In this document: positions 1-64,000 of the stretch, piece after piece
Numbering within the stretch: the stretch's first letter is position 1
Layout: the number at the start of each line of letters is the position of its first letter
Assembly (NCBI GenBank): GCA_030529825.1
Contig: JAUMWD010000001.1
Location: 162,935 to 226,934, forward strand
Direction: 5' to 3'
Source: Bacillota bacterium
GTDB taxonomy: Bacteria > Bacillota > Clostridia > Oscillospirales > Oscillospiraceae
DNA length: 64,000 bases
Made by a program: the position numbers and the translations under genes
The notes under the pieces: generated by a model
The model's input: only the letters and a program-made list of their open reading frames with translations
Databases searched by the model: none
Told to the model about the DNA's origin: nothing

Positions 1-2
1 AT

Positions 3-338
3 GGTGTTGAGCTTTCCAGCGGCGCCGTTCGTAACCATGATCCCGAAATCATGATCAAGGCCTTCGAAATGGTCCGTCTCGGCGAGGATGATGTTAAGGC
101 AAAGTTCCCCGCAATGTACAATGCCTTCTGCTACGGCGCACCTCCCCATGCAGGCATCGCCCCGGGTGTTGACCGCATGGTAATGCTCCTTTCCGGCGCA
201 CAGACGATTCGTGAGGTAATTCCTTTCCCCATGAACAAGAACGCACAGGACATTATGATGGGTGCTCCCGGTGTTGTGGAGCAGAAGCAGCTTGACGAAC
301 TGCATATCGCGGTTACAGTAGAAGCAGAAGAAGAGTAA
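3..338 (+). CDS. aspS: aspartyl-tRNA synthetase, C-terminal fragment
   Basis: The reading frame is already open at base 3 and runs to TAA at 336-338, so only the last 111 residues are in the window. It shows the class II synthetase C-terminal block with motif 3 ([13 protein letters not shown]) and the AspRS-typical tail [15 protein letters not shown]. The preceding stretch [12 protein letters not shown] is also characteristic of bacterial AspRS. The enzyme charges tRNA-Asp with aspartate in the cytoplasm. An internal ATG at 51 is not the start. A hairpin terminator follows at once, so this is the last gene of its transcript. Confidence 0.95.
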
Positions 339-340
339 AA

Positions 341-371
341 AAATAGGGACTGCAAATGCAGTCCCTATTCT
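341..371 (+). terminator. hairpin terminator after aspS
   Basis: A perfect 13-base stem (AATAGGGACTGCA and its complement) closes a 2-base loop directly after the aspS stop, followed by a short T-rich stretch. It separates aspS from yifB. Confidence 0.75.
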
Positions 372-386
372 TAAAGGTGTGGTAAC

Positions 387-1907
387 ATGTTATCAACAAT
401 TCGTTCACTGGGTGTAAAGGGCGTAGGCGGCTATGAGGTGACGGTGGAATGCTATGTCACCAACGGTCTGCCGGGCTTTGATGTGGTAGGTCTTCCCGAT
501 GCCGCCGTTAAGGAAGCGCGGGAGCGTGTCCGCGCCGCGGTAAAATCCAATGGCTTCAAATTCCCCACCTCGAGAGTGACGGTAAATCTTGCTCCTGCGG
601 ATACCAAGAAGATGGGAACGGTTTATGACCTGCCCATTTTGCTGGGACTTCTTGCCGCCGGCGGAGCAATAAAACAGCCGAGCTCCCACTGCGCGTTTAT
701 CGGCGAGCTTTCTCTTAACGGTGAGGTGCGCCCCGTAAGCGGTGCCTTGCCCATGGCAATTGCCGCCGCGAAGGCAGGCATCGATGTGCTATTCGTGCCT
801 GCGGATAACGCCCAGGAGGCGGCCTTCGCAGAGGGCGTTGAGGTATATCCCGTTGCCAATGTGACCGAGCTCATAAAGCATCTTCGGGGCGAAGCGGAGA
901 TAAGTCCGGCCATTCCCCGGGAAATAGGGGAGGACGGCAGAGCATATCCCGACTTTGCGGATGTCAAGGGACAGGAGAATGTAAAGCGCGCCATGGAGAT
1001 TGCCGCCGCAGGCGGCCATAATATCCTCATGGTAGGCCCTCCGGGCAGCGGCAAAAGCATGATGAGCAAGCGTCTGCCGGGAATTCTGCCCGATATGAGC
1101 AAGGAGGAAATGCTCCGCTGTACGGAAATTTATTCCGTGGCAGGACTCACGGGAAAGAATAATCCCGTAATCTCCACCCGCCCCTTCCGTTCACCCCACC
1201 ATACCGTGTCGCCTGCGGCAATGTCCGGCGGCGGCGCCACGCCCCACCCGGGAGAAATAAGCCTTTCCCATAACGGCGTGCTGTTTCTCGATGAGCTTCC
1301 GGAGTTCCGCAAGGATGTGCTGGAGGTTCTGCGCCAGCCTCTTGAGGACGGCGAGGTCACCGTTTCCCGTGTGGCAGGAAGCGTAACCTATCCCGCAAAC
1401 TTCATGCTCGTGTGCGCCATGAATCCCTGCAAATGCGGATGGTACGGCCATCCCTCGGGACGCTGCCGCTGCTCGGTGAACGAGGTGCGCAATTACCACA
1501 GCCGCATTTCGGGACCGATGCTTGACCGCATTGACATCATTGTGGAGGCACCGGCGCTGGAGTATGAGGAGCTTAAAAACCGCGCCCCTGCGGAAAGCTC
1601 CGCTGAAATTAAAAAGAGAGTGAATAAGGCAAGGGCAGCCCAGCAGAAGCGCTTTGGGGAAAGCGATATTTCCAAAAACGCGGATATGGATACCAAGGCC
1701 CTTAATAAATATTGTATGCTGACTCCCGAGTGCGAGGAGCTCATGCGCCAGGCCTTCGATAAAATGGGGCTCACTGCCCGAAGCTATGACCGCATCCTCC
1801 GTGTTGCCCGCACCATTGCGGATATTGAGGGGGAGGAGAACATAAGCCCCATGCACATTGCCGAGGCCATACAGTACAGAACCTACGATTTTCGGGAGGA
1901 TACATGA
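387..1907 (+). CDS. yifB: YifB/ComM-family Mg-chelatase-like AAA+ ATPase
   Basis: A 506-residue protein of the usual length for the YifB/ComM family. The N-terminal ChlI-like domain (about 20-140) has GLPGFDVVGLPDAAVKEARERV. The AAA+ core follows with Walker A GPPGSGKS near 217 and Walker B VLFLDELPEF near 298, then the family's cysteine cluster CAMNPCKCGWYGHPSGRCRC and a C-terminal Mg-chelatase domain. In Gram-negatives ComM is a branch-migration helicase in natural transformation; its role in Clostridia is not settled. It overlaps thiI by four bases, suggesting co-transcription of yifB-thiI-cinA. Confidence 0.92.
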   Translation: MLSTIRSLGVKGVGGYEVTVECYVTNGLPGFDVVGLPDAAVKEARERVRAAVKSNGFKFPTSRVTVNLAPADTKKMGTVYDLPILLGLLAAGGAIKQPSSHCAFIGELSLNGEVRPVSGALPMAIAAAKAGIDVLFVPADNAQEAAFAEGVEVYPVANVTELIKHLRGEAEISPAIPREIGEDGRAYPDFADVKGQENVKRAMEIAAAGGHNILMVGPPGSGKSMMSKRLPGILPDMSKEEMLRCTEIYSVAGLTGKNNPVISTRPFRSPHHTVSPAAMSGGGATPHPGEISLSHNGVLFLDELPEFRKDVLEVLRQPLEDGEVTVSRVAGSVTYPANFMLVCAMNPCKCGWYGHPSGRCRCSVNEVRNYHSRISGPMLDRIDIIVEAPALEYEELKNRAPAESSAEIKKRVNKARAAQQKRFGESDISKNADMDTKALNKYCMLTPECEELMRQAFDKMGLTARSYDRILRVARTIADIEGEENISPMHIAEAIQYRTYDFREDT

Positions 1908-3082
1908 ACGATATTATACTTCTTAAATTAGGCGAAATAGTCCTGAAGGGACTTAACCGCCGCAGCTTTGAGCAGAAGCTCATGAACAACATAAAATACC
2001 GTCTGCAGAAGATAGGCAGCTTCAAAACCTATCTCATGCAGTCAACGGTTTATATTGAGCCCGTGGACGAATTTTCTGATATGGATGCCGCCTTTGAGGC
2101 CATGACCAAGGTCTTCGGCATTGCCTCCGTAAACCGCGCCGCAGGCTGCGAAAAGGATCCCGATGCCATTGCAAAGCTGGCAATTGAATATCTCCGTGAG
2201 GATATGATGAATGCAAAAAGCTTCAAGGTTGAGGCAAAGCGCAGCGATAAGCGCTTCCCTCTCACCAGTATTCAGCTTTCTCAGCATGTAGGCGGCGAGC
2301 TTGCGGAGGCCTATCCCGAATGTGAGGTTGATGTGCATAATCCCGAGCTCACGGTTCATGTGGAAATCCGCGACCTTGCGGCCTATGTCCACGCCGCCCC
2401 CACCCCCGGCGCAGGCGGAATGCCCGTAGGCTCAAACGGCATCGGCGTAACCCTGCTGTCCGGCGGCATTGACAGCCCCGTTTCCACCTATATGATTGCA
2501 AAGCGCGGTGTGCGCCTCATTCCCGTGCATTTCTTCTCCTTCCCCTACACCTCCGAGCAGGCGAAGCAGAAGGTCGTGGAGCTTGCGGATCTTCTCACCG
2601 CCTACTGCGGAAGAATGACCATTGAGGTTGTACCCTTCACCCATATTCAGGAGGAGATACGGGACAAGTGCCCCGAGGAATACTTCACCCTCATCATGCG
2701 TCGCTTCATGATGCGCATTGCCCAGCGTATTGCCGAGGCAAACGGCGCAAAAGCCATAGTTACAGGCGAAAATCTCGGTCAGGTGGCAAGCCAGACCATG
2801 GAGGCCATGGCATCCACCCAGGCGGTCACCGACCTTCCCGTGCTCCAGCCGCTCATCGGTATGGACAAGGAGGAAATAATCCGCATCGCGAGAAAAATCG
2901 GAACCTTCGATACATCCATTCTGCCCTATGAGGACTGCTGCACCGTCTTTACTCCCAAGCACCCCAAGACCAAGCCCAAGCTCCATGAGGTGGCGGAAAT
3001 CGAGTCTGCCCTTGATGTGGAGGCCCTTGTGGATGAGGCATACAGCGGTATTGAAAGGATAAAGGTGGGCTATGACGAATAA
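1904..3082 (+). CDS. thiI: tRNA 4-thiouridine synthase ThiI, without rhodanese domain
   Basis: The 392-residue protein has an N-terminal ferredoxin-like/THUMP region (about 1-165), then the PP-loop pyrophosphatase motif SGGIDSPV near 186 and the ThiI block GENLGQVASQT. It ends after DCCTVFTPKHPKTKP with no C-terminal rhodanese domain, as in most Firmicutes, where a partner desulfurase (NifZ type) supplies sulfur. It modifies U8 of tRNA and may also contribute sulfur for thiamine. The start overlaps the yifB stop (ATGA) and the end overlaps cinA by 11 bases. Confidence 0.93.
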   Translation: MNDIILLKLGEIVLKGLNRRSFEQKLMNNIKYRLQKIGSFKTYLMQSTVYIEPVDEFSDMDAAFEAMTKVFGIASVNRAAGCEKDPDAIAKLAIEYLREDMMNAKSFKVEAKRSDKRFPLTSIQLSQHVGGELAEAYPECEVDVHNPELTVHVEIRDLAAYVHAAPTPGAGGMPVGSNGIGVTLLSGGIDSPVSTYMIAKRGVRLIPVHFFSFPYTSEQAKQKVVELADLLTAYCGRMTIEVVPFTHIQEEIRDKCPEEYFTLIMRRFMMRIAQRIAEANGAKAIVTGENLGQVASQTMEAMASTQAVTDLPVLQPLIGMDKEEIIRIARKIGTFDTSILPYEDCCTVFTPKHPKTKPKLHEVAEIESALDVEALVDEAYSGIERIKVGYDE

Positions 3083-4346
3083 GGTCTATAATGCGGAAAT
3101 CCTTTCCGTAGGCACCGAAATTCTTTTAGGCCGCACCACAAATACGGACGCCCGTGACATTTCCCTTATGCTGGGGGAAATCGGTATAAATGTTAAGTAT
3201 CACACCGTGGTGGGTGATAATCCCCAACGCCTGCGTGAGTGCATTGCCATTGCCAAATCCCGTGCGGATATCATTATTTCCACAGGCGGTTTAGGTCCTA
3301 CCTGTGATGACCTCACAAAGGTAGTCCTCGCGGAGAGCTTCGGCCTTGAGCTGAAAATGAACGAAGAGGAAAAAAACTGCCTTTATGATTATCTCACCAA
3401 TAAGGGCTACTCAAAGGAAATGACGGAGAACAATCTCCAGCAGGCAATGCTGCCCGTGGGCTGTACGGTTTTTCATAATAATTGGGGTACTGCACCGGGC
3501 TGCGCCTTCGAGGCGGAGGATAAAGTGGTCATCATGATTCCCGGACCTCCCAAGGAGTGCAACTCCATGTTCCGCACCTATGCCATGCCCTATCTGCGCA
3601 GCCTTTCCGACGAAAAAATCGTTTCCCATTCCGTGCGGGTTTTCGGCATGAGCGAAAGCGCACTTGACCAGAAATTCCGCGATGAAATGAATGCCATGAT
3701 AAATCCCACCATGGCGCCCTATGCCAAGGAAAGCGACTGCCTTCTGCAGATAACCGCCAAGGCAAAGAGTGTTGAGGAGGCGGAGGAAATGATGAAGCCC
3801 GTCATTGAGCATGTTTGCAATGAGCTGGGTGACATTGTTTTCGGCGTTGATGTTGAATGTGTTGAGGAACGGGTGTTCCGGCTTCTCAAGGAGAAGAACA
3901 TGACCTTCTCCGCCGCGGAAAGCTGCACCGGCGGCGAGCTTGCCAAGCGCTTTACGGATATCCCGGGCGCCAGCGAATTCTTCCTGGGGGGTGTCACCAC
4001 CTATACAAACGGCGCAAAGGCGGCCCTTTTGGGCATTGACTCGGCCCTCATTGAGGAGAAGGGCGCTGTCAGCTATGAGGTGGCAAAGGAAATGGCAGAA
4101 CGGGTGAGAGAAAAGCTGGGCACCGATATGGGCGTAGGCGTCACGGGACTTGCAGGACCTGACGGCGACGGAGTCCACGAGGTAGGCACCGTGTTCGTAT
4201 CCCTTGCCACAAAGGAAGCAACCTTTGTCCGAGAGCTGCATCTGGGAGCAAGAAGAACCCGCAGCTATATCCGCCGCTGCGCGGGGAATTATATTTTCGA
4301 TATGATGCGCCGCTATATAACGGGACTTCCGGTAATTACAGAATAA
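3072..4346 (+). CDS. cinA: CinA-family protein (nicotinamide-nucleotide amidase domain)
   Basis: The 424-residue length is typical of two-domain CinA. Residues 1-170 form a MoaB/MogA-like molybdopterin-binding fold (EILSVGTEILLGR, STGGLGPTCDD), which in some CinA proteins is an ADP-ribose pyrophosphatase. Residues about 260-424 form the PncC-type amidase domain with AESCTGGELAKRF and GVTGLAGPDG. The family salvages NMN to nicotinate mononucleotide and is linked by name to competence. It is the third gene of the overlapping yifB-thiI-cinA set and is followed by a strong terminator. Confidence 0.92.
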   Translation: MTNKVYNAEILSVGTEILLGRTTNTDARDISLMLGEIGINVKYHTVVGDNPQRLRECIAIAKSRADIIISTGGLGPTCDDLTKVVLAESFGLELKMNEEEKNCLYDYLTNKGYSKEMTENNLQQAMLPVGCTVFHNNWGTAPGCAFEAEDKVVIMIPGPPKECNSMFRTYAMPYLRSLSDEKIVSHSVRVFGMSESALDQKFRDEMNAMINPTMAPYAKESDCLLQITAKAKSVEEAEEMMKPVIEHVCNELGDIVFGVDVECVEERVFRLLKEKNMTFSAAESCTGGELAKRFTDIPGASEFFLGGVTTYTNGAKAALLGIDSALIEEKGAVSYEVAKEMAERVREKLGTDMGVGVTGLAGPDGDGVHEVGTVFVSLATKEATFVRELHLGARRTRSYIRRCAGNYIFDMMRRYITGLPVITE

Positions 4347-4377
4347 AAAAATCCACTCCGTTGGAGTGGATTTTTTT
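4344..4377. terminator. bidirectional terminator between cinA and the Na/Pi cotransporter gene
   Basis: A 9-base perfect stem (ATCCACTCC with GGAGTGGAT) has a 3-base loop, A-run on the left and T-run on the right, so it can stop both convergent transcripts. Confidence 0.85.
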
Positions 4378-4386
4378 ATTCTGTAA

Positions 4387-6156
4387 TCAGCCTTTAATGG
4401 AAAAACGCTGACTGTATTCGCGGTAGTAGCTGTCAAAGCTTTCGGTGTGAAGCGCACTGAGACTGTTGAGATATTCGTGGGTGTCGAAGGAGTCCGCCTC
4501 AAGCTCGATCATTGCAACGGCAATGTTGGAGCAGTGGTCGGAAACGCGCTCGAAGTTTGTCAGCAGGTCATTGAAAACGAAGCCGTGGTTGAGGGTGCAT
4601 TTGCCCTTCTGAAGGCGCTCAATGTGGTGAAGCTTCATTTCATCGCAAAGGTCGTCGATAAGCTCCTCAAGGGGCTCAACTCTGTAGGCAAGGGCAAGGT
4701 CGTTGCCCACAAAAGCCTTAACCGCAAGGTTTACAACCTCGGTAACCGCGGCAATGAGAACGCTGAGCTCGTGGGAAGCTTCGGATGAAAAAGCAATGCC
4801 CTTTTCGCTGATTTCCTTTGCGCATTCCGCAATATTCAGGGCATGGTCACTCATTCGCTCGAAGTCGTTGATGGTGTGGAGATATTTGCTGACGGCCTCG
4901 CTCTGGTCCTGGTTGAGCTCCTTGCCCGTGATATTCATAAGGTAGGTTCCGATTTTATCCTCGTAGCGGTCGATGATGTCCTCGACACGCTCAACGGCGT
5001 CGTAACCATCTTCGGAGTAATTGCCTATGAGAGCAAAAGCATCGTAGAGGTTATTCATGGAGCGCTCCGCCATGGAGTTGACGGTGAGGCGGCTCTGCTC
5101 AACTGCAAGGGCAGGGTGCTGAAGGAAGCGCTCCTCCAGACGGTCCATGTCCCGCAGATCCTCGGCTGCTGCGGATTTTTCCTTTGCCAGGAAAGCGCAG
5201 ATTCTTTCAATGCCGGCGAGGAAGGGAGCAACGAGGATGATGTTGATGATTCTGAATACGGAGTTGAGAAGTGCAATGGAGAAGGCGTTCATTTCCCTTG
5301 TCATGAAGGGGAAGGAAACAAAGTGGTTAAGGGGATAGAAAATCGCACAGAAGAGCGCAACGCCGATGACCGTAACCACGAGATAGGAGAGTGCGGTGCG
5401 CTTGCCGTCGGTGTTTGCGCCTAATGCGGAGAGCAGGACGGGAACGGCGGCACCGATAGCGATACCCATAACCAGAGAGAAGGAGACATCAAAGGTGATG
5501 GCACCGGTGATGGAAAGTGCCTGAAGAATACCAACGGCGGCAGATGCGCTCTGGAGAATACTTGTGAAAACGATGCCCACCAATATGCCCACAATGGGAT
5601 TGGAGAAGGTAGTCATAAGACTGATAAAAGTGGGGTCTGTGCGCAGTCCTGAAACGGAGCCACTCATGGCAATCATACCGAACATAAGCACCGCGAAGCC
5701 CATGAAAATGTCACCAAGATGACGGCGTGAGGGCTTGGAGGAGAACATACGGAGGATGATGCCCACAACTGCGATAATGGCGGTGAGCGTTTCCGTGGAG
5801 AAAATCTCCACCCAGCCGGAGCTTTCACCGCCGCCGAGATAGGAAAGACAGATAATCCAGCCGGTGATGGAGGTGCCGATGATGGAGCCCATGACAACGC
5901 CGATTGCCTGACGGAGCTTCATCATGCCGGAGTTGACAAAGCCAACCACCATGACGGAGGTGGCGGAGGAGGACTGGATAACGGCAGTAACACCGGTGCC
6001 TAAAAGAATTCCCTTTAGAGGTGTGCTGGATAGCTTGTAAAGAATAATCTCAAGCTTGCTGCCGGCGACCATTTTAAGACCGTCGCCCATAAGCGCCATG
6101 CCGTAGAGGAAAAGCGCAACTCCGGTAAGCAGAGTAAATATATCGGTAATACCCAC
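4387..6156 (-). CDS. Na/Pi cotransporter family protein with C-terminal PhoU-like domain
   Basis: The 589-residue membrane protein starts with TM segments. It carries the two inverted NptA repeats, seen as TGVTAVIQSSSATSVMVVGF near 56 and FTSILQSASAAVGIL near 198; the QSSSA and QSASA signatures mark sodium-coupled phosphate carriers. The last 230 residues are helical and PhoU-like (SMAERSMNNLYDAF, MSDHALNIAECA, VSDHCSNIA). Predicted role is sodium-driven phosphate uptake or export at the plasma membrane with a regulatory cytoplasmic tail. It is a single-gene unit, convergent with cinA. Confidence 0.9.
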   Translation of the reverse strand: MGITDIFTLLTGVALFLYGMALMGDGLKMVAGSKLEIILYKLSSTPLKGILLGTGVTAVIQSSSATSVMVVGFVNSGMMKLRQAIGVVMGSIIGTSITGWIICLSYLGGGESSGWVEIFSTETLTAIIAVVGIILRMFSSKPSRRHLGDIFMGFAVLMFGMIAMSGSVSGLRTDPTFISLMTTFSNPIVGILVGIVFTSILQSASAAVGILQALSITGAITFDVSFSLVMGIAIGAAVPVLLSALGANTDGKRTALSYLVVTVIGVALFCAIFYPLNHFVSFPFMTREMNAFSIALLNSVFRIINIILVAPFLAGIERICAFLAKEKSAAAEDLRDMDRLEERFLQHPALAVEQSRLTVNSMAERSMNNLYDAFALIGNYSEDGYDAVERVEDIIDRYEDKIGTYLMNITGKELNQDQSEAVSKYLHTINDFERMSDHALNIAECAKEISEKGIAFSSEASHELSVLIAAVTEVVNLAVKAFVGNDLALAYRVEPLEELIDDLCDEMKLHHIERLQKGKCTLNHGFVFNDLLTNFERVSDHCSNIAVAMIELEADSFDTHEYLNSLSALHTESFDSYYREYSQRFSIKG

Positions 6157-6274
6157 TACATTGTGTCTCCTGAAATTTATTGAGAAGCCTATAAAACCTC
6201 ATATTAAATATAATGCAAAAAACCCTTAAAGTCCAGCAAGTTTTGACAAATTGTGTATTATGCGGCTTTTCTTA

Positions 6275-6303
6275 TTTACGACGGCGAAAAAATATGCTAA
6301 AAT
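6275..6303 (+). promoter_or_regulatory. candidate promoter for the YkvA-like gene
   Basis: TTTACG (6275-6280) and TAAAAT (6298-6303) are separated by 17 bases. The predicted start lies about 25 bases before the 6336 gene, which has an AGGAG ribosome-binding site. The rest of 6157-6335 is AT-rich and shows no gene. Confidence 0.45.
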
Positions 6304-6335
6304 AGCGAAAACAAATGAAATAGGAGACTTGGATT

Positions 6336-6725
6336 ATGTCTGAAATGGAGCTTTCAAAATTCAGAAAAGGCACAAAGACCGTGGCGCGAGTAGCAGGCAG
6401 CGTGCTTGATATAATCGAAATTGCCACGGGAAAGCTTGAGCCTCTGACAAAGCTTCCTTTGGTTGGCGATACAATCAGCGATGTGCAGGACGCCGTCAGC
6501 ATGATGAATGACTATGTCAAGGGCGAATATAAGAATGTCCCCGTAAAGGTCATCATTGGCTGTGCGGCAATCGGTGTTTACATGGCTCTGCCCTATGATA
6601 TCATACCCGATAACATCCCCTTCATCGGCTTCGTGGATGACGCATTTGTGATTAAGCTGATTCTGGGCACCTGCATAAGCAAGGAGCTTGATACATACCG
6701 CCTTTGGAAGGCACAGCAGGCATGA
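6336..6725 (+). CDS. YkvA/DUF1232-family membrane-associated protein
   Basis: A 129-residue protein. Its C-terminal half carries the DUF1232 signature VIIGCAAIGVYMALPYDIIPDNIPFIGFVDDAFVIKL, split here as YMALPYDIIPDNIPFIGFVDD near 86-106, which forms one membrane-embedded hairpin. The N-terminal half is polar. The cellular role of DUF1232 proteins is unknown. The gene has an AGGAG site eight bases before ATG and overlaps the next gene by four bases, so the two are probably translated together. Confidence 0.8.
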   Translation: MSEMELSKFRKGTKTVARVAGSVLDIIEIATGKLEPLTKLPLVGDTISDVQDAVSMMNDYVKGEYKNVPVKVIIGCAAIGVYMALPYDIIPDNIPFIGFVDDAFVIKLILGTCISKELDTYRLWKAQQA

Positions 6726-7231
6726 TGAAAAGAAATGTCAACGGAGCCTTAACGGGGCTGCTGTTCGGAGCCTTCATTGGGATGCTGTGCTTTGCGGCAC
6801 AGTATATGAACGGAGGCAATGAGCTGAAGAAAACCCTTGTTACGGCAATTGCCACAGGCGCTGTGGCGGGACTTATGTTCGGACTGTATATCCGCAGCTT
6901 TTCAAAGCGTCAGGCGGAGGCGTTTAAATCCGTAAAGGCGCGTCTTGAATGCGAGGGCAAGATTGTCCTTGATGCCGCGGCAAACCATGTGTATGACGGT
7001 GAGCCCGTGGGCGGATGGCTGTTCCTCACTGAAAAGGAGCTTTATTTCATGGCAAATCCCATGAATGTGATGAGCCATAGCTGCCGCATATCCCGGGACA
7101 ATATAGAAAAGGTCAGCCTCATGAAGCAGATGGGCTTTGTAAACGGCGTTGTCGTGGAAACCCACGGCGGAAGCGAGAGCTTCTCTGTAAGCAAAGCAAA
7201 GCTCTGGCTGGAAAAAATAAAGGAAGCTTGA
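6722..7231 (+). CDS. membrane protein with GRAM/PH-like C-terminal domain, unknown function
   Basis: I chose the ATG at 6722 because it overlaps the upstream stop as ATGA; a longer frame from 6704 has no ribosome-binding site. The 169-residue product has two N-terminal TM segments (about 5-25 and 35-55). A soluble domain of about 95 residues follows, in which GGWLFLTEKELYFMANP and ISRDNIEKVSLMK resemble GRAM/PH-like membrane-binding folds. No catalytic motif is visible. It is likely co-expressed with the DUF1232 protein and ends in the bidirectional terminator it shares with the phosphatase gene. Confidence 0.7.
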   Translation: MMKRNVNGALTGLLFGAFIGMLCFAAQYMNGGNELKKTLVTAIATGAVAGLMFGLYIRSFSKRQAEAFKSVKARLECEGKIVLDAAANHVYDGEPVGGWLFLTEKELYFMANPMNVMSHSCRISRDNIEKVSLMKQMGFVNGVVVETHGGSESFSVSKAKLWLEKIKEA

Positions 7232-7250
7232 TGTCAAGCTTCCTTTATTT
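7215..7250. terminator. bidirectional terminator overlapping two convergent stops
   Basis: A 16-17 base perfect stem around AATAAAGGAAGCTTGA has a 2-base loop. Both gene ends lie within it: the membrane protein ends at 7231 and the phosphatase ends at 7234. Confidence 0.8.
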
Positions 7251-7689
7251 TTTTGAGAAGAGCCTCACAGCCCTCGATGATGTCGTTGTAGGTGGTGATG
7301 AAATCTCCGGTGTACCAGGGATCGGCAATGGGACGGGGATTGAGGGAAAAATCCAAAAGGGAATGCACCTTGCCCTCGGTGTCCGCGCCCACAATCCGAA
7401 GAATGTTTTTCTTGTTCCAATCGTCCATGCCTATGATGTAGTCATAATTGTCGTAGTCGTCACGGCGCATCTGAACGGCTCTGTGGGGAATAAGAGGAAT
7501 GCCGTGCTTTTTAAGAATGCTCACCGTGCCGTGATGAACGGAGTTCCCGATTTCCTCCGTGCTTGTGGCGGCGGAACGGATAATAAAGCGGTCTCCCAGC
7601 CCCTGCTCATTCACCATGTGGGTCATCACGGACTCCGCCATGGGACTGCGGCATATATTGCCGTGGCAAACGAATAATATCTTAATCAC
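7234..7689 (-). CDS. low-molecular-weight protein-tyrosine-phosphatase
   Basis: The P-loop CHGNICRSP near residue 7 (CX5R) and the C-terminal IADPWYTGDF loop carrying the general-acid aspartate (DPWY) identify the family. The 151-residue length is standard. I chose a GTG start at 7687-7689 because an AGGAGG sits eight bases upstream and the protein then begins VIKILFVCHGN, as relatives do. A longer frame up to 7761 adds residues derived from a repeat. It acts in the cytoplasm on phosphotyrosine or phosphoarginine proteins; the substrate cannot be told. Confidence 0.9.
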   Translation of the reverse strand: MIKILFVCHGNICRSPMAESVMTHMVNEQGLGDRFIIRSAATSTEEIGNSVHHGTVSILKKHGIPLIPHRAVQMRRDDYDNYDYIIGMDDWNKKNILRIVGADTEGKVHSLLDFSLNPRPIADPWYTGDFITTYNDIIEGCEALLKKIKEA

Positions 7690-7707
7690 TATAAAAATCC
7701 TCCTCAG

Positions 7708-7736
7708 ATGCCTCATTTTGCCCCATTTTGCAAAGG
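7708..7736 (-). repeat. short repeat copy A, left of the hydrolase island
   Basis: Read on the minus strand this is a GGGGCAAAA/GAGGCA phrase doublet. It matches 8827-8855 at about 24 of 29 positions in the same orientation and 8897-8919 at 19 of 23 in the opposite orientation. It lies upstream of the phosphatase gene. Confidence 0.6.
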
Positions 7737-7885
7737 TTTTTCGGTTATCTCCGTCATTCACACTATAGGATTTGCTATCCCTATTGATTTTTGATTTATC
7801 ATCTCTTGCAGTTTGTCAACTTCTTCCGGTGTTAGCTGGAGACTGCTCTTATAAATACAAAATCCATGAACCAATAACTCTCCGT

Positions 7886-8689
7886 TTATATATGGATTGT
7901 TTCTATAAAGTCGCGAATAATTGCGTTGACTTTGTCCGGTTGATCGTCATTTGCATTATGCGCTGCCCCCTGAATCATGATGAGTGGAAAACCGGTGCGC
8001 TGCTCCCATCTCTTGTTATAGGCAGCAACCTTTCCGACCTTGTCCTTGTCTCCAAGCAATAGAACACTTTTACACGGAATATTCAAATTCTTATTCTCAG
8101 GTATGAAGGCCGCCTCACCGATATACATTAGATGACACAGTTCGTTCTTCGAGTAAGAATCTATCATAGTGAGCATGCGCTTCTGTGCAGTCTCCGTTGC
8201 TCCGCACATCTTCGCCATTGAAGACCTCAGTATTTTGTTAGGAAACAATTTGCACATCCACTCCAACTGAGTCAGCCAAAACAGATCTGATTTGGAGTAG
8301 TAATCTCCAAACGGAACACTATCGACCGAAATGAAGCCAATCGCCTTGGTTGGATGCTGATCAATATAATACTGAGCGATCATTCCTCCGAGCGACTGTC
8401 CAATGAATATGGCTCTGTCAATTCCTTCAATTCCAAGGATACGATCCAGTTCATTGCAAACATTGGCATATGTAAATTCATCATATGGTCTTGACTTGCC
8501 ATGGCACGGGCAATCCCACACCAGTACTTTGAACTCATCTTCGAAGCATGAAATTTGAGTTTCGAATAGATGATGATCTGCCGTCAGACCGGGCAGAAGC
8601 ACTAATGCAATATCGCTCTGGATTATATTAGTCCAGTAATATGTAATTCCATGTTTGGACGAAACTGATTTCTCATGTAATCCCGTCAT
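7886..8689 (-). CDS. alpha/beta-fold hydrolase
   Basis: The 267-residue product shows an oxyanion segment VLLPGLTADHHLF near 32, nucleophile elbow GQSLGG near 97, a central acid region and the catalytic histidine context QGAAHNANDD near 244. It starts at ATG with GGAGGT six bases upstream. The exact reaction is unknown; close families include esterases and C-C hydrolases. The gene is visibly AT-richer than its neighbours, stands alone between two long non-coding gaps, and is bracketed by related short repeats, which suggests it was acquired. Confidence 0.85.
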   Translation of the reverse strand: MTGLHEKSVSSKHGITYYWTNIIQSDIALVLLPGLTADHHLFETQISCFEDEFKVLVWDCPCHGKSRPYDEFTYANVCNELDRILGIEGIDRAIFIGQSLGGMIAQYYIDQHPTKAIGFISVDSVPFGDYYSKSDLFWLTQLEWMCKLFPNKILRSSMAKMCGATETAQKRMLTMIDSYSKNELCHLMYIGEAAFIPENKNLNIPCKSVLLLGDKDKVGKVAAYNKRWEQRTGFPLIMIQGAAHNANDDQPDKVNAIIRDFIETIHI

Positions 8690-8826
8690 GATTACCTCCG
8701 CAAAATTATGATTTGTTGCTCATTTCCACTCAGCAATTAAAGGGGGGTGCAACCGACAAAATAGCACACCATCCCATTAAACTAGAATTCTTGTCATATT
8801 TCAAAGTCCTTCCTAAAGGCAAGCTA

Positions 8827-8855
8827 ATGCCTCGATTTGCCCCGATTTGCCGAGG
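8827..8855 (-). repeat. short repeat copy B
   Basis: It begins ATGCCTC on the plus strand and contains two GATTTGC phrases. It is a direct copy of 7708-7736 with about five mismatches and lies right of the hydrolase gene. Confidence 0.6.
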
Positions 8856-8896
8856 TAAATTTTCCTCTCTTTACTACTCCGCGACAGAGCCCATAT

Positions 8897-8919
8897 GGCA
8901 AAACAGGGCAAAATACGGC
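8897..8919 (+). repeat. short repeat copy C, inverted
   Basis: GCAAAACAGGGCAAAATACG plus three bases matches the minus-strand reading of copy A at 19 of 23 positions, so it faces copy B at 42 bases distance. Confidence 0.5.
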
Positions 8920-9036
8920 AAGTCAGAGCAGGCAATCGTAGTAAAATCGTAGTAAAACGGGCAACTTCTTACTACTGCCCCTACTACCAACGGCAGATGA
9001 ACAGTATTCTTATCATCACAAACTATAGCACAGCAC

Positions 9037-9088
9037 CGTTTAAAACGCTATAAAAAAGAAAAATGCTCCGAGTCAGCCGCCCCGGAGC
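9037..9088 (-). terminator. gntR terminator within a duplicated 31-base segment
   Basis: The stem GCTCCG/CGGAGC (9065-9088) is followed on the minus strand by a T-run with one C. The segment 9037-9067 is nearly repeated at 14839-14868, where it also forms the tail of a minus-strand terminator. Confidence 0.7.
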
Positions 9089-9127
9089 TATTGCATGGCT
9101 ATATTACGCAAGTACGGCAATACACAT

Positions 9128-9832
9128 TTAAGCGCCGTAGAAATTAAGCTCCTCAATTGCTTTTTCCATGATGAGATGCGTCATCTCCGCTGCTCTGTCA
9201 ACATCTCTGTTCAAAAGCGCCGAGTACAGCCCCAGCTTGAGCTCGTACATTTTCAGTATTCCGCTGCGCTTGCAGTACATGCTCCAGAGGTATATGCCCT
9301 GGGGTTTGAACGAATGATAAAGCAGCGGCATCAGCACATTCCCACTGAGCACAGCCAGCTCGTGATGGAAGCTGAAGACTAGCTCAGCCGCCGCCTCGTT
9401 ATCGGTGGCGGCCTTAAGCTTGTCGAGAATAGGAGATAGTGCCTCGAGGTCTTCAATACTTGCTTTTTCAATGACCAGCTTAAGACACAGGCACTCCATG
9501 GCGTCACGTGTCTCAAAGAGCGACCGGACCTCATTTTTCCTCAGAGCGCCTCCGTTATAGCGCATTATTGCCACAAGCGTTTCCATCGTGCCGCGGCGGC
9601 GGTAGTCGCATACAAACACGCCCTGTCTCGGACGCACCTCAACAAAGCCCAGCTTTTCAAGCTCGACTATTCCCGCGGAGATCACCGGACGGGATACACC
9701 CATTTTGGTTGAAAGCTCTCTTGCGGGAGGCAGCTGCTCGCCGATGGCGAGCTCCCCTGAAAGTATCATGTTTTCGATTTGCTGAACGAAAAGGTCGGTA
9801 AGTGACAGCGTAGTTATCTTTGTAAAGCCCAT
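9128..9832 (-). CDS. GntR-family regulator, FadR (FCD) subfamily
   Basis: Residues 8-70 form the GntR winged helix (QIENMILSGELAIGEQLPPARELSTKMGVSRPVI) and residues about 90-225 the helical FCD ligand-binding domain (RSLFETRDAMECLCLKL, FHHELAVLSGN, HLIMEKAIEEL). Metal or acid-ligand histidines typical of FCD appear in FHHELA and MTHLIMEKA. The 234-residue length fits. It is divergent from the FAD oxidoreductase operon, and both promoters carry the subfamily's TGGT-NNN-ACCA palindrome. I infer it represses itself and that operon until it binds a small organic acid. Confidence 0.92.
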   Translation of the reverse strand: MGFTKITTLSLTDLFVQQIENMILSGELAIGEQLPPARELSTKMGVSRPVISAGIVELEKLGFVEVRPRQGVFVCDYRRRGTMETLVAIMRYNGGALRKNEVRSLFETRDAMECLCLKLVIEKASIEDLEALSPILDKLKAATDNEAAAELVFSFHHELAVLSGNVLMPLLYHSFKPQGIYLWSMYCKRSGILKMYELKLGLYSALLNRDVDRAAEMTHLIMEKAIEELNFYGA

Positions 9833-9868
9833 GTGTCGCCCTCGCTTGCAATATTATCGAAAATGCTC

Positions 9869-9881
9869 CTGGTATTACCAG
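9869..9881. promoter_or_regulatory. predicted FadR-type operator O1
   Basis: CTGGTATTACCAG is a perfect palindrome around a 3-base centre and matches the FadR/PdhR/LldR half-site rule TGGT-N3-ACCA. It lies about 8-20 bases downstream of the predicted gntR transcription start, so it fits autorepression. Confidence 0.7.
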
Positions 9882-9895
9882 CACCCTATAGTGTT

Positions 9896-9924
9896 ATTAT
9901 ATTGACAATTTATATAATTGTCAA
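9896..9924 (-). promoter_or_regulatory. predicted gntR promoter
   Basis: On the minus strand TTGACA (9924-9919), a 17-base spacer and TATAAT (9901-9896) match the sigma-A consensus exactly. The same stretch 9902-9924 is an inverted repeat with 8-base arms TTGACAAT/ATTGTCAA and a 7-base centre. Confidence 0.75.
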
Positions 9925-9975
9925 GGCACCGCATTACAGAAACTGCTGAAATTCAAGAGGGGAAGTCTGTTTGCG

Positions 9976-10005
9976 TTGACAAGCACCCAAGGAAGAGAAT
10001 AGTAT
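9976..10005 (+). promoter_or_regulatory. predicted promoter of the oxidoreductase-AcnX operon
   Basis: TTGACA (9976-9981), 18 bases, then TAGTAT (10000-10005). A TATAAT at 10011-10016 is a possible alternative -10 but lacks a well-placed -35. The start would fall about 10012, with operator O2 directly downstream. Confidence 0.55.
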
Positions 10006-10018
10006 TGACTTATAATAC

Positions 10019-10033
10019 TGTGGTAACACCACA
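10019..10033. promoter_or_regulatory. predicted FadR-type operator O2
   Basis: TGTGGTAACACCACA is a perfect palindrome around AAC and contains TGGT-N3-ACCA. It sits between the promoter and the AGGAGG site of the 10054 gene, mirroring the position of O1. Confidence 0.7.
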
Positions 10034-10053
10034 AAAAACAAGGAGGAATTGAT

Positions 10054-11595
10054 ATGCCAAAGTACGATGCCGTTGTTATCGGCGCAGGTAACGGCGGCCT
10101 GGCAGCAGCCTGCAGAATGGCTTATGCCGGCAAGAAGACGCTTCTTATTGAGCGCCACAATCTCCCCGGAGGATGTGCCTCCAGCTTCCGCAGAGGTCGT
10201 TTCGAGTTTGAAACCGCGCTGCACGAGATATGCGAATGGGGTACCGCTGAGAATCCGGGCGGATGCCGCAAGACCGTTGTGGACACCTTCGGCACCGAAG
10301 GCGACTGGCTCATGGTTCCCGATAACTTCCGCGTAATCACCACCGCCAGCGACGGCAAGACACATATTGATGCCACGCTGCCCTGCAGTGTTGAGGCATT
10401 CGTTGACGCAATGGAGAAGTATGTTCCCGGATGCAGAAAGTCGATTCAGGACATTTTTGATTTGGGTACCGAATTCCACGAGGCAGGCGACTACTCCCTC
10501 AGCGTTAACGGCAAGACCGACCCCAAGTATATGCAGGAGCATTTCCCCAACTTCCTGCGTCTGGGCAGCTATCCGGTAAACAAGGTCTTCAAGGCCATGA
10601 AGATGCCGCCTCTTGCTCAGGACATCATGAACACCTATTGGGGCTATCTGGGCGTTGACGCGGACCGTGTATCCTTCCTGCAGTATGTCAATATGCTGTG
10701 GCTGTATGTTAACCACGGTGCATGGATTCCCGCAAAGACCAGCCATCAGCTTACCACAGGTATGCTGGAGAGGTTCCGCGCTATGGGCGGCGAGGCATGG
10801 TTCAACTGCACCGCAGAGAAGATTCTCTTTGATGATGAAAAGGCCGTTTGCGGCGTTCAGACTGACAGAGGCACTGTGGAAACAAAGCACATCCTCTGCA
10901 ACGGCAATCCCACGATGGTTTATGCAACCATGTGTCCTCCCGAGGTAGTTCCCGAGAGAATGGTCAAGCTTGCAAATGCTCGTACCTATTCCGCGCGTAT
11001 GTTTGTGGTTTATATGGGCCTTGACAAGACCGCAGAAGAGCTTGGTATTCACGACTACACCATCTTCCTGCCCACCTCAGCTGACACGGTTAAAGAGTAT
11101 AACGACGGCAAGACTATTGAAACCAACTGCAATCAGGTTTCCGTCTGCTACAATGTCGTTAATCCCGATTTCTCGCCCGAGGGTACCTGCGTAATTTCCC
11201 TTACCAGCACCTTTATGGATGATGACTGGGCAAATGTTTCGCAGGAGGACTATGTCAAGACCAAGCAGGAGCTGGCTGCAAAGCTCATAAAGCTCTTCGA
11301 GGAGCGCACCGGCTATGTGATCACTCCCTACATAGAGGAAATAGAGATTGCAACTCCGTGGACTATGTGCAACTATGTAAATGTTCCTCAGGGTGCAGCC
11401 TACGGCTATGAGCTGAAGGATTGGGATAATATGATGCCCAGAATGATGATGCTCGGCACTGAATTCCCTGTCAAGGGCCTCAAGTTCGTTGGCGCATCCA
11501 GCATCCGCGGTGACGGCTATAACTCCGCTATATTCAGCGGCGACAAGATGGCGTCAATCACTCTTGCGGAAATGAAGAAAGAAGAGGAGGGCTGA
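10054..11595 (+). CDS. CrtI/RetSat-like FAD-dependent oxidoreductase
   Basis: The 513-residue protein opens with the dinucleotide-binding motif VVIGAGNGGLAAACRMAYAGKKTLLIE and then PGGCASSFRRGRFEFE, the phytoene-desaturase/carotenoid-isomerase pattern for FAD binding. The C-terminal FAD block is GLKFVGASSIRGDGYNSAIFSG. No membrane segment or carotenoid genes are near, so a carotenoid substrate is doubtful; members of this broad family also act on other unsaturated or saturated lipids and acids. It is the first gene after the regulated promoter, with AGGAGG eight bases before ATG, and is followed four bases later by the reductase gene. Confidence 0.85.
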   Translation: MPKYDAVVIGAGNGGLAAACRMAYAGKKTLLIERHNLPGGCASSFRRGRFEFETALHEICEWGTAENPGGCRKTVVDTFGTEGDWLMVPDNFRVITTASDGKTHIDATLPCSVEAFVDAMEKYVPGCRKSIQDIFDLGTEFHEAGDYSLSVNGKTDPKYMQEHFPNFLRLGSYPVNKVFKAMKMPPLAQDIMNTYWGYLGVDADRVSFLQYVNMLWLYVNHGAWIPAKTSHQLTTGMLERFRAMGGEAWFNCTAEKILFDDEKAVCGVQTDRGTVETKHILCNGNPTMVYATMCPPEVVPERMVKLANARTYSARMFVVYMGLDKTAEELGIHDYTIFLPTSADTVKEYNDGKTIETNCNQVSVCYNVVNPDFSPEGTCVISLTSTFMDDDWANVSQEDYVKTKQELAAKLIKLFEERTGYVITPYIEEIEIATPWTMCNYVNVPQGAAYGYELKDWDNMMPRMMMLGTEFPVKGLKFVGASSIRGDGYNSAIFSGDKMASITLAEMKKEEEG

Positions 11596-11599
11596 GAAA

Positions 11600-12808
11600 A
11601 TGTCAGAGCTTAATTATAAAGTAGGTCTTATCGGCAAGCTGGATATGCTGAAGTTCAAGAACATGCCCAAGGTTCGCGAGCAGGCAATTCAGGCTTCTCC
11701 CGCAACACCTCTGCCCAAGACTCTCACCACCAATGAAAAGGCAAAGCAGCGCCATCCCGCAAAGCAGGAGGTTGTAATCTCCGAGATTCGCCAGAACGGT
11801 GCAGATGCCAAGACCATAGTTCTCAAGACCAAGGACGGCAGTCCTCTGGCTTATTACAGAGCAGGTCAGTATGTTTCCGTGTCCATTCCCATTGGCGGAA
11901 CAGTTACCACCCGTTCCTACTCTCTGTGCGGCTCACCCGAGTGGGCAAAGCGCGGCGAGTACAACATCACCGTAAAGCGCGACGATGCAGGCTTCGTATC
12001 CCCCTTTATCCAGGATAACTGGAAGGTCGGCCAGGAGGTTACAATCTCCGGCCCTCAGGGACATCTATACTATGAAGGTCTGCGCGATGCAAAGAAAGTC
12101 GTTGCTCTTGCAGGCGGCTCCGGCATAACTCCCTTTATGGGCATGGCTTATGCAATCCGCGACGGTCACGAGGACTTTGACCTGACAATACTCTTCGGCT
12201 CCCGCACTGCTGACGGTATCGTTTACAAGAAGGAGCTTGACGAGGTATGTGCTGCATGCGATAAGGTACATGTTGTGCATGTTCTTTCCGATGAGGAAAA
12301 GGAAGGCTACGAGCACGGATTCATCACCGCTGACCTCATTAAGAAGTACGGCGGCGACGGCGAATACAGCATCTTTATGTGCGGTCCTCAGGCAATGTAT
12401 AACTTCCTTGACGGCGAGATTGAAAAGCTTGGTCTGCGCCGCAAGTTCGTACGCCGTGAGATGTTCGGTGCAATAAAGGACCCATGGAATCAGCCCGGTT
12501 ATCCCGAGGAAATCCGCGGCAAGACCTTCAATCTCAAGGTCATCAAGTACGGCGAGGAATTCAACATTACTGCAGCCGCAGATGAAACGCTGCTCACCGC
12601 AATTGAGCGCGCAGGCATTTCCGCACCCTCGCGCTGCCGCAGCGGCGAGTGTGGCTGGTGCCGCAGTAAGCTCATCTCCGGTCAGGTGTTCATCCCCGAA
12701 AAGACCGACGGCCGCCGCAGAGCTGACCTTGACTTCGGCTACATCCATCCCTGCTCCTCCTTCCCCGCAGGCGACTGCGTGATTGAGATTGCAGGCCCCA
12801 CTATGTGA
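11600..12808 (+). CDS. ferredoxin-NAD(P) reductase-like protein with C-terminal plant-type [2Fe-2S] domain
   Basis: The 402-residue product has an unusual polar N-terminal extension of about 55 residues. An FAD-binding barrel follows with TTRSYSLCGSP near 110, then an NAD(P)-binding domain (ALAGGSGITPFMGMA near 169, FMCGPQAMYNFL near 257). The C-terminal ferredoxin domain has CRSGECGWC and a fourth cysteine about 30 residues on (IHPC), giving C-x4-C-x2-C-x30-C. It probably passes electrons between NAD(P)H and a partner, most simply the FAD oxidoreductase encoded just upstream. The short spacing implies one transcript. Confidence 0.88.
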   Translation: MSELNYKVGLIGKLDMLKFKNMPKVREQAIQASPATPLPKTLTTNEKAKQRHPAKQEVVISEIRQNGADAKTIVLKTKDGSPLAYYRAGQYVSVSIPIGGTVTTRSYSLCGSPEWAKRGEYNITVKRDDAGFVSPFIQDNWKVGQEVTISGPQGHLYYEGLRDAKKVVALAGGSGITPFMGMAYAIRDGHEDFDLTILFGSRTADGIVYKKELDEVCAACDKVHVVHVLSDEEKEGYEHGFITADLIKKYGGDGEYSIFMCGPQAMYNFLDGEIEKLGLRRKFVRREMFGAIKDPWNQPGYPEEIRGKTFNLKVIKYGEEFNITAAADETLLTAIERAGISAPSRCRSGECGWCRSKLISGQVFIPEKTDGRRRADLDFGYIHPCSSFPAGDCVIEIAGPTM

Positions 12809-12817
12809 TTTTTCTGT

Positions 12818-12850
12818 AATGAAGAGGAACGTAAGCTGTTCCTCTTCATT
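12818..12850 (+). terminator. intra-operon hairpin, possible attenuator or processing site
   Basis: A perfect 13-base stem AATGAAGAGGAAC/GTTCCTCTTCATT with a 7-base loop lies between the reductase gene and acnX. No strong T-run follows, so partial termination or mRNA end protection is more likely than a full stop. Confidence 0.5.
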
Positions 12851-12879
12851 CTTATAATTATTATAAAGGAAGTGACTGC

Positions 12880-14163
12880 ATGTACCTTACCCCTGAACAG
12901 CAGGCCCTTCTTGAGGGCTCAAAGGGTGAAACCATGGCTAAGGTCATGAAAACTCTTGTTGCATTTGGCGATGCCTTTAATGCCACCGGAATGGTGCCCA
13001 TTACCAGCAAATACGGCCACACAGTCATAAGCTTCGGTCTGGGAATAATGAAGCCTGTTTATGAGCTGTATGATCAGATACTATCTGCCGGCGAGGTCAG
13101 CTCCCAGAAGTTCAGCGCCGACCCACGCCCCACCGAAAAAGAAAATGTCCCTGCAAGCCTTCTCCAGAACATCGTATGCGATGTGATGTATTCTCAACAG
13201 GGCAAGCTGGAGGAACAGCTTAAAAAGTTCGGCATTATGAGCGACGACGCCTACACCTGCACCTGCTATCTCCCCGAGGTGGGCAACACCCCCAAGCGCG
13301 GCGAGATCCTGGCCTGGGCCGAGTCCTCCGCCGTCGTATACGCGAACTCCGTTCTGGGTGCCAGATGCAACCGCAACTCCGGCATCATCGAGATGATGTG
13401 CTCCATCGCGGGATTTGTCCCCAAGTTCGGTTTCCTGACTGACGAGGGCAGAAAGGCTGACTGGATCGTGGAGCTTAAGACCACAAAGCTTCCCGATGCA
13501 CAGCTCTTCGGCTCCGCTGTGGGCATGAAGGTGCTGGAGCAGGTTCCCTACATTAAGGGCCTTGACAGATATCTCGGCACGGAACTGAACGACGCGGCAT
13601 GCACCTACCTCAAGGACTTTGGCGCTGCCACCGCCTCCAACGGCTCCGTGGGCCTCTACCACATCGAAAATCTCACTCCCGAGGCGGTGGATTACGGCGA
13701 CAGTCTCATCCGCGAGGGTGCGCAGGTCTACATTGTGGATGACGCGGAAATCGAACGTGTTCGCAACAGCTATCCCTGCATCTGGAAAAACCTTGATGCG
13801 AAGCCAAAGCTCTGCTTCATGGGCTGTCCGCACATGACCTACCAGCAGCTCATTGACTGGACGGTGCGCGTGGAGGACGGCCTCAGGAACGCAGGCAACA
13901 AAAAGGTGCTCATCCCCACGGTGTTCACTGCTGCCCCGGCGGTCCTGAAGCATTTCGAGGAGACCGAGTATGCTGCCAGACTCAAGGCCACAGGCGTCCA
14001 TACCGCCTCTCTCTGCCCGCTGATGTTTATGAACAATCCACTTGTAAAGTCACAGCCGGTCATTACTTCATCAAATAAGCTGCGCACCTATTCCAGCGCC
14101 CGCTTCTATCCGGAGATGGAGCTTCTGACCATGCTCACCGGCGATAAAAAGGAGGGCGAATAA
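12880..14163 (+). CDS. aconitase X large (catalytic) subunit
   Basis: The 427-residue product matches the AcnX/DUF521 catalytic subunit. It begins YLTPEQQALLEGSKGETMAKVMKTLV and has candidate iron-sulfur ligand cysteines in GARCNRNSG, CFMGCPHMT and SLCPLMFMN. Known bacterial AcnX enzymes dehydrate cis-3-hydroxy-L-proline; the archaeal enzyme dehydrates mevalonate 5-phosphate. The sequence does not let me choose, and neither pathway's partners are nearby. It abuts its small subunit (stop 14163, ATG 14164) and has an AAGGAAG ribosome-binding site. It is part of the operon behind the GntR/FCD regulator unless the hairpin at 12818 ends transcription. Confidence 0.85.
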   Translation: MYLTPEQQALLEGSKGETMAKVMKTLVAFGDAFNATGMVPITSKYGHTVISFGLGIMKPVYELYDQILSAGEVSSQKFSADPRPTEKENVPASLLQNIVCDVMYSQQGKLEEQLKKFGIMSDDAYTCTCYLPEVGNTPKRGEILAWAESSAVVYANSVLGARCNRNSGIIEMMCSIAGFVPKFGFLTDEGRKADWIVELKTTKLPDAQLFGSAVGMKVLEQVPYIKGLDRYLGTELNDAACTYLKDFGAATASNGSVGLYHIENLTPEAVDYGDSLIREGAQVYIVDDAEIERVRNSYPCIWKNLDAKPKLCFMGCPHMTYQQLIDWTVRVEDGLRNAGNKKVLIPTVFTAAPAVLKHFEETEYAARLKATGVHTASLCPLMFMNNPLVKSQPVITSSNKLRTYSSARFYPEMELLTMLTGDKKEGE

Positions 14164-14607
14164 ATGAGTAAGGTATTCAAGGGACGTGTGATCGCAGCCG
14201 GCACTGCAAAAGCTGAGGCACTGGTGTCCCACGGCGGCTTCAATACGCTTGCAAGCTATCAGACGCCTATGCTTCTGGGAGACAAGCAGGTGAAATGCTC
14301 CGACCAGAACAATCCGGACCTTTATAAAAAGCCTATGCGCGGAAAGGCGCTGTGTCTGCCCGAAACCATAGGATCCACCACCGGCGGTATGGCATTGTAT
14401 ACCGTCTGCGCCACGGGAAAACAGCCAGCCTGCATGTTGTTTTCCAAGCCCATCGATACGCTGGCTGCCTCCGGTGCTATTCTGGCAGCCTTCTGGACGG
14501 ATGCGAATATGCCCGTCATTGACAGACTGGGTGAGGAATTCCTTGCCTATGTTCAGGACGGAATGATGATAGAGGTTGCCGAGGACGGCACCGTAACAGT
14601 AGACTGA
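14164..14607 (+). CDS. aconitase X small (swivel) subunit
   Basis: The 147-residue DUF126 protein is the mobile swivel domain of AcnX, seen as FKGRVIAAGTAKAEALVSHGGFN at the start and PETIGSTTGGMALYTVC in the middle. The GSTTGG serine-threonine loop is the conserved active-site segment contributed to the large subunit. Two-subunit AcnX is the usual form in archaea and many anaerobic bacteria, while some proteobacteria have a fusion. The start follows the large-subunit stop with no gap. Confidence 0.85.
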   Translation: MSKVFKGRVIAAGTAKAEALVSHGGFNTLASYQTPMLLGDKQVKCSDQNNPDLYKKPMRGKALCLPETIGSTTGGMALYTVCATGKQPACMLFSKPIDTLAASGAILAAFWTDANMPVIDRLGEEFLAYVQDGMMIEVAEDGTVTVD

Positions 14608-14939
14608 AAACAATAATTATGACTTCATAGCCCGTGAACTGTGTTAAAAGCAATATAAAGGGTGTAATTGACCATTATAAGAATGGAGATATTCTCCTAT
14701 GCTTTCCGCCTTGGCGGTAGACTTGTGCTTGCTGCACTAACGGACGGCGGTGATAATACCTGAAGCAAAAAAGACCACACAGCAGACTTTTGAAGTCTGT
14801 TTGTGTGGTCTTATGATTTAGAACCAATACCACAGGCTCGTTCAAAACACCATAAAAAAGAAAATGCCCTGCCAACCGTTATGGTCAGCAGGGCATAAAA
14901 ATATGCTCGTATATGCGCTTTGACGCAGCTTTTTTGCGT
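14608..14939. other. non-coding gap, two hairpins and a possible gene remnant
   Basis: A 26-codon frame at 14684-14764 (starting MEIFSYAFRLGG) may be a remnant but has no clear ribosome-binding site. An imperfect hairpin at 14770-14815 (AGACCACAC arms) could end the AcnX operon. The remainder is the SDR terminator. Confidence 0.4.
14839..14895 (-). terminator. SDR-gene terminator within duplicated segment
   Basis: The stem TGCCCTGC/GCAGGGCA (14865-14895) is followed on the minus strand by a T-rich tail. The tail segment 14839-14868 is the second copy of the 31-base repeat also found at 9037. Confidence 0.7.
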
Positions 14940-15737
14940 TTATTTAATTTTCAGTGTCTTGTTCTGCGTCTTCATGAGATGACGCTCAAATTTTTTGCGC
15001 TCCATGCCCCAGTAGAGCTTGCGCACGGGGGGGATGTGGCCCATGAGGAGCTTTGCGAAGACGAAAAGACCGCAGGGAAAAACGCTCTTCTTGCCCTTTT
15101 CAAGAGCATTGACCATCTTCTTTGCCACAACCTCGGGCTTCTGCACGGGGAAGGGCTTATCCACCTTTTTGCCGTCGGCGGCAACCTTGAAGAAGTTGGT
15201 GGCAGTGGAAACGGGGTAGAGGCAGGTCATGGTGAGATTCTTGGGCATCTCGATGCGAATACCCTGCTGGAAGCCCTCAAGACCGAACTTTGTCGCGCCG
15301 TAGAGAGCATAGCCGGGCATTGCCATCTGTCCCATGGCGGAAATTGTCATGGCAAGATGACCTTCTCTGTCGCCCAGGTGCTCAAGATATTTTGCGTATG
15401 TATAAATGGGAGAAAGCGTGTTGGTGTTGAATATTCTTTCGATTCTGTCCCAATCCGTGTAGTCGTATGCCTCGTAGTAGGGGAAGCCTGCGTTGGCGAA
15501 GAAGATGTCGATTTTTCCGAAAAGCTCCTCTGCCTCGGCAAATATGGCGTCTATACCCTCCCTGCTGCTGACATCGGCGGCAAAGGGAATGACATTGGCG
15601 GCAAAGCCCTTGAGATTTTCGGGCCTGCGTGCAACGGCAAGAATACGGTTGCCCTTGCCCGCTGCAAGCAGCTTCAGAGTTTCGAAGCCTATTCCGCTGG
15701 ATGCACCGGTGATAACAATGCTTTTGTTTTCAATCAT
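14940..15737 (-). CDS. short-chain dehydrogenase/reductase
   Basis: Starting at the ATG with GGGAGA eight bases upstream, the 265-residue protein begins MIENKSIVITGASSGIGFETL with the TGxxxGIG cofactor loop. It has NAG in FFANAGFPY, and the catalytic S/Y/K as TISAMGQ and YALYGATKFGLEGF. The C-terminal tail is basic (MERKKFERHLMKTQNKTLKIK). It is a classical SDR, probably NADP-dependent from arginines in AVARRPENL. The substrate is unknown. A frame from 15794 adds 19 residues without family support. It is a single-gene unit with its own terminator. Confidence 0.88.
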   Translation of the reverse strand: MIENKSIVITGASSGIGFETLKLLAAGKGNRILAVARRPENLKGFAANVIPFAADVSSREGIDAIFAEAEELFGKIDIFFANAGFPYYEAYDYTDWDRIERIFNTNTLSPIYTYAKYLEHLGDREGHLAMTISAMGQMAMPGYALYGATKFGLEGFQQGIRIEMPKNLTMTCLYPVSTATNFFKVAADGKKVDKPFPVQKPEVVAKKMVNALEKGKKSVFPCGLFVFAKLLMGHIPPVRKLYWGMERKKFERHLMKTQNKTLKIK

Positions 15738-15850
15738 GATGACTATCTCCCTGTTATGAATGACCTCGCGGTATTGCGAGATATAAATGAACAAGCTGAC
15801 CGTTAGTTAATATTAACATAAAGCGCTGCGGCAGTCAAAACCTTTGGGGC

Positions 15851-15886
15851 AAAAAAATCCGGTATGCGGCAGCATACCGGATTTTT
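15851..15886 (-). terminator. terminator of the iron alcohol dehydrogenase gene
   Basis: The 13-base stem AAATCCGGTATGC/GCATACCGGATTT has A- and T-runs on both sides, just before the stop codon region at 15894. Confidence 0.8.
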
Positions 15887-15893
15887 CGAGGTC

Positions 15894-17105
15894 TTATGCC
15901 TTGGCGATAACCTTGCGGATAACTTTTTCAAAGCGCTTTTTGTCGTAGAGAACGGGAACGGGGTAGACACAGTTTGCCTCATGAACAGCCCACTTGCACA
16001 TCTGGGGAATGTCCTTCTCCTGAATGTGGTTAAAGCCTGTGGGAATACCCATGCGCTTGTTCATGGCGTAGATTTCGTCAATGAAGGCCTGTGCCTGCTC
16101 TGCAGCGGTGCCGTCGGTTTTCACGCCTGTGAGGCAGGCGAGATGAGCTAACTTCTTGTGAACGCTTTTGCCGTAGTCCTCAAGGACTATGGGGAGAATG
16201 ACAGCGTTTGCGAGACCGTGGGGAGTGTTGTAAAGACCGCCGAGGGTGTGCGCTATGGCGTGGACATTGCCAACACCCGCGCGGCCGAAGGCGTAGCCGG
16301 CCTTGAAGGAGGCAATGTGCATTTCCTGACGGGCCTCGATGTCGCTTCCGTCCTTGTAGGCGCGCTCAAGATACTTGAAAATTGCCACAACCGCTTCCTC
16401 TGCCCAGGCGTCGGTTTCCTTGGTCTTGTTCACAACGCAGAGGTATGCCTCAACGGCGTGGGTGAGAGCGTCCATACCGGTGCTTGCGGTTATATCCGCA
16501 GGGAGCTGGGTGTACAGCTCGGGATCGAGAACGGCGTAGTTCGGCACAAGAGCGTGGTCCATAATGGCGAACTTGTGGTGAGTTTCCTGGTCGGTGATGA
16601 CCGCGGCAAAGGTGGTTTCGGAGCCGGTGCCTGCGGTGGTGGGAACTGCGACGAACAGGGGAACGAGGTGCAGAATCTTCAGCACGCCCTCCATTTTGGT
16701 AACATCCATTTTGGGACGGGCAACCTTGGCAGCGGCGCCCTTTGCCGCATCAATGGAGGAGCCGCCGCCGACGGCCAGAAAGCTGTCGCAGCCGTTGCTG
16801 ATATACATATCATAGATTTCGTTTACGATTTTTACTGTGGGATTGGGGGTAACACGGCCATAATGCACATACTTAATGCCGGCCTTGTCCAGCAGAGCAG
16901 TGATTTTGGGAACGGTTTCCGAGCCCGCGGTGACGCTGCTGACGAGCATAATTTTTTTAGCTTTCTTCTTTGCGAAGATGCCGGGGATTTCCTTAACGGC
17001 GCCCACACCCACAAAGGTTTTGGGCCTGGGCCAGGGAACGAATTTTGCGGCGAGAGCGAAGCCGCATTCATAGCCGCGGTAATAGGTCTTGGCAAGAATG
17101 TTCAT
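15894..17105 (-). CDS. iron-containing alcohol dehydrogenase
   Basis: The 403-residue product shows the group III alcohol dehydrogenase pattern: GVGAVKEIPG near 33, NAD-binding FLAVGGGSSIDAAKG near 112, VPTTAGTGSETT near 155, and metal-ligand motifs STGMDALTHAVEAYL and GVGNVHAIAHTLGGLYNTPHGLANA. It reduces aldehydes or ketones with NAD(P)H in fermentation; substrate not determinable. GGAGG lies six bases before ATG. It is transcribed alone between two terminators, and faces the SDR gene in the same direction. Confidence 0.92.
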   Translation of the reverse strand: MNILAKTYYRGYECGFALAAKFVPWPRPKTFVGVGAVKEIPGIFAKKKAKKIMLVSSVTAGSETVPKITALLDKAGIKYVHYGRVTPNPTVKIVNEIYDMYISNGCDSFLAVGGGSSIDAAKGAAAKVARPKMDVTKMEGVLKILHLVPLFVAVPTTAGTGSETTFAAVITDQETHHKFAIMDHALVPNYAVLDPELYTQLPADITASTGMDALTHAVEAYLCVVNKTKETDAWAEEAVVAIFKYLERAYKDGSDIEARQEMHIASFKAGYAFGRAGVGNVHAIAHTLGGLYNTPHGLANAVILPIVLEDYGKSVHKKLAHLACLTGVKTDGTAAEQAQAFIDEIYAMNKRMGIPTGFNHIQEKDIPQMCKWAVHEANCVYPVPVLYDKKRFEKVIRKVIAKA

Positions 17106-17191
17106 GTTTTACCTCCATAGTTTTTGTATATACATTTGATATAATTTTATCGGTATTTCCGCTGCAAGTCAATGCTTTTTAGCAGCAGAAC

Positions 17192-17226
17192 AAAAAAATC
17201 TCTCCGCCTGTGGCAGAGAGATTTTT
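17192..17226 (-). terminator. terminator of the M28 peptidase gene
   Basis: The stem AAATCTCTC/GAGAGATTT encloses an 11-base loop next to an A-run, giving a T-run on the minus strand. Confidence 0.75.
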
Positions 17227-17230
17227 CTTG

Positions 17231-18487
17231 TTATTTACCTTCCATGTAACCGTTTTCAATGTACTCGAGGACCTTGCAGGAAACCGCATAGCAGTCGGCA
17301 AGACCTTTTTCGTTCATGTTGGAGTAGGTGTCCAGTCTGGTGTGGTAGTAATTCTCCAGCTTATGATTAAGTCCGGTGATGCTGGCAGAGCGCATACCCG
17401 CCTTGACAAAGGCAGCACCGTCAGTGGCACCGCCGAGAGGAGGCACCATGCCCTTGCTGCAGCTTATTCCCAGCTCATCGGCGCACTTCATGAAGAGGTC
17501 GCACAGGGCGGCATCGGTCTTGGTGGTGCCGTTGAGGTCACGGTAGTTTGCCATGAGGAACTTGGGATCATAGATGGTGTCAAAGGAGTATATAAAGGTG
17601 GGAACATCGTCAAACTCGTTCTTGTGCGCCTCGCACCATGCCATGGAACCGCGGAGACCTGCCTCCTCGGAGCCTGCGCATATAACGCCGAACTCGGTGT
17701 TCTCCAGCTCAATGCCCTGCTCCTTCAGCTCCTTGAGAACCGCAAGGCCCATGTAGCAGCCGGAGAGGTTGTCGTTTGCACCGTCGACAATGTGACGCTT
17801 GTCCTTTTCGGGGTCCCACCAGGACCACATGAAGTACATGCCGATTTCAAAGGGAACGAAGATGAGTCCCCAGAGGCACAGACTGTGAACGGTTTCGGGA
17901 TTTACCCCTGCAAGCTGCATGATTGCGATTGCAAGATAGAAGAGGGTACCGATGGCGGCAATGACCATGTGGCCTTCAAAGCCCACACCGCCGAGAGCGT
18001 AGTTTACGGGCCATTCCCAAACTGCGTCGGAGTGGCCGCAGAAGAGAACGCGGTATTTAACCTCACCCGAGGGCTTTTTTGTTGCCCACATATTGTGACC
18101 TGTTTTTTCGGGGAAGAATTTGTCAACAAGAGGGATGTATGCGCCGAACTGGATGAGACAGATTGCCCAACCTATAACGGTGAAGATAATTGAGATAACG
18201 GAAAGAACTCCCACCTGGAAGAAGCATAAAGCCGCAGCCAGCAGAGTAAGCGTAAAGGTTATCCACATCCAGCCGAAGAAGGACCAGGGATGCTCCTTGA
18301 AGGCTTCAACCTCCGCCTTTTCGCAGCCGTATTCTTCAAGACAGATTTTCTTGAAGTATTCGCTTACCATTTTCTCACCCTCAGAGCCCGGGTCGCGCTT
18401 GGGCATGGTGGTGCAGATTTTTGTTATGTCGTCAATCATGAATTTGGCGGCATGCTCTTTGGCGTTTATGAGCGCGTCTAATTTCAT
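17231..18487 (-). CDS. membrane-embedded M28-family zinc exopeptidase
   Basis: The 418-residue protein has the M28 zinc-ligand order: GHSD near 150, GANDNLSG near 240, GSEEAGLRG near 272, a downstream aspartate region (SFDTIYD) and YYHTRLDT near 382. Two hydrophobic segments precede the first ligand (about 69-110). Two more (about 172-225) lie between the histidine and aspartate ligands, so a membrane hairpin is inserted inside the catalytic fold. It probably trims peptides at the cytoplasmic membrane. The N-terminal GSEGEKMVSEYF segment is typical of M28. It is divergent from the Nudix gene. Confidence 0.8.
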   Translation of the reverse strand: MKLDALINAKEHAAKFMIDDITKICTTMPKRDPGSEGEKMVSEYFKKICLEEYGCEKAEVEAFKEHPWSFFGWMWITFTLTLLAAALCFFQVGVLSVISIIFTVIGWAICLIQFGAYIPLVDKFFPEKTGHNMWATKKPSGEVKYRVLFCGHSDAVWEWPVNYALGGVGFEGHMVIAAIGTLFYLAIAIMQLAGVNPETVHSLCLWGLIFVPFEIGMYFMWSWWDPEKDKRHIVDGANDNLSGCYMGLAVLKELKEQGIELENTEFGVICAGSEEAGLRGSMAWCEAHKNEFDDVPTFIYSFDTIYDPKFLMANYRDLNGTTKTDAALCDLFMKCADELGISCSKGMVPPLGGATDGAAFVKAGMRSASITGLNHKLENYYHTRLDTYSNMNEKGLADCYAVSCKVLEYIENGYMEGK

Positions 18488-18590
18488 AATGTCTTACCTC
18501 TTTTGCTTTTGAGTAAAAAATTCTTGTCAGAATTAATGAACTGTGACTATAATAGCATACATACAGTATATTCAACAAGAGGGAAATGCC

Positions 18591-19055
18591 GTGATTAACA
18601 CAACTCTTTGCTATATTGAACGCGATGATGAATATCTCATGCTCCACCGCGTGAAAAAGGAAAACGATATAAATAAGGATAAATGGATAGGCCTTGGGGG
18701 AAAGTTTGAGGAGAACGAAAGTCCCGAGGAATGTCTGCTCCGTGAGGTGTATGAGGAAAGCGGACTGCGCCTCACAAGCTGGCGCTACCGCGGCATTGTC
18801 ACCTTTGTGAATACAAAGTGCGCCTCAGAGCTCATGCACCTTTTCACGGCGGACGCCTTTGAGGGGGAAATCGGCCCCTGCGACGAGGGTGAATTAGAGT
18901 GGATAAAAAAGTCCGAGCTTATGAGGCTGACTCTGTGGGAGGGAGATAAAATTTTCCTCCGCTTGTTAGATAGCGATGAGCCCTTCTTTTCTCTGAAGCT
19001 GTGCTACGACGGGGACGAGCTCGTTTCCGCAAAGCTCAACGGAAGGAACATTTAA
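18591..19055 (+). CDS. Nudix hydrolase, MutT/8-oxo-dGTP diphosphatase type
   Basis: The Nudix box reads GKFEENESPEECLLREVYEESGL near 45-67 with all canonical residues (GX5EX7REUXEEXGU). The tail FTADAFEGEIGPCDEGELEWIKKSEL matches MutT-like enzymes active on oxidised nucleotides. I chose GTG at 18591, which has AAGAGGGA upstream and gives VINTTLCYIERDDEYLML, the family start; the longer ATG at 18543 overlaps promoter-like AT-rich DNA. The 154-residue enzyme would cleanse the nucleotide pool. Confidence 0.85.
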   Translation: MINTTLCYIERDDEYLMLHRVKKENDINKDKWIGLGGKFEENESPEECLLREVYEESGLRLTSWRYRGIVTFVNTKCASELMHLFTADAFEGEIGPCDEGELEWIKKSELMRLTLWEGDKIFLRLLDSDEPFFSLKLCYDGDELVSAKLNGRNI

Positions 19056-19078
19056 TGGAAAATGCGCATATATTATAT

Positions 19079-19113
19079 AAATGACAGTATGATCAAATCA
19101 TACTGTCATTTTG
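19079..19113 (+). terminator. terminator after the Nudix gene
   Basis: A 13-base perfect stem ATGACAGTATGAT/ATCATACTGTCAT has a 3-base loop and ends in TTTTG. Confidence 0.75.
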
Positions 19114-19164
19114 CTTAAATCCTCCGCGGGGAGGATTTGGGAAAATCTTTGTATGGAGGATTAT

Positions 19165-20295
19165 ATGAGCATTTATGTTGTAAAACGGGGGGACTCGCTT
19201 TATTCCATATCCCGGCGCTTGGGCGTACCTCCTGAAAGCATAGCCTATATGAATCAGCTTAACGATCCGTCGAGGTTGAGCGTAGGGCAGGCGCTGGCAA
19301 TCCCGGACAATAGCAAACCCGCCGGGGAAATTGAAGTAAGCGCCTATGCCTATCCCAATATCAGCATGGCAACTATGAATGAAACTCTGCCGTACCTGAC
19401 ATACTTCTGCCCCTTTTCAAACCGCGCCGACGGAGAGGGGAATATCATTCCCCTGAATGACGAAGCCCTAATCAGTGCCGCCTATGCCCATAATGCCGCG
19501 CCTCTGCTGACAATCACCAACATCGGCGCAAACGGCGGCTTCTCCGGGGATATAACCCACGCCCTGTTTACCGATGACACCGTTCAGAGCAGCTTTTTCA
19601 ATAATATGCTGCGGCTTCTGCGGCAAAAGGGCTATTACGGCGTAAACTTCAACTTTGAGTACATTTTCCCCTATGACAGAGAGGGGTATAACAGCTTTCT
19701 CCGCAGGGCATCGGAAGTGCTTCATTCCGCAGGTTATTTTTTAAGCACCGCCATTGCGCCCAAAAGCTCGGATAATCAGCAGGGCTATATTTACGAGGCC
19801 ATTGACTATGCCCTTCACGGGCAATATTGCGACAGAGTAATCATCATGACCTATGAGTGGGGCTACACCTATTCCTCACCGAGGGCGGTGTCACCTGTAA
19901 ATCTCATACGGCAGGTGCTGGACTATGCCGTGACGAGAATACCTGCGGGAAAAATCCTTATGGGCTTTTCCAATTACGGCTATAGCTGGACACTGCCCTG
20001 GCAGCAGGGAATCGCGGCCTCGGTAATTTCCAATGCGGCGGCGGCAAATCTGGCAAGCTCCGTTTTCGCGGAGATAAGGTTCGATACCACAGCCCGGGCG
20101 CCCTGGTTCAGATATACTCCCGCCGACGGAAAACAGCGTGAGCTGTGGTTTGAGGATGCCCGTTCCGTAAAGGCGCGGCTGGAGCTTGTGGAGGAATACG
20201 GTCTTGCCGGAATAAGCTACTGGACCGCAAATCAGCTTTTCCGCGCAGGTCTTGAAATTCTTCGCCGGACCTACAATACAGAGAAAATCACATAA
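19165..20295 (+). CDS. LysM domain plus glycoside hydrolase family 18 (SleL/YaaH-like)
   Basis: I chose ATG at 19165, which has GGAGG six bases upstream and places the LysM at residue 1 (SIYVVKRGDSLYSISRRLGVPPESIAYMN). One LysM (1-45) rather than the usual two precedes a GH18 barrel (about 60-375) close to spore-cortex N-acetylglucosaminidases: STAIAPKSS, IIMTYEWGYTYSSPRAVSP, GFSNYGYSWTLPW. The catalytic strand reads YGVNFNFEYI, so the aspartate two before the catalytic glutamate is asparagine. No signal peptide is seen, as in SleL. It suggests a spore-former. Confidence 0.85.
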   Translation: MSIYVVKRGDSLYSISRRLGVPPESIAYMNQLNDPSRLSVGQALAIPDNSKPAGEIEVSAYAYPNISMATMNETLPYLTYFCPFSNRADGEGNIIPLNDEALISAAYAHNAAPLLTITNIGANGGFSGDITHALFTDDTVQSSFFNNMLRLLRQKGYYGVNFNFEYIFPYDREGYNSFLRRASEVLHSAGYFLSTAIAPKSSDNQQGYIYEAIDYALHGQYCDRVIIMTYEWGYTYSSPRAVSPVNLIRQVLDYAVTRIPAGKILMGFSNYGYSWTLPWQQGIAASVISNAAAANLASSVFAEIRFDTTARAPWFRYTPADGKQRELWFEDARSVKARLELVEEYGLAGISYWTANQLFRAGLEILRRTYNTEKIT

Positions 20296-20415
20296 TTTTT
20301 CAACACATATGAGGGAATTGCCGCTTTCTGAAAAGTATGTGTTGCCTTTTTGGGGTGTCTTGGAGTAAAATGGTATGCGTAAGGATTTACACATACTACG
20401 CAGGGTGATTACTAT

Positions 20416-21324
20416 ATGTCAGATATGATTACTAAGCTTGAAAAAAAGATGATGTTCATAGTAAATCCGGTGGCCGGCAAGAAGGTCATGGAGAAGAAGC
20501 TTGCGGAAGTGCTGACCGTGTTTACAAAGGGCGGATATAAGGTCACCGTTTTCCCCACCATGGATAAGGGGGACGCAACCCGCTATGTCAAGGCCTACGG
20601 CAAGGACTATGATATCATCTGCTGCAGCGGCGGTGACGGCACACTGAATGAAACCATTACGGGTGTTATCGATGCGGACCTTAAAACCAAGGTGGGCTAC
20701 ATCCCCTGCGGAAGCACCAACGACTTTGCGGAATACCACGGACTGTCTATGGATGTTCTCGAGGCGGCAAAGAATATCGCCGAGGGTGAAATCAAGGCCA
20801 TCGACATCGGCGCCATAGGCGATAAGTATTTTATAAACTCCGCAGAGTTCGGAGCCTTTACCTGGCAGGCATATACCACCTCCCAGAGCCTGAAGAACTA
20901 TTTGGGAGGCAAGGCCTATCTTTTAGGTGCGCTCATGGACCTAAACCGCCTGCGCAGCAACCACCTCAAGGTGGAGATGGACGGGGAGAAGTTTGAAAAC
21001 GACTTCATTTTCGGTGTTACCGCCTCCTCCTGTAATATTGCGGAAAAGCTGCTGAAGAGCTTCTGCCAGCCTGTTATAGCGGATGACGGTCTGTTTGAAA
21101 TCGCGCTTGTTATGAAGCCCAATTCCGTTCCGGACCTGAATAAGCTCTATAAGGCGCTGAAGAACAATGATCCCAATACGAAATTTATCAAGTTCTGCCG
21201 CTGCACGGGAATGACCATAACCACCGATGAGCCCTTTGACTGGAATGTGGACGGTGAGCAGCAGACCTTTGAGGGAACCTTTGAAATCAAGATCCTGCAC
21301 AGAAGAATTAACCTCATGTGCTGA
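20416..21324 (+). CDS. YegS/DagK-family lipid kinase
   Basis: The 302-residue protein has NPVAGKK near 17, the glycine-rich GGDGTLNETITGV near 75 and PCGSTNDFAEYHGL near 98, the diacylglycerol-kinase catalytic signature. The C-terminal beta domain ends DWNVDGEQQTFEG, the conserved DGE block. It phosphorylates diacylglycerol or a related lipid at the inner membrane face using ATP, recycling lipids. The start is the ATG at 20416 with AGGGTGATT upstream. It follows the GH18 gene on the same strand after 120 bases. Confidence 0.88.
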   Translation: MSDMITKLEKKMMFIVNPVAGKKVMEKKLAEVLTVFTKGGYKVTVFPTMDKGDATRYVKAYGKDYDIICCSGGDGTLNETITGVIDADLKTKVGYIPCGSTNDFAEYHGLSMDVLEAAKNIAEGEIKAIDIGAIGDKYFINSAEFGAFTWQAYTTSQSLKNYLGGKAYLLGALMDLNRLRSNHLKVEMDGEKFENDFIFGVTASSCNIAEKLLKSFCQPVIADDGLFEIALVMKPNSVPDLNKLYKALKNNDPNTKFIKFCRCTGMTITTDEPFDWNVDGEQQTFEGTFEIKILHRRINLMC

Positions 21325-21336
21325 AAAAGAACAATA

Positions 21337-21373
21337 AAAAGCACTCTGTTTGATGTGAACAGAGTGCTTTTTT
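21337..21373. terminator. bidirectional terminator
   Basis: The stem GCACTCTGTT/AACAGAGTGC is flanked by an A-run and a T-run. It serves the lipid kinase and the ECF S-component gene. Confidence 0.8.
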
Positions 21374-21870
21374 CATTGCTTCATCAGCTTTTCCGTCAGC
21401 GACCGCAGGGGCTTAATAAGCACAAGGGCGATGACGAAGTTTCCCGCGCAGTGGAGAAGGTCAAAGGGAATTCCGCTTATCCACCATGCAAGGGCGCCTC
21501 CTGCGCCCAAAATAAAAATCTGGGGAATGGCGCAGAGTGCGCCGAAAAACAGCCCGTGAAGTCCCGATACCACAGCCCAGAAAAGGGAGTCGGTGTTTGC
21601 CCTGAAAATGACGGTGACAACAACGAGCAGAGGCCAGGTGTACAAATAGCCGATCCACCAGGGCCCGAATCCGTACATGAGCCCCTCCAAAAGCACAAAA
21701 ATGCCCACGGAGTACAGAGCCTTCCAACCGAACATGAAGGTGGTGAGGATAATAAGCAGCGCCACAATGTGAATGTTGGGCAGAGAGGCCATGACCACCT
21801 GGGAGGCGAACATTAGCGCACCCATAATGGCCAAAAGAGCCATGTCGCGGATTGTAAGCTTAGAATTCAT
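21373..21870 (-). CDS. ECF transporter S component, predicted cobalamin-specific
   Basis: The 165-residue protein has five to six TM segments. Its start (KLTIRDMALLAIMGALMFASQVVMA) has the AxxxA-type helix 1 surface with which S components dock onto the energy-coupling module. No ATPase or T subunit is encoded nearby, as expected for a shared-module (group II) system. It overlaps the DUF4430 gene by 11 bases, and the transcript begins with a cobalamin riboswitch. From this I infer vitamin B12 or a corrinoid as cargo; general family assignment is surer than the substrate. Confidence 0.85.
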   Translation of the reverse strand: MNSKLTIRDMALLAIMGALMFASQVVMASLPNIHIVALLIILTTFMFGWKALYSVGIFVLLEGLMYGFGPWWIGYLYTWPLLVVVTVIFRANTDSLFWAVVSGLHGLFFGALCAIPQIFILGAGGALAWWISGIPFDLLHCAGNFVIALVLIKPLRSLTEKLMKQ

Positions 21871-22273
21871 CGTAGCCGGTCTTCAGAATAATCTGATATG
21901 CATCGCCGTCGTTAATGGGTGTCGTGTCAACGCCGGTCATGAGCATATTGCCCTCACCGTCGTTGATGCACCACCACTGCTCAAGGGAATCGTCGGCAGC
22001 TTCGCCGTCAACGGAGGTAATGAAGAGACCGTATTCGCTCTCGTCGCCCTCAACAAGAGCCTCCTGCTCAAGAGCGCCCCGGAGAAACTCCTCGTTGGTG
22101 CCTATGGTAAAATCCTTCTGACTTCCGTCGCCGTGGATAACGGAAACGGTGATGGTTTTGTCAAAGTCGTTGGTGTCCTTTGCGGGACCGAAGAAGTGCC
22201 ATACAAGGGCGGCTGCGGCAACAAGGACGACTAACAGAATGACCGCGATTAATGTTTTTTTGCTTTTAGACAT
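21860..22273 (-). CDS. DUF4430 (transcobalamin-like) membrane-anchored protein
   Basis: The ATG at 22273 has AAAGGAGAG upstream; a longer frame upstream runs through the riboswitch and is not coding. The 137-residue product has an N-terminal signal anchor (SKSKKTLIAVILLVVLVAAAALVW) and an extracellular domain. That domain contains QWWCINDGEGNMLMTGVDTTPINDGDAYQIILK, whose first half (QWWCINDGE) is the DUF4430 hallmark. DUF4430 resembles the beta domain of transcobalamin and intrinsic factor. Together with the riboswitch and S component, it looks like a surface corrinoid capture protein. Confidence 0.82.
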   Translation of the reverse strand: MSKSKKTLIAVILLVVLVAAAALVWHFFGPAKDTNDFDKTITVSVIHGDGSQKDFTIGTNEEFLRGALEQEALVEGDESEYGLFITSVDGEAADDSLEQWWCINDGEGNMLMTGVDTTPINDGDAYQIILKTGYDEF

Positions 22274-22374
22274 AAAAATTCTCTCCTTTACTTTGTCGGC
22301 AGGTCCACACAAAGCCAAGAAGAGTTCTATCAGGGCAAGAATAAAAGTCAACCAGGGTCCGTAGTTTACTTTGT

Positions 22375-22487
22375 GCGGCACGCTGAGCAGGCATTCTGAC
22401 TTATTGCAAAAAGCAAAGCGCGCTTTTCGCAAATCACAGTGACGGCCTCGCGGAGGATTCTCACCTCCATTCCCCTGAACAGCCCGA
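22375..22487 (-). promoter_or_regulatory. cobalamin (B12) riboswitch
   Basis: Read on the minus strand, the leader has GGGAATGGAGGTGAGAATCC, then CCGCGAGGCCGTCACTGTGA and later AAGTCAGAATGCCTGC. These are the conserved B12-box and core elements in the right order. Downstream, GCCGCACAAAG can pair with CTTTGTGTGG shortly before the AAAGGAGAG ribosome-binding site. That may be the expression-platform helix. Control is expected to turn off the DUF4430/ECF-S genes when B12 is abundant. Confidence 0.88.
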
Positions 22488-22556
22488 TATATGTGAAAAT
22501 TATAAAATATAATTGCCCTTTAGTCAAGCAGATGATAAAATCAAAGCGGTGATAGT

Positions 22557-23396
22557 ATGAGAACGGAAAATATAAAATTAGTTGCCCTTGACCTTGACGA
22601 TACAACCCTGAAATCCGATTCAAGCCTTGCGGAGGAAACCCACGCTGCCCTCATGCGTGCCGCGGAATCGGGCATAGAAATCGTAGTTGCCTCGGGAAGA
22701 GCCTTTACCTCTCTGCCCGGGGAAATTCTGGAGCTTGAGGGCGTAAACTATGCCATAACCTCCAACGGCTCCGCTGTTGAAAAAGCAAAAACGGGGGAGA
22801 GAATATATTCAAAGCCTCTGCCCGAGTCCGTTGCGGAGGAAATTCTGAACAGATTTTCCCATGCCATGTTTGAGTGCTTCATTGAGGGGCAGCCCTATTG
22901 CCTTGCAAAATACATGGAGGACCCCGTTAAATACGGCTGCTCCGCCGCCTATGTGAGCTATGTAAAAACAACAAGGAAGCCCGTTGAGGATATGCGCAGC
23001 TTCATGGCGGAGAACATCTCCCGCCTTGACAGCATTGACATCATTTGCCCCACAGCGGAGCTTAAAGCCGAGGTCTATGCCGCGGGAAAAGAAATAGCGG
23101 GAGCCTATGTCACAAGCTCCTCGCCCCGCCTTGTGGAGTTTGCATCAGCAGAGGCAGGCAAGGGCAGAGCGCTGCGCTGGCTGTGCGAAAGGCTCGGTGA
23201 AAAAGCTGAAAATGTTGCCGCCTTCGGCAACGGCGATAACGATGCGGATATGCTGATTTTCGCCGGTCTCGGTGTGGCGGTGCAGAATGCAACGGAGCTT
23301 TGCCGTGCCTCCGCGGATTATATCTGCGAAACCAACGATGAATTGGGCGTAGCAAAAACACTATACAAAATCATAAAAAAAGAACCTGTCTGCTGA
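22557..23396 (+). CDS. Cof-type HAD phosphatase
   Basis: The 279-residue protein has HAD motif I VALDLDDTTL near 9, motif II VASGRAF near 44, and motifs III/IV as KGRALRWL near 204 and FGNGDNDADML near 222. The C2B cap between about 85 and 185 marks the Cof/YidA group, which dephosphorylates sugar phosphates and cofactor precursors. Substrate not assignable. The ATG follows GTGATAGT without a strong Shine-Dalgarno. It is divergent from the riboswitch-led pair and followed by a clear terminator. Confidence 0.88.
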   Translation: MRTENIKLVALDLDDTTLKSDSSLAEETHAALMRAAESGIEIVVASGRAFTSLPGEILELEGVNYAITSNGSAVEKAKTGERIYSKPLPESVAEEILNRFSHAMFECFIEGQPYCLAKYMEDPVKYGCSAAYVSYVKTTRKPVEDMRSFMAENISRLDSIDIICPTAELKAEVYAAGKEIAGAYVTSSSPRLVEFASAEAGKGRALRWLCERLGEKAENVAAFGNGDNDADMLIFAGLGVAVQNATELCRASADYICETNDELGVAKTLYKIIKKEPVC

Positions 23397-23409
23397 CAGG
23401 TTCTTTTTC
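23379..23409. terminator. bidirectional terminator
   Basis: The stem AAAGAACCTGTC/GACAGGTTCTTT has a 4-base loop, with an A-run before and T-run after. It serves the HAD gene and the MFS gene. Confidence 0.82.
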
Positions 23410-23419
23410 ATAGGTATTA

Positions 23420-24847
23420 TTATTTGTTTCGCTCTCTGTAAAGCTTTGCCGCCTTTGCCATGGGGATAAGAGAAAGAACGCTGACGATTGCGGCGGCGAT
23501 GAACAGCTCGTTTACGGGGAGGTAACCCTCGGCAATCCGGGAGATGTCATAGCCCATGGCAGCAGCCTTGTCGGCGGTGACAAAGATGAGGTTGCCGTTT
23601 TCGACCACCTGATACACCTTGTCGCCGAAGTGACGGCATATGGGGTCGGCGAGCAGAGGACCTGCCACCATGGGGAAGAAGACGAAGAACATGATGCGGA
23701 TACCCTCAAACTGACCGCGGTGCTCCTCGGGGTAGAGACGCTTCATCCAAACGGTCATGGACTGCATGAATACGACATAGCCCATGCCCACCATGATGAT
23801 GCCGACGAAGCAGGGCCAGTTTGCGGCAATGTTAAGGGCGTTTGCGGTGTCAAAGGCGGCGGCATTACGCCCCACGAAGAAGTAGATGAAAATGCAGCCG
23901 ATAATGCTGATGATAACGGAAAATGCCGCAACGGAGGGAACCTTCTTGTTGTTGATAACCTTGATAAAGGGCAGGGCCAGCACCATTGCAAGGATGAGAG
24001 GAATGCCGAGAATAAGGCTGGGGTCATTGAAGCCCAGAGTGTAGTTCATCCAGTTCATAATGTGGATGAAGTAGCAGTTGTAGCCGATGAAGAAAACGCA
24101 GAGCGTGATGAAAACCAGAGCAAGCTCGCGGTTTGCCATGAAGCGCTTTATATTGAAGGTGGAGGCAAACTGCTGCCAGAAGCGGCCCTCCTTAACGGGC
24201 TTGAGCTTAGGGGAATCCTTCAGCAGGAAGGCGGAGGCAATGCCTATGAGGATGTTGATACCGCCCACAACGGTGAAGAAAACGATGAAGCCCATCTGGG
24301 GGTTCTCCGCGGTGGCAAAGCCGTTTACGAACATACCGCCCACAAGGGTACCCACCAGAGTACCGATGACGGGAAGGGTTGCGGCAACGGTGCCTATCTG
24401 ACCGGAGTTGGAGTCGTCCATCATGTCCGCGTACCAGGCGTTGTAGCCTGCGTCGTTACTCATGGAGCCGAAGAAGCTCATGATCGTGTCGGCGGCAACG
24501 ATGGTGACACCGATGAGCATGACATTGTTGTAAATCGCGCCCCGGAGATAGTGGGTAAGACCGAAGGCAATGGTGAAAATGCCCCACAGAATTGTACCCC
24601 AGACGATGAGCTTTTTGCGGGAGCCTATGCGGTCGGAAAGCGTTCCGAAAAACAGGGCGGAAAACATGGTGGCCGCGGCGGAGCAAATAGTCATGGCGGT
24701 GACAACGCCAAGCTGTGCGCCGAAGTCGGAATAAAGGAAGTTTGCAAACCAGTTGTTTTCAATAACCCAGGCAATCTGCGCGGCAAAGCCGATGACAATA
24801 AGCAGTGTCCAGTTAAGAGGGCCTATGCCCTTTTTCTCTTTAGCCAT
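23420..24847 (-). CDS. MFS transporter, 12 TM segments
   Basis: The 475-residue protein shows 12 hydrophobic segments and the MFS motif A GTLSDRIGSRKKLIVWG between helices 2 and 3, with the related stretch WMKRLYPEEHRGQFEGIRIMF in the second half. It resembles sugar/cation symporter-like carriers (GPH or SLC45-like) rather than drug pumps. Cargo is unknown. The start ATG shares a base with the stop of the upstream hydrolase (TAATG), so both genes form a two-gene operon and may act on the same compound. Confidence 0.85.
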   Translation of the reverse strand: MAKEKKGIGPLNWTLLIVIGFAAQIAWVIENNWFANFLYSDFGAQLGVVTAMTICSAAATMFSALFFGTLSDRIGSRKKLIVWGTILWGIFTIAFGLTHYLRGAIYNNVMLIGVTIVAADTIMSFFGSMSNDAGYNAWYADMMDDSNSGQIGTVAATLPVIGTLVGTLVGGMFVNGFATAENPQMGFIVFFTVVGGINILIGIASAFLLKDSPKLKPVKEGRFWQQFASTFNIKRFMANRELALVFITLCVFFIGYNCYFIHIMNWMNYTLGFNDPSLILGIPLILAMVLALPFIKVINNKKVPSVAAFSVIISIIGCIFIYFFVGRNAAAFDTANALNIAANWPCFVGIIMVGMGYVVFMQSMTVWMKRLYPEEHRGQFEGIRIMFFVFFPMVAGPLLADPICRHFGDKVYQVVENGNLIFVTADKAAAMGYDISRIAEGYLPVNELFIAAAIVSVLSLIPMAKAAKLYRERNK

Positions 24848-25779
24848 TAATCTATCCTCCGATATCTGTTAATAAAGCCGATAACAAGCTCCTTGTATTT
24901 TTCTGTTTCAAGCATATAGGATGCCGCGTGACCGCCGCCCTCAACAATCATGCTTTCCGTACAGCAGGCGGCAATACTCTGTGCCATTTCAAGGGGAACA
25001 AACTTGTCCTCCGTGCCGCAGATGTAAACGCTGGGTATCTCGGAATCCGCAAGGGCGCAGCGCACATCGTAGGTGTGGAAATCGTAGTGGGCAAGAATCA
25101 TGTTGGCAAGCTCAAAAATGCCCACGAAGGGGAAGCGGGGCAGATGATACATTTTCCCGATAAGATGGCAGAAAACATCGTGAGCCGATGAAAAGCTGCA
25201 GTCACCGATGACGCCGCAGACCTCACCGTTGTGGAAAAGGTCGGCGGAATTCAGCACCGAGGCAGCGCCCATGCTGACACCGTGAAGGAAAATATCATTT
25301 CCCGGGAAAATATCCTCCATCTTGTGTACCCATGCCTTTACATCCTGGGCGTCAAGCACACCGAAGCCTATGTATTTGCCTTCGCTTTCGCCGTGGGCGC
25401 GCATATGGGGAAACAGCAGGGAGTAGCCCTTTTCAAGATACATTTCCGAAATGGCGCAGAAGTCAAAAACGGGTATGGACTTGTAGCCGTGACAGCAGAT
25501 AACAGTGACATTTTCCGTGCCTCTGTACAGCTTGCCCACGAGCTTTAAGCCGTCTTGAGTGGTGATGAAAACATCCTCTGTGGGAAGTGCGTTAAACTTC
25601 TTGATTTTCGCTGCGTTATATGCGAGAAGCTCCGCGCCCGTAGGCTCAAGCAGGGGAGAAAGAAAGTTGCCGTCTGAACCGGGCTTCGGCTTGTCGCGTT
25701 TAATAATAAGGGCAACGAAAACGAAGCCGACTGCCAGAAGGACAACAATTATTATCGCTATAATAAGGAGAATTTTCAA
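24847..25779 (-). CDS. membrane-anchored alpha/beta hydrolase
   Basis: The 310-residue protein begins with one TM anchor (ILLIIAIIIVVLLAVGFVFV). The hydrolase domain has the oxyanion motif CCHGYKS near 95, nucleophile elbow GVSMGA near 169, acid in ICGTEDKFVP near 250 and histidine in EGGGHAAS near 283. This layout fits the YqkD/BAAT-type peptidase-like or esterase group. The catalytic domain should face the outside or the membrane surface. It is translationally coupled to the MFS transporter. Confidence 0.85.
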   Translation of the reverse strand: MKILLIIAIIIVVLLAVGFVFVALIIKRDKPKPGSDGNFLSPLLEPTGAELLAYNAAKIKKFNALPTEDVFITTQDGLKLVGKLYRGTENVTVICCHGYKSIPVFDFCAISEMYLEKGYSLLFPHMRAHGESEGKYIGFGVLDAQDVKAWVHKMEDIFPGNDIFLHGVSMGAASVLNSADLFHNGEVCGVIGDCSFSSAHDVFCHLIGKMYHLPRFPFVGIFELANMILAHYDFHTYDVRCALADSEIPSVYICGTEDKFVPLEMAQSIAACCTESMIVEGGGHAASYMLETEKYKELVIGFINRYRRID

Positions 25780-25836
25780 TTAAAACACCTCAAGCAACAA
25801 TTTAACATATATTGCAGAAAAAGAAAATAGCAAAAC

Positions 25837-25865
25837 TTGATTGAAGCGGAATAATACATTATAAT
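25837..25865 (+). promoter_or_regulatory. predicted promoter of the TetM-like gene
   Basis: TTGATT (25837-25842), 17 bases, TATAAT (25860-25865). Transcription would start about 25872, downstream of the earliest in-frame start at 25864, which supports translation from 25897. Confidence 0.6.
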
Positions 25866-25896
25866 GTTCGCAGATTTAATACGAATGGAACTGATT

Positions 25897-28413
25897 ATGA
25901 AGAAAATCGTGCTGGGTGTGCTCGCCCATGTGGACGCGGGCAAGACCACCTTATCCGAGGCTCTGCTCTACACCTGCGGAAGCATCCGCAAGCTGGGCAG
26001 AGTTGACCACCGAGATACCGCCCTTGACACTCATGAGCTTGAGCGGCAGAGGGGAATAACCATATTTTCGAAGCAGGCACAGCTCAAAACCGAAAAGGCG
26101 GAGCTGTGTCTCCTTGACACGCCGGGACACATGGACTTCTCCACGGAAACGGAGCGTACCCTGCAGGTGCTGGACTATGCGGTGCTTGTAATTTCCGGCA
26201 CTGACGGCGTACAGGCACATACGGAAACTCTGTGGCGCCTGCTTAAAAAGCATGCCGTTCCCACCTTCATATTCGTAACAAAAATGGATATCCCCTGCTG
26301 TGACCGCAGGGCGGTCATGGATGACATCCGCGCCCGCCTTGATGAAAACTGCCTTGAGCTTGAGGACACCGAGGCGGTTGCCGTGTGCGACGAAGCCGCC
26401 CTTGAGCATTACATGGAAAGCGGCAGCCTTTCCGCGGATGATATTTGCAGACTAATAAGCGGGCGAAAGCTTTTCCCCGTGCTTTTCGGCTCCGGTCTTA
26501 AGCTTGAGGGCGTGGACAAACTCATTGAATATCTTGAGGATTATACTCTTGAGTCCCAATATCCCGAGGTCTTCGGCGCAAAGGTCTATAAAATGATGCG
26601 GGATAATCAGAATAACCGTCTCACCTGCATGAAGATAACCGGAGGAAGCCTGAAGATAAAAAGCACTCTCCGCTATCTTGACCGTCAGGGAAATCCCGTG
26701 GAGGAAAAGATAAACGGCATCCGCATTTATTCGGGAACAAGGTTTGAGAGCGTTGACGAGGCCGCGGCAGGCACCGTCTGCGCCGTGCAGGGACTTTCCG
26801 AAACCTATATCGGTCAGGGCCTTGGCTTTGAGGAAAACAGCGATGCTCCCGAGCTTGAGCCTGTGCTTGCCTACCGCGTAAATCTCCCCAAGGGCGCCGA
26901 CCCGCGCACCGCCCTGCAGAAGCTCCGCATTCTTGAGGATGAGGATCCCATGCTCCGCCTTGTGTGGAATGAGCAGCTGCGGGAAATCCGCATTCAGCTC
27001 ATGGGCGAGGTGCAGACGGAGATTCTCCGGGACATCATCAAAGAGCGCTTCGACATGGAGGTCACCATTGACCACGGCGGTATCATGTATCGCGAAACCA
27101 TAAAAGCGCCCGTGGAGGGTGTGGGCCATTTTGAGCCTCTGCGCCATTATGCGGAGGTGCATCTTGCCCTTGAGCCCCTTGAAAGGGGCGCAGGACTTGC
27201 ATTTTGCAGCCATTGCCCCGAGGATGAGCTTGACCGCAATTGGCAGAATCTAATTCTCACCCATCTTTACGAAAAAAAGCATTTGGGCGTCCTCACGGGC
27301 TCACCCGTAACGGATATGAAAATTAGCCTCATCGCAGGCAGAGCCCATGCCAAGCATACCGAGGGCGGTGACTTCCGTCAGGCGGTTTACCGCGCTGTGC
27401 GTCAGGGACTTATGAAGGCGGAAAGTGTTTTGCTTGAGCCCTGGTATTCCTTCCGCATTGAGGTGCCGACGGAAACCGTAGGCCGCGTCATAAGCGATGT
27501 GCGTGCCATGTGCGGAAGCTTTGACACGGACTCCACCCCCGATGGCAGCTCCATTGTGACGGGACTTGCCCCTGTGTCCGAAATGAACGGCTATGCCGCC
27601 CTTCTCATGGGCTTCACCCACGGCAAGGGCAGAATTTCCTGCCGCCTTGATGGCTATTACCCCTGCCATAACGCGGAAAAGGTCATTGCGGAAAAGGAAT
27701 ATAATCCCGAGGCGGATTTGGAAAACACCCCCGATTCCGTGTTCTGCTCCCACGGCGCAGGTGTGAATATAAAGTGGAGCGAGGTTGAAAGCCATATGCA
27801 CATTGACACGGGCTTCGGCAGGGAAAAGGAAGCTGCCCCCGTGTACCGCCCGCGAAATTTCAGCCTTGACGATAAAGAGCTTGAGGCCATCATGGAGCGC
27901 GAATTCGGACCCATTCGCCGCAGAGAATATACAAAACCCGTGAACACGCAAAGCGGCGAATTTCTCGTTGCGCCCACGAAGCGCGAATATCTCATAATTG
28001 ACGGATATAATGTTATTTTCGGCTGGGACGAGCTGAAGGAAATGGCAAGGCACAGCCTTGACGATGCCCGTGAAAAGCTCCTTGATATGCTCCGCAGCTA
28101 CCGCGGCTTTAAGGATTGTGAGCTTGTGCTGGTGTTTGACGGCTACAAGGTGCAGGGCAACCCGGGCGAAAAATTCGACAGCGGCAAGGTGCATATAGTG
28201 TACACAAAGGAAAACGAAACGGGAGATATGTACATCGAAAAGCTGGCAAACGACATAGGAAAAAACTATTCCGTGCGTGTTGTCACCAATGATTCCCTCA
28301 TTCGCCTTTCCGCGTTGCGAAGTGGCGTGCTGCGAATGTCAAGCCATGAATTCATAAACGAGCTGCAATATGTTTTAGAACAGATTTCGGGTTATACAGA
28401 TGGAAAACGATGA
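25897..28413 (+). CDS. TetM-like translational GTPase fused to a YacP/Rae1 NYN nuclease domain
   Basis: The start was set at 25897 (MKKIVLGVLAHVDAGKTT); the longer frame begins before the predicted transcript. Of 838 residues, 1-640 form an EF-G/TetM-type factor: P-loop AHVDAGKTT, switch GITIF, DTPGH, TKMD and domain IV-like RAHAKHTEGGDFRQAVYRAVRQGLM. Residues about 694-838 are a complete NYN domain: YLIIDGYNVIFGWDEL, LVFDGYK, YTKENETGDMYIEKLA and VVTNDSLIR. These match B. subtilis YacP/Rae1, which cuts mRNA in the ribosomal A site. The fusion suggests ribosome rescue or stress cleavage more than tetracycline resistance. It overlaps ylmH. Confidence 0.88.
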   Translation: MKKIVLGVLAHVDAGKTTLSEALLYTCGSIRKLGRVDHRDTALDTHELERQRGITIFSKQAQLKTEKAELCLLDTPGHMDFSTETERTLQVLDYAVLVISGTDGVQAHTETLWRLLKKHAVPTFIFVTKMDIPCCDRRAVMDDIRARLDENCLELEDTEAVAVCDEAALEHYMESGSLSADDICRLISGRKLFPVLFGSGLKLEGVDKLIEYLEDYTLESQYPEVFGAKVYKMMRDNQNNRLTCMKITGGSLKIKSTLRYLDRQGNPVEEKINGIRIYSGTRFESVDEAAAGTVCAVQGLSETYIGQGLGFEENSDAPELEPVLAYRVNLPKGADPRTALQKLRILEDEDPMLRLVWNEQLREIRIQLMGEVQTEILRDIIKERFDMEVTIDHGGIMYRETIKAPVEGVGHFEPLRHYAEVHLALEPLERGAGLAFCSHCPEDELDRNWQNLILTHLYEKKHLGVLTGSPVTDMKISLIAGRAHAKHTEGGDFRQAVYRAVRQGLMKAESVLLEPWYSFRIEVPTETVGRVISDVRAMCGSFDTDSTPDGSSIVTGLAPVSEMNGYAALLMGFTHGKGRISCRLDGYYPCHNAEKVIAEKEYNPEADLENTPDSVFCSHGAGVNIKWSEVESHMHIDTGFGREKEAAPVYRPRNFSLDDKELEAIMEREFGPIRRREYTKPVNTQSGEFLVAPTKREYLIIDGYNVIFGWDELKEMARHSLDDAREKLLDMLRSYRGFKDCELVLVFDGYKVQGNPGEKFDSGKVHIVYTKENETGDMYIEKLANDIGKNYSVRVVTNDSLIRLSALRSGVLRMSSHEFINELQYVLEQISGYTDGKR

Positions 28414-29149
28414 ACTTATAAAACGGGCGGAGGACCTGCGGGCAAGATGCGAAAGGCAGGTCTGCGTCACCCACACGGCATTTCTCACCCCTGCGGAGCA
28501 GTATGCCCTTGAAAAATGGGCAAAATTTACCCCCGATTGCAAAATGCTTCTTTTCGGCGGCCATGAGGAATGTGAGCGCAAGGCGGCCTTCTTCCTGCCC
28601 TTTTACATGGAGAAAGAGGACTTTGACGCCTCGGAGTATATTTCCGTGCTTCGGGCGAAGGCAGGCTTCGGTGAGCCGGGGCATAGGGACTATATGGGGG
28701 CGATTCTCGGCCTGGGCATAAAGCGCGAATGGCTGGGAGATATATGGGTCAAGGGGGAAACGGCGGAAATCTTCTGTCTTCCTTCGGTGGAGCGCCATTT
28801 GCTGGACAGCCTTGATAAGGTGGGAAGATACGGCGTTAAAATGAGCAAGGCGTCACTTAATGAGCTTGAAGCACCGCAGCGCAAGGTAAAGCATGTGACC
28901 TTTTCCGTCAAATCTCTGCGCTTTGATGCCGTCGTTGCAGGAATGTTCAATCTATCCCGCACCGCGGCGGCAGGCTATATCTCCGCAGGCGATGCAAGCC
29001 TCAACTACTCCCAGTGCCTTAAGACCGATGCTCCCGTGCATGAGGGCGATGTCATTTCTCTTCGGGGCTGCGGCAAGGGAATCGTGGGTGCCGAGGGCGG
29101 AAAAAGCAGAAAAGACCGCATTTTCGTAAACGCGGACATTTTTAAATAA
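28400..29149 (+). CDS. ylmH: YlmH-family S4 RNA-binding protein
   Basis: The 249-residue product has the YlmH N-terminal globular part (PAEQYALEKWAKFTPDCKMLLFGGHEECERK), GDIWVKGETAEIFC in the middle, and an S4 domain from about 172 (LRFDAVVAGMFNLSRTAAAGYISAGDASLNY). In Bacillus, YlmH binds ribosomes and overlaps in function with RqcP in quality control of stalled large subunits. The start lies 14 bases inside the upstream TetM-Rae1 gene. This coupling supports a shared role in dealing with stalled translation. The usual division-gene neighbours of ylmH are absent. Confidence 0.88.
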   Translation: MENDELIKRAEDLRARCERQVCVTHTAFLTPAEQYALEKWAKFTPDCKMLLFGGHEECERKAAFFLPFYMEKEDFDASEYISVLRAKAGFGEPGHRDYMGAILGLGIKREWLGDIWVKGETAEIFCLPSVERHLLDSLDKVGRYGVKMSKASLNELEAPQRKVKHVTFSVKSLRFDAVVAGMFNLSRTAAAGYISAGDASLNYSQCLKTDAPVHEGDVISLRGCGKGIVGAEGGKSRKDRIFVNADIFK

Positions 29150-29181
29150 AAAAAGTCCCTGACAGGTGTCAGGGACTTTTG
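29150..29181. terminator. bidirectional terminator
   Basis: The stem AAGTCCCTGAC/GTCAGGGACTT is flanked by A- and T-runs, between ylmH and rny. Confidence 0.82.
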
Positions 29182-29186
29182 ATTTT

Positions 29187-30728
29187 TTACTTTGCGTATT
29201 CAACGGCCTTGGTCTCACGGAGAACGTGAACCTTGATCTGACCGGGATAGGTGAGCTCTTCCTCGATTTTCTTTGCGATATCTCTTGCGAGGAGAACCAT
29301 CTGATCCTCGTTGACCTCTTCGGGCTTGACCATGACGCGAATTTCGCGGCCTGCCTGAATTGCATAGCTGCCTGCGATACCGGGGAAGCTCTTGGAGATT
29401 TCCTCAAGCTTTTCAAGGCGCTTGACATAGTTTTCAATGTTCTCGCGTCTTGCACCGGGACGGGATGCGCTGATTGCATCGGCGGCCTGAACGATGCAGG
29501 CAACCAGAGTGCGGGGCTCAACATCGCCGTGGTGTGCCTCGATTGCGTGGATGACGGCTTCGTTTTCGCGGTACTTCTTTGCAACGTCAACACCGATGGT
29601 GACATGGCTGCCCTCGACCTCGTGGTCAATGGACTTGCCGATATCGTGCAGGAGACCTGCGCGCTTTGCGGTGTTCACATCGGCACCCAGCTCTGCGGCG
29701 ATAAGGCCGGCAATGTGGGAAACCTCGATGGAGTGCTGCAGCACATTCTGACCGTAGCTGGTACGGTACTTCATGCGGCCCAGGAGCTTTACGATCTCCT
29801 GATTTACGCCGTGGATGTTGGTTTCAAAGACAGCTCTTTCGCCCTCAGACTTGATGGTGGCGTTAACTTCCTTCTGTGCCTTGGCGTACATCTCTTCGAT
29901 GCGTGCGGGGTGGATTCTGCCGTCGGCAATGAGCTTTTCCAGAGTGAGACGGGCAACCTCGCGGCGCACGGGGTCAAAGCTGGAAACGGTGATTGCCTCG
30001 GGTGTGTCATCAATAATGAGGTCGCAGCCGGTGAGAGTTTCAATGCTGCGGATGTTGCGGCCCTCGCGGCCGATGATGCGGCCCTTCATCTCGTCGTTGG
30101 GGAGAGGTACGACGGAGACGGTGACTTCGCTTGCATGGTCGGCGGCACAGCGCTGGATGGCGGTGACAATGATTTCTCTTGCTCTGTCCTCTGCCTCTTC
30201 CTTGTACTGTGTCTCGATTTCCTTGACCTTAACGGCCATTTCATGGGTTACTTCGTCCTTAAGGGCATTGATGAGGTAAGCCTTTGCTTCCTCTGCGGTG
30301 TAGCCGGAGACCTTTTCCAGCATCTCCAGCTGGCTCTTCTTGATAAGTGCGATTTCCTCCTGCTGGGTTTCAATCGCGGCTATCTTCTGGTTCAGGGTTT
30401 CGGTTTTGCGTTCGAGGGAATCAGTCTTGCGGTCAAGATTTTCTTCCTTCTGCTGCAGGCGTCTTTCCTGCTTCTGCAGCTCGGCACGGCGTGCCTTTTC
30501 CTCGCGCTCATACTCCGCGCGACTTTTGTGTATTTCTTCTTTTGCTTCGACGAGAGCTTCTCTCTTCTTGCTCTCGGCGCTCTTTATGGCGTCGTTAATT
30601 ATTCGTTTTTCTTCTTCTCTTGCTTTTTTAAGAACTCCTTCAGCGCTTTTTTCACTGCGCAGGATGCTTATAACAAATCCGATTACGAATGCAACAACAA
30701 TCAGAACGATTGATAACCATAATTCCAT
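29187..30728 (-). CDS. rny: ribonuclease Y
   Basis: The 513-residue enzyme has an N-terminal TM anchor ([21 protein letters not shown]) and a long coiled coil (about 30-190). The KH domain follows with [29 protein letters not shown], and the HD nuclease domain with [14 protein letters not shown] and EAHHGDV. RNase Y starts bulk mRNA decay at the membrane of Firmicutes. I chose the ATG at 30728, eleven bases after GGAGG; an upstream GTG overlaps the ribosome-binding site. It is convergent with the TetM-Rae1/ylmH pair, so this locus groups RNA-decay and ribosome-linked functions. Confidence 0.95.
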
Positions 30729-31049
30729 AGAAGTAAACACACCTCCATTCTTTAAGAATTTTGTGGTGGTTTTCTGTGCTGGGTTTTGCTGTGGCTTGCT
30801 GTGATATTAAATTAATCTAGCGAAAGACAGACCATCAAGCGTATCTGTCCGAAAAATTGTAACTAATATTCAAACGGTGCCTCCCCGGGCATCGTAAATA
30901 TTATCCGATTTATTTTAGCCCGAATGCGGAGTTATGTCAAGTGTTTATACAATAATATATTAAATAATATTAAATATTTGTATGGGCTTTCCGGCCTTGT
31001 AGACAGGCCGATGAAAATCGGGTATAATCAAGGGGAGGTGATTATACCC
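30729..31049. other. divergent promoter region of rny and the PMT-like gene
   Basis: This AT-rich gap shows no gene. It holds a weak hairpin at 30823-30849 (GACAGA/TCTGTC) and a TAGACA-17-TATAAT pair (31000-31028) reading rightward, whose start would fall very near the next ribosome-binding site. Confidence 0.4.
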
Positions 31050-32792
31050 TTGAATTCACTTACCTATATTTTTCCGGCAGTAACTTTGCTGCTGATAGTT
31101 TTGTTTTATTTCGGAATGCCGTCTTTGAAAAAAACGGAGCTTGAGTCCCCGGAGGAGAAGAGCTTCTGCCGCCTGGACTGCATTTTGCTTGCCCTTATTG
31201 TAGTTTTATACTCTGCCGTGGCTTTTTATAATCTCGGTGACACGAAGGCGCCCCAGAGCTTTTGCCGTTTTCAGAGTAATGACAGCGTCACCGTGGATCT
31301 GGAGGAGGAGACCTCGGTAAATGAAATTCTCTTTTACTCGGGGCTGAACACCGGCAAATGTGTGGTTGAATACTCCCACGACGGGGAGTTCTTCTATGCC
31401 GTTGGCTGTATGGACCAGAAATATTCCGCCCTGCTTAAGTGGAACAGCGTGGAATTCATGGACGGCATGGACAGCGAAACCCGCTATATCCGTATCACCT
31501 CGGACTCCGACCTGTATATAGGCGAGCTGTCCATACGCACGGCAAAGGGCGTTGCGGTAGGTGAGGGCGAGCTTTTCGATGAGCAGGAGCTTGTACCCGA
31601 CTATATGACCTATCTCAACAGCAGCTATTTTGACGAAATCTACCACGCCCGAACCGCCTATGAGAATATTGAGGGCATATATCCCTATGAGATTTCCCAT
31701 CCCCCCTTGGGCAAGCTGATTATTGCCGCAGGCATTGAGCTTTTCGGCATGACACCCTTCGGCTGGCGCTTTTCGGGAACACTTTTCGGCGTTCTCATGC
31801 TGCCCGTTCTGTTTGTGCTTCTGAAGAAAATGTTCGGCGGCACGGCGGTGCCCGTCTGCGGCACGGCAATTCTTGCCGCGGACTTCATGCACTTTATCCA
31901 GACACGAATTGCCACCATTGATACCTATGCCGTGTTTTTCATTCTGCTGATGTACCTTTTTATGTATCTGTATGTCACAGGAGGAAGATTGAGAGACCTT
32001 GCCCTTTCGGGCATCTTCTTCGGCATAGGCGCCGCCTGCAAATGGACCTGCTTCTATGCAGGGGCAGGCCTTGCGGTCATATGGCTTCTGTATTGCCTCC
32101 GCAATTTTGACATCAAGAAGTACATTAAGAACTGTCTGTTCTGTCTTGCCTTCTTTGTTATCGTTCCCGCTATTATCTACTATGTAAGCTACTTCCCCTA
32201 CGGTCAGGCCAGTGGCATGAGTGGCGTGGGAATGTTCTTTACAAAGGACTATGCCGATATCGTGTTGGGTAACCAGCAGTTCATGTTCAGCTACCATTCG
32301 GGCGTGCATTCGGAGCATCCCTATTCCTCCCGATGGTATCAGTGGGTGCTTAACATCCGGCCCATTCTCTACTATCTTCAGTACTACACCGACGGAAAGC
32401 GATCCTCCTTCGGCGCGTTTCTCAATCCCGTGCTGTGCTACGGCGGACTGGCAGCGATTTTCGTTAATGCCTATCTTGCCCTGTTTCGCAAGGACAGAAC
32501 GGCGGAATTCATCGTTATCGGCTATCTTGCCCAGCTTCTGCCCTGGGTGTTCATTACCCGCACCACCTTTGAGTATCACTATTTCCCCGCATCGGTGTTC
32601 CTGCTTTTAGCCATATGCAGAGTGTTCTCTCTTATGAAGAATAACCGCAAGGACTGGCGCGTCAGCGTTTACGGCCTTACGGGAATGGCCGTGGTGCTGT
32701 TTGCACTGTTCTACCCCGTGCTTTCGGGAAAGCTGGTGGACAGCAGTCTGGCGAGCACTCTTCTTAAATGGATGCCCTCGTGGCCGTTTTAA
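31050..32792 (+). CDS. PMT-like glycosyltransferase (GT39/GT-C membrane family)
   Basis: The likely start is TTG at 31050, nine bases after GGGGAGGTG; upstream in-frame codons lack a ribosome-binding site. The 580-residue product has about ten TM segments. After helix 2, a roughly 100-residue periplasmic beta domain precedes YFDEIYHARTAYE (about 193-205), carrying the acidic DE pair of protein O-mannosyltransferases, then HPPLGK. It probably uses a polyprenyl-phosphate sugar to glycosylate proteins or wall polymers outside the membrane. Acceptor unknown. It lies upstream of rpiB with no terminator between them. Confidence 0.8.
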   Translation: MNSLTYIFPAVTLLLIVLFYFGMPSLKKTELESPEEKSFCRLDCILLALIVVLYSAVAFYNLGDTKAPQSFCRFQSNDSVTVDLEEETSVNEILFYSGLNTGKCVVEYSHDGEFFYAVGCMDQKYSALLKWNSVEFMDGMDSETRYIRITSDSDLYIGELSIRTAKGVAVGEGELFDEQELVPDYMTYLNSSYFDEIYHARTAYENIEGIYPYEISHPPLGKLIIAAGIELFGMTPFGWRFSGTLFGVLMLPVLFVLLKKMFGGTAVPVCGTAILAADFMHFIQTRIATIDTYAVFFILLMYLFMYLYVTGGRLRDLALSGIFFGIGAACKWTCFYAGAGLAVIWLLYCLRNFDIKKYIKNCLFCLAFFVIVPAIIYYVSYFPYGQASGMSGVGMFFTKDYADIVLGNQQFMFSYHSGVHSEHPYSSRWYQWVLNIRPILYYLQYYTDGKRSSFGAFLNPVLCYGGLAAIFVNAYLALFRKDRTAEFIVIGYLAQLLPWVFITRTTFEYHYFPASVFLLLAICRVFSLMKNNRKDWRVSVYGLTGMAVVLFALFYPVLSGKLVDSSLASTLLKWMPSWPF

Positions 32793-32858
32793 GACTTGAT
32801 ATAATTGCCGATTCGTGAGATAATTAATAGAAATACTTTTTTTTGGAGGATTTTTCCC

Positions 32859-33287
32859 ATGATTGCACTTGGCTCTGACCACGGCGGCTTCGCCCTTAAG
32901 CAGGAGGTTATTAAGCACCTGGAGGCAAGAGGCCTTGAATACAAGGATTACGGCACCTATTCCGATGCCAGCTGTGACTACCCCATTTACGGCAAGGCAG
33001 TTGCCCACGCGGTTGCCGACGGCGTTTGTGATAAGGGCATTATCATTTGCGGCACAGGCATAGGCATTTCCATTACCGCAAATAAGGTTCCCGGCATCCG
33101 CGCCGCACTCTGCGGCGATTGCTTCTCCGCCGAGGCAACCCGTCTCCATAACGATGCTAATATTCTTGCCATGGGCGCCCGTGTAGTAGGCCCAGGCCTT
33201 GCCCTGAAGATCGTAGACACCTTCCTTGACACACCCTTCTCCAATGACGAGCGCCATGTTCGCCGTATAAACCTTATTGAGGACTGA
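32859..33287 (+). CDS. rpiB: ribose 5-phosphate isomerase B
   Basis: The 142-residue protein begins MIALGSDHGGFALK and has DYPIYGKAVAHAV, GIIICGTGIGISITANK (catalytic cysteine) and LHNDANILAMGARVVG, all diagnostic of RpiB/LacAB. It interconverts ribose 5-phosphate and ribulose 5-phosphate. ATG at 32859 has TGGAGGA seven bases upstream; a longer frame from 32805 lacks support. It ends six bases before the next gene. Confidence 0.93.
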   Translation: MIALGSDHGGFALKQEVIKHLEARGLEYKDYGTYSDASCDYPIYGKAVAHAVADGVCDKGIIICGTGIGISITANKVPGIRAALCGDCFSAEATRLHNDANILAMGARVVGPGLALKIVDTFLDTPFSNDERHVRRINLIED

Positions 33288-33292
33288 TTTCT

Positions 33293-34417
33293 TTGCCTAA
33301 GAACAATTCGGAGTTCTATCCCGGAAAAAAGCAGAAAAAGCGCAGACCTGCGTTTATAATTTCTCTCGTTGTGCTGACGCTGCTTGCTCTGATGCTTCTG
33401 CTTTTCTACGGACTACAAAAGTATATAGTTATAACCAATGACGGTCTGCATCTTGATATCCCCATGCTTTCCGACGGAAAGTCCCACATCGTAATCAATG
33501 ATGAGGGAGAATCGGTGAAAGTCTATGACCCTGTGGACATTGAGCTTGTAGTGGGTGAGGCCGACTATGAGAATGTAGCAGCCACCGCGGGAAAGGACCT
33601 TGAGACCGAGGTGAAGGCGGATTACATTTCCGCAGGCTATGCCACCGCCGATAACATCCGCAATACGGCGGCTGCAATGCAGTACGGCAATGCTCTTGTC
33701 ATTGAGGTCAAGCCTGCCTCGGGTATGCTGGTTTACAATTCTCAGGTTGACTTTGCTCTTGCCTACGGCACCTCGGGAAGTCTTGACCTTGCCTCTGTGG
33801 TAAGCGAGCTCAAGGGCGGCGAAAAGGAAATCTACCTTGTGGCGGAAATCTGCTGTCTGAATGACAGCACCGTGCCGGACCGCTATCCCGGCGTATCACT
33901 GAAAACCTCCGACGGAGAGAATTACACCGACGGCAGCGGCGGCTGGATTGATCCCTACAGCGCAGAATACCGCAAGTACATTGTGGATTTGTGCAAGGAG
34001 CTTTCCGATATGGGCTTTGACGAGATTTGCCTCAACGGCTTGAGACATCCCGTGTCAGAGGGAACGACCTTCCTGTATCCCGGCACATCAAATGCCAATG
34101 CCACACCCATAACCGCTTGCTCGGGCTTTGCCCTCAGCATTACCCGCAGTCTGAAGAATCTTGACGCCAATGTGTCCGTGCGGCTTAACAGTGAAACGGC
34201 CTTCGGCAGCGGTGAGGATGCCGCAATGGGCCAGAATGCGGAGCTGTTCTTTAAGATTTTTGACCGCGTTTACTATTATGTTGATGTCGCCGCGGCGGCA
34301 GAAGCCCTTGAAAGTGCGGAAAACTATGTGGAGCTGGGCGATGTGAATCTGCGCTTTGTTCCCGTATGCTACGGAGCTACTCCCGAAACCGCCTGCTGGG
34401 TGTTCATGCAGGGATAA
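33293..34417 (+). CDS. membrane-anchored putative glycoside hydrolase-like protein (DUF4015-type)
   Basis: A TTG start nine bases after TGAGGA fits the spacing from rpiB. The 374-residue protein has a basic N-terminus, one TM anchor (about 22-42) and an extracellular barrel-like domain. GNALVIEVKPASGMLVYNSQ, GGWIDPYSAEYRKYIVDLCKELSDMGFDEICLNG and a late RFVPVCYG resemble the DUF4015 group of putative glycosidases. DEICLNG occupies the expected active-site strand, where relatives often have an acidic residue. Function is inferred from fold only. A terminator follows. Confidence 0.6.
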   Translation: MPKNNSEFYPGKKQKKRRPAFIISLVVLTLLALMLLLFYGLQKYIVITNDGLHLDIPMLSDGKSHIVINDEGESVKVYDPVDIELVVGEADYENVAATAGKDLETEVKADYISAGYATADNIRNTAAAMQYGNALVIEVKPASGMLVYNSQVDFALAYGTSGSLDLASVVSELKGGEKEIYLVAEICCLNDSTVPDRYPGVSLKTSDGENYTDGSGGWIDPYSAEYRKYIVDLCKELSDMGFDEICLNGLRHPVSEGTTFLYPGTSNANATPITACSGFALSITRSLKNLDANVSVRLNSETAFGSGEDAAMGQNAELFFKIFDRVYYYVDVAAAAEALESAENYVELGDVNLRFVPVCYGATPETACWVFMQG

Positions 34418-34427
34418 AATGAATACA

Positions 34428-34463
34428 AAAGAGGCTTTTGGAAAATCCAAAAGCCTCTTTTTT
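34428..34463. terminator. terminator after the DUF4015-like gene
   Basis: The stem AAAGAGGCTTTTGG pairs with CCAAAAGCCTCTTT, followed by a T-run. Confidence 0.82.
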
Positions 34464-34465
34464 CT

Positions 34466-34497
34466 AAAATAAAACCCCGGCAGAGAGCCTGCCGGGG
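34466..34497 (-). terminator. terminator of the putative 6S RNA
   Basis: On the minus strand the stem CCCCGGCAG/CTGCCGGGG ends in TTTTATTTT. It is convergent with and adjacent to the previous terminator. Confidence 0.8.
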
Positions 34498-34735
34498 AAA
34501 TCCCGCGAATGCCGTTGGGGCCCGATTATAACCTGCACGATTGGGCAGGTGGGTTGCCTCAGTTCTGTTTCGCTGCTTCCAACATCCGGCACAAGCCGGG
34601 AGGCCTGCAATCCGCAGACTCATATCGGCATCCCTTATAAGAGATGTGGGTTTAACGGGCCTTAAGCCACTTGAGTGACACCACGCACAACGCAGGATTT
34701 ATCTTTTTGTTACATACTATGCTGCGGGGCTGAAA
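34475..34735 (-). ncRNA. ssrS: structured small RNA, probably 6S RNA
   Basis: The 260-base non-coding stretch reads, on the minus strand, as a rod-like RNA ending in a strong terminator. TCCTGCG pairs with CGCGGGA and GGCCCG with CGGGCC. Internal hairpins include CACTCAAGTG, CCGGCTTGTGCCGG and CCTGC...GCAGG. The phrases GGATGCCGATATGAGTC and ACTGAGGCAACCCACCTG resemble, from memory, Clostridia 6S RNA, which sequesters the housekeeping RNA polymerase. The 5' end is not fixed and the RNA could be cut from the DUF1292 transcript. SRP RNA, tmRNA and RNase P do not fit. Confidence 0.6.
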
Positions 34736-34736
34736 C

Positions 34737-35021
34737 TTATTCTTCCTCTTCGTCGTCAAAAAGAAGAACTGCAAAATGCTCGTAGACATCCTGAAGCTTG
34801 TCGTCGTCATCAATGCTCTCGAAAAGCTCGTCGCCGTTTTCGTCGGGAACGATGCGGAGAATGATGATGCCGTAGTCGGGATCGTCTTCTGCAATGTCGG
34901 TGGGCAGGAAGGCTGCATAGCTTTCACCGTTGTAGTCCATGGTGTCCAGCAGCTCCAGCTCAAACTCGTTGCCGTCGTCGTCTATAATAGTGATGAAATC
35001 ATTGCCGAAATCTTCGCTCAT
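34737..35021 (-). CDS. DUF1292-family acidic protein (YrzB-like)
   Basis: The 94-residue protein is very acidic and shows the DUF1292 pattern: FITIIDDDGNEFELELLDTMDYNGESYAAFLP and YGIIILRIVPDENGDELFESIDDDDKL. GGAGG is eight bases before the ATG at 35021; an upstream ATG in a longer frame is not needed. YrzB-like proteins of Firmicutes commonly sit near yrrK and alaS; that context is missing here. Function unknown. Confidence 0.85.
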   Translation of the reverse strand: MSEDFGNDFITIIDDDGNEFELELLDTMDYNGESYAAFLPTDIAEDDPDYGIIILRIVPDENGDELFESIDDDDKLQDVYEHFAVLLFDDEEEE

Positions 35022-35079
35022 GTTTTTTTCCTCCTGTTGTAGGTTTTCAAGCACATTTTAAACCATGAGCGCATATAAA

Positions 35080-35394
35080 TCAAGAGCTTAAGTCCTCAAG
35101 AAGCAGTAGTAATTCATTCCTGCTTTCCGCGGGAATACCTTTTTGAAGCAGCTCGAAGTCTGTATCGTTGAGAGTTGCTGTTTCGATTTCGGTAATGTTT
35201 ATAGGAGTAGCGGATGCCCCACGGTAAACGGCGATGAAGCCGTCGCAGTCCCGGAGATAGTATTCTGCGGCAGGGGGCGCTTGGTCTTCCTCTGCGGGGA
35301 CTTCGGCTTTGGGAGCGCGCAGCGCGGCAACGCAGACAAGGGCGGAAAAAACCGCCAGCACCGCGGCAGCGGCGATTCTACGCTTGTTTTTCAT
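35080..35394 (-). CDS. small secreted or anchored protein with BofC-like C-terminus
   Basis: Start ATG at 35394 follows AAGGAG. The 104-residue product has an N-terminal signal/anchor (KNKRRIAAAAVLAVFSALVCVAALRA), a proline/glutamate-rich linker, and a compact domain YYLRDCDGFIAVYRG...LLQKGIPAESRNELLLLLEDL. The domain resembles the C-terminal part of BofC-like proteins seen often in Clostridia. No firm function. It precedes the DUF1292 gene on the same strand by 58 bases. Confidence 0.6.
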   Translation of the reverse strand: MKNKRRIAAAAVLAVFSALVCVAALRAPKAEVPAEEDQAPPAAEYYLRDCDGFIAVYRGASATPINITEIETATLNDTDFELLQKGIPAESRNELLLLLEDLSS

Positions 35395-35593
35395 GTTAAT
35401 CAACTCCTTCTCATCCTTAATTATCCCCGCGCAGGGGAAAAATAAGACCTTCAGGGCAAAAAAATTCACAAAAAATATATGATTACTTGACATAATATGT
35501 TATAATGCTATTTCAGTATAAAATGCCTGAAAAATTGCTATATACCTATCTATACATATAATAAGCACATACATAAGGAGGTGTGACCGTTAA

Positions 35594-37684
35594 ATGGCAA
35601 AAAATGAAACCAAGCGTTCCGGCGGCTTCTGGCGTGTACTCGGAACAATTGTTCTTATTGGCATACTAACCGGTCTGCTCTTCACCTGCATTTTTGCAGT
35701 GTACATTAAAAACTGTATCATACCCAGCAGTGAGCTGGATCTTGACGATTTTAACCTTAACCAGTCAAGCACTATATGGTATCAGGATGAAAGCGGCGAC
35801 TGGCAGGAGCTTGTAACTCTCTCCGGCTCGGAAAAGCGTAAATGGGTAAGCCTTGATGAGATACCCGATTATATGGAGCACGCTCTTGTGGCAATTGAGG
35901 ATAAGCGCTTCTATAGCCACAACGGTGTTGACTGGCTCCGTACGGGCAAGGCTGCGGTAAATATGTTCACCGGAAGCAGAACCTTCGGCGGCTCCACCAT
36001 CACCCAGCAGCTTATTAAGAACCTCACCCATCAGGACGATGTAACCGTTCAGCGTAAGATTCTTGAGATATTCCAGGCTCTGGAGTTTGAAAAGAAATAC
36101 GATAAGGACGACATTTTGGAGTGGTACCTCAATGTTGTTTACTTCGGCGAAGGCTGCTACGGCGTTCAGACTGCGGCACAGACCTACTTCGGTAAGGATG
36201 TGAATGAGCTCAGCATTGCGGAATCCGCGGCCATCGTGGGCATAACCAATCTGCCCACCTATTATGATCCCTTCTACAGTGTGGAGCAGAATAAGGAGCG
36301 CCAGGAAAGCGTTCTCAAGTGCATGTATGACCAGAAATACATCACCAAGAGCGAGTATGAGGAGGCTCTGGCAGAGGAGCTTGTGTTCGTACGAGGTGAG
36401 AATGAGCCCCGGGAGCCTGTTGTATACAGCTACTATACGGAAAATGTCATCCGCGATGTAATTGAAGACCTTGTGGAACAGAAGGGCTATTCCGAGCAGG
36501 TTGCGGAGCATCTGCTGTATAACGGCGGCTATCAGATTTACTGCTGCATGGACAAGGAAATTCAGAATAAGGTTGAGGCCATATATACCGATACCTCACT
36601 GCTGCCCCAGTCCACAAACGGCAACACGAATCAGCTTCAAAGCGGCATTGTCATAATTGACCAGTACACGGGCAACATTGTTGCTACTGTAGGCGGCACC
36701 GGCGAGAAGACGCGAAACTTCGGCTATGACCGCGCAACCCAGGCGACAAGACCCTCCGGCTCCTCCATAAAACCCCTGGCGGTTTACGGACCTGCCGTTG
36801 AATACGGACTCATCACTCCCAACACATGGGTGCTTGATGCGGATAGCGAAAAAATCAGCCTTGCCCACGCACCTGCCGGCTGGTATCCCAAGAACTCCCC
36901 CAACACATATGATGGCGTCATAACGATTCTCACTGCTCTGCAGGAGTCCAAGAATACCGTATCCGCACAGATTATGGATAAGCTGACACCCTCGGCGTCC
37001 TATGATTTCCTGACGAACCGATTGAATTTCACCTCTCTCGTGGAGGGCGACTGCGACTTTGCGCCTCTTGCGCTGGGCCAGCAGACCTGGGGTGTAACCG
37101 TCCGCGAAATGGCACAGGGCTTTGCAGCTCTTGCCAATGACGGTGTGCTCACCCAGTCCCGCACCTATCTTCTCGTGAAGAACTCCAAGGGCGATATTGT
37201 GCTGGATAACCAGCCCAAGACTCAGGTGGCCTTCTCCCAGAATACCGCGAGAGTAATGACCTATATGCTCAATAACGCCGCAACCTACGGTACAGGCTCC
37301 GCGTCAAGGCTCAATAATATGCCTGTTGCGGGCAAGACGGGTACCACTACCTCAAACTGCGACCGCTGGTTTGTAGGCTATACTCCCTACTACACCTGCG
37401 CTGTGTGGACGGGTTATGACACGCCCCAGTATATGTCCTTCAGCGGCAACCCCGCTGTAACCATCTGGCACGATGTCATGGCATCAATCCATGCGGACCT
37501 GCCCTATAAGGACTTTAATATGTCCTACGGCGGCGGCCCCACAAGTATCTTCGGAACCCGTGAGGAGCTGGAAAAGCTGTACACCGGCGAAGATGAGGAA
37601 GAGGAAGAAAGCGAAGAAGGCGAAGAGGGCGGCGAGACCGGCGGCGAAACCGGCGGCGAGCCCGAGGTAAGCCCTGAAGAATAA
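35594..37684 (+). CDS. class A penicillin-binding protein (transglycosylase/transpeptidase)
   Basis: The 696-residue protein has a cytoplasmic basic start, one TM anchor (about 15-37), and a GT51 domain with EDKRFYSHNGVDW near 99 and GGSTITQQLIKN near 134. The transpeptidase domain follows with SGSSIKPL (SxxK) near 391, SKN near 453 and KTGTT near 580. A glutamate/glycine-rich tail ends the chain. It polymerises and cross-links peptidoglycan outside the membrane. A strong AGGAGGTG lies nine bases before ATG. The next small gene starts 16 bases on and is probably co-transcribed. Confidence 0.93.
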   Translation: MAKNETKRSGGFWRVLGTIVLIGILTGLLFTCIFAVYIKNCIIPSSELDLDDFNLNQSSTIWYQDESGDWQELVTLSGSEKRKWVSLDEIPDYMEHALVAIEDKRFYSHNGVDWLRTGKAAVNMFTGSRTFGGSTITQQLIKNLTHQDDVTVQRKILEIFQALEFEKKYDKDDILEWYLNVVYFGEGCYGVQTAAQTYFGKDVNELSIAESAAIVGITNLPTYYDPFYSVEQNKERQESVLKCMYDQKYITKSEYEEALAEELVFVRGENEPREPVVYSYYTENVIRDVIEDLVEQKGYSEQVAEHLLYNGGYQIYCCMDKEIQNKVEAIYTDTSLLPQSTNGNTNQLQSGIVIIDQYTGNIVATVGGTGEKTRNFGYDRATQATRPSGSSIKPLAVYGPAVEYGLITPNTWVLDADSEKISLAHAPAGWYPKNSPNTYDGVITILTALQESKNTVSAQIMDKLTPSASYDFLTNRLNFTSLVEGDCDFAPLALGQQTWGVTVREMAQGFAALANDGVLTQSRTYLLVKNSKGDIVLDNQPKTQVAFSQNTARVMTYMLNNAATYGTGSASRLNNMPVAGKTGTTTSNCDRWFVGYTPYYTCAVWTGYDTPQYMSFSGNPAVTIWHDVMASIHADLPYKDFNMSYGGGPTSIFGTREELEKLYTGEDEEEEESEEGEEGGETGGETGGEPEVSPEE

Positions 37685-37700
37685 TTAAGGAGGACAGAAC

Positions 37701-37985
37701 ATGGCAAACAAAGTGCTTGAATACAAGGGACATCCCCTGCAGAGAGCAGGAAACATTGTGTACTATGGCAGCATGGCTGACAAGTACATCATCATGCTCC
37801 AGATTCTTGAGACCAAAAAGGTCAAGGATATGGATGTAGCCACCAAGGTTTCCGTCCAGCTTCAGCTCACGGACCCCAATCTTAAATCCCGTGACCGCGT
37901 GGTTAAGAAGAGCGAGAAGGCAGGCTTCTGGGAAGCAATGGATGTTGCCTCCGTATGGCTTGAAAGATCTTTAGCACAGAAATAA
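37701..37985 (+). CDS. conserved small protein of unknown function
   Basis: This 94-residue basic soluble protein (ANKVLEYKGHPLQRAGNIVYYGSMADKYIIMLQIL) has no TM segment and no motif I can name; a middle stretch (VSVQLQLTDPNLKSRDRVVKKSEKAGFW) looks like a small beta-alpha domain. AAGGAGG lies eight bases before ATG. Position behind the PBP suggests co-expression, and such proteins are frequent in Oscillospiraceae. It could aid cell-wall synthesis, but there is no direct evidence. Confidence 0.7.
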   Translation: MANKVLEYKGHPLQRAGNIVYYGSMADKYIIMLQILETKKVKDMDVATKVSVQLQLTDPNLKSRDRVVKKSEKAGFWEAMDVASVWLERSLAQK

Positions 37986-37992
37986 ATAGCAT

Positions 37993-38028
37993 AAACGCTC
38001 CGATCATTCATTGGTTGGAGCGTTTTTC
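37993..38028 (+). terminator. terminator after the PBP operon
   Basis: The stem AAACGCTCCGATCA pairs with TTGGTTGGAGCGTTT using G-U pairs, followed by a T-rich run. Confidence 0.78.
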
Positions 38029-38060
38029 TTTTTTGAAGAAAACCGAAAATCCATATTCAT

Positions 38061-38097
38061 TCCGCTTCGGGCGTGCCTGAAGCGGATTTTTTTATTT
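38061..38097. terminator. second hairpin before the particle cluster
   Basis: The stem TCCGCTTCGGGC/GCCTGAAGCGGA ends in a 7-T run on the plus strand. It insulates the particle cluster from upstream transcription. Confidence 0.75.
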
Positions 38098-38160
38098 CTG
38101 TTGCACTAAACTGTGCAAAAAATGCCGCTGTGGAGCCTATGGGTGAGAGGTGATAGGAAA

Positions 38161-38478
38161 ATGAAGGACAAAAAGTCCCGGAAAGCCGATGAGCTTCTGA
38201 AAATGCTTGCCGAGTCCTCTCCCAATGACGCGGTGAAGCTCCTGTTCCTCGGGGAAGAGGACCTGTCAATCCTTGACGGCCTCGACCTGTCTCTCATCAG
38301 CGAAATCAAGCGCAGTCCCAGCGGGGCTGTGGAAATGAAGTTCGTTGACAGACTTGCCGTACTGCGGGAGCTGCTTGAGCTGAAAAAGGCGGACGAAAAG
38401 CAGCGTGACGACGGCAAGAGTATTTTTGCTGCTCTGGACAGAGCAGCACAGCAGCTTAAATCGGAGGAGAAAACCTAA
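38161..38478 (+). CDS. terminase small subunit-like protein
   Basis: The 105-residue helical, charged protein starts at ATG 38161 after a GGTGATAGGAAA site; an upstream in-frame ATG at 38113 lacks one. Motifs are weak, but position directly before the large terminase and a C-terminal coiled-coil-like stretch (VDRLAVLRELLELKKADEKQRDD) fit a DNA-recognising small terminase or its replacement. No classical helix-turn-helix is obvious, so packaging specificity could be relaxed. It ends at the TAA just before the TTG start of the large subunit. Confidence 0.55.
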   Translation: MKDKKSRKADELLKMLAESSPNDAVKLLFLGEEDLSILDGLDLSLISEIKRSPSGAVEMKFVDRLAVLRELLELKKADEKQRDDGKSIFAALDRAAQQLKSEEKT

Positions 38479-39723
38479 TTGAAGTTTGACAGCTTTTCAA
38501 AAACACAGCTAAAGGCGCTGTCCTGGTGGAGCGATTCATCACCCTACGCGGATTATGACGCAATCATCTGCGACGGCGCCGTGCGCAGCGGCAAAACCCT
38601 GTGCATGGGCATTTCCTATGTGTGCTGGGCCATGCGGCGCTTTGACGGCATGCGCTTTGCCTTCTGCGGCAAAAGCACAGCCTCTGTACGGCGAAACATG
38701 ATCGAGCCTCTGCTGCCCGTGCTGACGGACATAGGCTTTGAGGTAAAAGAGCTTGTGAGCAAAAACTATATGGATGTTTCCTACATGGGACGTACAAACC
38801 GCTTTTACCTCTTCGGCGGAGTTGACGAAAGCTCCGCCGCCCATATCCAGGGCATGACCTTGGCAGGCGTGCTCATGGATGAGGTGGCGCTCATGCCACG
38901 TTCCTTTGTGGAGCAGGCCTGCGCGAGATGCTCCGTGGAGGGCTCGAAGATGTGGTTTAACTGCAATCCCGAGTCGCCGCGGCACTGGTTTTACCAAGAG
39001 TGGATTTTGAAGGCTGAAAGCAGAAACTGCCTGTACCTGCACTTTGCTCTGGAGGATAATCCCTCACTGTCCCGAAAGATTATCGCCCGCTATAAGAGTA
39101 TGTACACCGGCGACTTCTACCGCCGCTTCGTGCTGGGCGAGTGGGTGTTGCCCCAGGGCAGAATTTACGACTTCTTCGATGAAAGCATGCAGACAGACCC
39201 GCCGCCGGATTGCACGGATTTCGCTATGTCCTGCGATTACGGCACCGCAAACCCCAGCTCCTTCGGCTTCTGGGGACTGAAGGACGGAATCTGGTACAGA
39301 CTTCGGGAGTATTATTACGACTCCCGAAAAGAGGGAAGGCAGAAAACCGACGCGGAATATGTCGCGGAGCTTAAGAAGCTCTGCGGCGAAAATGCCCCTT
39401 CCCGCGTCATTGTTGACCCCTCCGCCGCCAGCTTCATAAGCGCCCTTCAAAGGGAAGGTATTCACGCGCAGAAGGCGGATAACGATGTGCTCAAGGGCAT
39501 AAGGCTCACCGCAGATGCGCTGAAAAGCGGCAAAATCAAAATCTGCCGCGGCTGCCGTGACCTTCTGCGGGAAATATGTGAGTATCGCTGGGACGAGTCA
39601 AAGGACCGCGAGGCGCCATATAAATTCGGCGACCACGCCATGGACGATATGCGCTACTTTGTCACAGCCCTCAGCGAAAATCCGAGCCCCTTCGGCGCGG
39701 TCTGGATAGATAGGAGGAACTGA
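38479..39723 (+). CDS. phage terminase large subunit
   Basis: Translation probably starts at TTG, ten bases after GGAGGA. The 414-residue protein has the ATPase Walker A-like CDGAVRSGKTLCMG near 31-44 and Walker B VLMDEVAL near 133. The RNase H-like nuclease part has SCDYGTANPSSFGFWG near 250 and VIVDPSAASF near 312, with a late aspartate cluster (GDHAMDDMRYF) near 391. All catalytic blocks look intact, so it should package DNA into proheads. It resembles PBSX/terminase_3-type enzymes. Confidence 0.92.
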   Translation: MKFDSFSKTQLKALSWWSDSSPYADYDAIICDGAVRSGKTLCMGISYVCWAMRRFDGMRFAFCGKSTASVRRNMIEPLLPVLTDIGFEVKELVSKNYMDVSYMGRTNRFYLFGGVDESSAAHIQGMTLAGVLMDEVALMPRSFVEQACARCSVEGSKMWFNCNPESPRHWFYQEWILKAESRNCLYLHFALEDNPSLSRKIIARYKSMYTGDFYRRFVLGEWVLPQGRIYDFFDESMQTDPPPDCTDFAMSCDYGTANPSSFGFWGLKDGIWYRLREYYYDSRKEGRQKTDAEYVAELKKLCGENAPSRVIVDPSAASFISALQREGIHAQKADNDVLKGIRLTADALKSGKIKICRGCRDLLREICEYRWDESKDREAPYKFGDHAMDDMRYFVTALSENPSPFGAVWIDRRN

Positions 39724-40868
39724 TGAAATTATTTTCGGGAAAACAGAAAAACAGAGCACCCTCCGTACAGATACGGCAGAATGAAAGTCATCCCTTCGGC
39801 CTGCTGGATTCTTATGTGCCTCTGGGCGGCGGTGAGATTAAGCTCTACCGCCAGATAAGAGAGGCGGTGCCCGTGGTGGATGCCGCCATACTCAAGATAG
39901 TCCGCCTCACAGGAGGCTTTGAGGTGAAATGCACCGACAAGACCGCCGAAAGAGAGCTTGCGGAATTCTTGAAAACCGTAAATGTGGGCAGAGGACAGAG
40001 AGGTCTGAACACCTTTATCTCCGCCTACCTTGACTCCATGATAACCTGCGGCAGAGCCGTGGGGGAAATCGTCACTATGGGAAACCGCGATATTGCCGCG
40101 GTAATCTGCGGCAATGTGGAGGATGTGCAGATTAAGGAGGGTGAAAATCCCCTGGACTTCACCCTCTGCGGAGCAAGGGGCTTCGGGATTTCCGAGCCCT
40201 TCCCAAGACAGAATCTTCTGCTGTTCACCCCCTTTAACCCCGAGGCGGATTCGCCCTACGGTGTTTCCATGCTCCGCAGTATGCCCTTTCTATGCGGCAT
40301 CCTGCTGAAGATTTATCAGTCTTTAGGCATCAACTGGGAGCGAGCGGGCAATGTGCGCTTCGCGGTGGTGTATAAACCCCAGGGCGACATCATCGACAGA
40401 GCCGTGGCCCAGGAGCGCGCCCAGCAGATTGCCGAGGAATGGTCGGCGGCTATGCAAAGCGGCAAAAACGGCGCCGTGCGTGATTTTGTGGCCGTAGGCG
40501 ATGTGGAGATAAAGGTTATCGGTGCGGACAATCAGATTCTGGACAGCGAGGTCCCCGTGCGCCAGATTCTGGAGCAGCTCATTGCGAGAACGGGCATTCC
40601 GCCCTTCCTGCTTGGCCTTAACTGGTCAACAACGGAGAGAATGAGCGCCCAGCAGGCAGACCTCATGACCAGTGAGCTCACCGCCATCCGCAGAACGCTT
40701 ACCCCGGTCATTGAGAAAATATGCTCTCTGTGGCTGAGAATGCACGGCTATGCCTGTTCGTTCAATGTTGAATGGGAGCCCATAAATCTGCAGGACGAGG
40801 TGGAGGAGGCGAGAGCACTGCTCTTTAACGCCCAGGCACAGCAAATTATGGAGGGTAAAGAAGAATGA
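39723..40868 (+). CDS. portal protein (Mu gp29/DUF935-like)
   Basis: The 381-residue product shares features with phage portals: PVVDAAILKIVRLTGGFEVKC at the start, a central region RQNLLLFTPFNPEADSPYGVSMLRSM, and the late QILEQLIARTGIPPFLLGLNWSTTERMSAQQADLMTSELTAIRR typical of portal clip/stem segments. It forms the dodecameric DNA channel at one prohead vertex. Its ATG overlaps the terminase stop region, and its stop overlaps the protease-like gene by four bases. Confidence 0.88.
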   Translation: MKLFSGKQKNRAPSVQIRQNESHPFGLLDSYVPLGGGEIKLYRQIREAVPVVDAAILKIVRLTGGFEVKCTDKTAERELAEFLKTVNVGRGQRGLNTFISAYLDSMITCGRAVGEIVTMGNRDIAAVICGNVEDVQIKEGENPLDFTLCGARGFGISEPFPRQNLLLFTPFNPEADSPYGVSMLRSMPFLCGILLKIYQSLGINWERAGNVRFAVVYKPQGDIIDRAVAQERAQQIAEEWSAAMQSGKNGAVRDFVAVGDVEIKVIGADNQILDSEVPVRQILEQLIARTGIPPFLLGLNWSTTERMSAQQADLMTSELTAIRRTLTPVIEKICSLWLRMHGYACSFNVEWEPINLQDEVEEARALLFNAQAQQIMEGKEE

Positions 40869-41725
40869 AAATCATCAAAAGCGGAGCCTCCGGTGGCGCG
40901 GTAAACACCGAGGAGGAGCTGCAGGCGGTAAACGCCTTTGCAAAGGCGGAGCTGAAGGAAGAGGATGTTTATATCTTCTCCGTTTTGCTCTGCGATAACG
41001 ACATTGACCGCGACTTCGAGCGTTTCTCCAATGAAACGCTGAAGGAACTGAGCGAGCTCTTCGTGGGCGCAACAGGCATCTGCGACCACGAATGGAAGAG
41101 CGAAAATCAGGTGGCGAGAATTTATCGCACGGAGCTTGTCTGCGACACAGAGCGCAAGACGGCAGACGGCGAGCCCTATGTTTTTCTCAAGGGCTTCTGC
41201 TATATGCTGAAAACCGAGGCAAACGCGGAGCTTATCCGGGAAATTGACGGCGGCATTAAGCGCGAAACAAGTGTGGGCTGTGCCGTTGCAAAAAGCGTAT
41301 GCAGCATCTGCGGCGAGGAAATCTCCCTATGCGCCCACGAAAAGGGCAGGGAATACGGCGGAAAGCTGTGCTTTGCCTCCCTTGAGGGTGCTGTTGATGC
41401 CTACGAATGGAGCTTTGTTGCCGTGCCTGCCCAGAGAAACGCAGGCGTTATGAAGAGCATGAAGGAGGAAGCACTGAAAAAAGAGGCAAGCCTGGGAAGA
41501 CGCTATCTGGGTGAGCTTAAAAAAGAGGTGCTGCGCCTTTGTCTCACCGTAGACGACAAGCTATACTCCGCGCTGGAAAAGAGCGTGGAATATATGGATG
41601 CCGAGGCGCTTATATCCATGAAGGATGCCTTTAATAAGCGCTCGGAGGAGCTGTTTTCTCCCGTGACACAGCTCCCCGGCAAAAACGAAGTCACCGACTT
41701 CATCGGTGACGAGTACAAAATCTAA
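40865..41725 (+). CDS. prohead protease/scaffold-like protein
   Basis: The 286-residue protein lies between portal and capsid where a maturation protease normally is. VYIFSVLLCDNDIDRDFERFSNETLKEL and GATGICDHEWKSENQVARIYRTEL near 65-95 resemble the XkdF/prohead-protease fold start. A cysteine knuckle CSICGEEISLCAHEKG near 143 is unusual and may bind metal. The C-terminal third is helical and charged, as in protease-scaffold fusions. Catalytic residues cannot be fixed, so it could be scaffold only. Confidence 0.65.
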   Translation: MKIIKSGASGGAVNTEEELQAVNAFAKAELKEEDVYIFSVLLCDNDIDRDFERFSNETLKELSELFVGATGICDHEWKSENQVARIYRTELVCDTERKTADGEPYVFLKGFCYMLKTEANAELIREIDGGIKRETSVGCAVAKSVCSICGEEISLCAHEKGREYGGKLCFASLEGAVDAYEWSFVAVPAQRNAGVMKSMKEEALKKEASLGRRYLGELKKEVLRLCLTVDDKLYSALEKSVEYMDAEALISMKDAFNKRSEELFSPVTQLPGKNEVTDFIGDEYKI

Positions 41726-41736
41726 GGAGGACTTAT

Positions 41737-42075
41737 ATGAAAGTCAGTTTTGAAGGAATCGGCGAGCAGGTAGTTTCCTTTGCCGCCAACGGCGAGGTAA
41801 AGGGCGCATTTGTGAAGATGAGCTCCAACGGCACCGTTGCCGCCTGCTCCGCAGCAGAAAATTTCATGGGCTACTGCATTAACGCAGAGGACGGCTTTGC
41901 GGATGTTCAGACCCACGGCTACATCACCTGCCCCTATACCGGCACAGCACCCCATGTGGGCTACAATCAGCTCACCGCCGATGCAAACGGTAAGGTGAAG
42001 ACCGCACAGACCGGCAGAGAATATCTCGTTCTCGATGTTGATACCACAGCCAACACTCTCGGCTTCATTATGTAA
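41737..42075 (+). CDS. small head protein, probable capsid decoration (DUF2190-like)
   Basis: The 112-residue beta-rich protein (KVSFEGIGEQVVSFAANGEVKGAFVKMSSNGTVAACSAAENFMGYC) sits just before the major capsid gene. Its repeated short beta strands, glycine turns and length match decoration or stabilisation proteins such as the DUF2190/gpD-like group. It is preceded by AAGGAGG and followed by the capsid gene after 14 bases with its own AAGGAGG, suggesting high expression of both. Confidence 0.6.
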   Translation: MKVSFEGIGEQVVSFAANGEVKGAFVKMSSNGTVAACSAAENFMGYCINAEDGFADVQTHGYITCPYTGTAPHVGYNQLTADANGKVKTAQTGREYLVLDVDTTANTLGFIM

Positions 42076-42089
42076 GGAGGTAAAGGAAT

Positions 42090-43121
42090 ATGGCTTACAA
42101 GTTTAACGAAATCAAGCTGGACAAGGGTATGTATTCCGAATCCGGCAAGAGCTTCGAGCAGGTCCTCGAGAGTCTCGACCCCAATGAAAACTACAAGGGT
42201 ACTCCTTTAGAGGGTATGGACGCCTTCCAGCGTCAGCTCAAGCGCTTTGACATCAAGGTCCGCGGCGCAGGCAGCGACACCGTGGAAAAGTTCTTTTCCA
42301 CCTCCGAAAGCGCCGTGCTGTTTCCCGAATATGTGTCCCGCAGCGTAAAGGCAGGCATGGAGGAGGGCAACATTCTGCCCTCCATCACCGCCTCCGTCAC
42401 CCACTTTGAGGGCATGGATTACCGTTCCATTTACTCCGCCGCCTCTGAAGAGGACAAGAGTCTGCGCTATGTAGGTGAGGGCGCACTTATCCCCCAGACC
42501 GAAATCCGCAGTGCCGACCACCTCGTGAAGCTCCACAAGCGCGGCAGAATGCTGGTCGCCTCCTATGAGGCAATCCGATTCCAGCACCTGGACCTTTTCT
42601 CCGTAATGCTGCGTCAGATAGGCAACCAGATCATGCGTATGCATCTTGAGGATGCCATTGATGTTATGACAAACGGCGACGGCAACAGCAATGCCGCTGT
42701 GCAGCTTTCCGTGGGCGGCAATGAGCTCGGCGGCACAGCAGGCACTCTGACCTACTCCGAAATGCTGAACTTCTGGAACAGCTTTGACCCCTACACCATG
42801 AATACTCTGCTGGCATCTCCCGATGTCATGATGCAGATTCTCAAGTGCTCCGAGTTCCAGAATCCTCTCACCGGCCTGAATTTCCAGGGTACCGGCGAGC
42901 CCGGCAATCCTCTGGGCGCAAAGCTCATCCGCTGCAGCGCACTCCCCTCCGGCACCGCCATCGGCCTTGACAAGGGCTACGCCCTGGAAATGGTTTCCGC
43001 AGGCGATGTTGCCGTTGAGTATGACCGTCTTATTGACCGTCAGCTTGAGCGCGCGGCTATCACCAGCATCTCCGGCTTTGCAAAGCTCTACGACAGCGCC
43101 TCCAAGGTGCTGAAGGTCTGA
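42090..43121 (+). CDS. major capsid protein (HK97-like fold)
   Basis: The 343-residue protein is placed after protease and decoration genes. It shows a helical N-terminal arm, then FPEYVSRSVKAGMEEGNILPSITASV, a middle domain with RMLVASYEAIRFQHLDLFSVMLRQIGNQIMRMHLEDAIDVM (E-loop/P-domain style) and a C-terminal A-domain (GNPLGAKLIRCSALPSGTAIGLDKGYALEMV). These resemble Mu-like and PBSX-like capsids. A strong AAGGAGG and the hairpin directly behind the stop point to dosage control of this abundant protein. Confidence 0.82.
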   Translation: MAYKFNEIKLDKGMYSESGKSFEQVLESLDPNENYKGTPLEGMDAFQRQLKRFDIKVRGAGSDTVEKFFSTSESAVLFPEYVSRSVKAGMEEGNILPSITASVTHFEGMDYRSIYSAASEEDKSLRYVGEGALIPQTEIRSADHLVKLHKRGRMLVASYEAIRFQHLDLFSVMLRQIGNQIMRMHLEDAIDVMTNGDGNSNAAVQLSVGGNELGGTAGTLTYSEMLNFWNSFDPYTMNTLLASPDVMMQILKCSEFQNPLTGLNFQGTGEPGNPLGAKLIRCSALPSGTAIGLDKGYALEMVSAGDVAVEYDRLIDRQLERAAITSISGFAKLYDSASKVLKV

Positions 43122-43128
43122 TAATCAG

Positions 43129-43149
43129 GAGGGGAGCGCTGCTCCCCTC
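43129..43149 (+). terminator. hairpin behind the capsid gene
   Basis: A perfect 9-base stem GAGGGGAGC/GCTCCCCTC with a 3-base loop is followed by ATTTG. It lacks a strong T-run, so it probably stabilises capsid mRNA or lowers readthrough into the tail genes. Confidence 0.6.
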
Positions 43150-43168
43150 ATTTGTTCGGGAGGTAACT

Positions 43169-43552
43169 ATGAGCTACACAAATGAAGACATTAAGGCAAG
43201 GGCGGAGCTGCTCTGCGGCGGACAGCTCTCCCATGAAAGCGAAAGAGTGCTGGAGGCCTTCTGCGCAGCGGCGGCAGCGGAGCTTGAGGCAAAGCTCCGT
43301 CAGAATGTTAAGCCCGGGGATATAAGCGAGCTTTTTGTCACCGCCGCAGGTATGCTGGCCCTTGCCCTCTGCATGGAGCTTGAAAACGGCGGCAGCGGCG
43401 ATATCAGCGCATTCAAGGCGGGAAACCTCTCCGTCAATTTCAGCAACGGAGAGTCGGGCTGCTCCGCCGCAGGTCTGCGAAAGGCCGCAGAGAACATTCT
43501 CTCCGCCTACCTTGAGGGAGAAGGCTTCAGCTTCGTGGGGGTGAGAGGATGA
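43169..43552 (+). CDS. head-tail connector protein
   Basis: The 127-residue protein (SYTNEDIKARAELLCGGQLSHESERVLEAFCAAAAAELEAKLRQNV) has an N-terminal helix-rich half like phage connector gp6/gp15-type proteins and is the first gene after the capsid. It should bind the portal and join the tail. AGGAGG-type site (GGGAGG) precedes ATG; stop overlaps the next gene by four bases. Confidence 0.6.
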   Translation: MSYTNEDIKARAELLCGGQLSHESERVLEAFCAAAAAELEAKLRQNVKPGDISELFVTAAGMLALALCMELENGGSGDISAFKAGNLSVNFSNGESGCSAAGLRKAAENILSAYLEGEGFSFVGVRG

Positions 43553-43863
43553 AAATTGCCCACAGTATATTTCAGCGCTTCGGTGAGGACATTACCGTAA
43601 ACGGCGCATCGGCAAAGGGCTTCATATCCCCGATTGCTCCCCAAAAGCACGACAACATTAAAAAACCCACGGCGGTGGGAATTCTAAACGGTGCGGAATA
43701 TCTCCTCATCACGGAATGCGCCATGTCCGCCTGCGGCGGTGAGGAGGTCATTCACCGCGGAAAGCGCTTTTCGGCCCTTCGGGCAGAGCCGATTTTCTAC
43801 TGCGGAGGTATTTCTCACTATGAGGCGGTGCTTCGTAAGAAGGGCGGTGCCGCAGATGTTTGA
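43549..43863 (+). CDS. head-closure/stopper-like protein
   Basis: The 104-residue, beta-rich protein (AHSIFQRFGEDITVNGASAKGFISPIAP, with FSALRAEPIFYCGGISHYEAVLRKK at the end) resembles head-closure proteins of the gp16/XkdH type, where a conserved HRGKRFSALR-like strand is common. Position two after the capsid agrees. Start overlaps the connector stop and end overlaps the next gene by eight bases (ATGTTTGA). Confidence 0.55.
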   Translation: MKIAHSIFQRFGEDITVNGASAKGFISPIAPQKHDNIKKPTAVGILNGAEYLLITECAMSACGGEEVIHRGKRFSALRAEPIFYCGGISHYEAVLRKKGGAADV

Positions 43864-44338
43864 TTCCGTACTCAACTCGGTAATCTCCACCCTCGAGGAT
43901 GAGGGGATACCCGCCGTGAGAAAATACCCCGGCTGTGTGCTGGACAGAAGCACCGCCGCCGTTGCGGTGAGCCTTAAAGCAGGCAGCATCACCGCCTCCG
44001 GCTACGGAAATTACATGGGTATCTACGAGAAAAACGGAGATATTAAAGAGCTTTACGGCCACAGGGCAGAGCTTAAAATCGGCATGGAGATTTACACGCC
44101 TGCGGCAGCGGATAAGGCGGAAATTCAATGCACCAAGCTGCTGAATGACATCTGCTCCTGCATCGGAGGCATCAGCGGAGTGAAGCTGAAGAGCTTCGAG
44201 GGCGGTGAGGCGAAATACGACTCCGAAACGGAGATGTTTCGCTGTGAAAGTACGGTTGAGGTCACCGTTTATCTCGTATGCAACAGAGAGGAAAGAGGCC
44301 GCTTCACGGACTTTGTGCTGAAAGGAGAGCTTAAATGA
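43856..44338 (+). CDS. tail completion/terminator-like protein
   Basis: Starting at ATG 43856, which overlaps the preceding stop, the 160-residue product begins FDSVLNSVISTLEDEGIPAVRKYPG. It has the alpha/beta layout of tail-terminator or XkdI-like proteins located just before the sheath gene. A longer frame from 43691 is out of register with the gene order. It probably caps the tube/sheath at the neck. The stop overlaps the sheath start by four bases. Confidence 0.5.
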   Translation: MFDSVLNSVISTLEDEGIPAVRKYPGCVLDRSTAAVAVSLKAGSITASGYGNYMGIYEKNGDIKELYGHRAELKIGMEIYTPAAADKAEIQCTKLLNDICSCIGGISGVKLKSFEGGEAKYDSETEMFRCESTVEVTVYLVCNREERGRFTDFVLKGELK

Positions 44339-45324
44339 CAGTGAGAGAAAGACCCGGCATTTATGCCGAATACAGGGTAAACAGCAGCTTTACGGCGGCA
44401 GACGATAGCGTTACCGTGGGGGTTGCGGCACATATAAACGGTGACGCAAGCTCCGCAAAAAGCATTGTCTCCTACATGGATGCCGTGGAAAGCTACGGAA
44501 TATGCCCCATGACAAAACTCATAAAAACTCTTTTTCTGAACGGATGCGGCAGAATCCTTGCCGTTCCCGTAATCGGAGAAAACTATCCCGACGCCTATGC
44601 ACGGCTTTTAGACGGCGGCGCAGACATAATCATCTGCGACAGCAGAAGCGAGGATGATCTTCTCACCATGAAAAGCGCCCTTGAAAATGGGGAATACGCC
44701 ATGGGTATATGGGAGTGCGATGAGACTGCAGACCGATGCGTTGAGTATGCCCGTGACATGAATTTTGAGCGTCTGATTATTTGCGCAGGCGCGGATGAAG
44801 CCCAGGGCAATCTTGCCGCCGCTTTAGCAGGCGTTATTTCCTCGGAAAAGGAGCTTTTCCTCAACGGACACGCCCTTTCAGGTGTGGGCAATCTTGTCCG
44901 TTCCTTTACGGAGCGGGAAATTGAGGATCTGATTGCAGGTGGAGTAACACCCATCGAAAACGACGGCGAAAGCGTCTGCGTTGTGCGCGGCGTTACCACA
45001 AAAACCAACACAGACGGTATTGAGGACAAAAGCCTTCGGGAAATTGCAACGGTTATTACGGTGCAGGAGGTGCTCAAAAGCGTACACAGTGCCCTGAAGC
45101 TTAAGTTTGCCCGGGCAAAAAACGACGCTCTTACCCGGGGAGCAATCCGCTCCCAGGTGGCGGTGGAGCTGGAAAAAAAGCTCGCCGCAGGCAAAATCGC
45201 CGACTACGGCAATATCCGCGCTGTTGCTGACACAAATGACATAAGTCTCTGCCGTGTGGATTTTGAATTCTCCGTGGTCTGCGGACTTAACACCATTATG
45301 CTGACGGCATATCTGAATGTGTGA
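44335..45324 (+). CDS. contractile tail sheath protein
   Basis: The 329-residue protein carries a sheath-like N-terminus (RERPGIYAEYRVNS), a Rossmann-like middle (LIICAGADEAQGNLAAALAGVISSE) and the diagnostic C-terminal end. There, VVRGVTTKTNTD, REIATVITVQEVLKSVHSALKLKFARAKND and RGAIRSQVAVELEKKLAAGKIADYG mark phage and injection-system sheaths. It is shorter than typical phage sheaths (around 400-500) but similar to compact Clostridia ones. Presence proves a contractile tail. Confidence 0.88.
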   Translation: MTVRERPGIYAEYRVNSSFTAADDSVTVGVAAHINGDASSAKSIVSYMDAVESYGICPMTKLIKTLFLNGCGRILAVPVIGENYPDAYARLLDGGADIIICDSRSEDDLLTMKSALENGEYAMGIWECDETADRCVEYARDMNFERLIICAGADEAQGNLAAALAGVISSEKELFLNGHALSGVGNLVRSFTEREIEDLIAGGVTPIENDGESVCVVRGVTTKTNTDGIEDKSLREIATVITVQEVLKSVHSALKLKFARAKNDALTRGAIRSQVAVELEKKLAAGKIADYGNIRAVADTNDISLCRVDFEFSVVCGLNTIMLTAYLNV

Positions 45325-45337
45325 GGAGGTAAAGAAT

Positions 45338-45724
45338 ATGAACATTACTTTTCCCACCAGCAGCGATATCTATCTTGAGGCTGACGGCAAAAAAATTGCC
45401 GCCGTTCAAAGCTATCGCGCGGTTTCCGACAAAACCGAAAAGCTTATCGAGGCCTTCGGCAGCTCACGGCCCGTGGCGGTGCTTACCACGGGACTGTACC
45501 ACAGACTTGAGCTGACACGGCTCTATGCTACCGACGAGGCCATATCCGACGGCATTGATTTTCACACTCTCGACGACTTCTCCGTGGTCATCGTAAAGCC
45601 TGACAGACGCATCGTTTACACAGGCTGCCGCTGGAGCGGCATTGAGGAGAACGGCAGATTGGGCGAAACCGTTGCGGAAAAGGTGAGAGTGCTTGCGGCA
45701 AAGCGACTGGAGATGGAGGCATGA
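45338..45724 (+). CDS. tail tube protein
   Basis: The 128-residue protein (NITFPTSSDIYLEADGKKIAAVQSYRAVSDKTEKLIEAFGSSRPVAVL) lies directly after the sheath, as the tube protein does in contractile tails. Its beta-rich pattern and FSVVIVKPDRRIVYTGCRWSGIEE stretch resemble Mu/PBSX tube proteins. ATG 45338 follows GAGGAGGT; the longer frame from 45317 overlaps the sheath end. Its stop overlaps the following ATG. Confidence 0.75.
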   Translation: MNITFPTSSDIYLEADGKKIAAVQSYRAVSDKTEKLIEAFGSSRPVAVLTTGLYHRLELTRLYATDEAISDGIDFHTLDDFSVVIVKPDRRIVYTGCRWSGIEENGRLGETVAEKVRVLAAKRLEMEA

Positions 45725-45726
45725 GT

Positions 45727-46029
45727 ATGGATTTACTGCGCTTCAAGGTTTTGCGCGCCTTTGGTGTGGCACCCTGGTCGGAGGAGGCAAAGGGGCTCAC
45801 GGAGGAGATGTGCCGGGAATATGCCGCCCTTCTTGAGGGCGAAGAGGAAGGGCAGAGCAGCGCGGCCTTTGACGAGAGTGCCTTTAATTCCGCTATGACA
45901 GGAGAATATGAAGCTCACCACGATACCGCGACTACAAGGCCTGCGGCCGCAAAGACACAGCTGACCGCCATGTCGGACTACATTGAGCGTGAAATGCGCT
46001 GCCGTGACAACGGCTTTATCACCTATTAG
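45727..46029 (+). CDS. tail assembly chaperone-like protein
   Basis: The ATG at 45727 has better spacing from GGAGG than the one at 45721. The 100-residue acidic protein (DLLRFKVLRAFGVAPWSEEAKGLTEEMCREYAALLEGEEEG) sits where the tail assembly chaperone (Mu gp41, lambda gpG/T) is found. In other phages the next gene is the large tape measure; here the next gene begins 11 bases later and is not a tape measure. No frameshift product is evident. Confidence 0.55.
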   Translation: MDLLRFKVLRAFGVAPWSEEAKGLTEEMCREYAALLEGEEEGQSSAAFDESAFNSAMTGEYEAHHDTATTRPAAAKTQLTAMSDYIEREMRCRDNGFITY

Positions 46030-46039
46030 GAGGAATTAT

Positions 46040-46579
46040 ATGCTGACACCCATGAAATTCAGAGACTTTACATGGCCCCACAATCCCTGCACCTTTACCG
46101 TGGAGCACCGCCGCGCCCTTACAAGCCGCAAGCTGCCCTTTCAGGCATATCGTATTCAGGATATGGGCGAGGACCTTTGCGTATTTAAGGGCGAGGGTGA
46201 ATTCGTGGGGAAGAACGCCTACGGGGATTTTCTGCGTCTTGCGGAGCTGTTCATTGATGGAAGCCCCGGTATGCTTACCCATCCCGTCTGGCCTGCAACG
46301 GAGGTTTACTTTGCCTCTCTTAAGCTCCGTCAGGAACCGAAGGAGAATTATGTAAACTACGAATTCGAATTCTGGCAGAACAGCGACGGTAAAAAGCGGG
46401 GCGCGGTGAAGCTGCAGCTTGCGCCGCAAGCCTACAGGGTTGAGCAGGGCGACGGCATAGGAGATGTGGTACTGAAAACCGGCGTTGCCGCAGATGAGAT
46501 ACTGCGGCTTAACCCCGAAATTATGAACATAAATGAGCTTACGCCCGGCAGTGTGCTGCGGCTTTCGTCGGAGGTGTGA
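46040..46579 (+). CDS. LysM-containing tail/baseplate protein (XkdP/gp53-like)
   Basis: ATG 46040 has AGGAGG seven bases upstream. The 179-residue product has an N-terminal beta domain (RDFTWPHNPCTFTVEHRRALTSRKLPFQAYRIQDMG) like phage DNA-circulation or XkdP proteins. A LysM fold ends it (YRVEQGDGIGDVVLKTGVAADEILRLNPEI with NINELTPGSVLRL), used to hold the baseplate hub. Its position after the chaperone, with no tape measure in between, is the main oddity of the cluster. Confidence 0.7.
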   Translation: MLTPMKFRDFTWPHNPCTFTVEHRRALTSRKLPFQAYRIQDMGEDLCVFKGEGEFVGKNAYGDFLRLAELFIDGSPGMLTHPVWPATEVYFASLKLRQEPKENYVNYEFEFWQNSDGKKRGAVKLQLAPQAYRVEQGDGIGDVVLKTGVAADEILRLNPEIMNINELTPGSVLRLSSEV

Positions 46580-46580
46580 C

Positions 46581-47513
46581 ATGAGAGGTATTCTTTACAC
46601 AAAAGAGCTTTCACCCTACGAGCTGCCTCTGCTGTATGAATGGGATGTATGCCACGGCATGGGTGAGACCTGCGATTATTTTGAGGTGACCTGCCCCTTC
46701 GAAAAGAGTATGCTGCATAAGCTCGCCGATGCAAAGCTCTTTCGGGGTGTCAACAATGAGGATACCGTATTCTACGGCGTCGTTGACGAGTACACCATTG
46801 TCTGCGATGAAGAGGGAAGCCGAGTTACCGTCCGCGGCAGATCCATGTCGGCGCTTCTCTTCGACAATGAGGCCGAGGCCGCAAGCTATGTCAGCGTCAG
46901 CCTTGACACGATTATTGCCTGCCATGTGACGCCATACGGCATCGGCAAAATCGAAAAAAGGTCTATGCCTCTGCTTTACCGCTTCAATGTGGCCTCCGGC
47001 GAGAGTGAATGGAGCGTGCTTTCCCGATTCTGCCGCTATTCCTGCGGAGTGCAGCCCCGATTTTCAAGAGAGGGAGCATTGCTTCTCAAGGACAAACAGG
47101 GCCCTGTGAGAACAATCAACAGCGGCTCCCGCGTTTTCTCCCTTAAGCGTCACGACTGCCGCTACGGAGTTATTTCCTCGGTGCTGGTTAAAAACCGCGT
47201 TACAGGTGCAAGATACACCGTTCACAACGAGGCCTTTGAGGCCCGGGGCGGAGTCAGCCGCCGCGTGCTCACCGTTCCCAAAACCACAGGCGCCGATGCC
47301 ATGCGCTACACCGGGGAGTATCAGATTCGGGAATCGAAGCGTGGAAAAAACATCATTGAAATCGGCGTGACAACTCAATTTGCCGGCTTTGCCGGAGATG
47401 TGGCGGAGCTGAATCTTCCGGATGCGGGACTCTCGGGAAGATACAGAATAGTCAAATCCCGATGCTGGGCCGACGGCAACGATGGGGGAACCTATCTTAC
47501 TCTGGAGGTATGA
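46581..47513 (+). CDS. baseplate hub protein (gpD/gp44-like)
   Basis: Starting at ATG 46581, two bases after the LysM-gene stop, the 310-residue protein has beta-domain patterns of phage late-control gpD/Mu gp44 hubs: CDYFEVTCPFEKSM, VVDEYTIVCDEEGSRVTVRGRSMSALL and late GDVAELNLPDAGLSGRYRIVKSRCWADGNDGGTYLTLEV. It should form the central ring through which the spike and tube connect. Confidence 0.75.
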   Translation: MRGILYTKELSPYELPLLYEWDVCHGMGETCDYFEVTCPFEKSMLHKLADAKLFRGVNNEDTVFYGVVDEYTIVCDEEGSRVTVRGRSMSALLFDNEAEAASYVSVSLDTIIACHVTPYGIGKIEKRSMPLLYRFNVASGESEWSVLSRFCRYSCGVQPRFSREGALLLKDKQGPVRTINSGSRVFSLKRHDCRYGVISSVLVKNRVTGARYTVHNEAFEARGGVSRRVLTVPKTTGADAMRYTGEYQIRESKRGKNIIEIGVTTQFAGFAGDVAELNLPDAGLSGRYRIVKSRCWADGNDGGTYLTLEV

Positions 47514-47515
47514 AA

Positions 47516-47890
47516 ATGTGGCTTGACGATATTAACCGCAGAGACAGAGAGCTTACCGCCTCAAGCGGAAGATTGAGCATCGGCGGAGCCTTGCCTGCGG
47601 CGGAGACGGATTCGGAGCACCGTGACATGTGCATTGTGAGAGCCGGCGGCGTTCTGCGAATTCCCGCTGCGGGGGAAAAGCAGCTTGTTTTGGCCTGCGA
47701 CAACGGGGAATACGCCCTGTTGGGCAGAACCGACGGTGAAATCCCTCCGGGCATGGAGGCAGGAGAAATCTATATTGAAACCGAAAATGCCGCTGTTCTC
47801 ATTATGAACAACGGCAAAATAAAAATCAGGGGAGAGCTTGAAATCTCAGGCTCACTTACTGTGAACGGGAGGTCTGTTGATGGAGCTTAA
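47516..47890 (+). CDS. baseplate spike protein (gpV/gp45-like)
   Basis: The ATG at 47516 is seven bases after GGAGG; one at 47510 is too close. The 124-residue protein is beta-rich with LVLACDNGEYALLGRTDGEIPPGMEAGEIYIETENAAVLIMNNGKIKIRGELEISGSLTVNG, the trailing repeated strands of a short trimeric spike. It is small for the family, consistent with a compact tail. It overlaps the gp25 gene by 11 bases. Confidence 0.7.
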   Translation: MWLDDINRRDRELTASSGRLSIGGALPAAETDSEHRDMCIVRAGGVLRIPAAGEKQLVLACDNGEYALLGRTDGEIPPGMEAGEIYIETENAAVLIMNNGKIKIRGELEISGSLTVNGRSVDGA

Positions 47891-48236
47891 GCTGGAAAAC
47901 GGAAAATATATAGCCCGAAACGGCGGTGTGGCAACGGTGAAGGGAGCAGAGGAGCTTGCCCAGCGCATTACCATGAAGCTGGCGGCGAGAAGAGGAAAAT
48001 TCTGGCCCATGCCCGACTACGGCAGCAGACTTTATACGCTGCTGCAGGGTGTTAAGCCCGAGGATAGAAAGACCGCCGTCCGGGAATATGTGGCGGAGGC
48101 CCTTGCGGATGAGCAGGGCATAAGCTTTGACAATATCAGCATGGAGGTGTCAGGGGACACGCTTGTGCTCAAGCTTGATTTTACTTATTCCGGCGGTACT
48201 CTGCAGGTTGAAACCGCCATTGGGGAGGAAATATGA
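47880..48236 (+). CDS. gp25-like baseplate wedge protein (XkdS/GPW family)
   Basis: The 118-residue protein has the gp25/GPW pattern EELAQRITMKLAARRGKFWPMPDYGSRLYTLLQGV near 23-57, then YVAEALADEQGISFDNISMEV. It anchors the wedge and starts sheath assembly in contractile systems. ATG 47880 follows GGGAGGT; the stop overlaps the gpJ start by four bases. Confidence 0.82.
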   Translation: MELKLENGKYIARNGGVATVKGAEELAQRITMKLAARRGKFWPMPDYGSRLYTLLQGVKPEDRKTAVREYVAEALADEQGISFDNISMEVSGDTLVLKLDFTYSGGTLQVETAIGEEI

Positions 48237-49291
48237 AAACTATTGATGAAATATACAATGAACTGAAAACCGCCTTTGAGACGGAGACGGGAATTGCTCT
48301 CAATGACGGCGGCGACATGGCTCTGCGCTTCCGCGTCTTTGCGGCACAGCTTGCCTCCCTTCAGGCACAGGCCGACTATGTGGAACGACAGTGCTTCCCC
48401 CAGACCGCTGTGGGCGAGGCTCTCAACACCCATGCGCTTCAGCGCGGACTTTCGAGAAAGCCTGCGGAAAAAGCCGTAGGCACAATCCGCTTTTATCTGA
48501 ATGCACCTGCAGAGAGTGATATTTCCGTGGCCGCAGGCACCCGGTGCATAACCGCGGATGAGCTGGAGTTTGAGGTGACGGAAAGCGGAGTGATATCCCC
48601 GGGAAGCACCTTCTGCGATGTTCCTGCACAGGCTGTGAAGGCAGGAAAAAACGGCAATATTCCTGAAAACACCCTTGTATTCATGGAGCTTGCGCCCGTG
48701 GGCGTCAGCGGCTGCACAAATACCGCACCCTTTGACGGCGGCCGTGATGAGGAAACAGACGAGAGCTTGAGAGCTCGTGTTATTGACAGCTTTTACAACG
48801 CAGAGAACTCCGGCAATACGGCATATTACAGAAATCTGGCTCTATCCGTTGAGGGTGTTGCCGCCGTCAGCGTACAGCCGCGGCACAGAGGACGCGGCAC
48901 TGTGGACATCACCGTTGCGGGGGAGAACGGCATACCTGCGCCTCGGGTGCTTTCACAGGTGTCTCAACGCATGAACATCAGGCGTGAAATATGTGTGGAT
49001 GTCAATGTCTCCGAGCCGATTATTCATCAGGTCGATGTTGACATAGAGCTTACCGTAAAAGAGGGAGCTGACTATGCGGCGGCTGCGGCAAGAGCAGAAG
49101 CGGCAATAAGAGACTATTTCACGGGTAAGCGCTTGGGCAAGGGTGTCAAGAAAGCGGAAATAGGAAGCCTCATCTTCGGCATTGAGGGCGTTGAAAACTA
49201 CACGATTAACTCCCCCGAGCACGACCTTGCGGCAACTCCTCCCGTGCTGCCCGTGCTGAATGAGCTGACCATAAGCGAGGCGGTACAATGA
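48233..49291 (+). CDS. baseplate J-like protein
   Basis: The 352-residue protein shows the baseplate_J family blocks: ALNTHALQRGLSRKPAEKAVGTIRFYLNAP near 64, VPAQAVKAGKNGNIPENTLV near 130, and GGRDEETDESLRARVIDSFYNAENSGNTAYYRNLALSVEGVAAV near 168. It forms the wedge core of contractile baseplates. Length and order (gp25, J, I) are standard. Stop and next start overlap (ATGA). Confidence 0.9.
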   Translation: MKTIDEIYNELKTAFETETGIALNDGGDMALRFRVFAAQLASLQAQADYVERQCFPQTAVGEALNTHALQRGLSRKPAEKAVGTIRFYLNAPAESDISVAAGTRCITADELEFEVTESGVISPGSTFCDVPAQAVKAGKNGNIPENTLVFMELAPVGVSGCTNTAPFDGGRDEETDESLRARVIDSFYNAENSGNTAYYRNLALSVEGVAAVSVQPRHRGRGTVDITVAGENGIPAPRVLSQVSQRMNIRREICVDVNVSEPIIHQVDVDIELTVKEGADYAAAAARAEAAIRDYFTGKRLGKGVKKAEIGSLIFGIEGVENYTINSPEHDLAATPPVLPVLNELTISEAVQ

Positions 49292-49752
49292 GCTATTCCG
49301 ATTATCTGAAAAACACTCTGAAGCCTCTGGGAATCTACGAGCTTGATACGGGCATCGGCAGCGCCGAGCTTAATGCCCTCGGGGCGATTATGGATGAGGT
49401 GGAGGAAAAGCTATCCAAAACCTACAGAGAAATGCTGCCCATGACGGCGGAGGATGAGGGACTCCGAAAATTCGAAGGCCTTTTCCCCGGGGCTGCTTCC
49501 ACGGAAGACACTGCCGCCCGCAGAACGGCAGTAAACGCACTTATGCGTTTGAGGGAATACGATTGCAGCGATCAGGGACTTAATATACTGCTTTCCGACT
49601 GCGGAATTCCCGCCAGTGTCTACGAGACAGACACAAAGGAGGTCCTGAATGTAAGATTTTCAGGGATTCAGCCTGAAGGCGAAGAGTTAAAGAGGCTCAA
49701 GCAGCGCATTGAGGCGATTTTGCCCTGCCATCTTGAGGTCATATATGAATAA
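49288..49752 (+). CDS. gpI/DUF2313-like baseplate protein, last gene of the cluster
   Basis: The 154-residue product (SYSDYLKNTLKPLGIYELDTGIGSAELNALGAIMDEVEEKL, then ENLRKFEGLFPG-like DEGLRKFEGLFPG and DQGLNILLSDCGIP) matches the XkdT/DUF2313 (gpI) baseplate family. In most phages tail-fibre, lysis and fibre-chaperone genes follow. Here a terminator follows and then pepT on the other strand, so fibres and lysins must come from elsewhere or be absent. Confidence 0.8.
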   Translation: MSYSDYLKNTLKPLGIYELDTGIGSAELNALGAIMDEVEEKLSKTYREMLPMTAEDEGLRKFEGLFPGAASTEDTAARRTAVNALMRLREYDCSDQGLNILLSDCGIPASVYETDTKEVLNVRFSGIQPEGEELKRLKQRIEAILPCHLEVIYE

Positions 49753-49787
49753 AGAAATCGCCCGAAGCCTTGCTTCGGGTGATTTTC
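49753..49787. terminator. bidirectional terminator at the cluster end
   Basis: The stem AAATCGCCCGAAGC/GCTTCGGGTGATTT with G-U pairing has A- and T-rich sides; it closes the particle cluster and pepT. Confidence 0.78.
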
Positions 49788-50964
49788 ATTTAACCAGATT
49801 GAGGATAACCTCCACCATTTTCTCCATGGCCCGCACCGGGATGAATTCATGGACACTGTGGAAATTCACACCGCCTGTGGAGAGATTGGGACAGGGCAAG
49901 CCCTCATAGGACAGCCGCGCGCCGTCCGTTCCGCCCCGGATGGGAACAATTTTCGGCTCAACGCCTGCGTCACGGAAGGCCTTTTCCGCATTGCTGATAA
50001 GCTCCATGTGAGGCAGGATTTTTTCCCTCATGTTATAGTAGCTGTCCTTCATCATAAGCTCAAGGGTGCCTGCTCCGTAGAGCTCGTTGAGCTGCGCCGT
50101 CAGCTCTGCCACAAAAGCCTTGCGGGCAAGGAAGCTATCCATATCGTGGTCGCGGATTATCATGGCTATGCGTGCCTCCGCTGTGCTGCCCTCTATATCA
50201 TGGATATGATAGAAGCCCTCGTAAGCCTCCGTGCAGGCGGGGATTTCCTCCTTGGGCATACGCGACACGAAATCCGAGGCAATGAGAACTGCGTTTTTCA
50301 TCCTTCCCTTGCCTTCGCCCGGGTGAATGCTCACACCGTGAATGCGGATTACCGCAGAGGCGGCATTGAAGTTTTCATATTCGAGCTCGCCTAACTCGCC
50401 GCCGTCAACGGTGTAGGCTGCTTCTGCATGGAATTTTTCAAAGCTGAAATGGTCGGCGCCGCAGCCGATTTCCTCGTCGGGAGTAAAGCACAGCGCCATG
50501 CCGCGGTGGGGAATTTCAGGGTGGGAGAGAAGATATTCTACGGCGGTGATTATCTCCGCAATACCCGCCTTGTCATCAGCGCCTAACAGAGTTGCGCCGT
50601 CGGTGATGATTATATCTTGGTTTACATAATTCAACAGCTTGGGGAAGCTCTCCGCTTTGATGTGGCACAGGTCACCGCCCTCATAGCGCACAATGCGGGC
50701 CTTGATGTTTTCCCCGGGCGCATCCGGGGAGGTGTCCATATGGGCGATGAAGCCCAGAGGCGCAGCGTCGGAGAAATTGGCAGGAAGAAAGGAATACACC
50801 CTGCCGAATTCGTCAAGCTCCGCCTCAAGACCGAGAGACTGAAGCTCGGACACAATATATCTGCCCAGCTCAAGCTGGCACTCTGTACTGGGTACAGCGG
50901 CGGAGCCTTCATCAGAGCCTGTGGGGAAGGAAACATATTTTAAAAAGCGTTGGGTAACTGTCAT
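49786..50964 (-). CDS. pepT: peptidase T (tripeptide aminopeptidase)
   Basis: The 392-residue M20 enzyme has LGFIAHMDTSPDAPG near 68 (zinc ligand His), TLLGADDKAGIAE near 122, CFTPDEEIGCGADHF near 152 and LSTGGVNFHSVHEFIP near 363, all typical of PepT. It removes the N-terminal residue from tripeptides in the cytoplasm. ATG at 50964 follows AGGAG; a 36-residue extension in the open frame is AT-rich and not conserved in style. Confidence 0.92.
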   Translation of the reverse strand: MTVTQRFLKYVSFPTGSDEGSAAVPSTECQLELGRYIVSELQSLGLEAELDEFGRVYSFLPANFSDAAPLGFIAHMDTSPDAPGENIKARIVRYEGGDLCHIKAESFPKLLNYVNQDIIITDGATLLGADDKAGIAEIITAVEYLLSHPEIPHRGMALCFTPDEEIGCGADHFSFEKFHAEAAYTVDGGELGELEYENFNAASAVIRIHGVSIHPGEGKGRMKNAVLIASDFVSRMPKEEIPACTEAYEGFYHIHDIEGSTAEARIAMIIRDHDMDSFLARKAFVAELTAQLNELYGAGTLELMMKDSYYNMREKILPHMELISNAEKAFRDAGVEPKIVPIRGGTDGARLSYEGLPCPNLSTGGVNFHSVHEFIPVRAMEKMVEVILNLVK

Positions 50965-51109
50965 TTGTATCACTCCTAATAAAAATATTATACCACAGTT
51001 TTGAGAAGATAATAAAGAGCAGGAAAAAGAGATGGGGGAGATGCTTTGCTGCACAGAAGGTATATGCAACAAACTACAAATAACTTGCTTAAATATTTAT
51101 ATAAATATA

Positions 51110-51138
51110 TTGACAAATTAGCGAAACGCGATTATTAT
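51110..51138 (+). promoter_or_regulatory. predicted promoter upstream of the RHH-clpB genes
   Basis: TTGACA (51110-51115), 17 bases, TATTAT (51133-51138). The spacer begins AATTA and contains GCGAAACGC, an imperfect palindrome, closely like the promoter at 61095. Confidence 0.6.
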
Positions 51139-51169
51139 GAGCTTATAAAGAGAAAAGGAGAAGTATCCA

Positions 51170-51820
51170 ATGAAAAAGACACTTTACAGCCTTATGCTTT
51201 CCGACGAGGTGGTTGCGGAGATTGACCGGCTTGCTCACAAGCTCGGAACTAACCGATCTAACCTCATAAACCAGATTCTTGCCGAGAAGGTTAATCTCGT
51301 GACTCCGGAACGCAGAATTAACGATATATTCTCCGCCATAGAGCAGATGCTTCTGCCTTCAAGAGACCTGGTTCCCTTTTTTGCCCCCAACGCCCTCACT
51401 ATGAGCATGAAGAGCTCTTTGGAATACAAATACCGCCCTACGGTAAAGTACGAGGTGGAGCTCTACAGAGGAAATGAGGAGGCTCTCGGTGAGCTGACGG
51501 TGAATTTCCGCACCCAGTCCATTGCTCTGCTTAATTCCATGACGGAGTTTTTCCGCATCTGGAAGAGCGTTGAGGACGCGCATCTGCGCCCCGTTTTGGG
51601 TATAAGCTCCCCGGAGTATGCCCTTTGCGAGGGCAAGTTTGTACGCACCATTGCCATACCCGACAGAGAATGCAGCTCCGACGAGCTGGCTCGGGTCATA
51701 TCCGAATACATCAAGCTATTTGACACAATGATGAAGGGCTATCTTGCGGGGAAATACGATGCCCACGCTATTGAAGCCTGCTACTTCTCATTCCTTCGCA
51801 GGAGCCAAATCCTCATCTGA
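51170..51820 (+). CDS. ribbon-helix-helix protein with unknown C-terminal domain
   Basis: The 216-residue protein begins [48 protein letters not shown], a CopG/MetJ-type ribbon-helix-helix (1-42). The rest (about 60-216) is an alpha/beta domain of unknown type, including [35 protein letters not shown]. It lies 15 bases upstream of clpB with no terminator and starts after a consensus promoter. I infer a DNA-binding regulator acting on this operon or a stress response, unproven. AAAGGAG precedes ATG. Confidence 0.7.
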
Positions 51821-51834
51821 CAGGAGGTCGGAAA

Positions 51835-54414
51835 ATGAACAGCAAGAATCTTACACAGAAAACAATTGAAGCCATTAACAGCGCACAGAGTAAGGCACAG
51901 GAAAAGAACAACCAGTATGTCACCCCGGAGCATCTGCTGTACGGACTCATTGCCTCCGAGGGAGGACTTATCCCCACAATGCTGGGGAAAATGGGCGTTG
52001 ACCATGCCTCGGTTTTGAGGGAAATCGACGGAGAATTAGACAAGCTGCCCAAGGTCAGCGGCGATGTGGACATCTATGTTTCCGCCGACGCAAACCGTGT
52101 GCTCAATGCCGCGGATAAGGCGAGAGCCTCCATGGGCGACGAGTACCTCTCCGTGGAACACCTCATGCTGGGCATTTTTGCCGCGGCAACGCCTGCGATA
52201 AAGAGAATTTTCGCAGACCACGGCATCACAAAGGGAAGATTTACCGAGGAGCTTTCCAAGGTGAAAAGCGGCCCTGTTACCGGGGACAATCCGGAAAGCA
52301 CCTACGACGCGCTGACAAAATACGGCTCCGACCTTGTGGAGCGCGCCCGCAGCAACGAGCTTGACCCCGTAATCGGCAGAGATACGGAAATCCGAAACGT
52401 AATACGCATACTCTCCCGAAAAACCAAGAACAATCCCGTGCTCATAGGTGAGCCCGGCGTGGGCAAAACCGCCATTGCCGAGGGACTTGCCCAGCGCATT
52501 GTCCGCGGAGATGTTCCCGAAGGACTGAAGGACAAAACCGTATTCTCCCTTGACATGGGCGCCCTCATTGCCGGCGCAAAATACCGGGGAGAGTTTGAGG
52601 AGCGTCTCAAGGCGGTTTTGCAGGAGATTAAGAAGTCCGAGGGCAGAATAATTCTGTTTATTGACGAGCTTCACACCATCGTGGGCGCAGGCAAAACCGA
52701 AGGCAGCATGGATGCCGGCAACCTGCTGAAGCCCATGCTGGCCCGCGGTGAGCTCCATTGCATCGGCGCGACCACCCTTGACGAGTATAGAAAATACATC
52801 GAAAAGGATGCGGCTCTTGAACGCCGTTTCCAGCCCGTCATGGTGGATGAGCCCACGGTGGAGGACACGATTTCCATCCTCCGCGGTCTTAAGGAACGCT
52901 ATGAGGTGTACCACGGCGTAAGAATTCACGACAACGCCATCGTTGCCGCCGCAACACTATCCAACCGTTATATCTCCGACCGATTCCTTCCCGATAAGGC
53001 CATCGACCTCGTGGACGAGGCCTGCGCCCTTATTCGCACGGAAATCGACTCCATGCCGGCGGAGCTTGACGATATCCGCCGCAAGATAATGCAGCTGGAA
53101 ATCGAGGAAATGGCCCTTAAGAAGGAAACCGACCAGCTTTCCATGGACAGACTGGAAAAGCTCACGGAGGAGCTTGCAAACCTCAAGGATAGCTTCAATG
53201 AACGCAAAACTCGCTGGGAAAGCGAGAAAAACAGTGTGGAGGAGGTCAAAAAGCTCAAGAGCGAGCTTGAGAGAGTCCACGCAGAGATTGAAAATGCCCA
53301 GTTGAATTACGAATACGAAAAGGCAGCACGCCTTAAATACTCCGACCTGCCGCAGCTGGAAATGCGTTTGGCGGAAACGGAAAAGCTATGCGAGGAGCGC
53401 AAGGCGGAAAGCCTTGTGCATGACACCGTCACCGATGAGGAAATCGCCGGTATCGTGGCAAAATGGACGGGGATTCCCGTAAACAAGCTCATGGAGGGCG
53501 AAAGAGAAAAGCTCCTTCACCTTGACGATGTGCTTCACAGACGGGTAATCGGTCAGGATGAGGCGGTACAGCGTGTCACCGAGGCAATTCTGCGCTCCCG
53601 GGCAGGCATTGCCGATCCCAACCGCCCCGTGGGCAGCTTCATGTTTTTAGGCCCCACGGGTGTGGGTAAAACCGAGCTTGCCAAGGCTCTTGCGGAATGC
53701 CTCTTTGACGATGAGCACAACATGGTGCGCATTGATATGACCGAGTACATGGAAAAATTCTCCGTGTCCCGTCTCATCGGCGCTCCTCCGGGATATGTGG
53801 GCTACGACGAAGGCGGTCAGCTTACGGAGGCGGTTAGACGCAAGCCCTATTCCGTGGTGCTGTTTGACGAAATCGAAAAGGCGCACCCCGATGTTTTCAA
53901 CATCCTGCTGCAGATTCTCGATGACGGACGCATCACCGATTCCCAGGGCAGAACCGTTGATTTCAAAAACACGATTATCATCATGACCTCCAATCTGGGA
54001 AGTCAGTATCTTCTGGAGGGCATCAACGAGGACGGCGAAATTTCCGAAAACGCAAGGGACATGGTCATGTCCGAGCTGAAGCGCCGCTTCCGTCCCGAAT
54101 TTCTCAACCGACTTGACGAAATCCTCTGCTTCAAGCCTCTGACCAAAAATGAGCTTTACGGCATCGTGGATAACCTTACGGAGGCTCTGCGGCGCAGACT
54201 CAATGAGCGCAGCCTTGACCTTGAGATTACGCCGGAAGCAAAGCAGCTTATCATAGACCGCGGCTATGATCCTATATTCGGCGCAAGACCTCTTAAGCGC
54301 TATTTGCAGTCGGCGGTGGAAACACTCATTGCCCGTACTATCCTTTCGGGCAGCATTCCCGCAGGCCACACCATAGTTGTTGACACCGAAAACGGCGAGC
54401 TTGTATGCAAATAA
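51835..54414 (+). CDS. clpB: ATP-dependent disaggregase ClpB
   Basis: The 859-residue protein has the Clp N-domain (1-145), first AAA+ module with [16 protein letters not shown] near 203, middle coiled-coil domain (about 405-525, rich in [26 protein letters not shown]) and second module with [14 protein letters not shown] near 607. The coiled-coil M domain distinguishes it from ClpC and ClpA. It dissolves protein aggregates with DnaK under heat stress. AGGAGG is six bases before ATG, and it follows the RHH gene by 14 bases. No CtsR- or CIRCE-like operator is seen upstream. Confidence 0.95.
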
Positions 54415-54530
54415 AAATACGCAGATGATTTTTCCGCAGGGCGATAAGGATGCTTCACCGGATGTGGGCTGAATGGAAAATTCTATGCTCGTTAAAGCAC
54501 AATACAAGCAGATTTGCGGAGGCTGATAAT

Positions 54531-54764
54531 ATGGAAAGGGTAAGACTTAAAGAATTGAAGATGAACTCCAGAAATGAGGTGCTGCAGTTCCTTAAGAGCC
54601 TTTGGAATGAGAAGCAGACCAAATGCCCCATATGCGGAGATACATTGGAGCTGCTGCACACCGGTGCAAAAAAGAGCAGCTGCGATTGGCAGTGCAAAAA
54701 ATGTGATAAAACCTATAAAACGCTTCATTTACTTGACGAATTAAATGAACAGATGCCGAATTAG
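54531..54764 (+). CDS. small zinc-ribbon protein
   Basis: Chosen at ATG 54531 with GGAGG eight bases upstream, the 77-residue product has CPICGDTLELLHTGAKKSSCDWQCKKCDKTYKT, two cysteine pairs (CPIC and CKKC, with an extra C) of a zinc ribbon. N-terminal helix is basic. It may bind nucleic acid or protein; function not known. It lies 116 bases after clpB on the same strand and is followed by a strong terminator. Confidence 0.75.
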   Translation: MERVRLKELKMNSRNEVLQFLKSLWNEKQTKCPICGDTLELLHTGAKKSSCDWQCKKCDKTYKTLHLLDELNEQMPN

Positions 54765-54785
54765 GCAAATATAGTATTATCGAGG

Positions 54786-54837
54786 AAAAAACCCGCCAGA
54801 GACGCCTTTTCCATGGCGCCCCTCGGCGGGTTTTTTA
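54786..54837. terminator. bidirectional terminator
   Basis: A long stem AACCCGCC with GGCGGGTT encloses a second GACGCC/GGCGCC-like stem; A- and T-runs flank it. Confidence 0.8.
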
Positions 54838-54878
54838 TGCTGCTTTCTTATTGCATAGCCGTATGCATATGAGCTTTT

Positions 54879-55766
54879 TTACTTAAGCGCTGAAAAGAAA
54901 TCCTTTACAACCTCGATGAACTTTTCCGTTGCCGGTGAAGGTCGGGTGCCTTTTCTCACGGCGATGCCGATGTCGCGGTAAATGGGGGTGTCAAACTCCT
55001 TGAGCACGATGTTAAAGGGCATACGCTGGGTTACAAGCTCCGACAGCACGGAAACACCCAGACCGCTTTCCACCATGGCCATGATGGAATAGTCGTCGTT
55101 GACCTCACAGAAGATGTCCATGGGATTTTCGAGCTGCTCATGGAGCCGGGAAAGGAACTTGGAAACCTCATTGTTGCCCTCCTCGGTGAGCTTGATTATG
55201 CGCTCATTGCTGAGCTCCTGCACGGGATAGATGCTGCCGCTTGCTCTGGGATGGTCTGCAGGCAGCACTGCCATGAGACGGTCGCGGCGCAGAAGCGTGA
55301 AGTCAATCTCATCTGCATAGGGGGCGGATATGAAGCCGCAGTCGATTTCACCGGCGCGGATGGCATCCTCCGTGTCGGAGTATTCCATGTTCTGAAGCTG
55401 AAAGTCGATACCGGGATATTTCTGCTTGAACTCCTTGAGAATTGCGGGCAGCCACTGGGTTGAAACGCTGGCGCAGGAGCCGATACGGATAAAGCCCGTG
55501 TCCACACCCTTCAGCTCACTGGCGCGTTCACGCATACTCTGATATTTTCCGCACAGCTCTTTGATATAGGGCAGCATTATTATGCCGTCCGAGGACAGAG
55601 AGAGTCCGCCGCGGCTTCTGTGGAGAAGATTGAGCCCCCACTCCTCCTCAATGTCCGCAACCATGCGGCTCACGGCGGATTGAGTATAGCCTAACTGCTC
55701 GGCGGCCTTTGAAATGCTTCCCAGCTCCACAACTTTTAAAAATGCCTGATACTTTCGGATAGACAT
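54879..55766 (-). CDS. LysR-family transcriptional regulator
   Basis: The 295-residue protein has the LysR winged helix at 1-62 (YQAFLKVVELGSISKAAEQLGYTQSAVSRMVADIEEEWGLNLLHR) and a two-lobed effector domain with GFIRIGSCASVSTQWLPAILKEF near 91. It sits downstream of the sodium decarboxylase operon on the same strand, separated by a terminator-bearing gap. A link to that operon (for example sensing a dicarboxylate) is only positional. The substrate pocket cannot be read. Confidence 0.9.
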   Translation of the reverse strand: MSIRKYQAFLKVVELGSISKAAEQLGYTQSAVSRMVADIEEEWGLNLLHRSRGGLSLSSDGIIMLPYIKELCGKYQSMRERASELKGVDTGFIRIGSCASVSTQWLPAILKEFKQKYPGIDFQLQNMEYSDTEDAIRAGEIDCGFISAPYADEIDFTLLRRDRLMAVLPADHPRASGSIYPVQELSNERIIKLTEEGNNEVSKFLSRLHEQLENPMDIFCEVNDDYSIMAMVESGLGVSVLSELVTQRMPFNIVLKEFDTPIYRDIGIAVRKGTRPSPATEKFIEVVKDFFSALK

Positions 55767-55879
55767 AGCACACCTCTGTATTCCTAAAATTCATACAATG
55801 TATGATTTATATTCGCTTGAGTAATAACTGACTGTAGTATATATTATATACATAAAATATGCAACAGCAAATAAATCAG

Positions 55880-55998
55880 CTTTTGAGACGAAAGTCTTTC
55901 TTCATATGTTTCCAATCTCTCTCTCTTATTTCGCAGGTGGGTTCCGACTCCTGCGAAGCAAAAAAGCCCGTGCAGCAGCACGGGCTTTTTTGCATATG
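55880..55998. repeat. intergenic structured segment with bidirectional terminator, possible dispersed repeat
   Basis: It contains a hairpin TTCGCAGG/CCTGCGAA (about 55930-55957) with a GGGTTCCGACTCC loop and a terminator stem AAAGCCCGTGC/GCACGGGCTTT (55961-55992). The segment reads like intergenic repeats common in gut Clostridia, but only one copy is in this window. Confidence 0.4.
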
Positions 55999-56006
55999 TT
56001 TTGCAT

Positions 56007-57233
56007 TTAGCCGCCGAAAACGGAAAGCAGGAAGCCTGCCGCAATGGCGGAGCCGATGACGCCGGCCACATTGGGGCCCATGGCGTGCATAAGCAGATAA
56101 TTGTTCTTGTTGTACTTTTTACCCACATCCTGGGATACGCGTGCCGCCATGGGAACGGCGGAAACGCCGGCGGAGCCGATGAGAGGGTTGATTTTGCCGC
56201 CGGAAACGCGGTACATGATTCTGCCGCCCAGAAGTCCGCCGATGGTGGAAACACAGAAGGCCGCAAGACCTAAAAGGATGATGAACACGGTCTGCCACTG
56301 AATGAAGGTGTCGCCGCCCATGGTGGCGCCAACGCTTGTGGCAAGGAAGATGGTGACAATGTTCATAAGAGCGTTCTGGGAGGTGTCGGACAGTCTGTCT
56401 GTGACACCGCACTCACGGAAGAGGTTACCCAGCATGAGGCAGCCCACAAGGGGAGCAGTGGAGGGCAGAAGCAGAATTACGAAGGTTGCGACAACGATGG
56501 GGAAGATAATCTTCTCGGTCTTGGAAACCTCGCGGGTCTGCTCCATCTTGACCTTGCGCATTTCGTCGGTGGTAAGCAGCTTCATAAGAGGCGGCTGAAT
56601 AAGGGGAATCAGCGCCATGTAGGAATAAGCCGCAATGGCGATGGGTCCCAGAAGATGGGGCGCAAGCTTTGTCGTGGTGTAAATTGCCGTGGGGCCGTCT
56701 GCACCGCCGATGATGCCGATGGATGCGGCCTCGGGACCGGTGAAGCCGAAAAGGGTAACCGCGCCGAAGAAGGCAACGAAAACGCCCATCTGTGCGGCGG
56801 CACCCAGAAGCAGGCTCTTGGGATTGGCAAGCAGAGGACCGAAGTCGGTCATGGCGCCTACACCAAGGAAGATGAGTGAGGGATAGATGCCTGCCTTGAC
56901 GCCGATGTAGAAGAAGTCAAGGAGACCTGCGTGGCTCATTATGTGACCGTAGCTGTGGAAATAGGGGCTGGATTCGTCGAGAAAATCCGCCCAAAGCTCG
57001 GGATGGTAAAGGGCATTTTCACCGCCGAGAGCAACAAAGTAGCTCAAATTCGACAGCAGACAGCCGAAGGCGATGCCGCAGAGGAGAAGAGGCTCAAACT
57101 TCTTCACGATACCTAAATAAAGAAGAACAAAGGCAAGGATAATCATGATGAGGTTTTTCCAGCCACCCTCCATGAAGAACGCGGCGAAGCCGGATTCCAT
57201 CACGAGTTTTTGGAGAGTACCTAAAATATCCAT
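56007..57233 (-). CDS. oadB: sodium-translocating decarboxylase beta subunit
   Basis: The 408-residue membrane protein has about nine to eleven TM segments. It carries the beta-subunit hallmarks LIFLGVGAMTDFGPLLANPKSLLLGAAAQMGVF, IGIIGGADGPTAIYTTTKLAPHL (sodium-site asparagine/aspartate region) and GLIGSAGVSAVPMAARVSQ-like LIGSAGVSAVPMAARVSQDVGKKYN. It pumps sodium outward as carboxybiotin is decarboxylated. It is last in the order alpha-gamma-biotin carrier-beta. Confidence 0.93.
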   Translation of the reverse strand: MDILGTLQKLVMESGFAAFFMEGGWKNLIMIILAFVLLYLGIVKKFEPLLLCGIAFGCLLSNLSYFVALGGENALYHPELWADFLDESSPYFHSYGHIMSHAGLLDFFYIGVKAGIYPSLIFLGVGAMTDFGPLLANPKSLLLGAAAQMGVFVAFFGAVTLFGFTGPEAASIGIIGGADGPTAIYTTTKLAPHLLGPIAIAAYSYMALIPLIQPPLMKLLTTDEMRKVKMEQTREVSKTEKIIFPIVVATFVILLLPSTAPLVGCLMLGNLFRECGVTDRLSDTSQNALMNIVTIFLATSVGATMGGDTFIQWQTVFIILLGLAAFCVSTIGGLLGGRIMYRVSGGKINPLIGSAGVSAVPMAARVSQDVGKKYNKNNYLLMHAMGPNVAGVIGSAIAAGFLLSVFGG

Positions 57234-57242
57234 ACTTCCTCC

Positions 57243-57632
57243 TTATGCAATGACAACCAGAGGAGTACCGGTTTCAACCACCTGTCCCTTGGTGACGGCA
57301 ATCTGCGCAACGGTGCCGGCCTTGGTGGCGGTTACTTCGTTTTCCATCTTCATGGCCTCAAGGATGAGCAGCACATCGCCCTCGTTTACCTTCTGACCTT
57401 CGGAAACATTGATTTTAAGAATATTGCCGGGCATGGGGGATTTTACCGCTTCGCCTGCGGCAAGTGCCGCGGCGGCAGGTGCGGGTGCGGGAGCTGCGGC
57501 AGCTGCGGGCACTGCGGCAACGGGTGCGGGGGCTGCGGGAGCAAGGGCTTCGTATTCGTCAATGAGCATTGCCTCGCCGGCCTCAACCTCAACCTCATAA
57601 ACTCTGTTATTTAAAGTGACCTTATATTTCAT
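57243..57632 (-). CDS. biotin carrier subunit of the decarboxylase
   Basis: The 129-residue protein has a short N-terminal strand region, a flexible Ala/Pro-rich linker (about 30-62) and a biotinyl domain with the target lysine in LILEAMKMENEVTATKAG near 93. The biotin shuttles carboxylate from alpha to beta. Having the carrier as a separate protein is like methylmalonyl-CoA and glutaconyl-CoA decarboxylases and some oxaloacetate decarboxylases. Starts four bases inside the gamma gene. Confidence 0.92.
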   Translation of the reverse strand: MKYKVTLNNRVYEVEVEAGEAMLIDEYEALAPAAPAPVAAVPAAAAAPAPAPAAAALAAGEAVKSPMPGNILKINVSEGQKVNEGDVLLILEAMKMENEVTATKAGTVAQIAVTKGQVVETGTPLVVIA

Positions 57633-57973
57633 TCGTCCTTGACCTCCTTGATGGAAATGAAGCGAAGCTCATTAAGGGGCTTACCCAGAGAATCGGCAAC
57701 GATGGCCATGATCATGGCAGCATCTTTAGGATCTGTGTCATAGAGCTTCAAATCGCCGGCGGAGCCGGGTGCAGGCTCTGCTTTTGGAGCTTCGGGAATT
57801 GCCTCCACCGCTGCGGGAGCTGCTTTTGCCGCTTTTCCGGACTTTGAGGTCATAACCTTGCCCATGAGCATAACAACGCACATGAGAAGAACAAGACCGA
57901 GAAAAACAACGCAGTAGCCTAAAATCGCAACAAGAGAGGCGTTGCCGATGCTGATGTTTATCAGTTCGTCCAT
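57629..57973 (-). CDS. decarboxylase gamma (OadG-like) subunit
   Basis: The 114-residue protein has one N-terminal TM helix (ASLVAILGYCVVFLGLVLLMCVVMLMG) and a Pro/Ala/Lys-rich linker, then a C-terminal segment (DPKDAAMIMAIVADSLGKPLNELRFISI). It holds the complex together and binds zinc in some members. It lies three bases after alpha and overlaps the carrier. Confidence 0.85.
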   Translation of the reverse strand: MDELINISIGNASLVAILGYCVVFLGLVLLMCVVMLMGKVMTSKSGKAAKAAPAAVEAIPEAPKAEPAPGSAGDLKLYDTDPKDAAMIMAIVADSLGKPLNELRFISIKEVKDE

Positions 57974-57976
57974 AGA

Positions 57977-59359
57977 TTATGCCTCCGTAATGGTGTAGCG
58001 AACCTTCTTTTCCTCCAGCTCGCGGCGCTTCTCAAAGAAATTCTCCGCAACCTGAGGGAAGGCGATGTAGCTGAGTACATCCTCCTCGCATCTTGCGGTT
58101 TCGCCCAGATGCTCCTGCGCCTTCTCAAAGGTGTCCGTGGGGAGGGAATCGGCGAAGCGGCCCTCGATGGGCTTCTCACCGCCGAGAATCTTTGCTCTGA
58201 TTTCCTCGTCAATGGGAGCAGGAGTGCGGCCGTATTCACCGCGGCAGTAGGCTTTTATTTCGGCACCTACATTTTTATAGCGTTCACCGGCTAAAACATT
58301 CTGGACAGCCTGAGTGCCGACCAGCTGGCTGGTGGGAGTAACAAGGGGAGGATAGCCCATGTCCTTGCGGACTCTGGGAGTTTCAAGGAGAGCATCCTCA
58401 AACTTATCAAGAGCGTTCAGCCCCTTAAGCTGACTCAACAGATTTGAAAGCATACCGCCGGGAATCTGATAGGTTAGACACTGGGTGTCGGTTGTCATGG
58501 AAATGGGATTGAGAGTGCCGTCGGCGATGAATTCTCCGCGGATGGGCTTGAAGAAGTTTGCCATCTCAATAAGAATCTTTTCGTCAAGGTCAACCTCGTA
58601 GCCCAGCTCCTTCAGTGCGTAGAAAAGGGTTTCCGTTGCAGGCTGGCTTGTGCCGCCGGAGAAGGGGGAAATTGCGGTGTCGATGACATCGGCGCCTGCC
58701 TCAATGCCCTTGAGATAGGTCATGAAGGCGAGACCTGTGGTGCTGTGGGTGTGAAGCACAACGGGAAGGTCAACGGCATCCTTGATGCCGGAAACAAGGT
58801 CATAGGCGTTGGCGGGGGTGAGAATGCCTGCCATATCCTTTATGCAGATGGAGCTTACGCCCATTTCCTTTAGTTCCTTCACCATCTCCACATACTTGGC
58901 AATGGTGTGAACGGGACTTGTGGTGTAGGAAATTGTGCCGGAGGCTTCAGCTCCGCACTTTATGGTTTCCTCAATGGCAACCTTAAGGTTGTTGGTGTCA
59001 TTGAGAGCATCGAAAATGCGAATGATATCTATGCCGTTCTTGACGGAGGCGCGCACAAAGCGGCGGACTACATCGTCGGGGTAATGCTTGTAGCCTAAAA
59101 TGTTCTGACCGCGCAGAAGCATCTGCAGCTTGGAATTGGGCATTTTGCTCCGTATTTTGCGAAGTCTTTCCCAGGGATCCTCACCGAGAAAACGCAGGCA
59201 CACATCAAAGGTCGCACCGCCCCAGCATTCTACAGAGTAGAAGCCGGCCTTGTCCATGGACTCGAGAATCGGCTCAAATTTCTCATATGGAAGGCGTGTG
59301 GCTATTAGCGACTGATTGGCATCGCGAAGTACTGTTTCCGTAAACTGAACTTTCTTCAT
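57977..59359 (-). CDS. oadA: carboxyltransferase alpha subunit (oxaloacetate decarboxylase/PycB-like)
   Basis: The 460-residue protein starts KKVQFTETVLRDANQSLIATRLPYEKFEPILE and has LRGQNILGYKHYPDDVV, SICIKDMAGILTP and HTHSTTGLAFMTYLKGIEAGADVIDTAISPFSGGTSQPATE, the carboxyltransferase (HMGL-like) fold with KDMAG and HTHST metal-site motifs. It lacks its own biotin domain, which is encoded separately. ATG 59359 has GGAGG eight bases upstream. Substrate is probably oxaloacetate by resemblance; a malonyl- or methylmalonyl-type substrate would use a different alpha fold. Confidence 0.9.
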   Translation of the reverse strand: MKKVQFTETVLRDANQSLIATRLPYEKFEPILESMDKAGFYSVECWGGATFDVCLRFLGEDPWERLRKIRSKMPNSKLQMLLRGQNILGYKHYPDDVVRRFVRASVKNGIDIIRIFDALNDTNNLKVAIEETIKCGAEASGTISYTTSPVHTIAKYVEMVKELKEMGVSSICIKDMAGILTPANAYDLVSGIKDAVDLPVVLHTHSTTGLAFMTYLKGIEAGADVIDTAISPFSGGTSQPATETLFYALKELGYEVDLDEKILIEMANFFKPIRGEFIADGTLNPISMTTDTQCLTYQIPGGMLSNLLSQLKGLNALDKFEDALLETPRVRKDMGYPPLVTPTSQLVGTQAVQNVLAGERYKNVGAEIKAYCRGEYGRTPAPIDEEIRAKILGGEKPIEGRFADSLPTDTFEKAQEHLGETARCEEDVLSYIAFPQVAENFFEKRRELEEKKVRYTITEA

Positions 59360-59473
59360 TTTTTCCTCCCGTTTTTTTAGTTTTTTGTACAATTAGTATA
59401 GCATATTTTTTCGCAATTACCAACAAAATATGGAAAAGCAACCGCAGATTCTATAAAAACACCAAAAAAACAA

Positions 59474-59508
59474 AAAAAGAGAGTACCTTTCGGTACTCTC
59501 TTTTATTA
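59474..59508. terminator. hairpin between gdhA and the decarboxylase operon
   Basis: Stem AAAGAGAGTACC/GGTACTCTCTTT, 4-base loop, A- and T-runs. It terminates gdhA (minus strand) ahead of the oad operon promoter. Confidence 0.82.
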
Positions 59509-59527
59509 ATTTCGGTGAAGTATTAAA

Positions 59528-60907
<1,380 letters not shown>

Positions 60908-60920
60908 CTAAAATTCAGGT

Positions 60921-61041
60921 AATATCTCACTTCGAAGTCGATATTAACCCATCGTTCAAATTTTAGTCCTATTGAACGAAAATCACAATTGTGAGAAATG
61001 CTGAATTATTGCTTGTATTTAGGTCAAAATTGACAATTTTG
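60921..61041. promoter_or_regulatory. stacked inverted repeats upstream of gdhA
   Basis: Four palindromes occur: 60921-60945 (ACTTCGAAGT core nested in AATATC/GATATT), 60953-60978 (CGTTCAA/TTGAACG arms), CACAATTGTG at 60984-60993 and CAAAATT-GAC-AATTTTG at 61025-61041. They may be operators or a folded leader. No riboswitch class is recognised. Confidence 0.45.
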
Positions 61042-61094
61042 CCTTGTTATTTTATTAACTTTTGCCAATGCTTTATGAAATGTGCCAAAGCGTG

Positions 61095-61123
61095 TTGACA
61101 AATTACGCAAATGCGTATATTAT
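61095..61123 (+). promoter_or_regulatory. predicted promoter of the small cysteine-rich gene
   Basis: TTGACA, 17 bases, TATTAT. The spacer contains ACGCA-AA-TGCGT, a 12-base palindrome, and shares the first 11 bases (TTGACAAATTA) with the 51110 promoter. Confidence 0.6.
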
Positions 61124-61173
61124 CTTAAACGGACAATGCAATTGCATAATTTATCTCGAAGGGAGAAATGCAT

Positions 61174-61362
61174 ATGAATAACATTCTGCGATGCAGCGAA
61201 TGCGGGGCGATTATCTACTCCTGGGAGGAGACATTCTGCTGGCATGACCGCCGATGGGTATGCGGCGAATGCTTCGATGCTCTTGTGGGTGAGCTTGACC
61301 GCATAGAGGCGGCTATGCTCATGGGCTGTGAGGTTGCCTCCGGGGAGGAGCTGCGGAATTGA
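61174..61362 (+). CDS. small treble-clef/zinc-ribbon protein
   Basis: ATG at 61174 is eight bases after GGGAG. The 62-residue product has CSECGAIIYSW, then HDRRWVCGECFDALV, two CxxC pairs of a small zinc-binding fold, and an acidic tail. Similar small proteins are found in Clostridia with unknown function; the fold could bind nucleic acid or partner proteins. It has its own promoter and a terminator after it. Confidence 0.7.
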   Translation: MNNILRCSECGAIIYSWEETFCWHDRRWVCGECFDALVGELDRIEAAMLMGCEVASGEELRN

Positions 61363-61365
61363 TAA

Positions 61366-61397
61366 AAAAGTCGCCCTGCAAAAGCAGAGCGACTGAA
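61366..61397. terminator. hairpin between convergent small genes
   Basis: Stem AGTCGC with GCGACT plus inner CTGC/GCAG; A-run on the left. It serves mainly the minus-strand gene. Confidence 0.6.
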
Positions 61398-61401
61398 AAT
61401 A

Positions 61402-61938
61402 TTACTTTTTAAGCTTTGATTTCAGCTTTCCGAAGAAGCCTGCGGCTTCGGGCTGGGGCGCGGGCATGCGAAGCTCCAGCACAACCCGGGTGAGATAGAT
61501 GTTTGACATGGTGAACTCCAGCAGACCGTCATCAAGCTTCTTTGCGGTGATGGACACCTTGCGGACATTGTACTCAAAGCTGTCGCTGTCCATGCTGCCG
61601 CGGCAGAGGTACTTGGTTTCGTAGCGGATTTTTTCGCCTGAATCGTCCCATGTGATGCTTTCGGGCTTAATGATGTCTATGGCGAAGTCATCGAAAAACT
61701 CGTTGAGCTCGGGACTGTAGGCGCGCATCTGGGTGGTGAAGTTGCGGACATGGGGCTCGGACTTATCAATGGTTTTGGCTGTGTTATATGCGGCGTTGGC
61801 ATCATAATCGGCTAAAAATCTTCCGCCGTATCTGCGGATATCCTTGAAGCCTCTTGTCTTTTTCTCCACATCAACATCGGGCTTTATGGAGCCGGCGAAA
61901 TCCTGCCAGCTGCTGCTGTAATCATCTATGGGTGCCAT
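61402..61938 (-). CDS. conserved protein of unknown function
   Basis: ATG at 61938 has GGAG nine bases upstream; a start nine bases earlier is too close. The 178-residue soluble protein (APIDDYSSSWQDFAGSIKPDVDVEKKTRGFKDIRRYGGRFLADYDANAAYN) has an alpha/beta look, ends in a basic amphipathic tail (AAGFFGKLKSKLKK) that may touch the membrane, and has no motif I can name. It may be part of a tellurium/stress or envelope-linked family, but this is a guess. Confidence 0.65.
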   Translation of the reverse strand: MAPIDDYSSSWQDFAGSIKPDVDVEKKTRGFKDIRRYGGRFLADYDANAAYNTAKTIDKSEPHVRNFTTQMRAYSPELNEFFDDFAIDIIKPESITWDDSGEKIRYETKYLCRGSMDSDSFEYNVRKVSITAKKLDDGLLEFTMSNIYLTRVVLELRMPAPQPEAAGFFGKLKSKLKK

Positions 61939-62063
61939 GCTGTGCATCTCCTTTACGGGTGATTTGGTTTTTGCGGCGCTTATTCATGCTTTGATTATAC
62001 CATAGCAATGTGCGATTGCAATAAAAACAAATGATTATGTGTAAAAGTAGGGAGGGAATGGAA

Positions 62064-62160
62064 GGTGGATTCGCCCGACTGCGGTCGGGCCACCTCGCGG
62101 CTCTGACATGCCACCGGCATGTCATTCACTACCGCCCGGCTTCGAATCCTTTTCCCACCA
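62064..62160. repeat. structured palindromic element with tRNA-like 3' end
   Basis: Hairpin one nests CCCGAC/GTCGGG inside GGTGG/CCACC (62064-62094). Hairpin two nests GACATGCC/GGCATGTC inside GCGG/CCGC (62097-62135). The plus-strand end has TTCGAAT and CCCACCA, like a tRNA T-loop and acceptor end. It resembles dispersed repeats but only one copy is present here. Confidence 0.5.
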
Positions 62161-62161
62161 A

Positions 62162-62190
62162 ACAAAAAAGACAACCTCTCGGTTGTCCTC
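62162..62190 (-). terminator. terminator of the XRE regulator gene
   Basis: GACAACC/GGTTGTC with a TCTC loop is followed on the minus strand by a six-T run. The 62191-62291 stretch is non-coding with two TTTGCCCCAAA phrases. Confidence 0.75.
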
Positions 62191-62291
62191 TTTGTTTGCT
62201 GTATTTGCCCCAAACGGTGCGTAGAGGTAGGTAATTTGCCCCAAAAGTACACCAGTGGGTGCCCGACAAGCGGGAATTCAACGTGCAAACT

Positions 62292-62810
62292 TCATCTATC
62301 TTTTCGCGCATTTCTACGTATCATTCGTCTTGCTTTTATCTTTCCGAGGGCTCCGGATAAATACATGGCAAGAACGATCAGCATACCAAAGCTTAAACCC
62401 AGTCCATCGCTGGCAATACGTTCATACAAGCTGTTTGGTGTATCCAGTCCCATTGCCTCTATTGCTACAAATGCTATCATTCCTATTAACGCTGCAACCG
62501 TTAACCAGAACAATCTCATCTTGATTTTCTTGTTGATCTCCTCTGCATAATCAGACAGGCTTAAAGCTGTTTCTTTTACCTCTTCATTCATTGTCTCGCT
62601 TTTCCTTTCTCCGTTTATGATTTCCGGGATACTAACCCCATAGAATTCTGCCAGTTCTACCAGCAGACTGATGTCAGGCATATTTGCTCCGGTCTCCCAT
62701 CGAGAAACCGTCCTTCCGGAAACATTCAGCTTTTCAGCCAGATCTTCCTGAGTTAAATCTTTCTCCTTCCGGAGTTCTTTCAGAAAGGCTCCTATTCTTA
62801 GCTGTTCCAT
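62292..62810 (-). CDS. XRE-family helix-turn-helix regulator with C-terminal membrane segments
   Basis: Residues 5-66 form an HTH_3 domain (IGAFLKELRKEKDLTQEDLAEKLNVSGRTVSRWETGANMPDISLLVELAEFYGVSI). The C-terminal half has two TM segments (about 99-120 and 134-155) and a basic end. Membrane-linked XRE regulators often sense cell-envelope stress or peptides. The gene is AT-richer than its surroundings and may be horizontally acquired, near the mobile element edge. A GAAAGGAGG-like site (AGGAGGAAAG) precedes ATG. Confidence 0.85.
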   Translation of the reverse strand: MEQLRIGAFLKELRKEKDLTQEDLAEKLNVSGRTVSRWETGANMPDISLLVELAEFYGVSIPEIINGERKSETMNEEVKETALSLSDYAEEINKKIKMRLFWLTVAALIGMIAFVAIEAMGLDTPNSLYERIASDGLGLSFGMLIVLAMYLSGALGKIKARRMIRRNARKDR

Positions 62811-62936
62811 GTTTCTTTCCTCCTTTCGCAGACAGAGTATCTCAAATCACAATTATTTAACACGACACAAAGCGAGAAATGCCGTATTTACAGTATAGAC
62901 ATACTTGTCCGGTGTGATTTCAGTCAATAAATAATT

Positions 62937-63119
62937 CTAATTTGCCCCTCCGTATCCCATCTTCACAGTCAGGTCGTGCAGGCTCTTGTCGTGCTGGGCC
63001 TGCGTGATCGCGCCGTGGTCAAGGAAGGTTGCCAGCAGCGCCACCTGCCGGTCGTAGAGGGCCCTGCGCTTTTCCTCCGGGGTCAGGGTCTCCCACGCTG
63101 CGTTGTTCGTTGTGTCCAT
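62937..63119 (-). CDS. small mobile-element-associated protein
   Basis: ATG at 63119 is chosen over the longer frame. The 60-residue protein (DTTNNAAWETLTPEEKRRALYDRQVALLATFLDHGAITQAQHDKSLHDLTVKMGYGG) resembles short helical proteins often next to recombinases in Clostridia elements. Function unknown; it may aid excision or be a regulator. Ribosome-binding site is weak (AAGGACGG). Confidence 0.6.
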   Translation of the reverse strand: MDTTNNAAWETLTPEEKRRALYDRQVALLATFLDHGAITQAQHDKSLHDLTVKMGYGGAN

Positions 63120-63226
63120 CGTGCCACCGTCCTTCCTGCTGGTGGTATTGTACCATGCCGCTGTGCTGGCTTCAAGAGCAGGCACAAAATCGCGGGATAT
63201 TCTGTCGAAAGATTCGCACACAGACC

Positions 63227-63782
63227 GCACAAATACCGGTTAAAGTTGCAGGAAAGTCGGCCCAAATTTTGCACAGAGATCGGGTAAAGTCGCCCGAAAT
63301 ATCGCTTAAAGCCGGGTAGAGATGGTTGGATAAGTCGCGGATAACTGCTGGATATTGGCTTTAGAGATAGTGGATATTCGGGTAAAGATACTGGATAAAC
63401 GCGAACAGAGCACGGTGAAAACTGGCCAAAATTATTTAGAATTCCGCTGCATTTCCGGTAGAGCAATATTACAGAAAATTGGAGATACCCATAAAACCCG
63501 CCCAAAACCGGCGAAAAAGCCCTGAAAAGCGGCAAAACCGCGTTAGAGTTCCTTTTCACTCCGGGGAGAGTAATTTAGAGTTCCAAACAGAGTTGCTGAA
63601 AACTGGGTTAAACTACGGCCGAAAAAAGTGGATATTCGGGAAAGAAACCATGGATAACTCCTTGGATATTGCGGATAATACGGTTAAGAGACGCTGGAAA
63701 GACGGTCAAAAATCCGGTTAAAGTCGGTGAAAAAACGGCTCCAGTTCCGTGGAGAACTACGTACAAATCTGCACAAATACCG
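63227..63782. repeat. non-coding tract of short recurring phrases
   Basis: It is bracketed by GCACAAATACCG at 63227-63238 and 63771-63782. Inside, AGTGGATATTCGGG occurs at 63369 and 63627, CCGGTTAAAGT at 63236 and 63714, and TTAGAGTTCC at 63543 and 63575. GGATA and GGTAAAG words recur throughout. No gene is convincing here. Confidence 0.65.
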
Positions 63783-63827
63783 TACACAGACCGGCCAAAA
63801 TCGGCGGAGAGATCCTGAAAATAACGC

Positions 63828-63876
63828 GAAAAAGCCCTCGACAGTTGGTTAGATTACCGTCTGCCGAGGGCTTGAT
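63828..63876 (-). terminator. terminator of the serine recombinase gene
   Basis: The stem AAGCCCTCG/CGAGGGCTT encloses a 24-base loop and ends on the minus strand in a T-run. Confidence 0.7.
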
Positions 63877-64000
63877 TTATGCTACATATTTCTGTTCCAC
63901 TGTGGCTCCGCACTTAAAGCGCACCTCGATGTGGTCGTCCCACACGATGATGGCCTCGACCAGCGTCTTCATGACGCTGCCGTCCCTGTCGTCTGTAGCG
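63877..64000 (-). CDS. large serine recombinase, C-terminal fragment
   Basis: The last 40 codons of a minus-strand gene are present. The translation DDRDGSVMKTLVEAIIVWDD followed by HIEVRFKCGATVEQKYVA matches the end of Clostridia site-specific serine recombinases (DUF4368-type C-terminus). The N-terminal catalytic part lies beyond base 64000. With the small gene at 62937 it marks an integrated mobile element extending to the right. This element's exact left boundary is not visible. Confidence 0.75.
   Translation of the reverse strand, partial: ATDDRDGSVMKTLVEAIIVWDDHIEVRFKCGATVEQKYVA

Follow-up and report, generated by a model that had tools for sequence, protein, structure and literature searches.

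A translational GTPase fused to a Rae1-type nuclease domain in gut Clostridia appears to stand apart from the Tet(M) family

Does a translational GTPase that carries its own ribonuclease domain protect the ribosome from tetracycline, or does it perform another task there? This question is raised by a gene in a 64,000-nucleotide stretch of DNA (the window) from an Oscillospiraceae genome, GCA_030529825.1 (contig JAUMWD010000001.1, positions 162,935 to 226,934). A YacP-like NYN domain was previously reported to have been acquired by Tet proteins of ten clostridial species, and an RNase-based resistance mechanism was suggested (Atkinson 2015, PMC4342817). Since the described architecture, a Tet/EF-G-like GTPase joined to a YacP-like NYN in Clostridia, matches ours, the window fusion almost certainly belongs to the same family. 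The architecture itself is already known and functionally unstudied, as the initial annotation had supposed. Text searches that only partly covered the Rae1 literature found no study of a Tet-NYN fusion after Atkinson 2015, and Condon 2018, on the distribution of Rae1, may already mention it. While the 2015 work made a domain observation, read as a possible resistance mechanism, we describe a separate, widespread subfamily with a non-Tet tip that is largely exclusive with stand-alone Rae1. What is new, within the literature covered, is that the GTPase is assigned outside Tet(M), that its tree gives the fusion one origin, that the fusion and stand-alone Rae1 nearly exclude each other, and that the distribution is so wide.

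The fusion gene (25897..28413, plus strand) encodes 838 amino acids in a frame that is open throughout and contains all EF-G/Tet domains together with a complete YacP/Rae1 NYN domain, confirming that an EF-G-family GTPase and a full NYN reside on one polypeptide. Two starts are possible, at 25864 and 25897, with the stop at 28413. We prefer the MKK start at 25897 because the -10 element of a promoter-like site ends at 25865; this site (TTGATT-17-TATAAT, 25837..25865, plus strand) is a consensus match only, of a kind found no more often than in shuffled sequences.

Pfam profiles placed the domains along the plus strand as follows. The G domain (GTP_EFTU, residues 4-216, 25906..26544, E=1.5e-49) keeps the AHVDAGKT, DTPGH and KMD motifs. 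EF-G domains 2 (residues 228-303, 26578..26805) and III (residues 321-391, 26857..27069) were both detected, domain 2 marginally under its own cut-off (26.3 vs 27). Domain IV (EFG_IV, residues 396-509, 27082..27423, E=1.5e-18), the most conserved domain of the fusion, and domain V (EFG_C, residues 511-593, 27427..27675, E=1.5e-16) are followed by a tail motif, Y..D..N...SVFCSHGAG...W......MH (residues 602-635, 27700..27801). A linker then leads to the NYN domain (NYN_YacP, residues 699-831, 27991..28389), which scored 139 bits against a cut-off of 24.6 (E=1.9e-40). This match covers profile positions 1-135 of 166 only, and the C-terminal segment of Rae1 appears to be missing or diverged in the window's NYN.

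Structural comparisons agreed with this layout. The GTPase part matched TetM (PDB 3j9y) with E=1.5e-72 and the same domain order, and the NYN part matched B. subtilis Rae1/YacP (PDB 5mq8/5mq9) with E=8e-21. An AlphaFold2 model built on 64 sequences (mean pLDDT 84.7) predicted a folded GTPase body, disordered segments at residues 644-659 and 676-693 flanking a short helix, and a folded NYN at 697-834. The helix (residues 657-670, 27865..27906, plus strand), in the region of ELEAIMEREFGPI, is found in fused proteins only, and the tether from the tail motif to the NYN spans 60-134 residues among them. Foldseek matches of the model were EF-G structures, many of them ribosome-bound, and ribosome-bound TetM.

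The initial annotation had proposed a survey of the family, and among the best 80 relatives from a scan of GTDB genomes all 80 were full fusions of about 830-1000 residues. Their hosts are Oscillospiraceae, Ruminococcus flavefaciens, Lachnospiraceae and other Clostridia, making the fusion far commoner than the 2015 report suggested. Because of the E-values, the shared architecture of these relatives and a low NYN dN/dS, the fusion is no chance reading frame; it appears to be a physical GTPase-NYN fusion kept by selection.

The resemblance to TetM invites the reading proposed in 2015, that of a tetracycline ribosomal-protection protein to which an RNase domain has been added. The shared domain order and the fold match favor it, as do the PGAP labels "TetM/TetW/TetO/TetS family" in Agathobacter rectalis and Ligilactobacillus salivarius, and like TetM and TetO the fusion has EF-G-like domains G and II-V and predicted binding to the factor site. 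However, the tip of domain IV tells against it. In the window, residues 481-495 (27337..27381, plus strand) read GRAHAKHTEGGDFRQ, while the TetM counterpart is GLYYSPVSTPADFRM. Throughout the subfamily, the tip GRAHxKHTEGGDFR replaces GLYYSPVSTPADFR of TetM; in the same tree the group reads GRAHxKHT(E)GGDFR, and TetM/W/O-type proteins read GLYYSPVSTPxDFR. This loop is nearly invariant in fused and unfused members alike, with two divergent sequences (L154 and L156) departing from it in part. TetM residues 507-510, YSPV, correspond to H-x-K-H in the family, and TetM Pro509, a tetracycline-site residue in contact with C1054 (PMC8161019), aligns to Lys486 of the window protein. Of 81 fusions, 80 have this lysine, and every one has His484, His487, Thr488, Gly490, Gly491, Asp492, Phe493 and Arg494. 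The loop by which TetM displaces the drug is thus replaced by another, which makes tetracycline protection by the fusion unlikely, to judge from these alignments.

Curated models led in the same direction. On the NCBIfam tet_protect model the window protein reached 387 bits against a cut-off of 775, and four unfused sisters reached 397-468 bits, whereas the true Tet neighbours used as controls exceeded it (L149, 1001 bits; L151, 853 bits). The SVFCSHGAG...W core of the tail motif is specific to the subfamily, being common to the unfused sisters and absent from the aligned Tet proteins. Neither is the protein an ordinary EF-G: it shares the five-domain fold, and His484 aligns to the histidine at the tip of EF-G domain IV, but it scored 286 bits on the EF-G equivalog TIGR00484 (cut-off 659), falls in its own subfamily and carries a nuclease. 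The tip histidine of EF-G matters for translocation.

A maximum-likelihood tree of the GTPases, from a quick search that included two long-branch rows, grouped all 31 fused proteins in a clade with an SH-aLRT of 100 and a single NYN gain. Its near neighbours are 21 unfused proteins, each some 650 residues long, and a long branch separates these 52 from Tet and EF-G. The NYN-only tree, too short to settle a single origin alone, required two changes when free and was not worse when the fusions were held together (p-AU 0.57). We conclude that the GTPase tree points to a single origin of the fusion, and that by these tests the window GTPase represents a distinct subfamily, TetM-like in fold and outside the Tet(M) family. 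On the tip loop and the curated NCBIfam score we reject membership of the Tet(M) family. The term "TetM-like" in the initial annotation thus held for the fold and was misleading for function, the tip loop being replaced subfamily-wide. The spread through Oscillospiraceae, Ruminococcus and Lachnospiraceae also looks like that of a lineage gene rather than the scatter of a resistance gene. Together with the separate clade of the fused GTPases and the lysine at the position of the drug-site proline, this leaves a resistance protein with an added RNase as a highly improbable account.

These results bear on how such genes are named. One member is called "translation factor GTPase family protein" at NCBI and others "TetM/TetW/TetO/TetS family", a label that looks wrong for the subfamily on the alignments above. 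Members so annotated lack the drug-displacing loop and may inflate resistome counts. A 933-residue relative of fusion length in the cultured human gut species Agathobacter rectalis (L164, 1474-4275) is annotated as a tetracycline resistance protein, likely a misannotation. An unfused GTPase relative with 48% identity, on a megaplasmid of Ligilactobacillus salivarius (L163, 1486-3420), adjoins rpsN; its annotation is that of a TetM-type resistance protein. One genome (G204) carries two unfused GTPase copies (L132 and L133), both with the subfamily tip. A further Tet-like group (L143, L144, L146, L147, L148 and L150) has a third type of tip, roughly HHxVHTHPxDF, and the two members tested (L143 and L150) fell under the NCBIfam Tet cut-off.

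Is the attached nuclease intact? Its acids D702, D748, D777 and D799 are the equivalents of Rae1 D7, D53, D81 and D104. The initial annotation had described a Rae1-type NYN with intact motif acids and had named loss of the catalytic acids as the finding that would count against it. We looked for such loss and did not see it: every one of the 81 fused and 24 stand-alone sequences has all four acids, and the most divergent fusions checked keep them. Also invariant in both sets are the YN of DGYN, R30, T74, I84, E85 and G115. An apparent loss of DGYN in two fusions (L154 and L161) proved to be DAYN and DGFN, with the acids kept. Between the window and two near relatives, NYN dN/dS was 0.06-0.12 with dS near saturation, similar to the GTPase domains. 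One genome has the fusion divided over two reading frames, with the break inside the NYN (G088:C45:40759-43283; 766 and 269 residues), which may reflect a sequencing error, decay or a frameshift. Unlike Rae1 of Bacillus subtilis, a stand-alone protein of about 170 residues, the window NYN is borne by a GTPase and is without most of the Pfam C-terminal segment.

The intact nuclease has to be weighed against the possibility that the protein is a translation factor first, a back-up translocase or rescue GTPase of the KHTEGGDFR subfamily, to which the NYN adds no joint function. Unfused sisters with the same tip and tail motif occur in at least 19 class-level genomes, and two more in the window's own family (G069 and G036, about 650 residues, without NYN); the position of the L. 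salivarius copy beside rpsN suits this account too. Six of these 19 genomes have no listed Rae1 match, and therefore the GTPase may act without a nuclease. However, every complete fused-clade sequence checked retains an NYN with all acids, purifying selection on it resembles that on the GTPase, and no clear recent loss of the NYN was seen in the fused clade. We regard an NYN without joint function as unlikely. In the other 13 of the 19 genomes the unfused sister is accompanied by a separate Rae1, which is a Rosetta-stone pattern. The stand-alone Rae1 and unfused GTPase genes were not adjacent wherever positions could be compared, and no operon precursor of the fusion was found there.

The fusion and stand-alone Rae1 rarely share a genome. 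A search of the window's genome for NYN_YacP found the fused domain and no other, hence no separate Rae1. Among 100 genomes of the window's family, 61 carry NYN_YacP and 63 the GTPase subfamily, with co-occurrence in 61 of 63. Neither was found in the remaining 37, and therefore the function is dispensable. Across 293 class-level genomes, NYN_YacP lies mostly in frames of about 170-216 or about 850-950 residues; among the matches listed, which cover 149 genomes, 85 were fused, 60 stand-alone, 1 both and 5 in intermediate open frames, and four class-level genomes in all had two NYN hits. This split fits replacement of Rae1 by the fusion, although common descent accounts for part of it and it does not amount to an independent statistical test.

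What might the fusion do at the ribosome? In EF-G/Tet-type GTPases, domain IV comes to lie in the decoding region. For B. subtilis, Rae1 is described as an enzyme that cleaves A-site mRNA (PMC12320835). On balance, we lean slightly towards the fusion being a ribosome-dependent endoribonuclease delivered by a specialised EF-G-family GTPase, which would cut A-site mRNA on paused ribosomes and pass these on to tmRNA-SmpB or RQC. In its GTP-bound state the fusion would occupy the ribosomal factor site, its domain IV extending into the decoding region. The flexible linker would let the NYN reach mRNA at or close to the A site and cut it, probably on ribosomes that are paused or have no tRNA there. 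GTP hydrolysis would release the factor, and the truncated complex would pass to tmRNA-SmpB or, after splitting, to RqcH, joined by YlmH in the window's clade. In these bacteria the fusion would fill the role that stand-alone Rae1 has elsewhere. We have shown the anatomy and infer ribosome binding, A-site cutting, the trigger and the order of events. The window's genome encodes tmRNA, SmpB and an NFACT-R (RqcH-type) protein; tmRNA, SmpB and an RF3-like GTPase (534-residue frame) adjoin one another elsewhere in it (G000:C15:9716-12858).

The substrate could be different. A GTPase-gated processing or quality-control enzyme might dock on the ribosome or a subunit, where its NYN would trim or inactivate rRNA or tRNA and not mRNA. 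NYN domains were first proposed to act in rRNA/tRNA maturation, a proposal cited in PMC4342817, and a tether of 60-134 residues could reach several targets. Against this, the closest characterised relative, Rae1, cuts A-site mRNA, and the fused NYN has the acids and other invariant positions of Rae1. We consider an rRNA or tRNA target rather unlikely and return to A-site mRNA as the preferred substrate. In its fullest form, which we put forward tentatively and with somewhat less than even confidence, the proposal is that of a dedicated translational GTPase, the KHTEGGDFR subfamily, which would use domain IV to sense what occupies the A site, or its condition, and bring its own nuclease into place for cutting the mRNA there, an unstudied class of rescue factor in gut Clostridia that mostly lack a separate Rae1. 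If true, GTPase-driven A-site entry and mRNA cutting would be combined in one polypeptide, offering a handle on how Rae1-type enzymes find their target ribosomes. Many gut Clostridia, among them the culturable Ruminococcus flavefaciens and Agathobacter rectalis, would then have it as a quality-control enzyme.

The gene that follows the fusion is ylmH (28400..29149, plus strand), predicted to encode an S4-family RNA-binding protein. As first annotated, its start overlaps the end of the fusion by 14 bp (28400-28413), and a terminator-like hairpin follows (29151..29180). Because of this overlap and the hairpin after ylmH, the two genes seem to be transcribed together as a short unit. The ylmH product contains YlmH_RBD (E=3.3e-12, 47 bits vs cut-off 23), as does YlmH of B. 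subtilis (PMC11317155); a C-terminal S4 domain was looked for, with no Pfam S4 match at E<=1 and a weak MTRES1_C match over residues 168-221. The initial annotation had suggested that the fusion and YlmH belong to a single ribosome-clearing or mRNA-cutting machine, but as a general feature the link to ylmH did not survive comparison. Overlapping ends of the fusion and ylmH were found in 18 of 80 loci, all close to the window, and other genes follow the fusions of Ruminococcus and Lachnospiraceae. Outside the window's clade we therefore reject the link; the genetic association is limited to one lineage, in which YlmH would at most be an operon partner of the fusion. No partner gene conserved across the family was found among neighbours, which vary by lineage, in a rough survey based on crude ORF picks.

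The RNase Y gene rny (29151-30740, minus strand) converges on the fusion-ylmH unit, with the terminator hairpin in common. Three genes of RNA decay or the ribosome are thereby brought together, probably by coincidence. Further downstream (38113-39723 and beyond), an ORF resembling the large subunit of a phage terminase (38479-39723), preceded by a small ORF, is possibly the start of a prophage.
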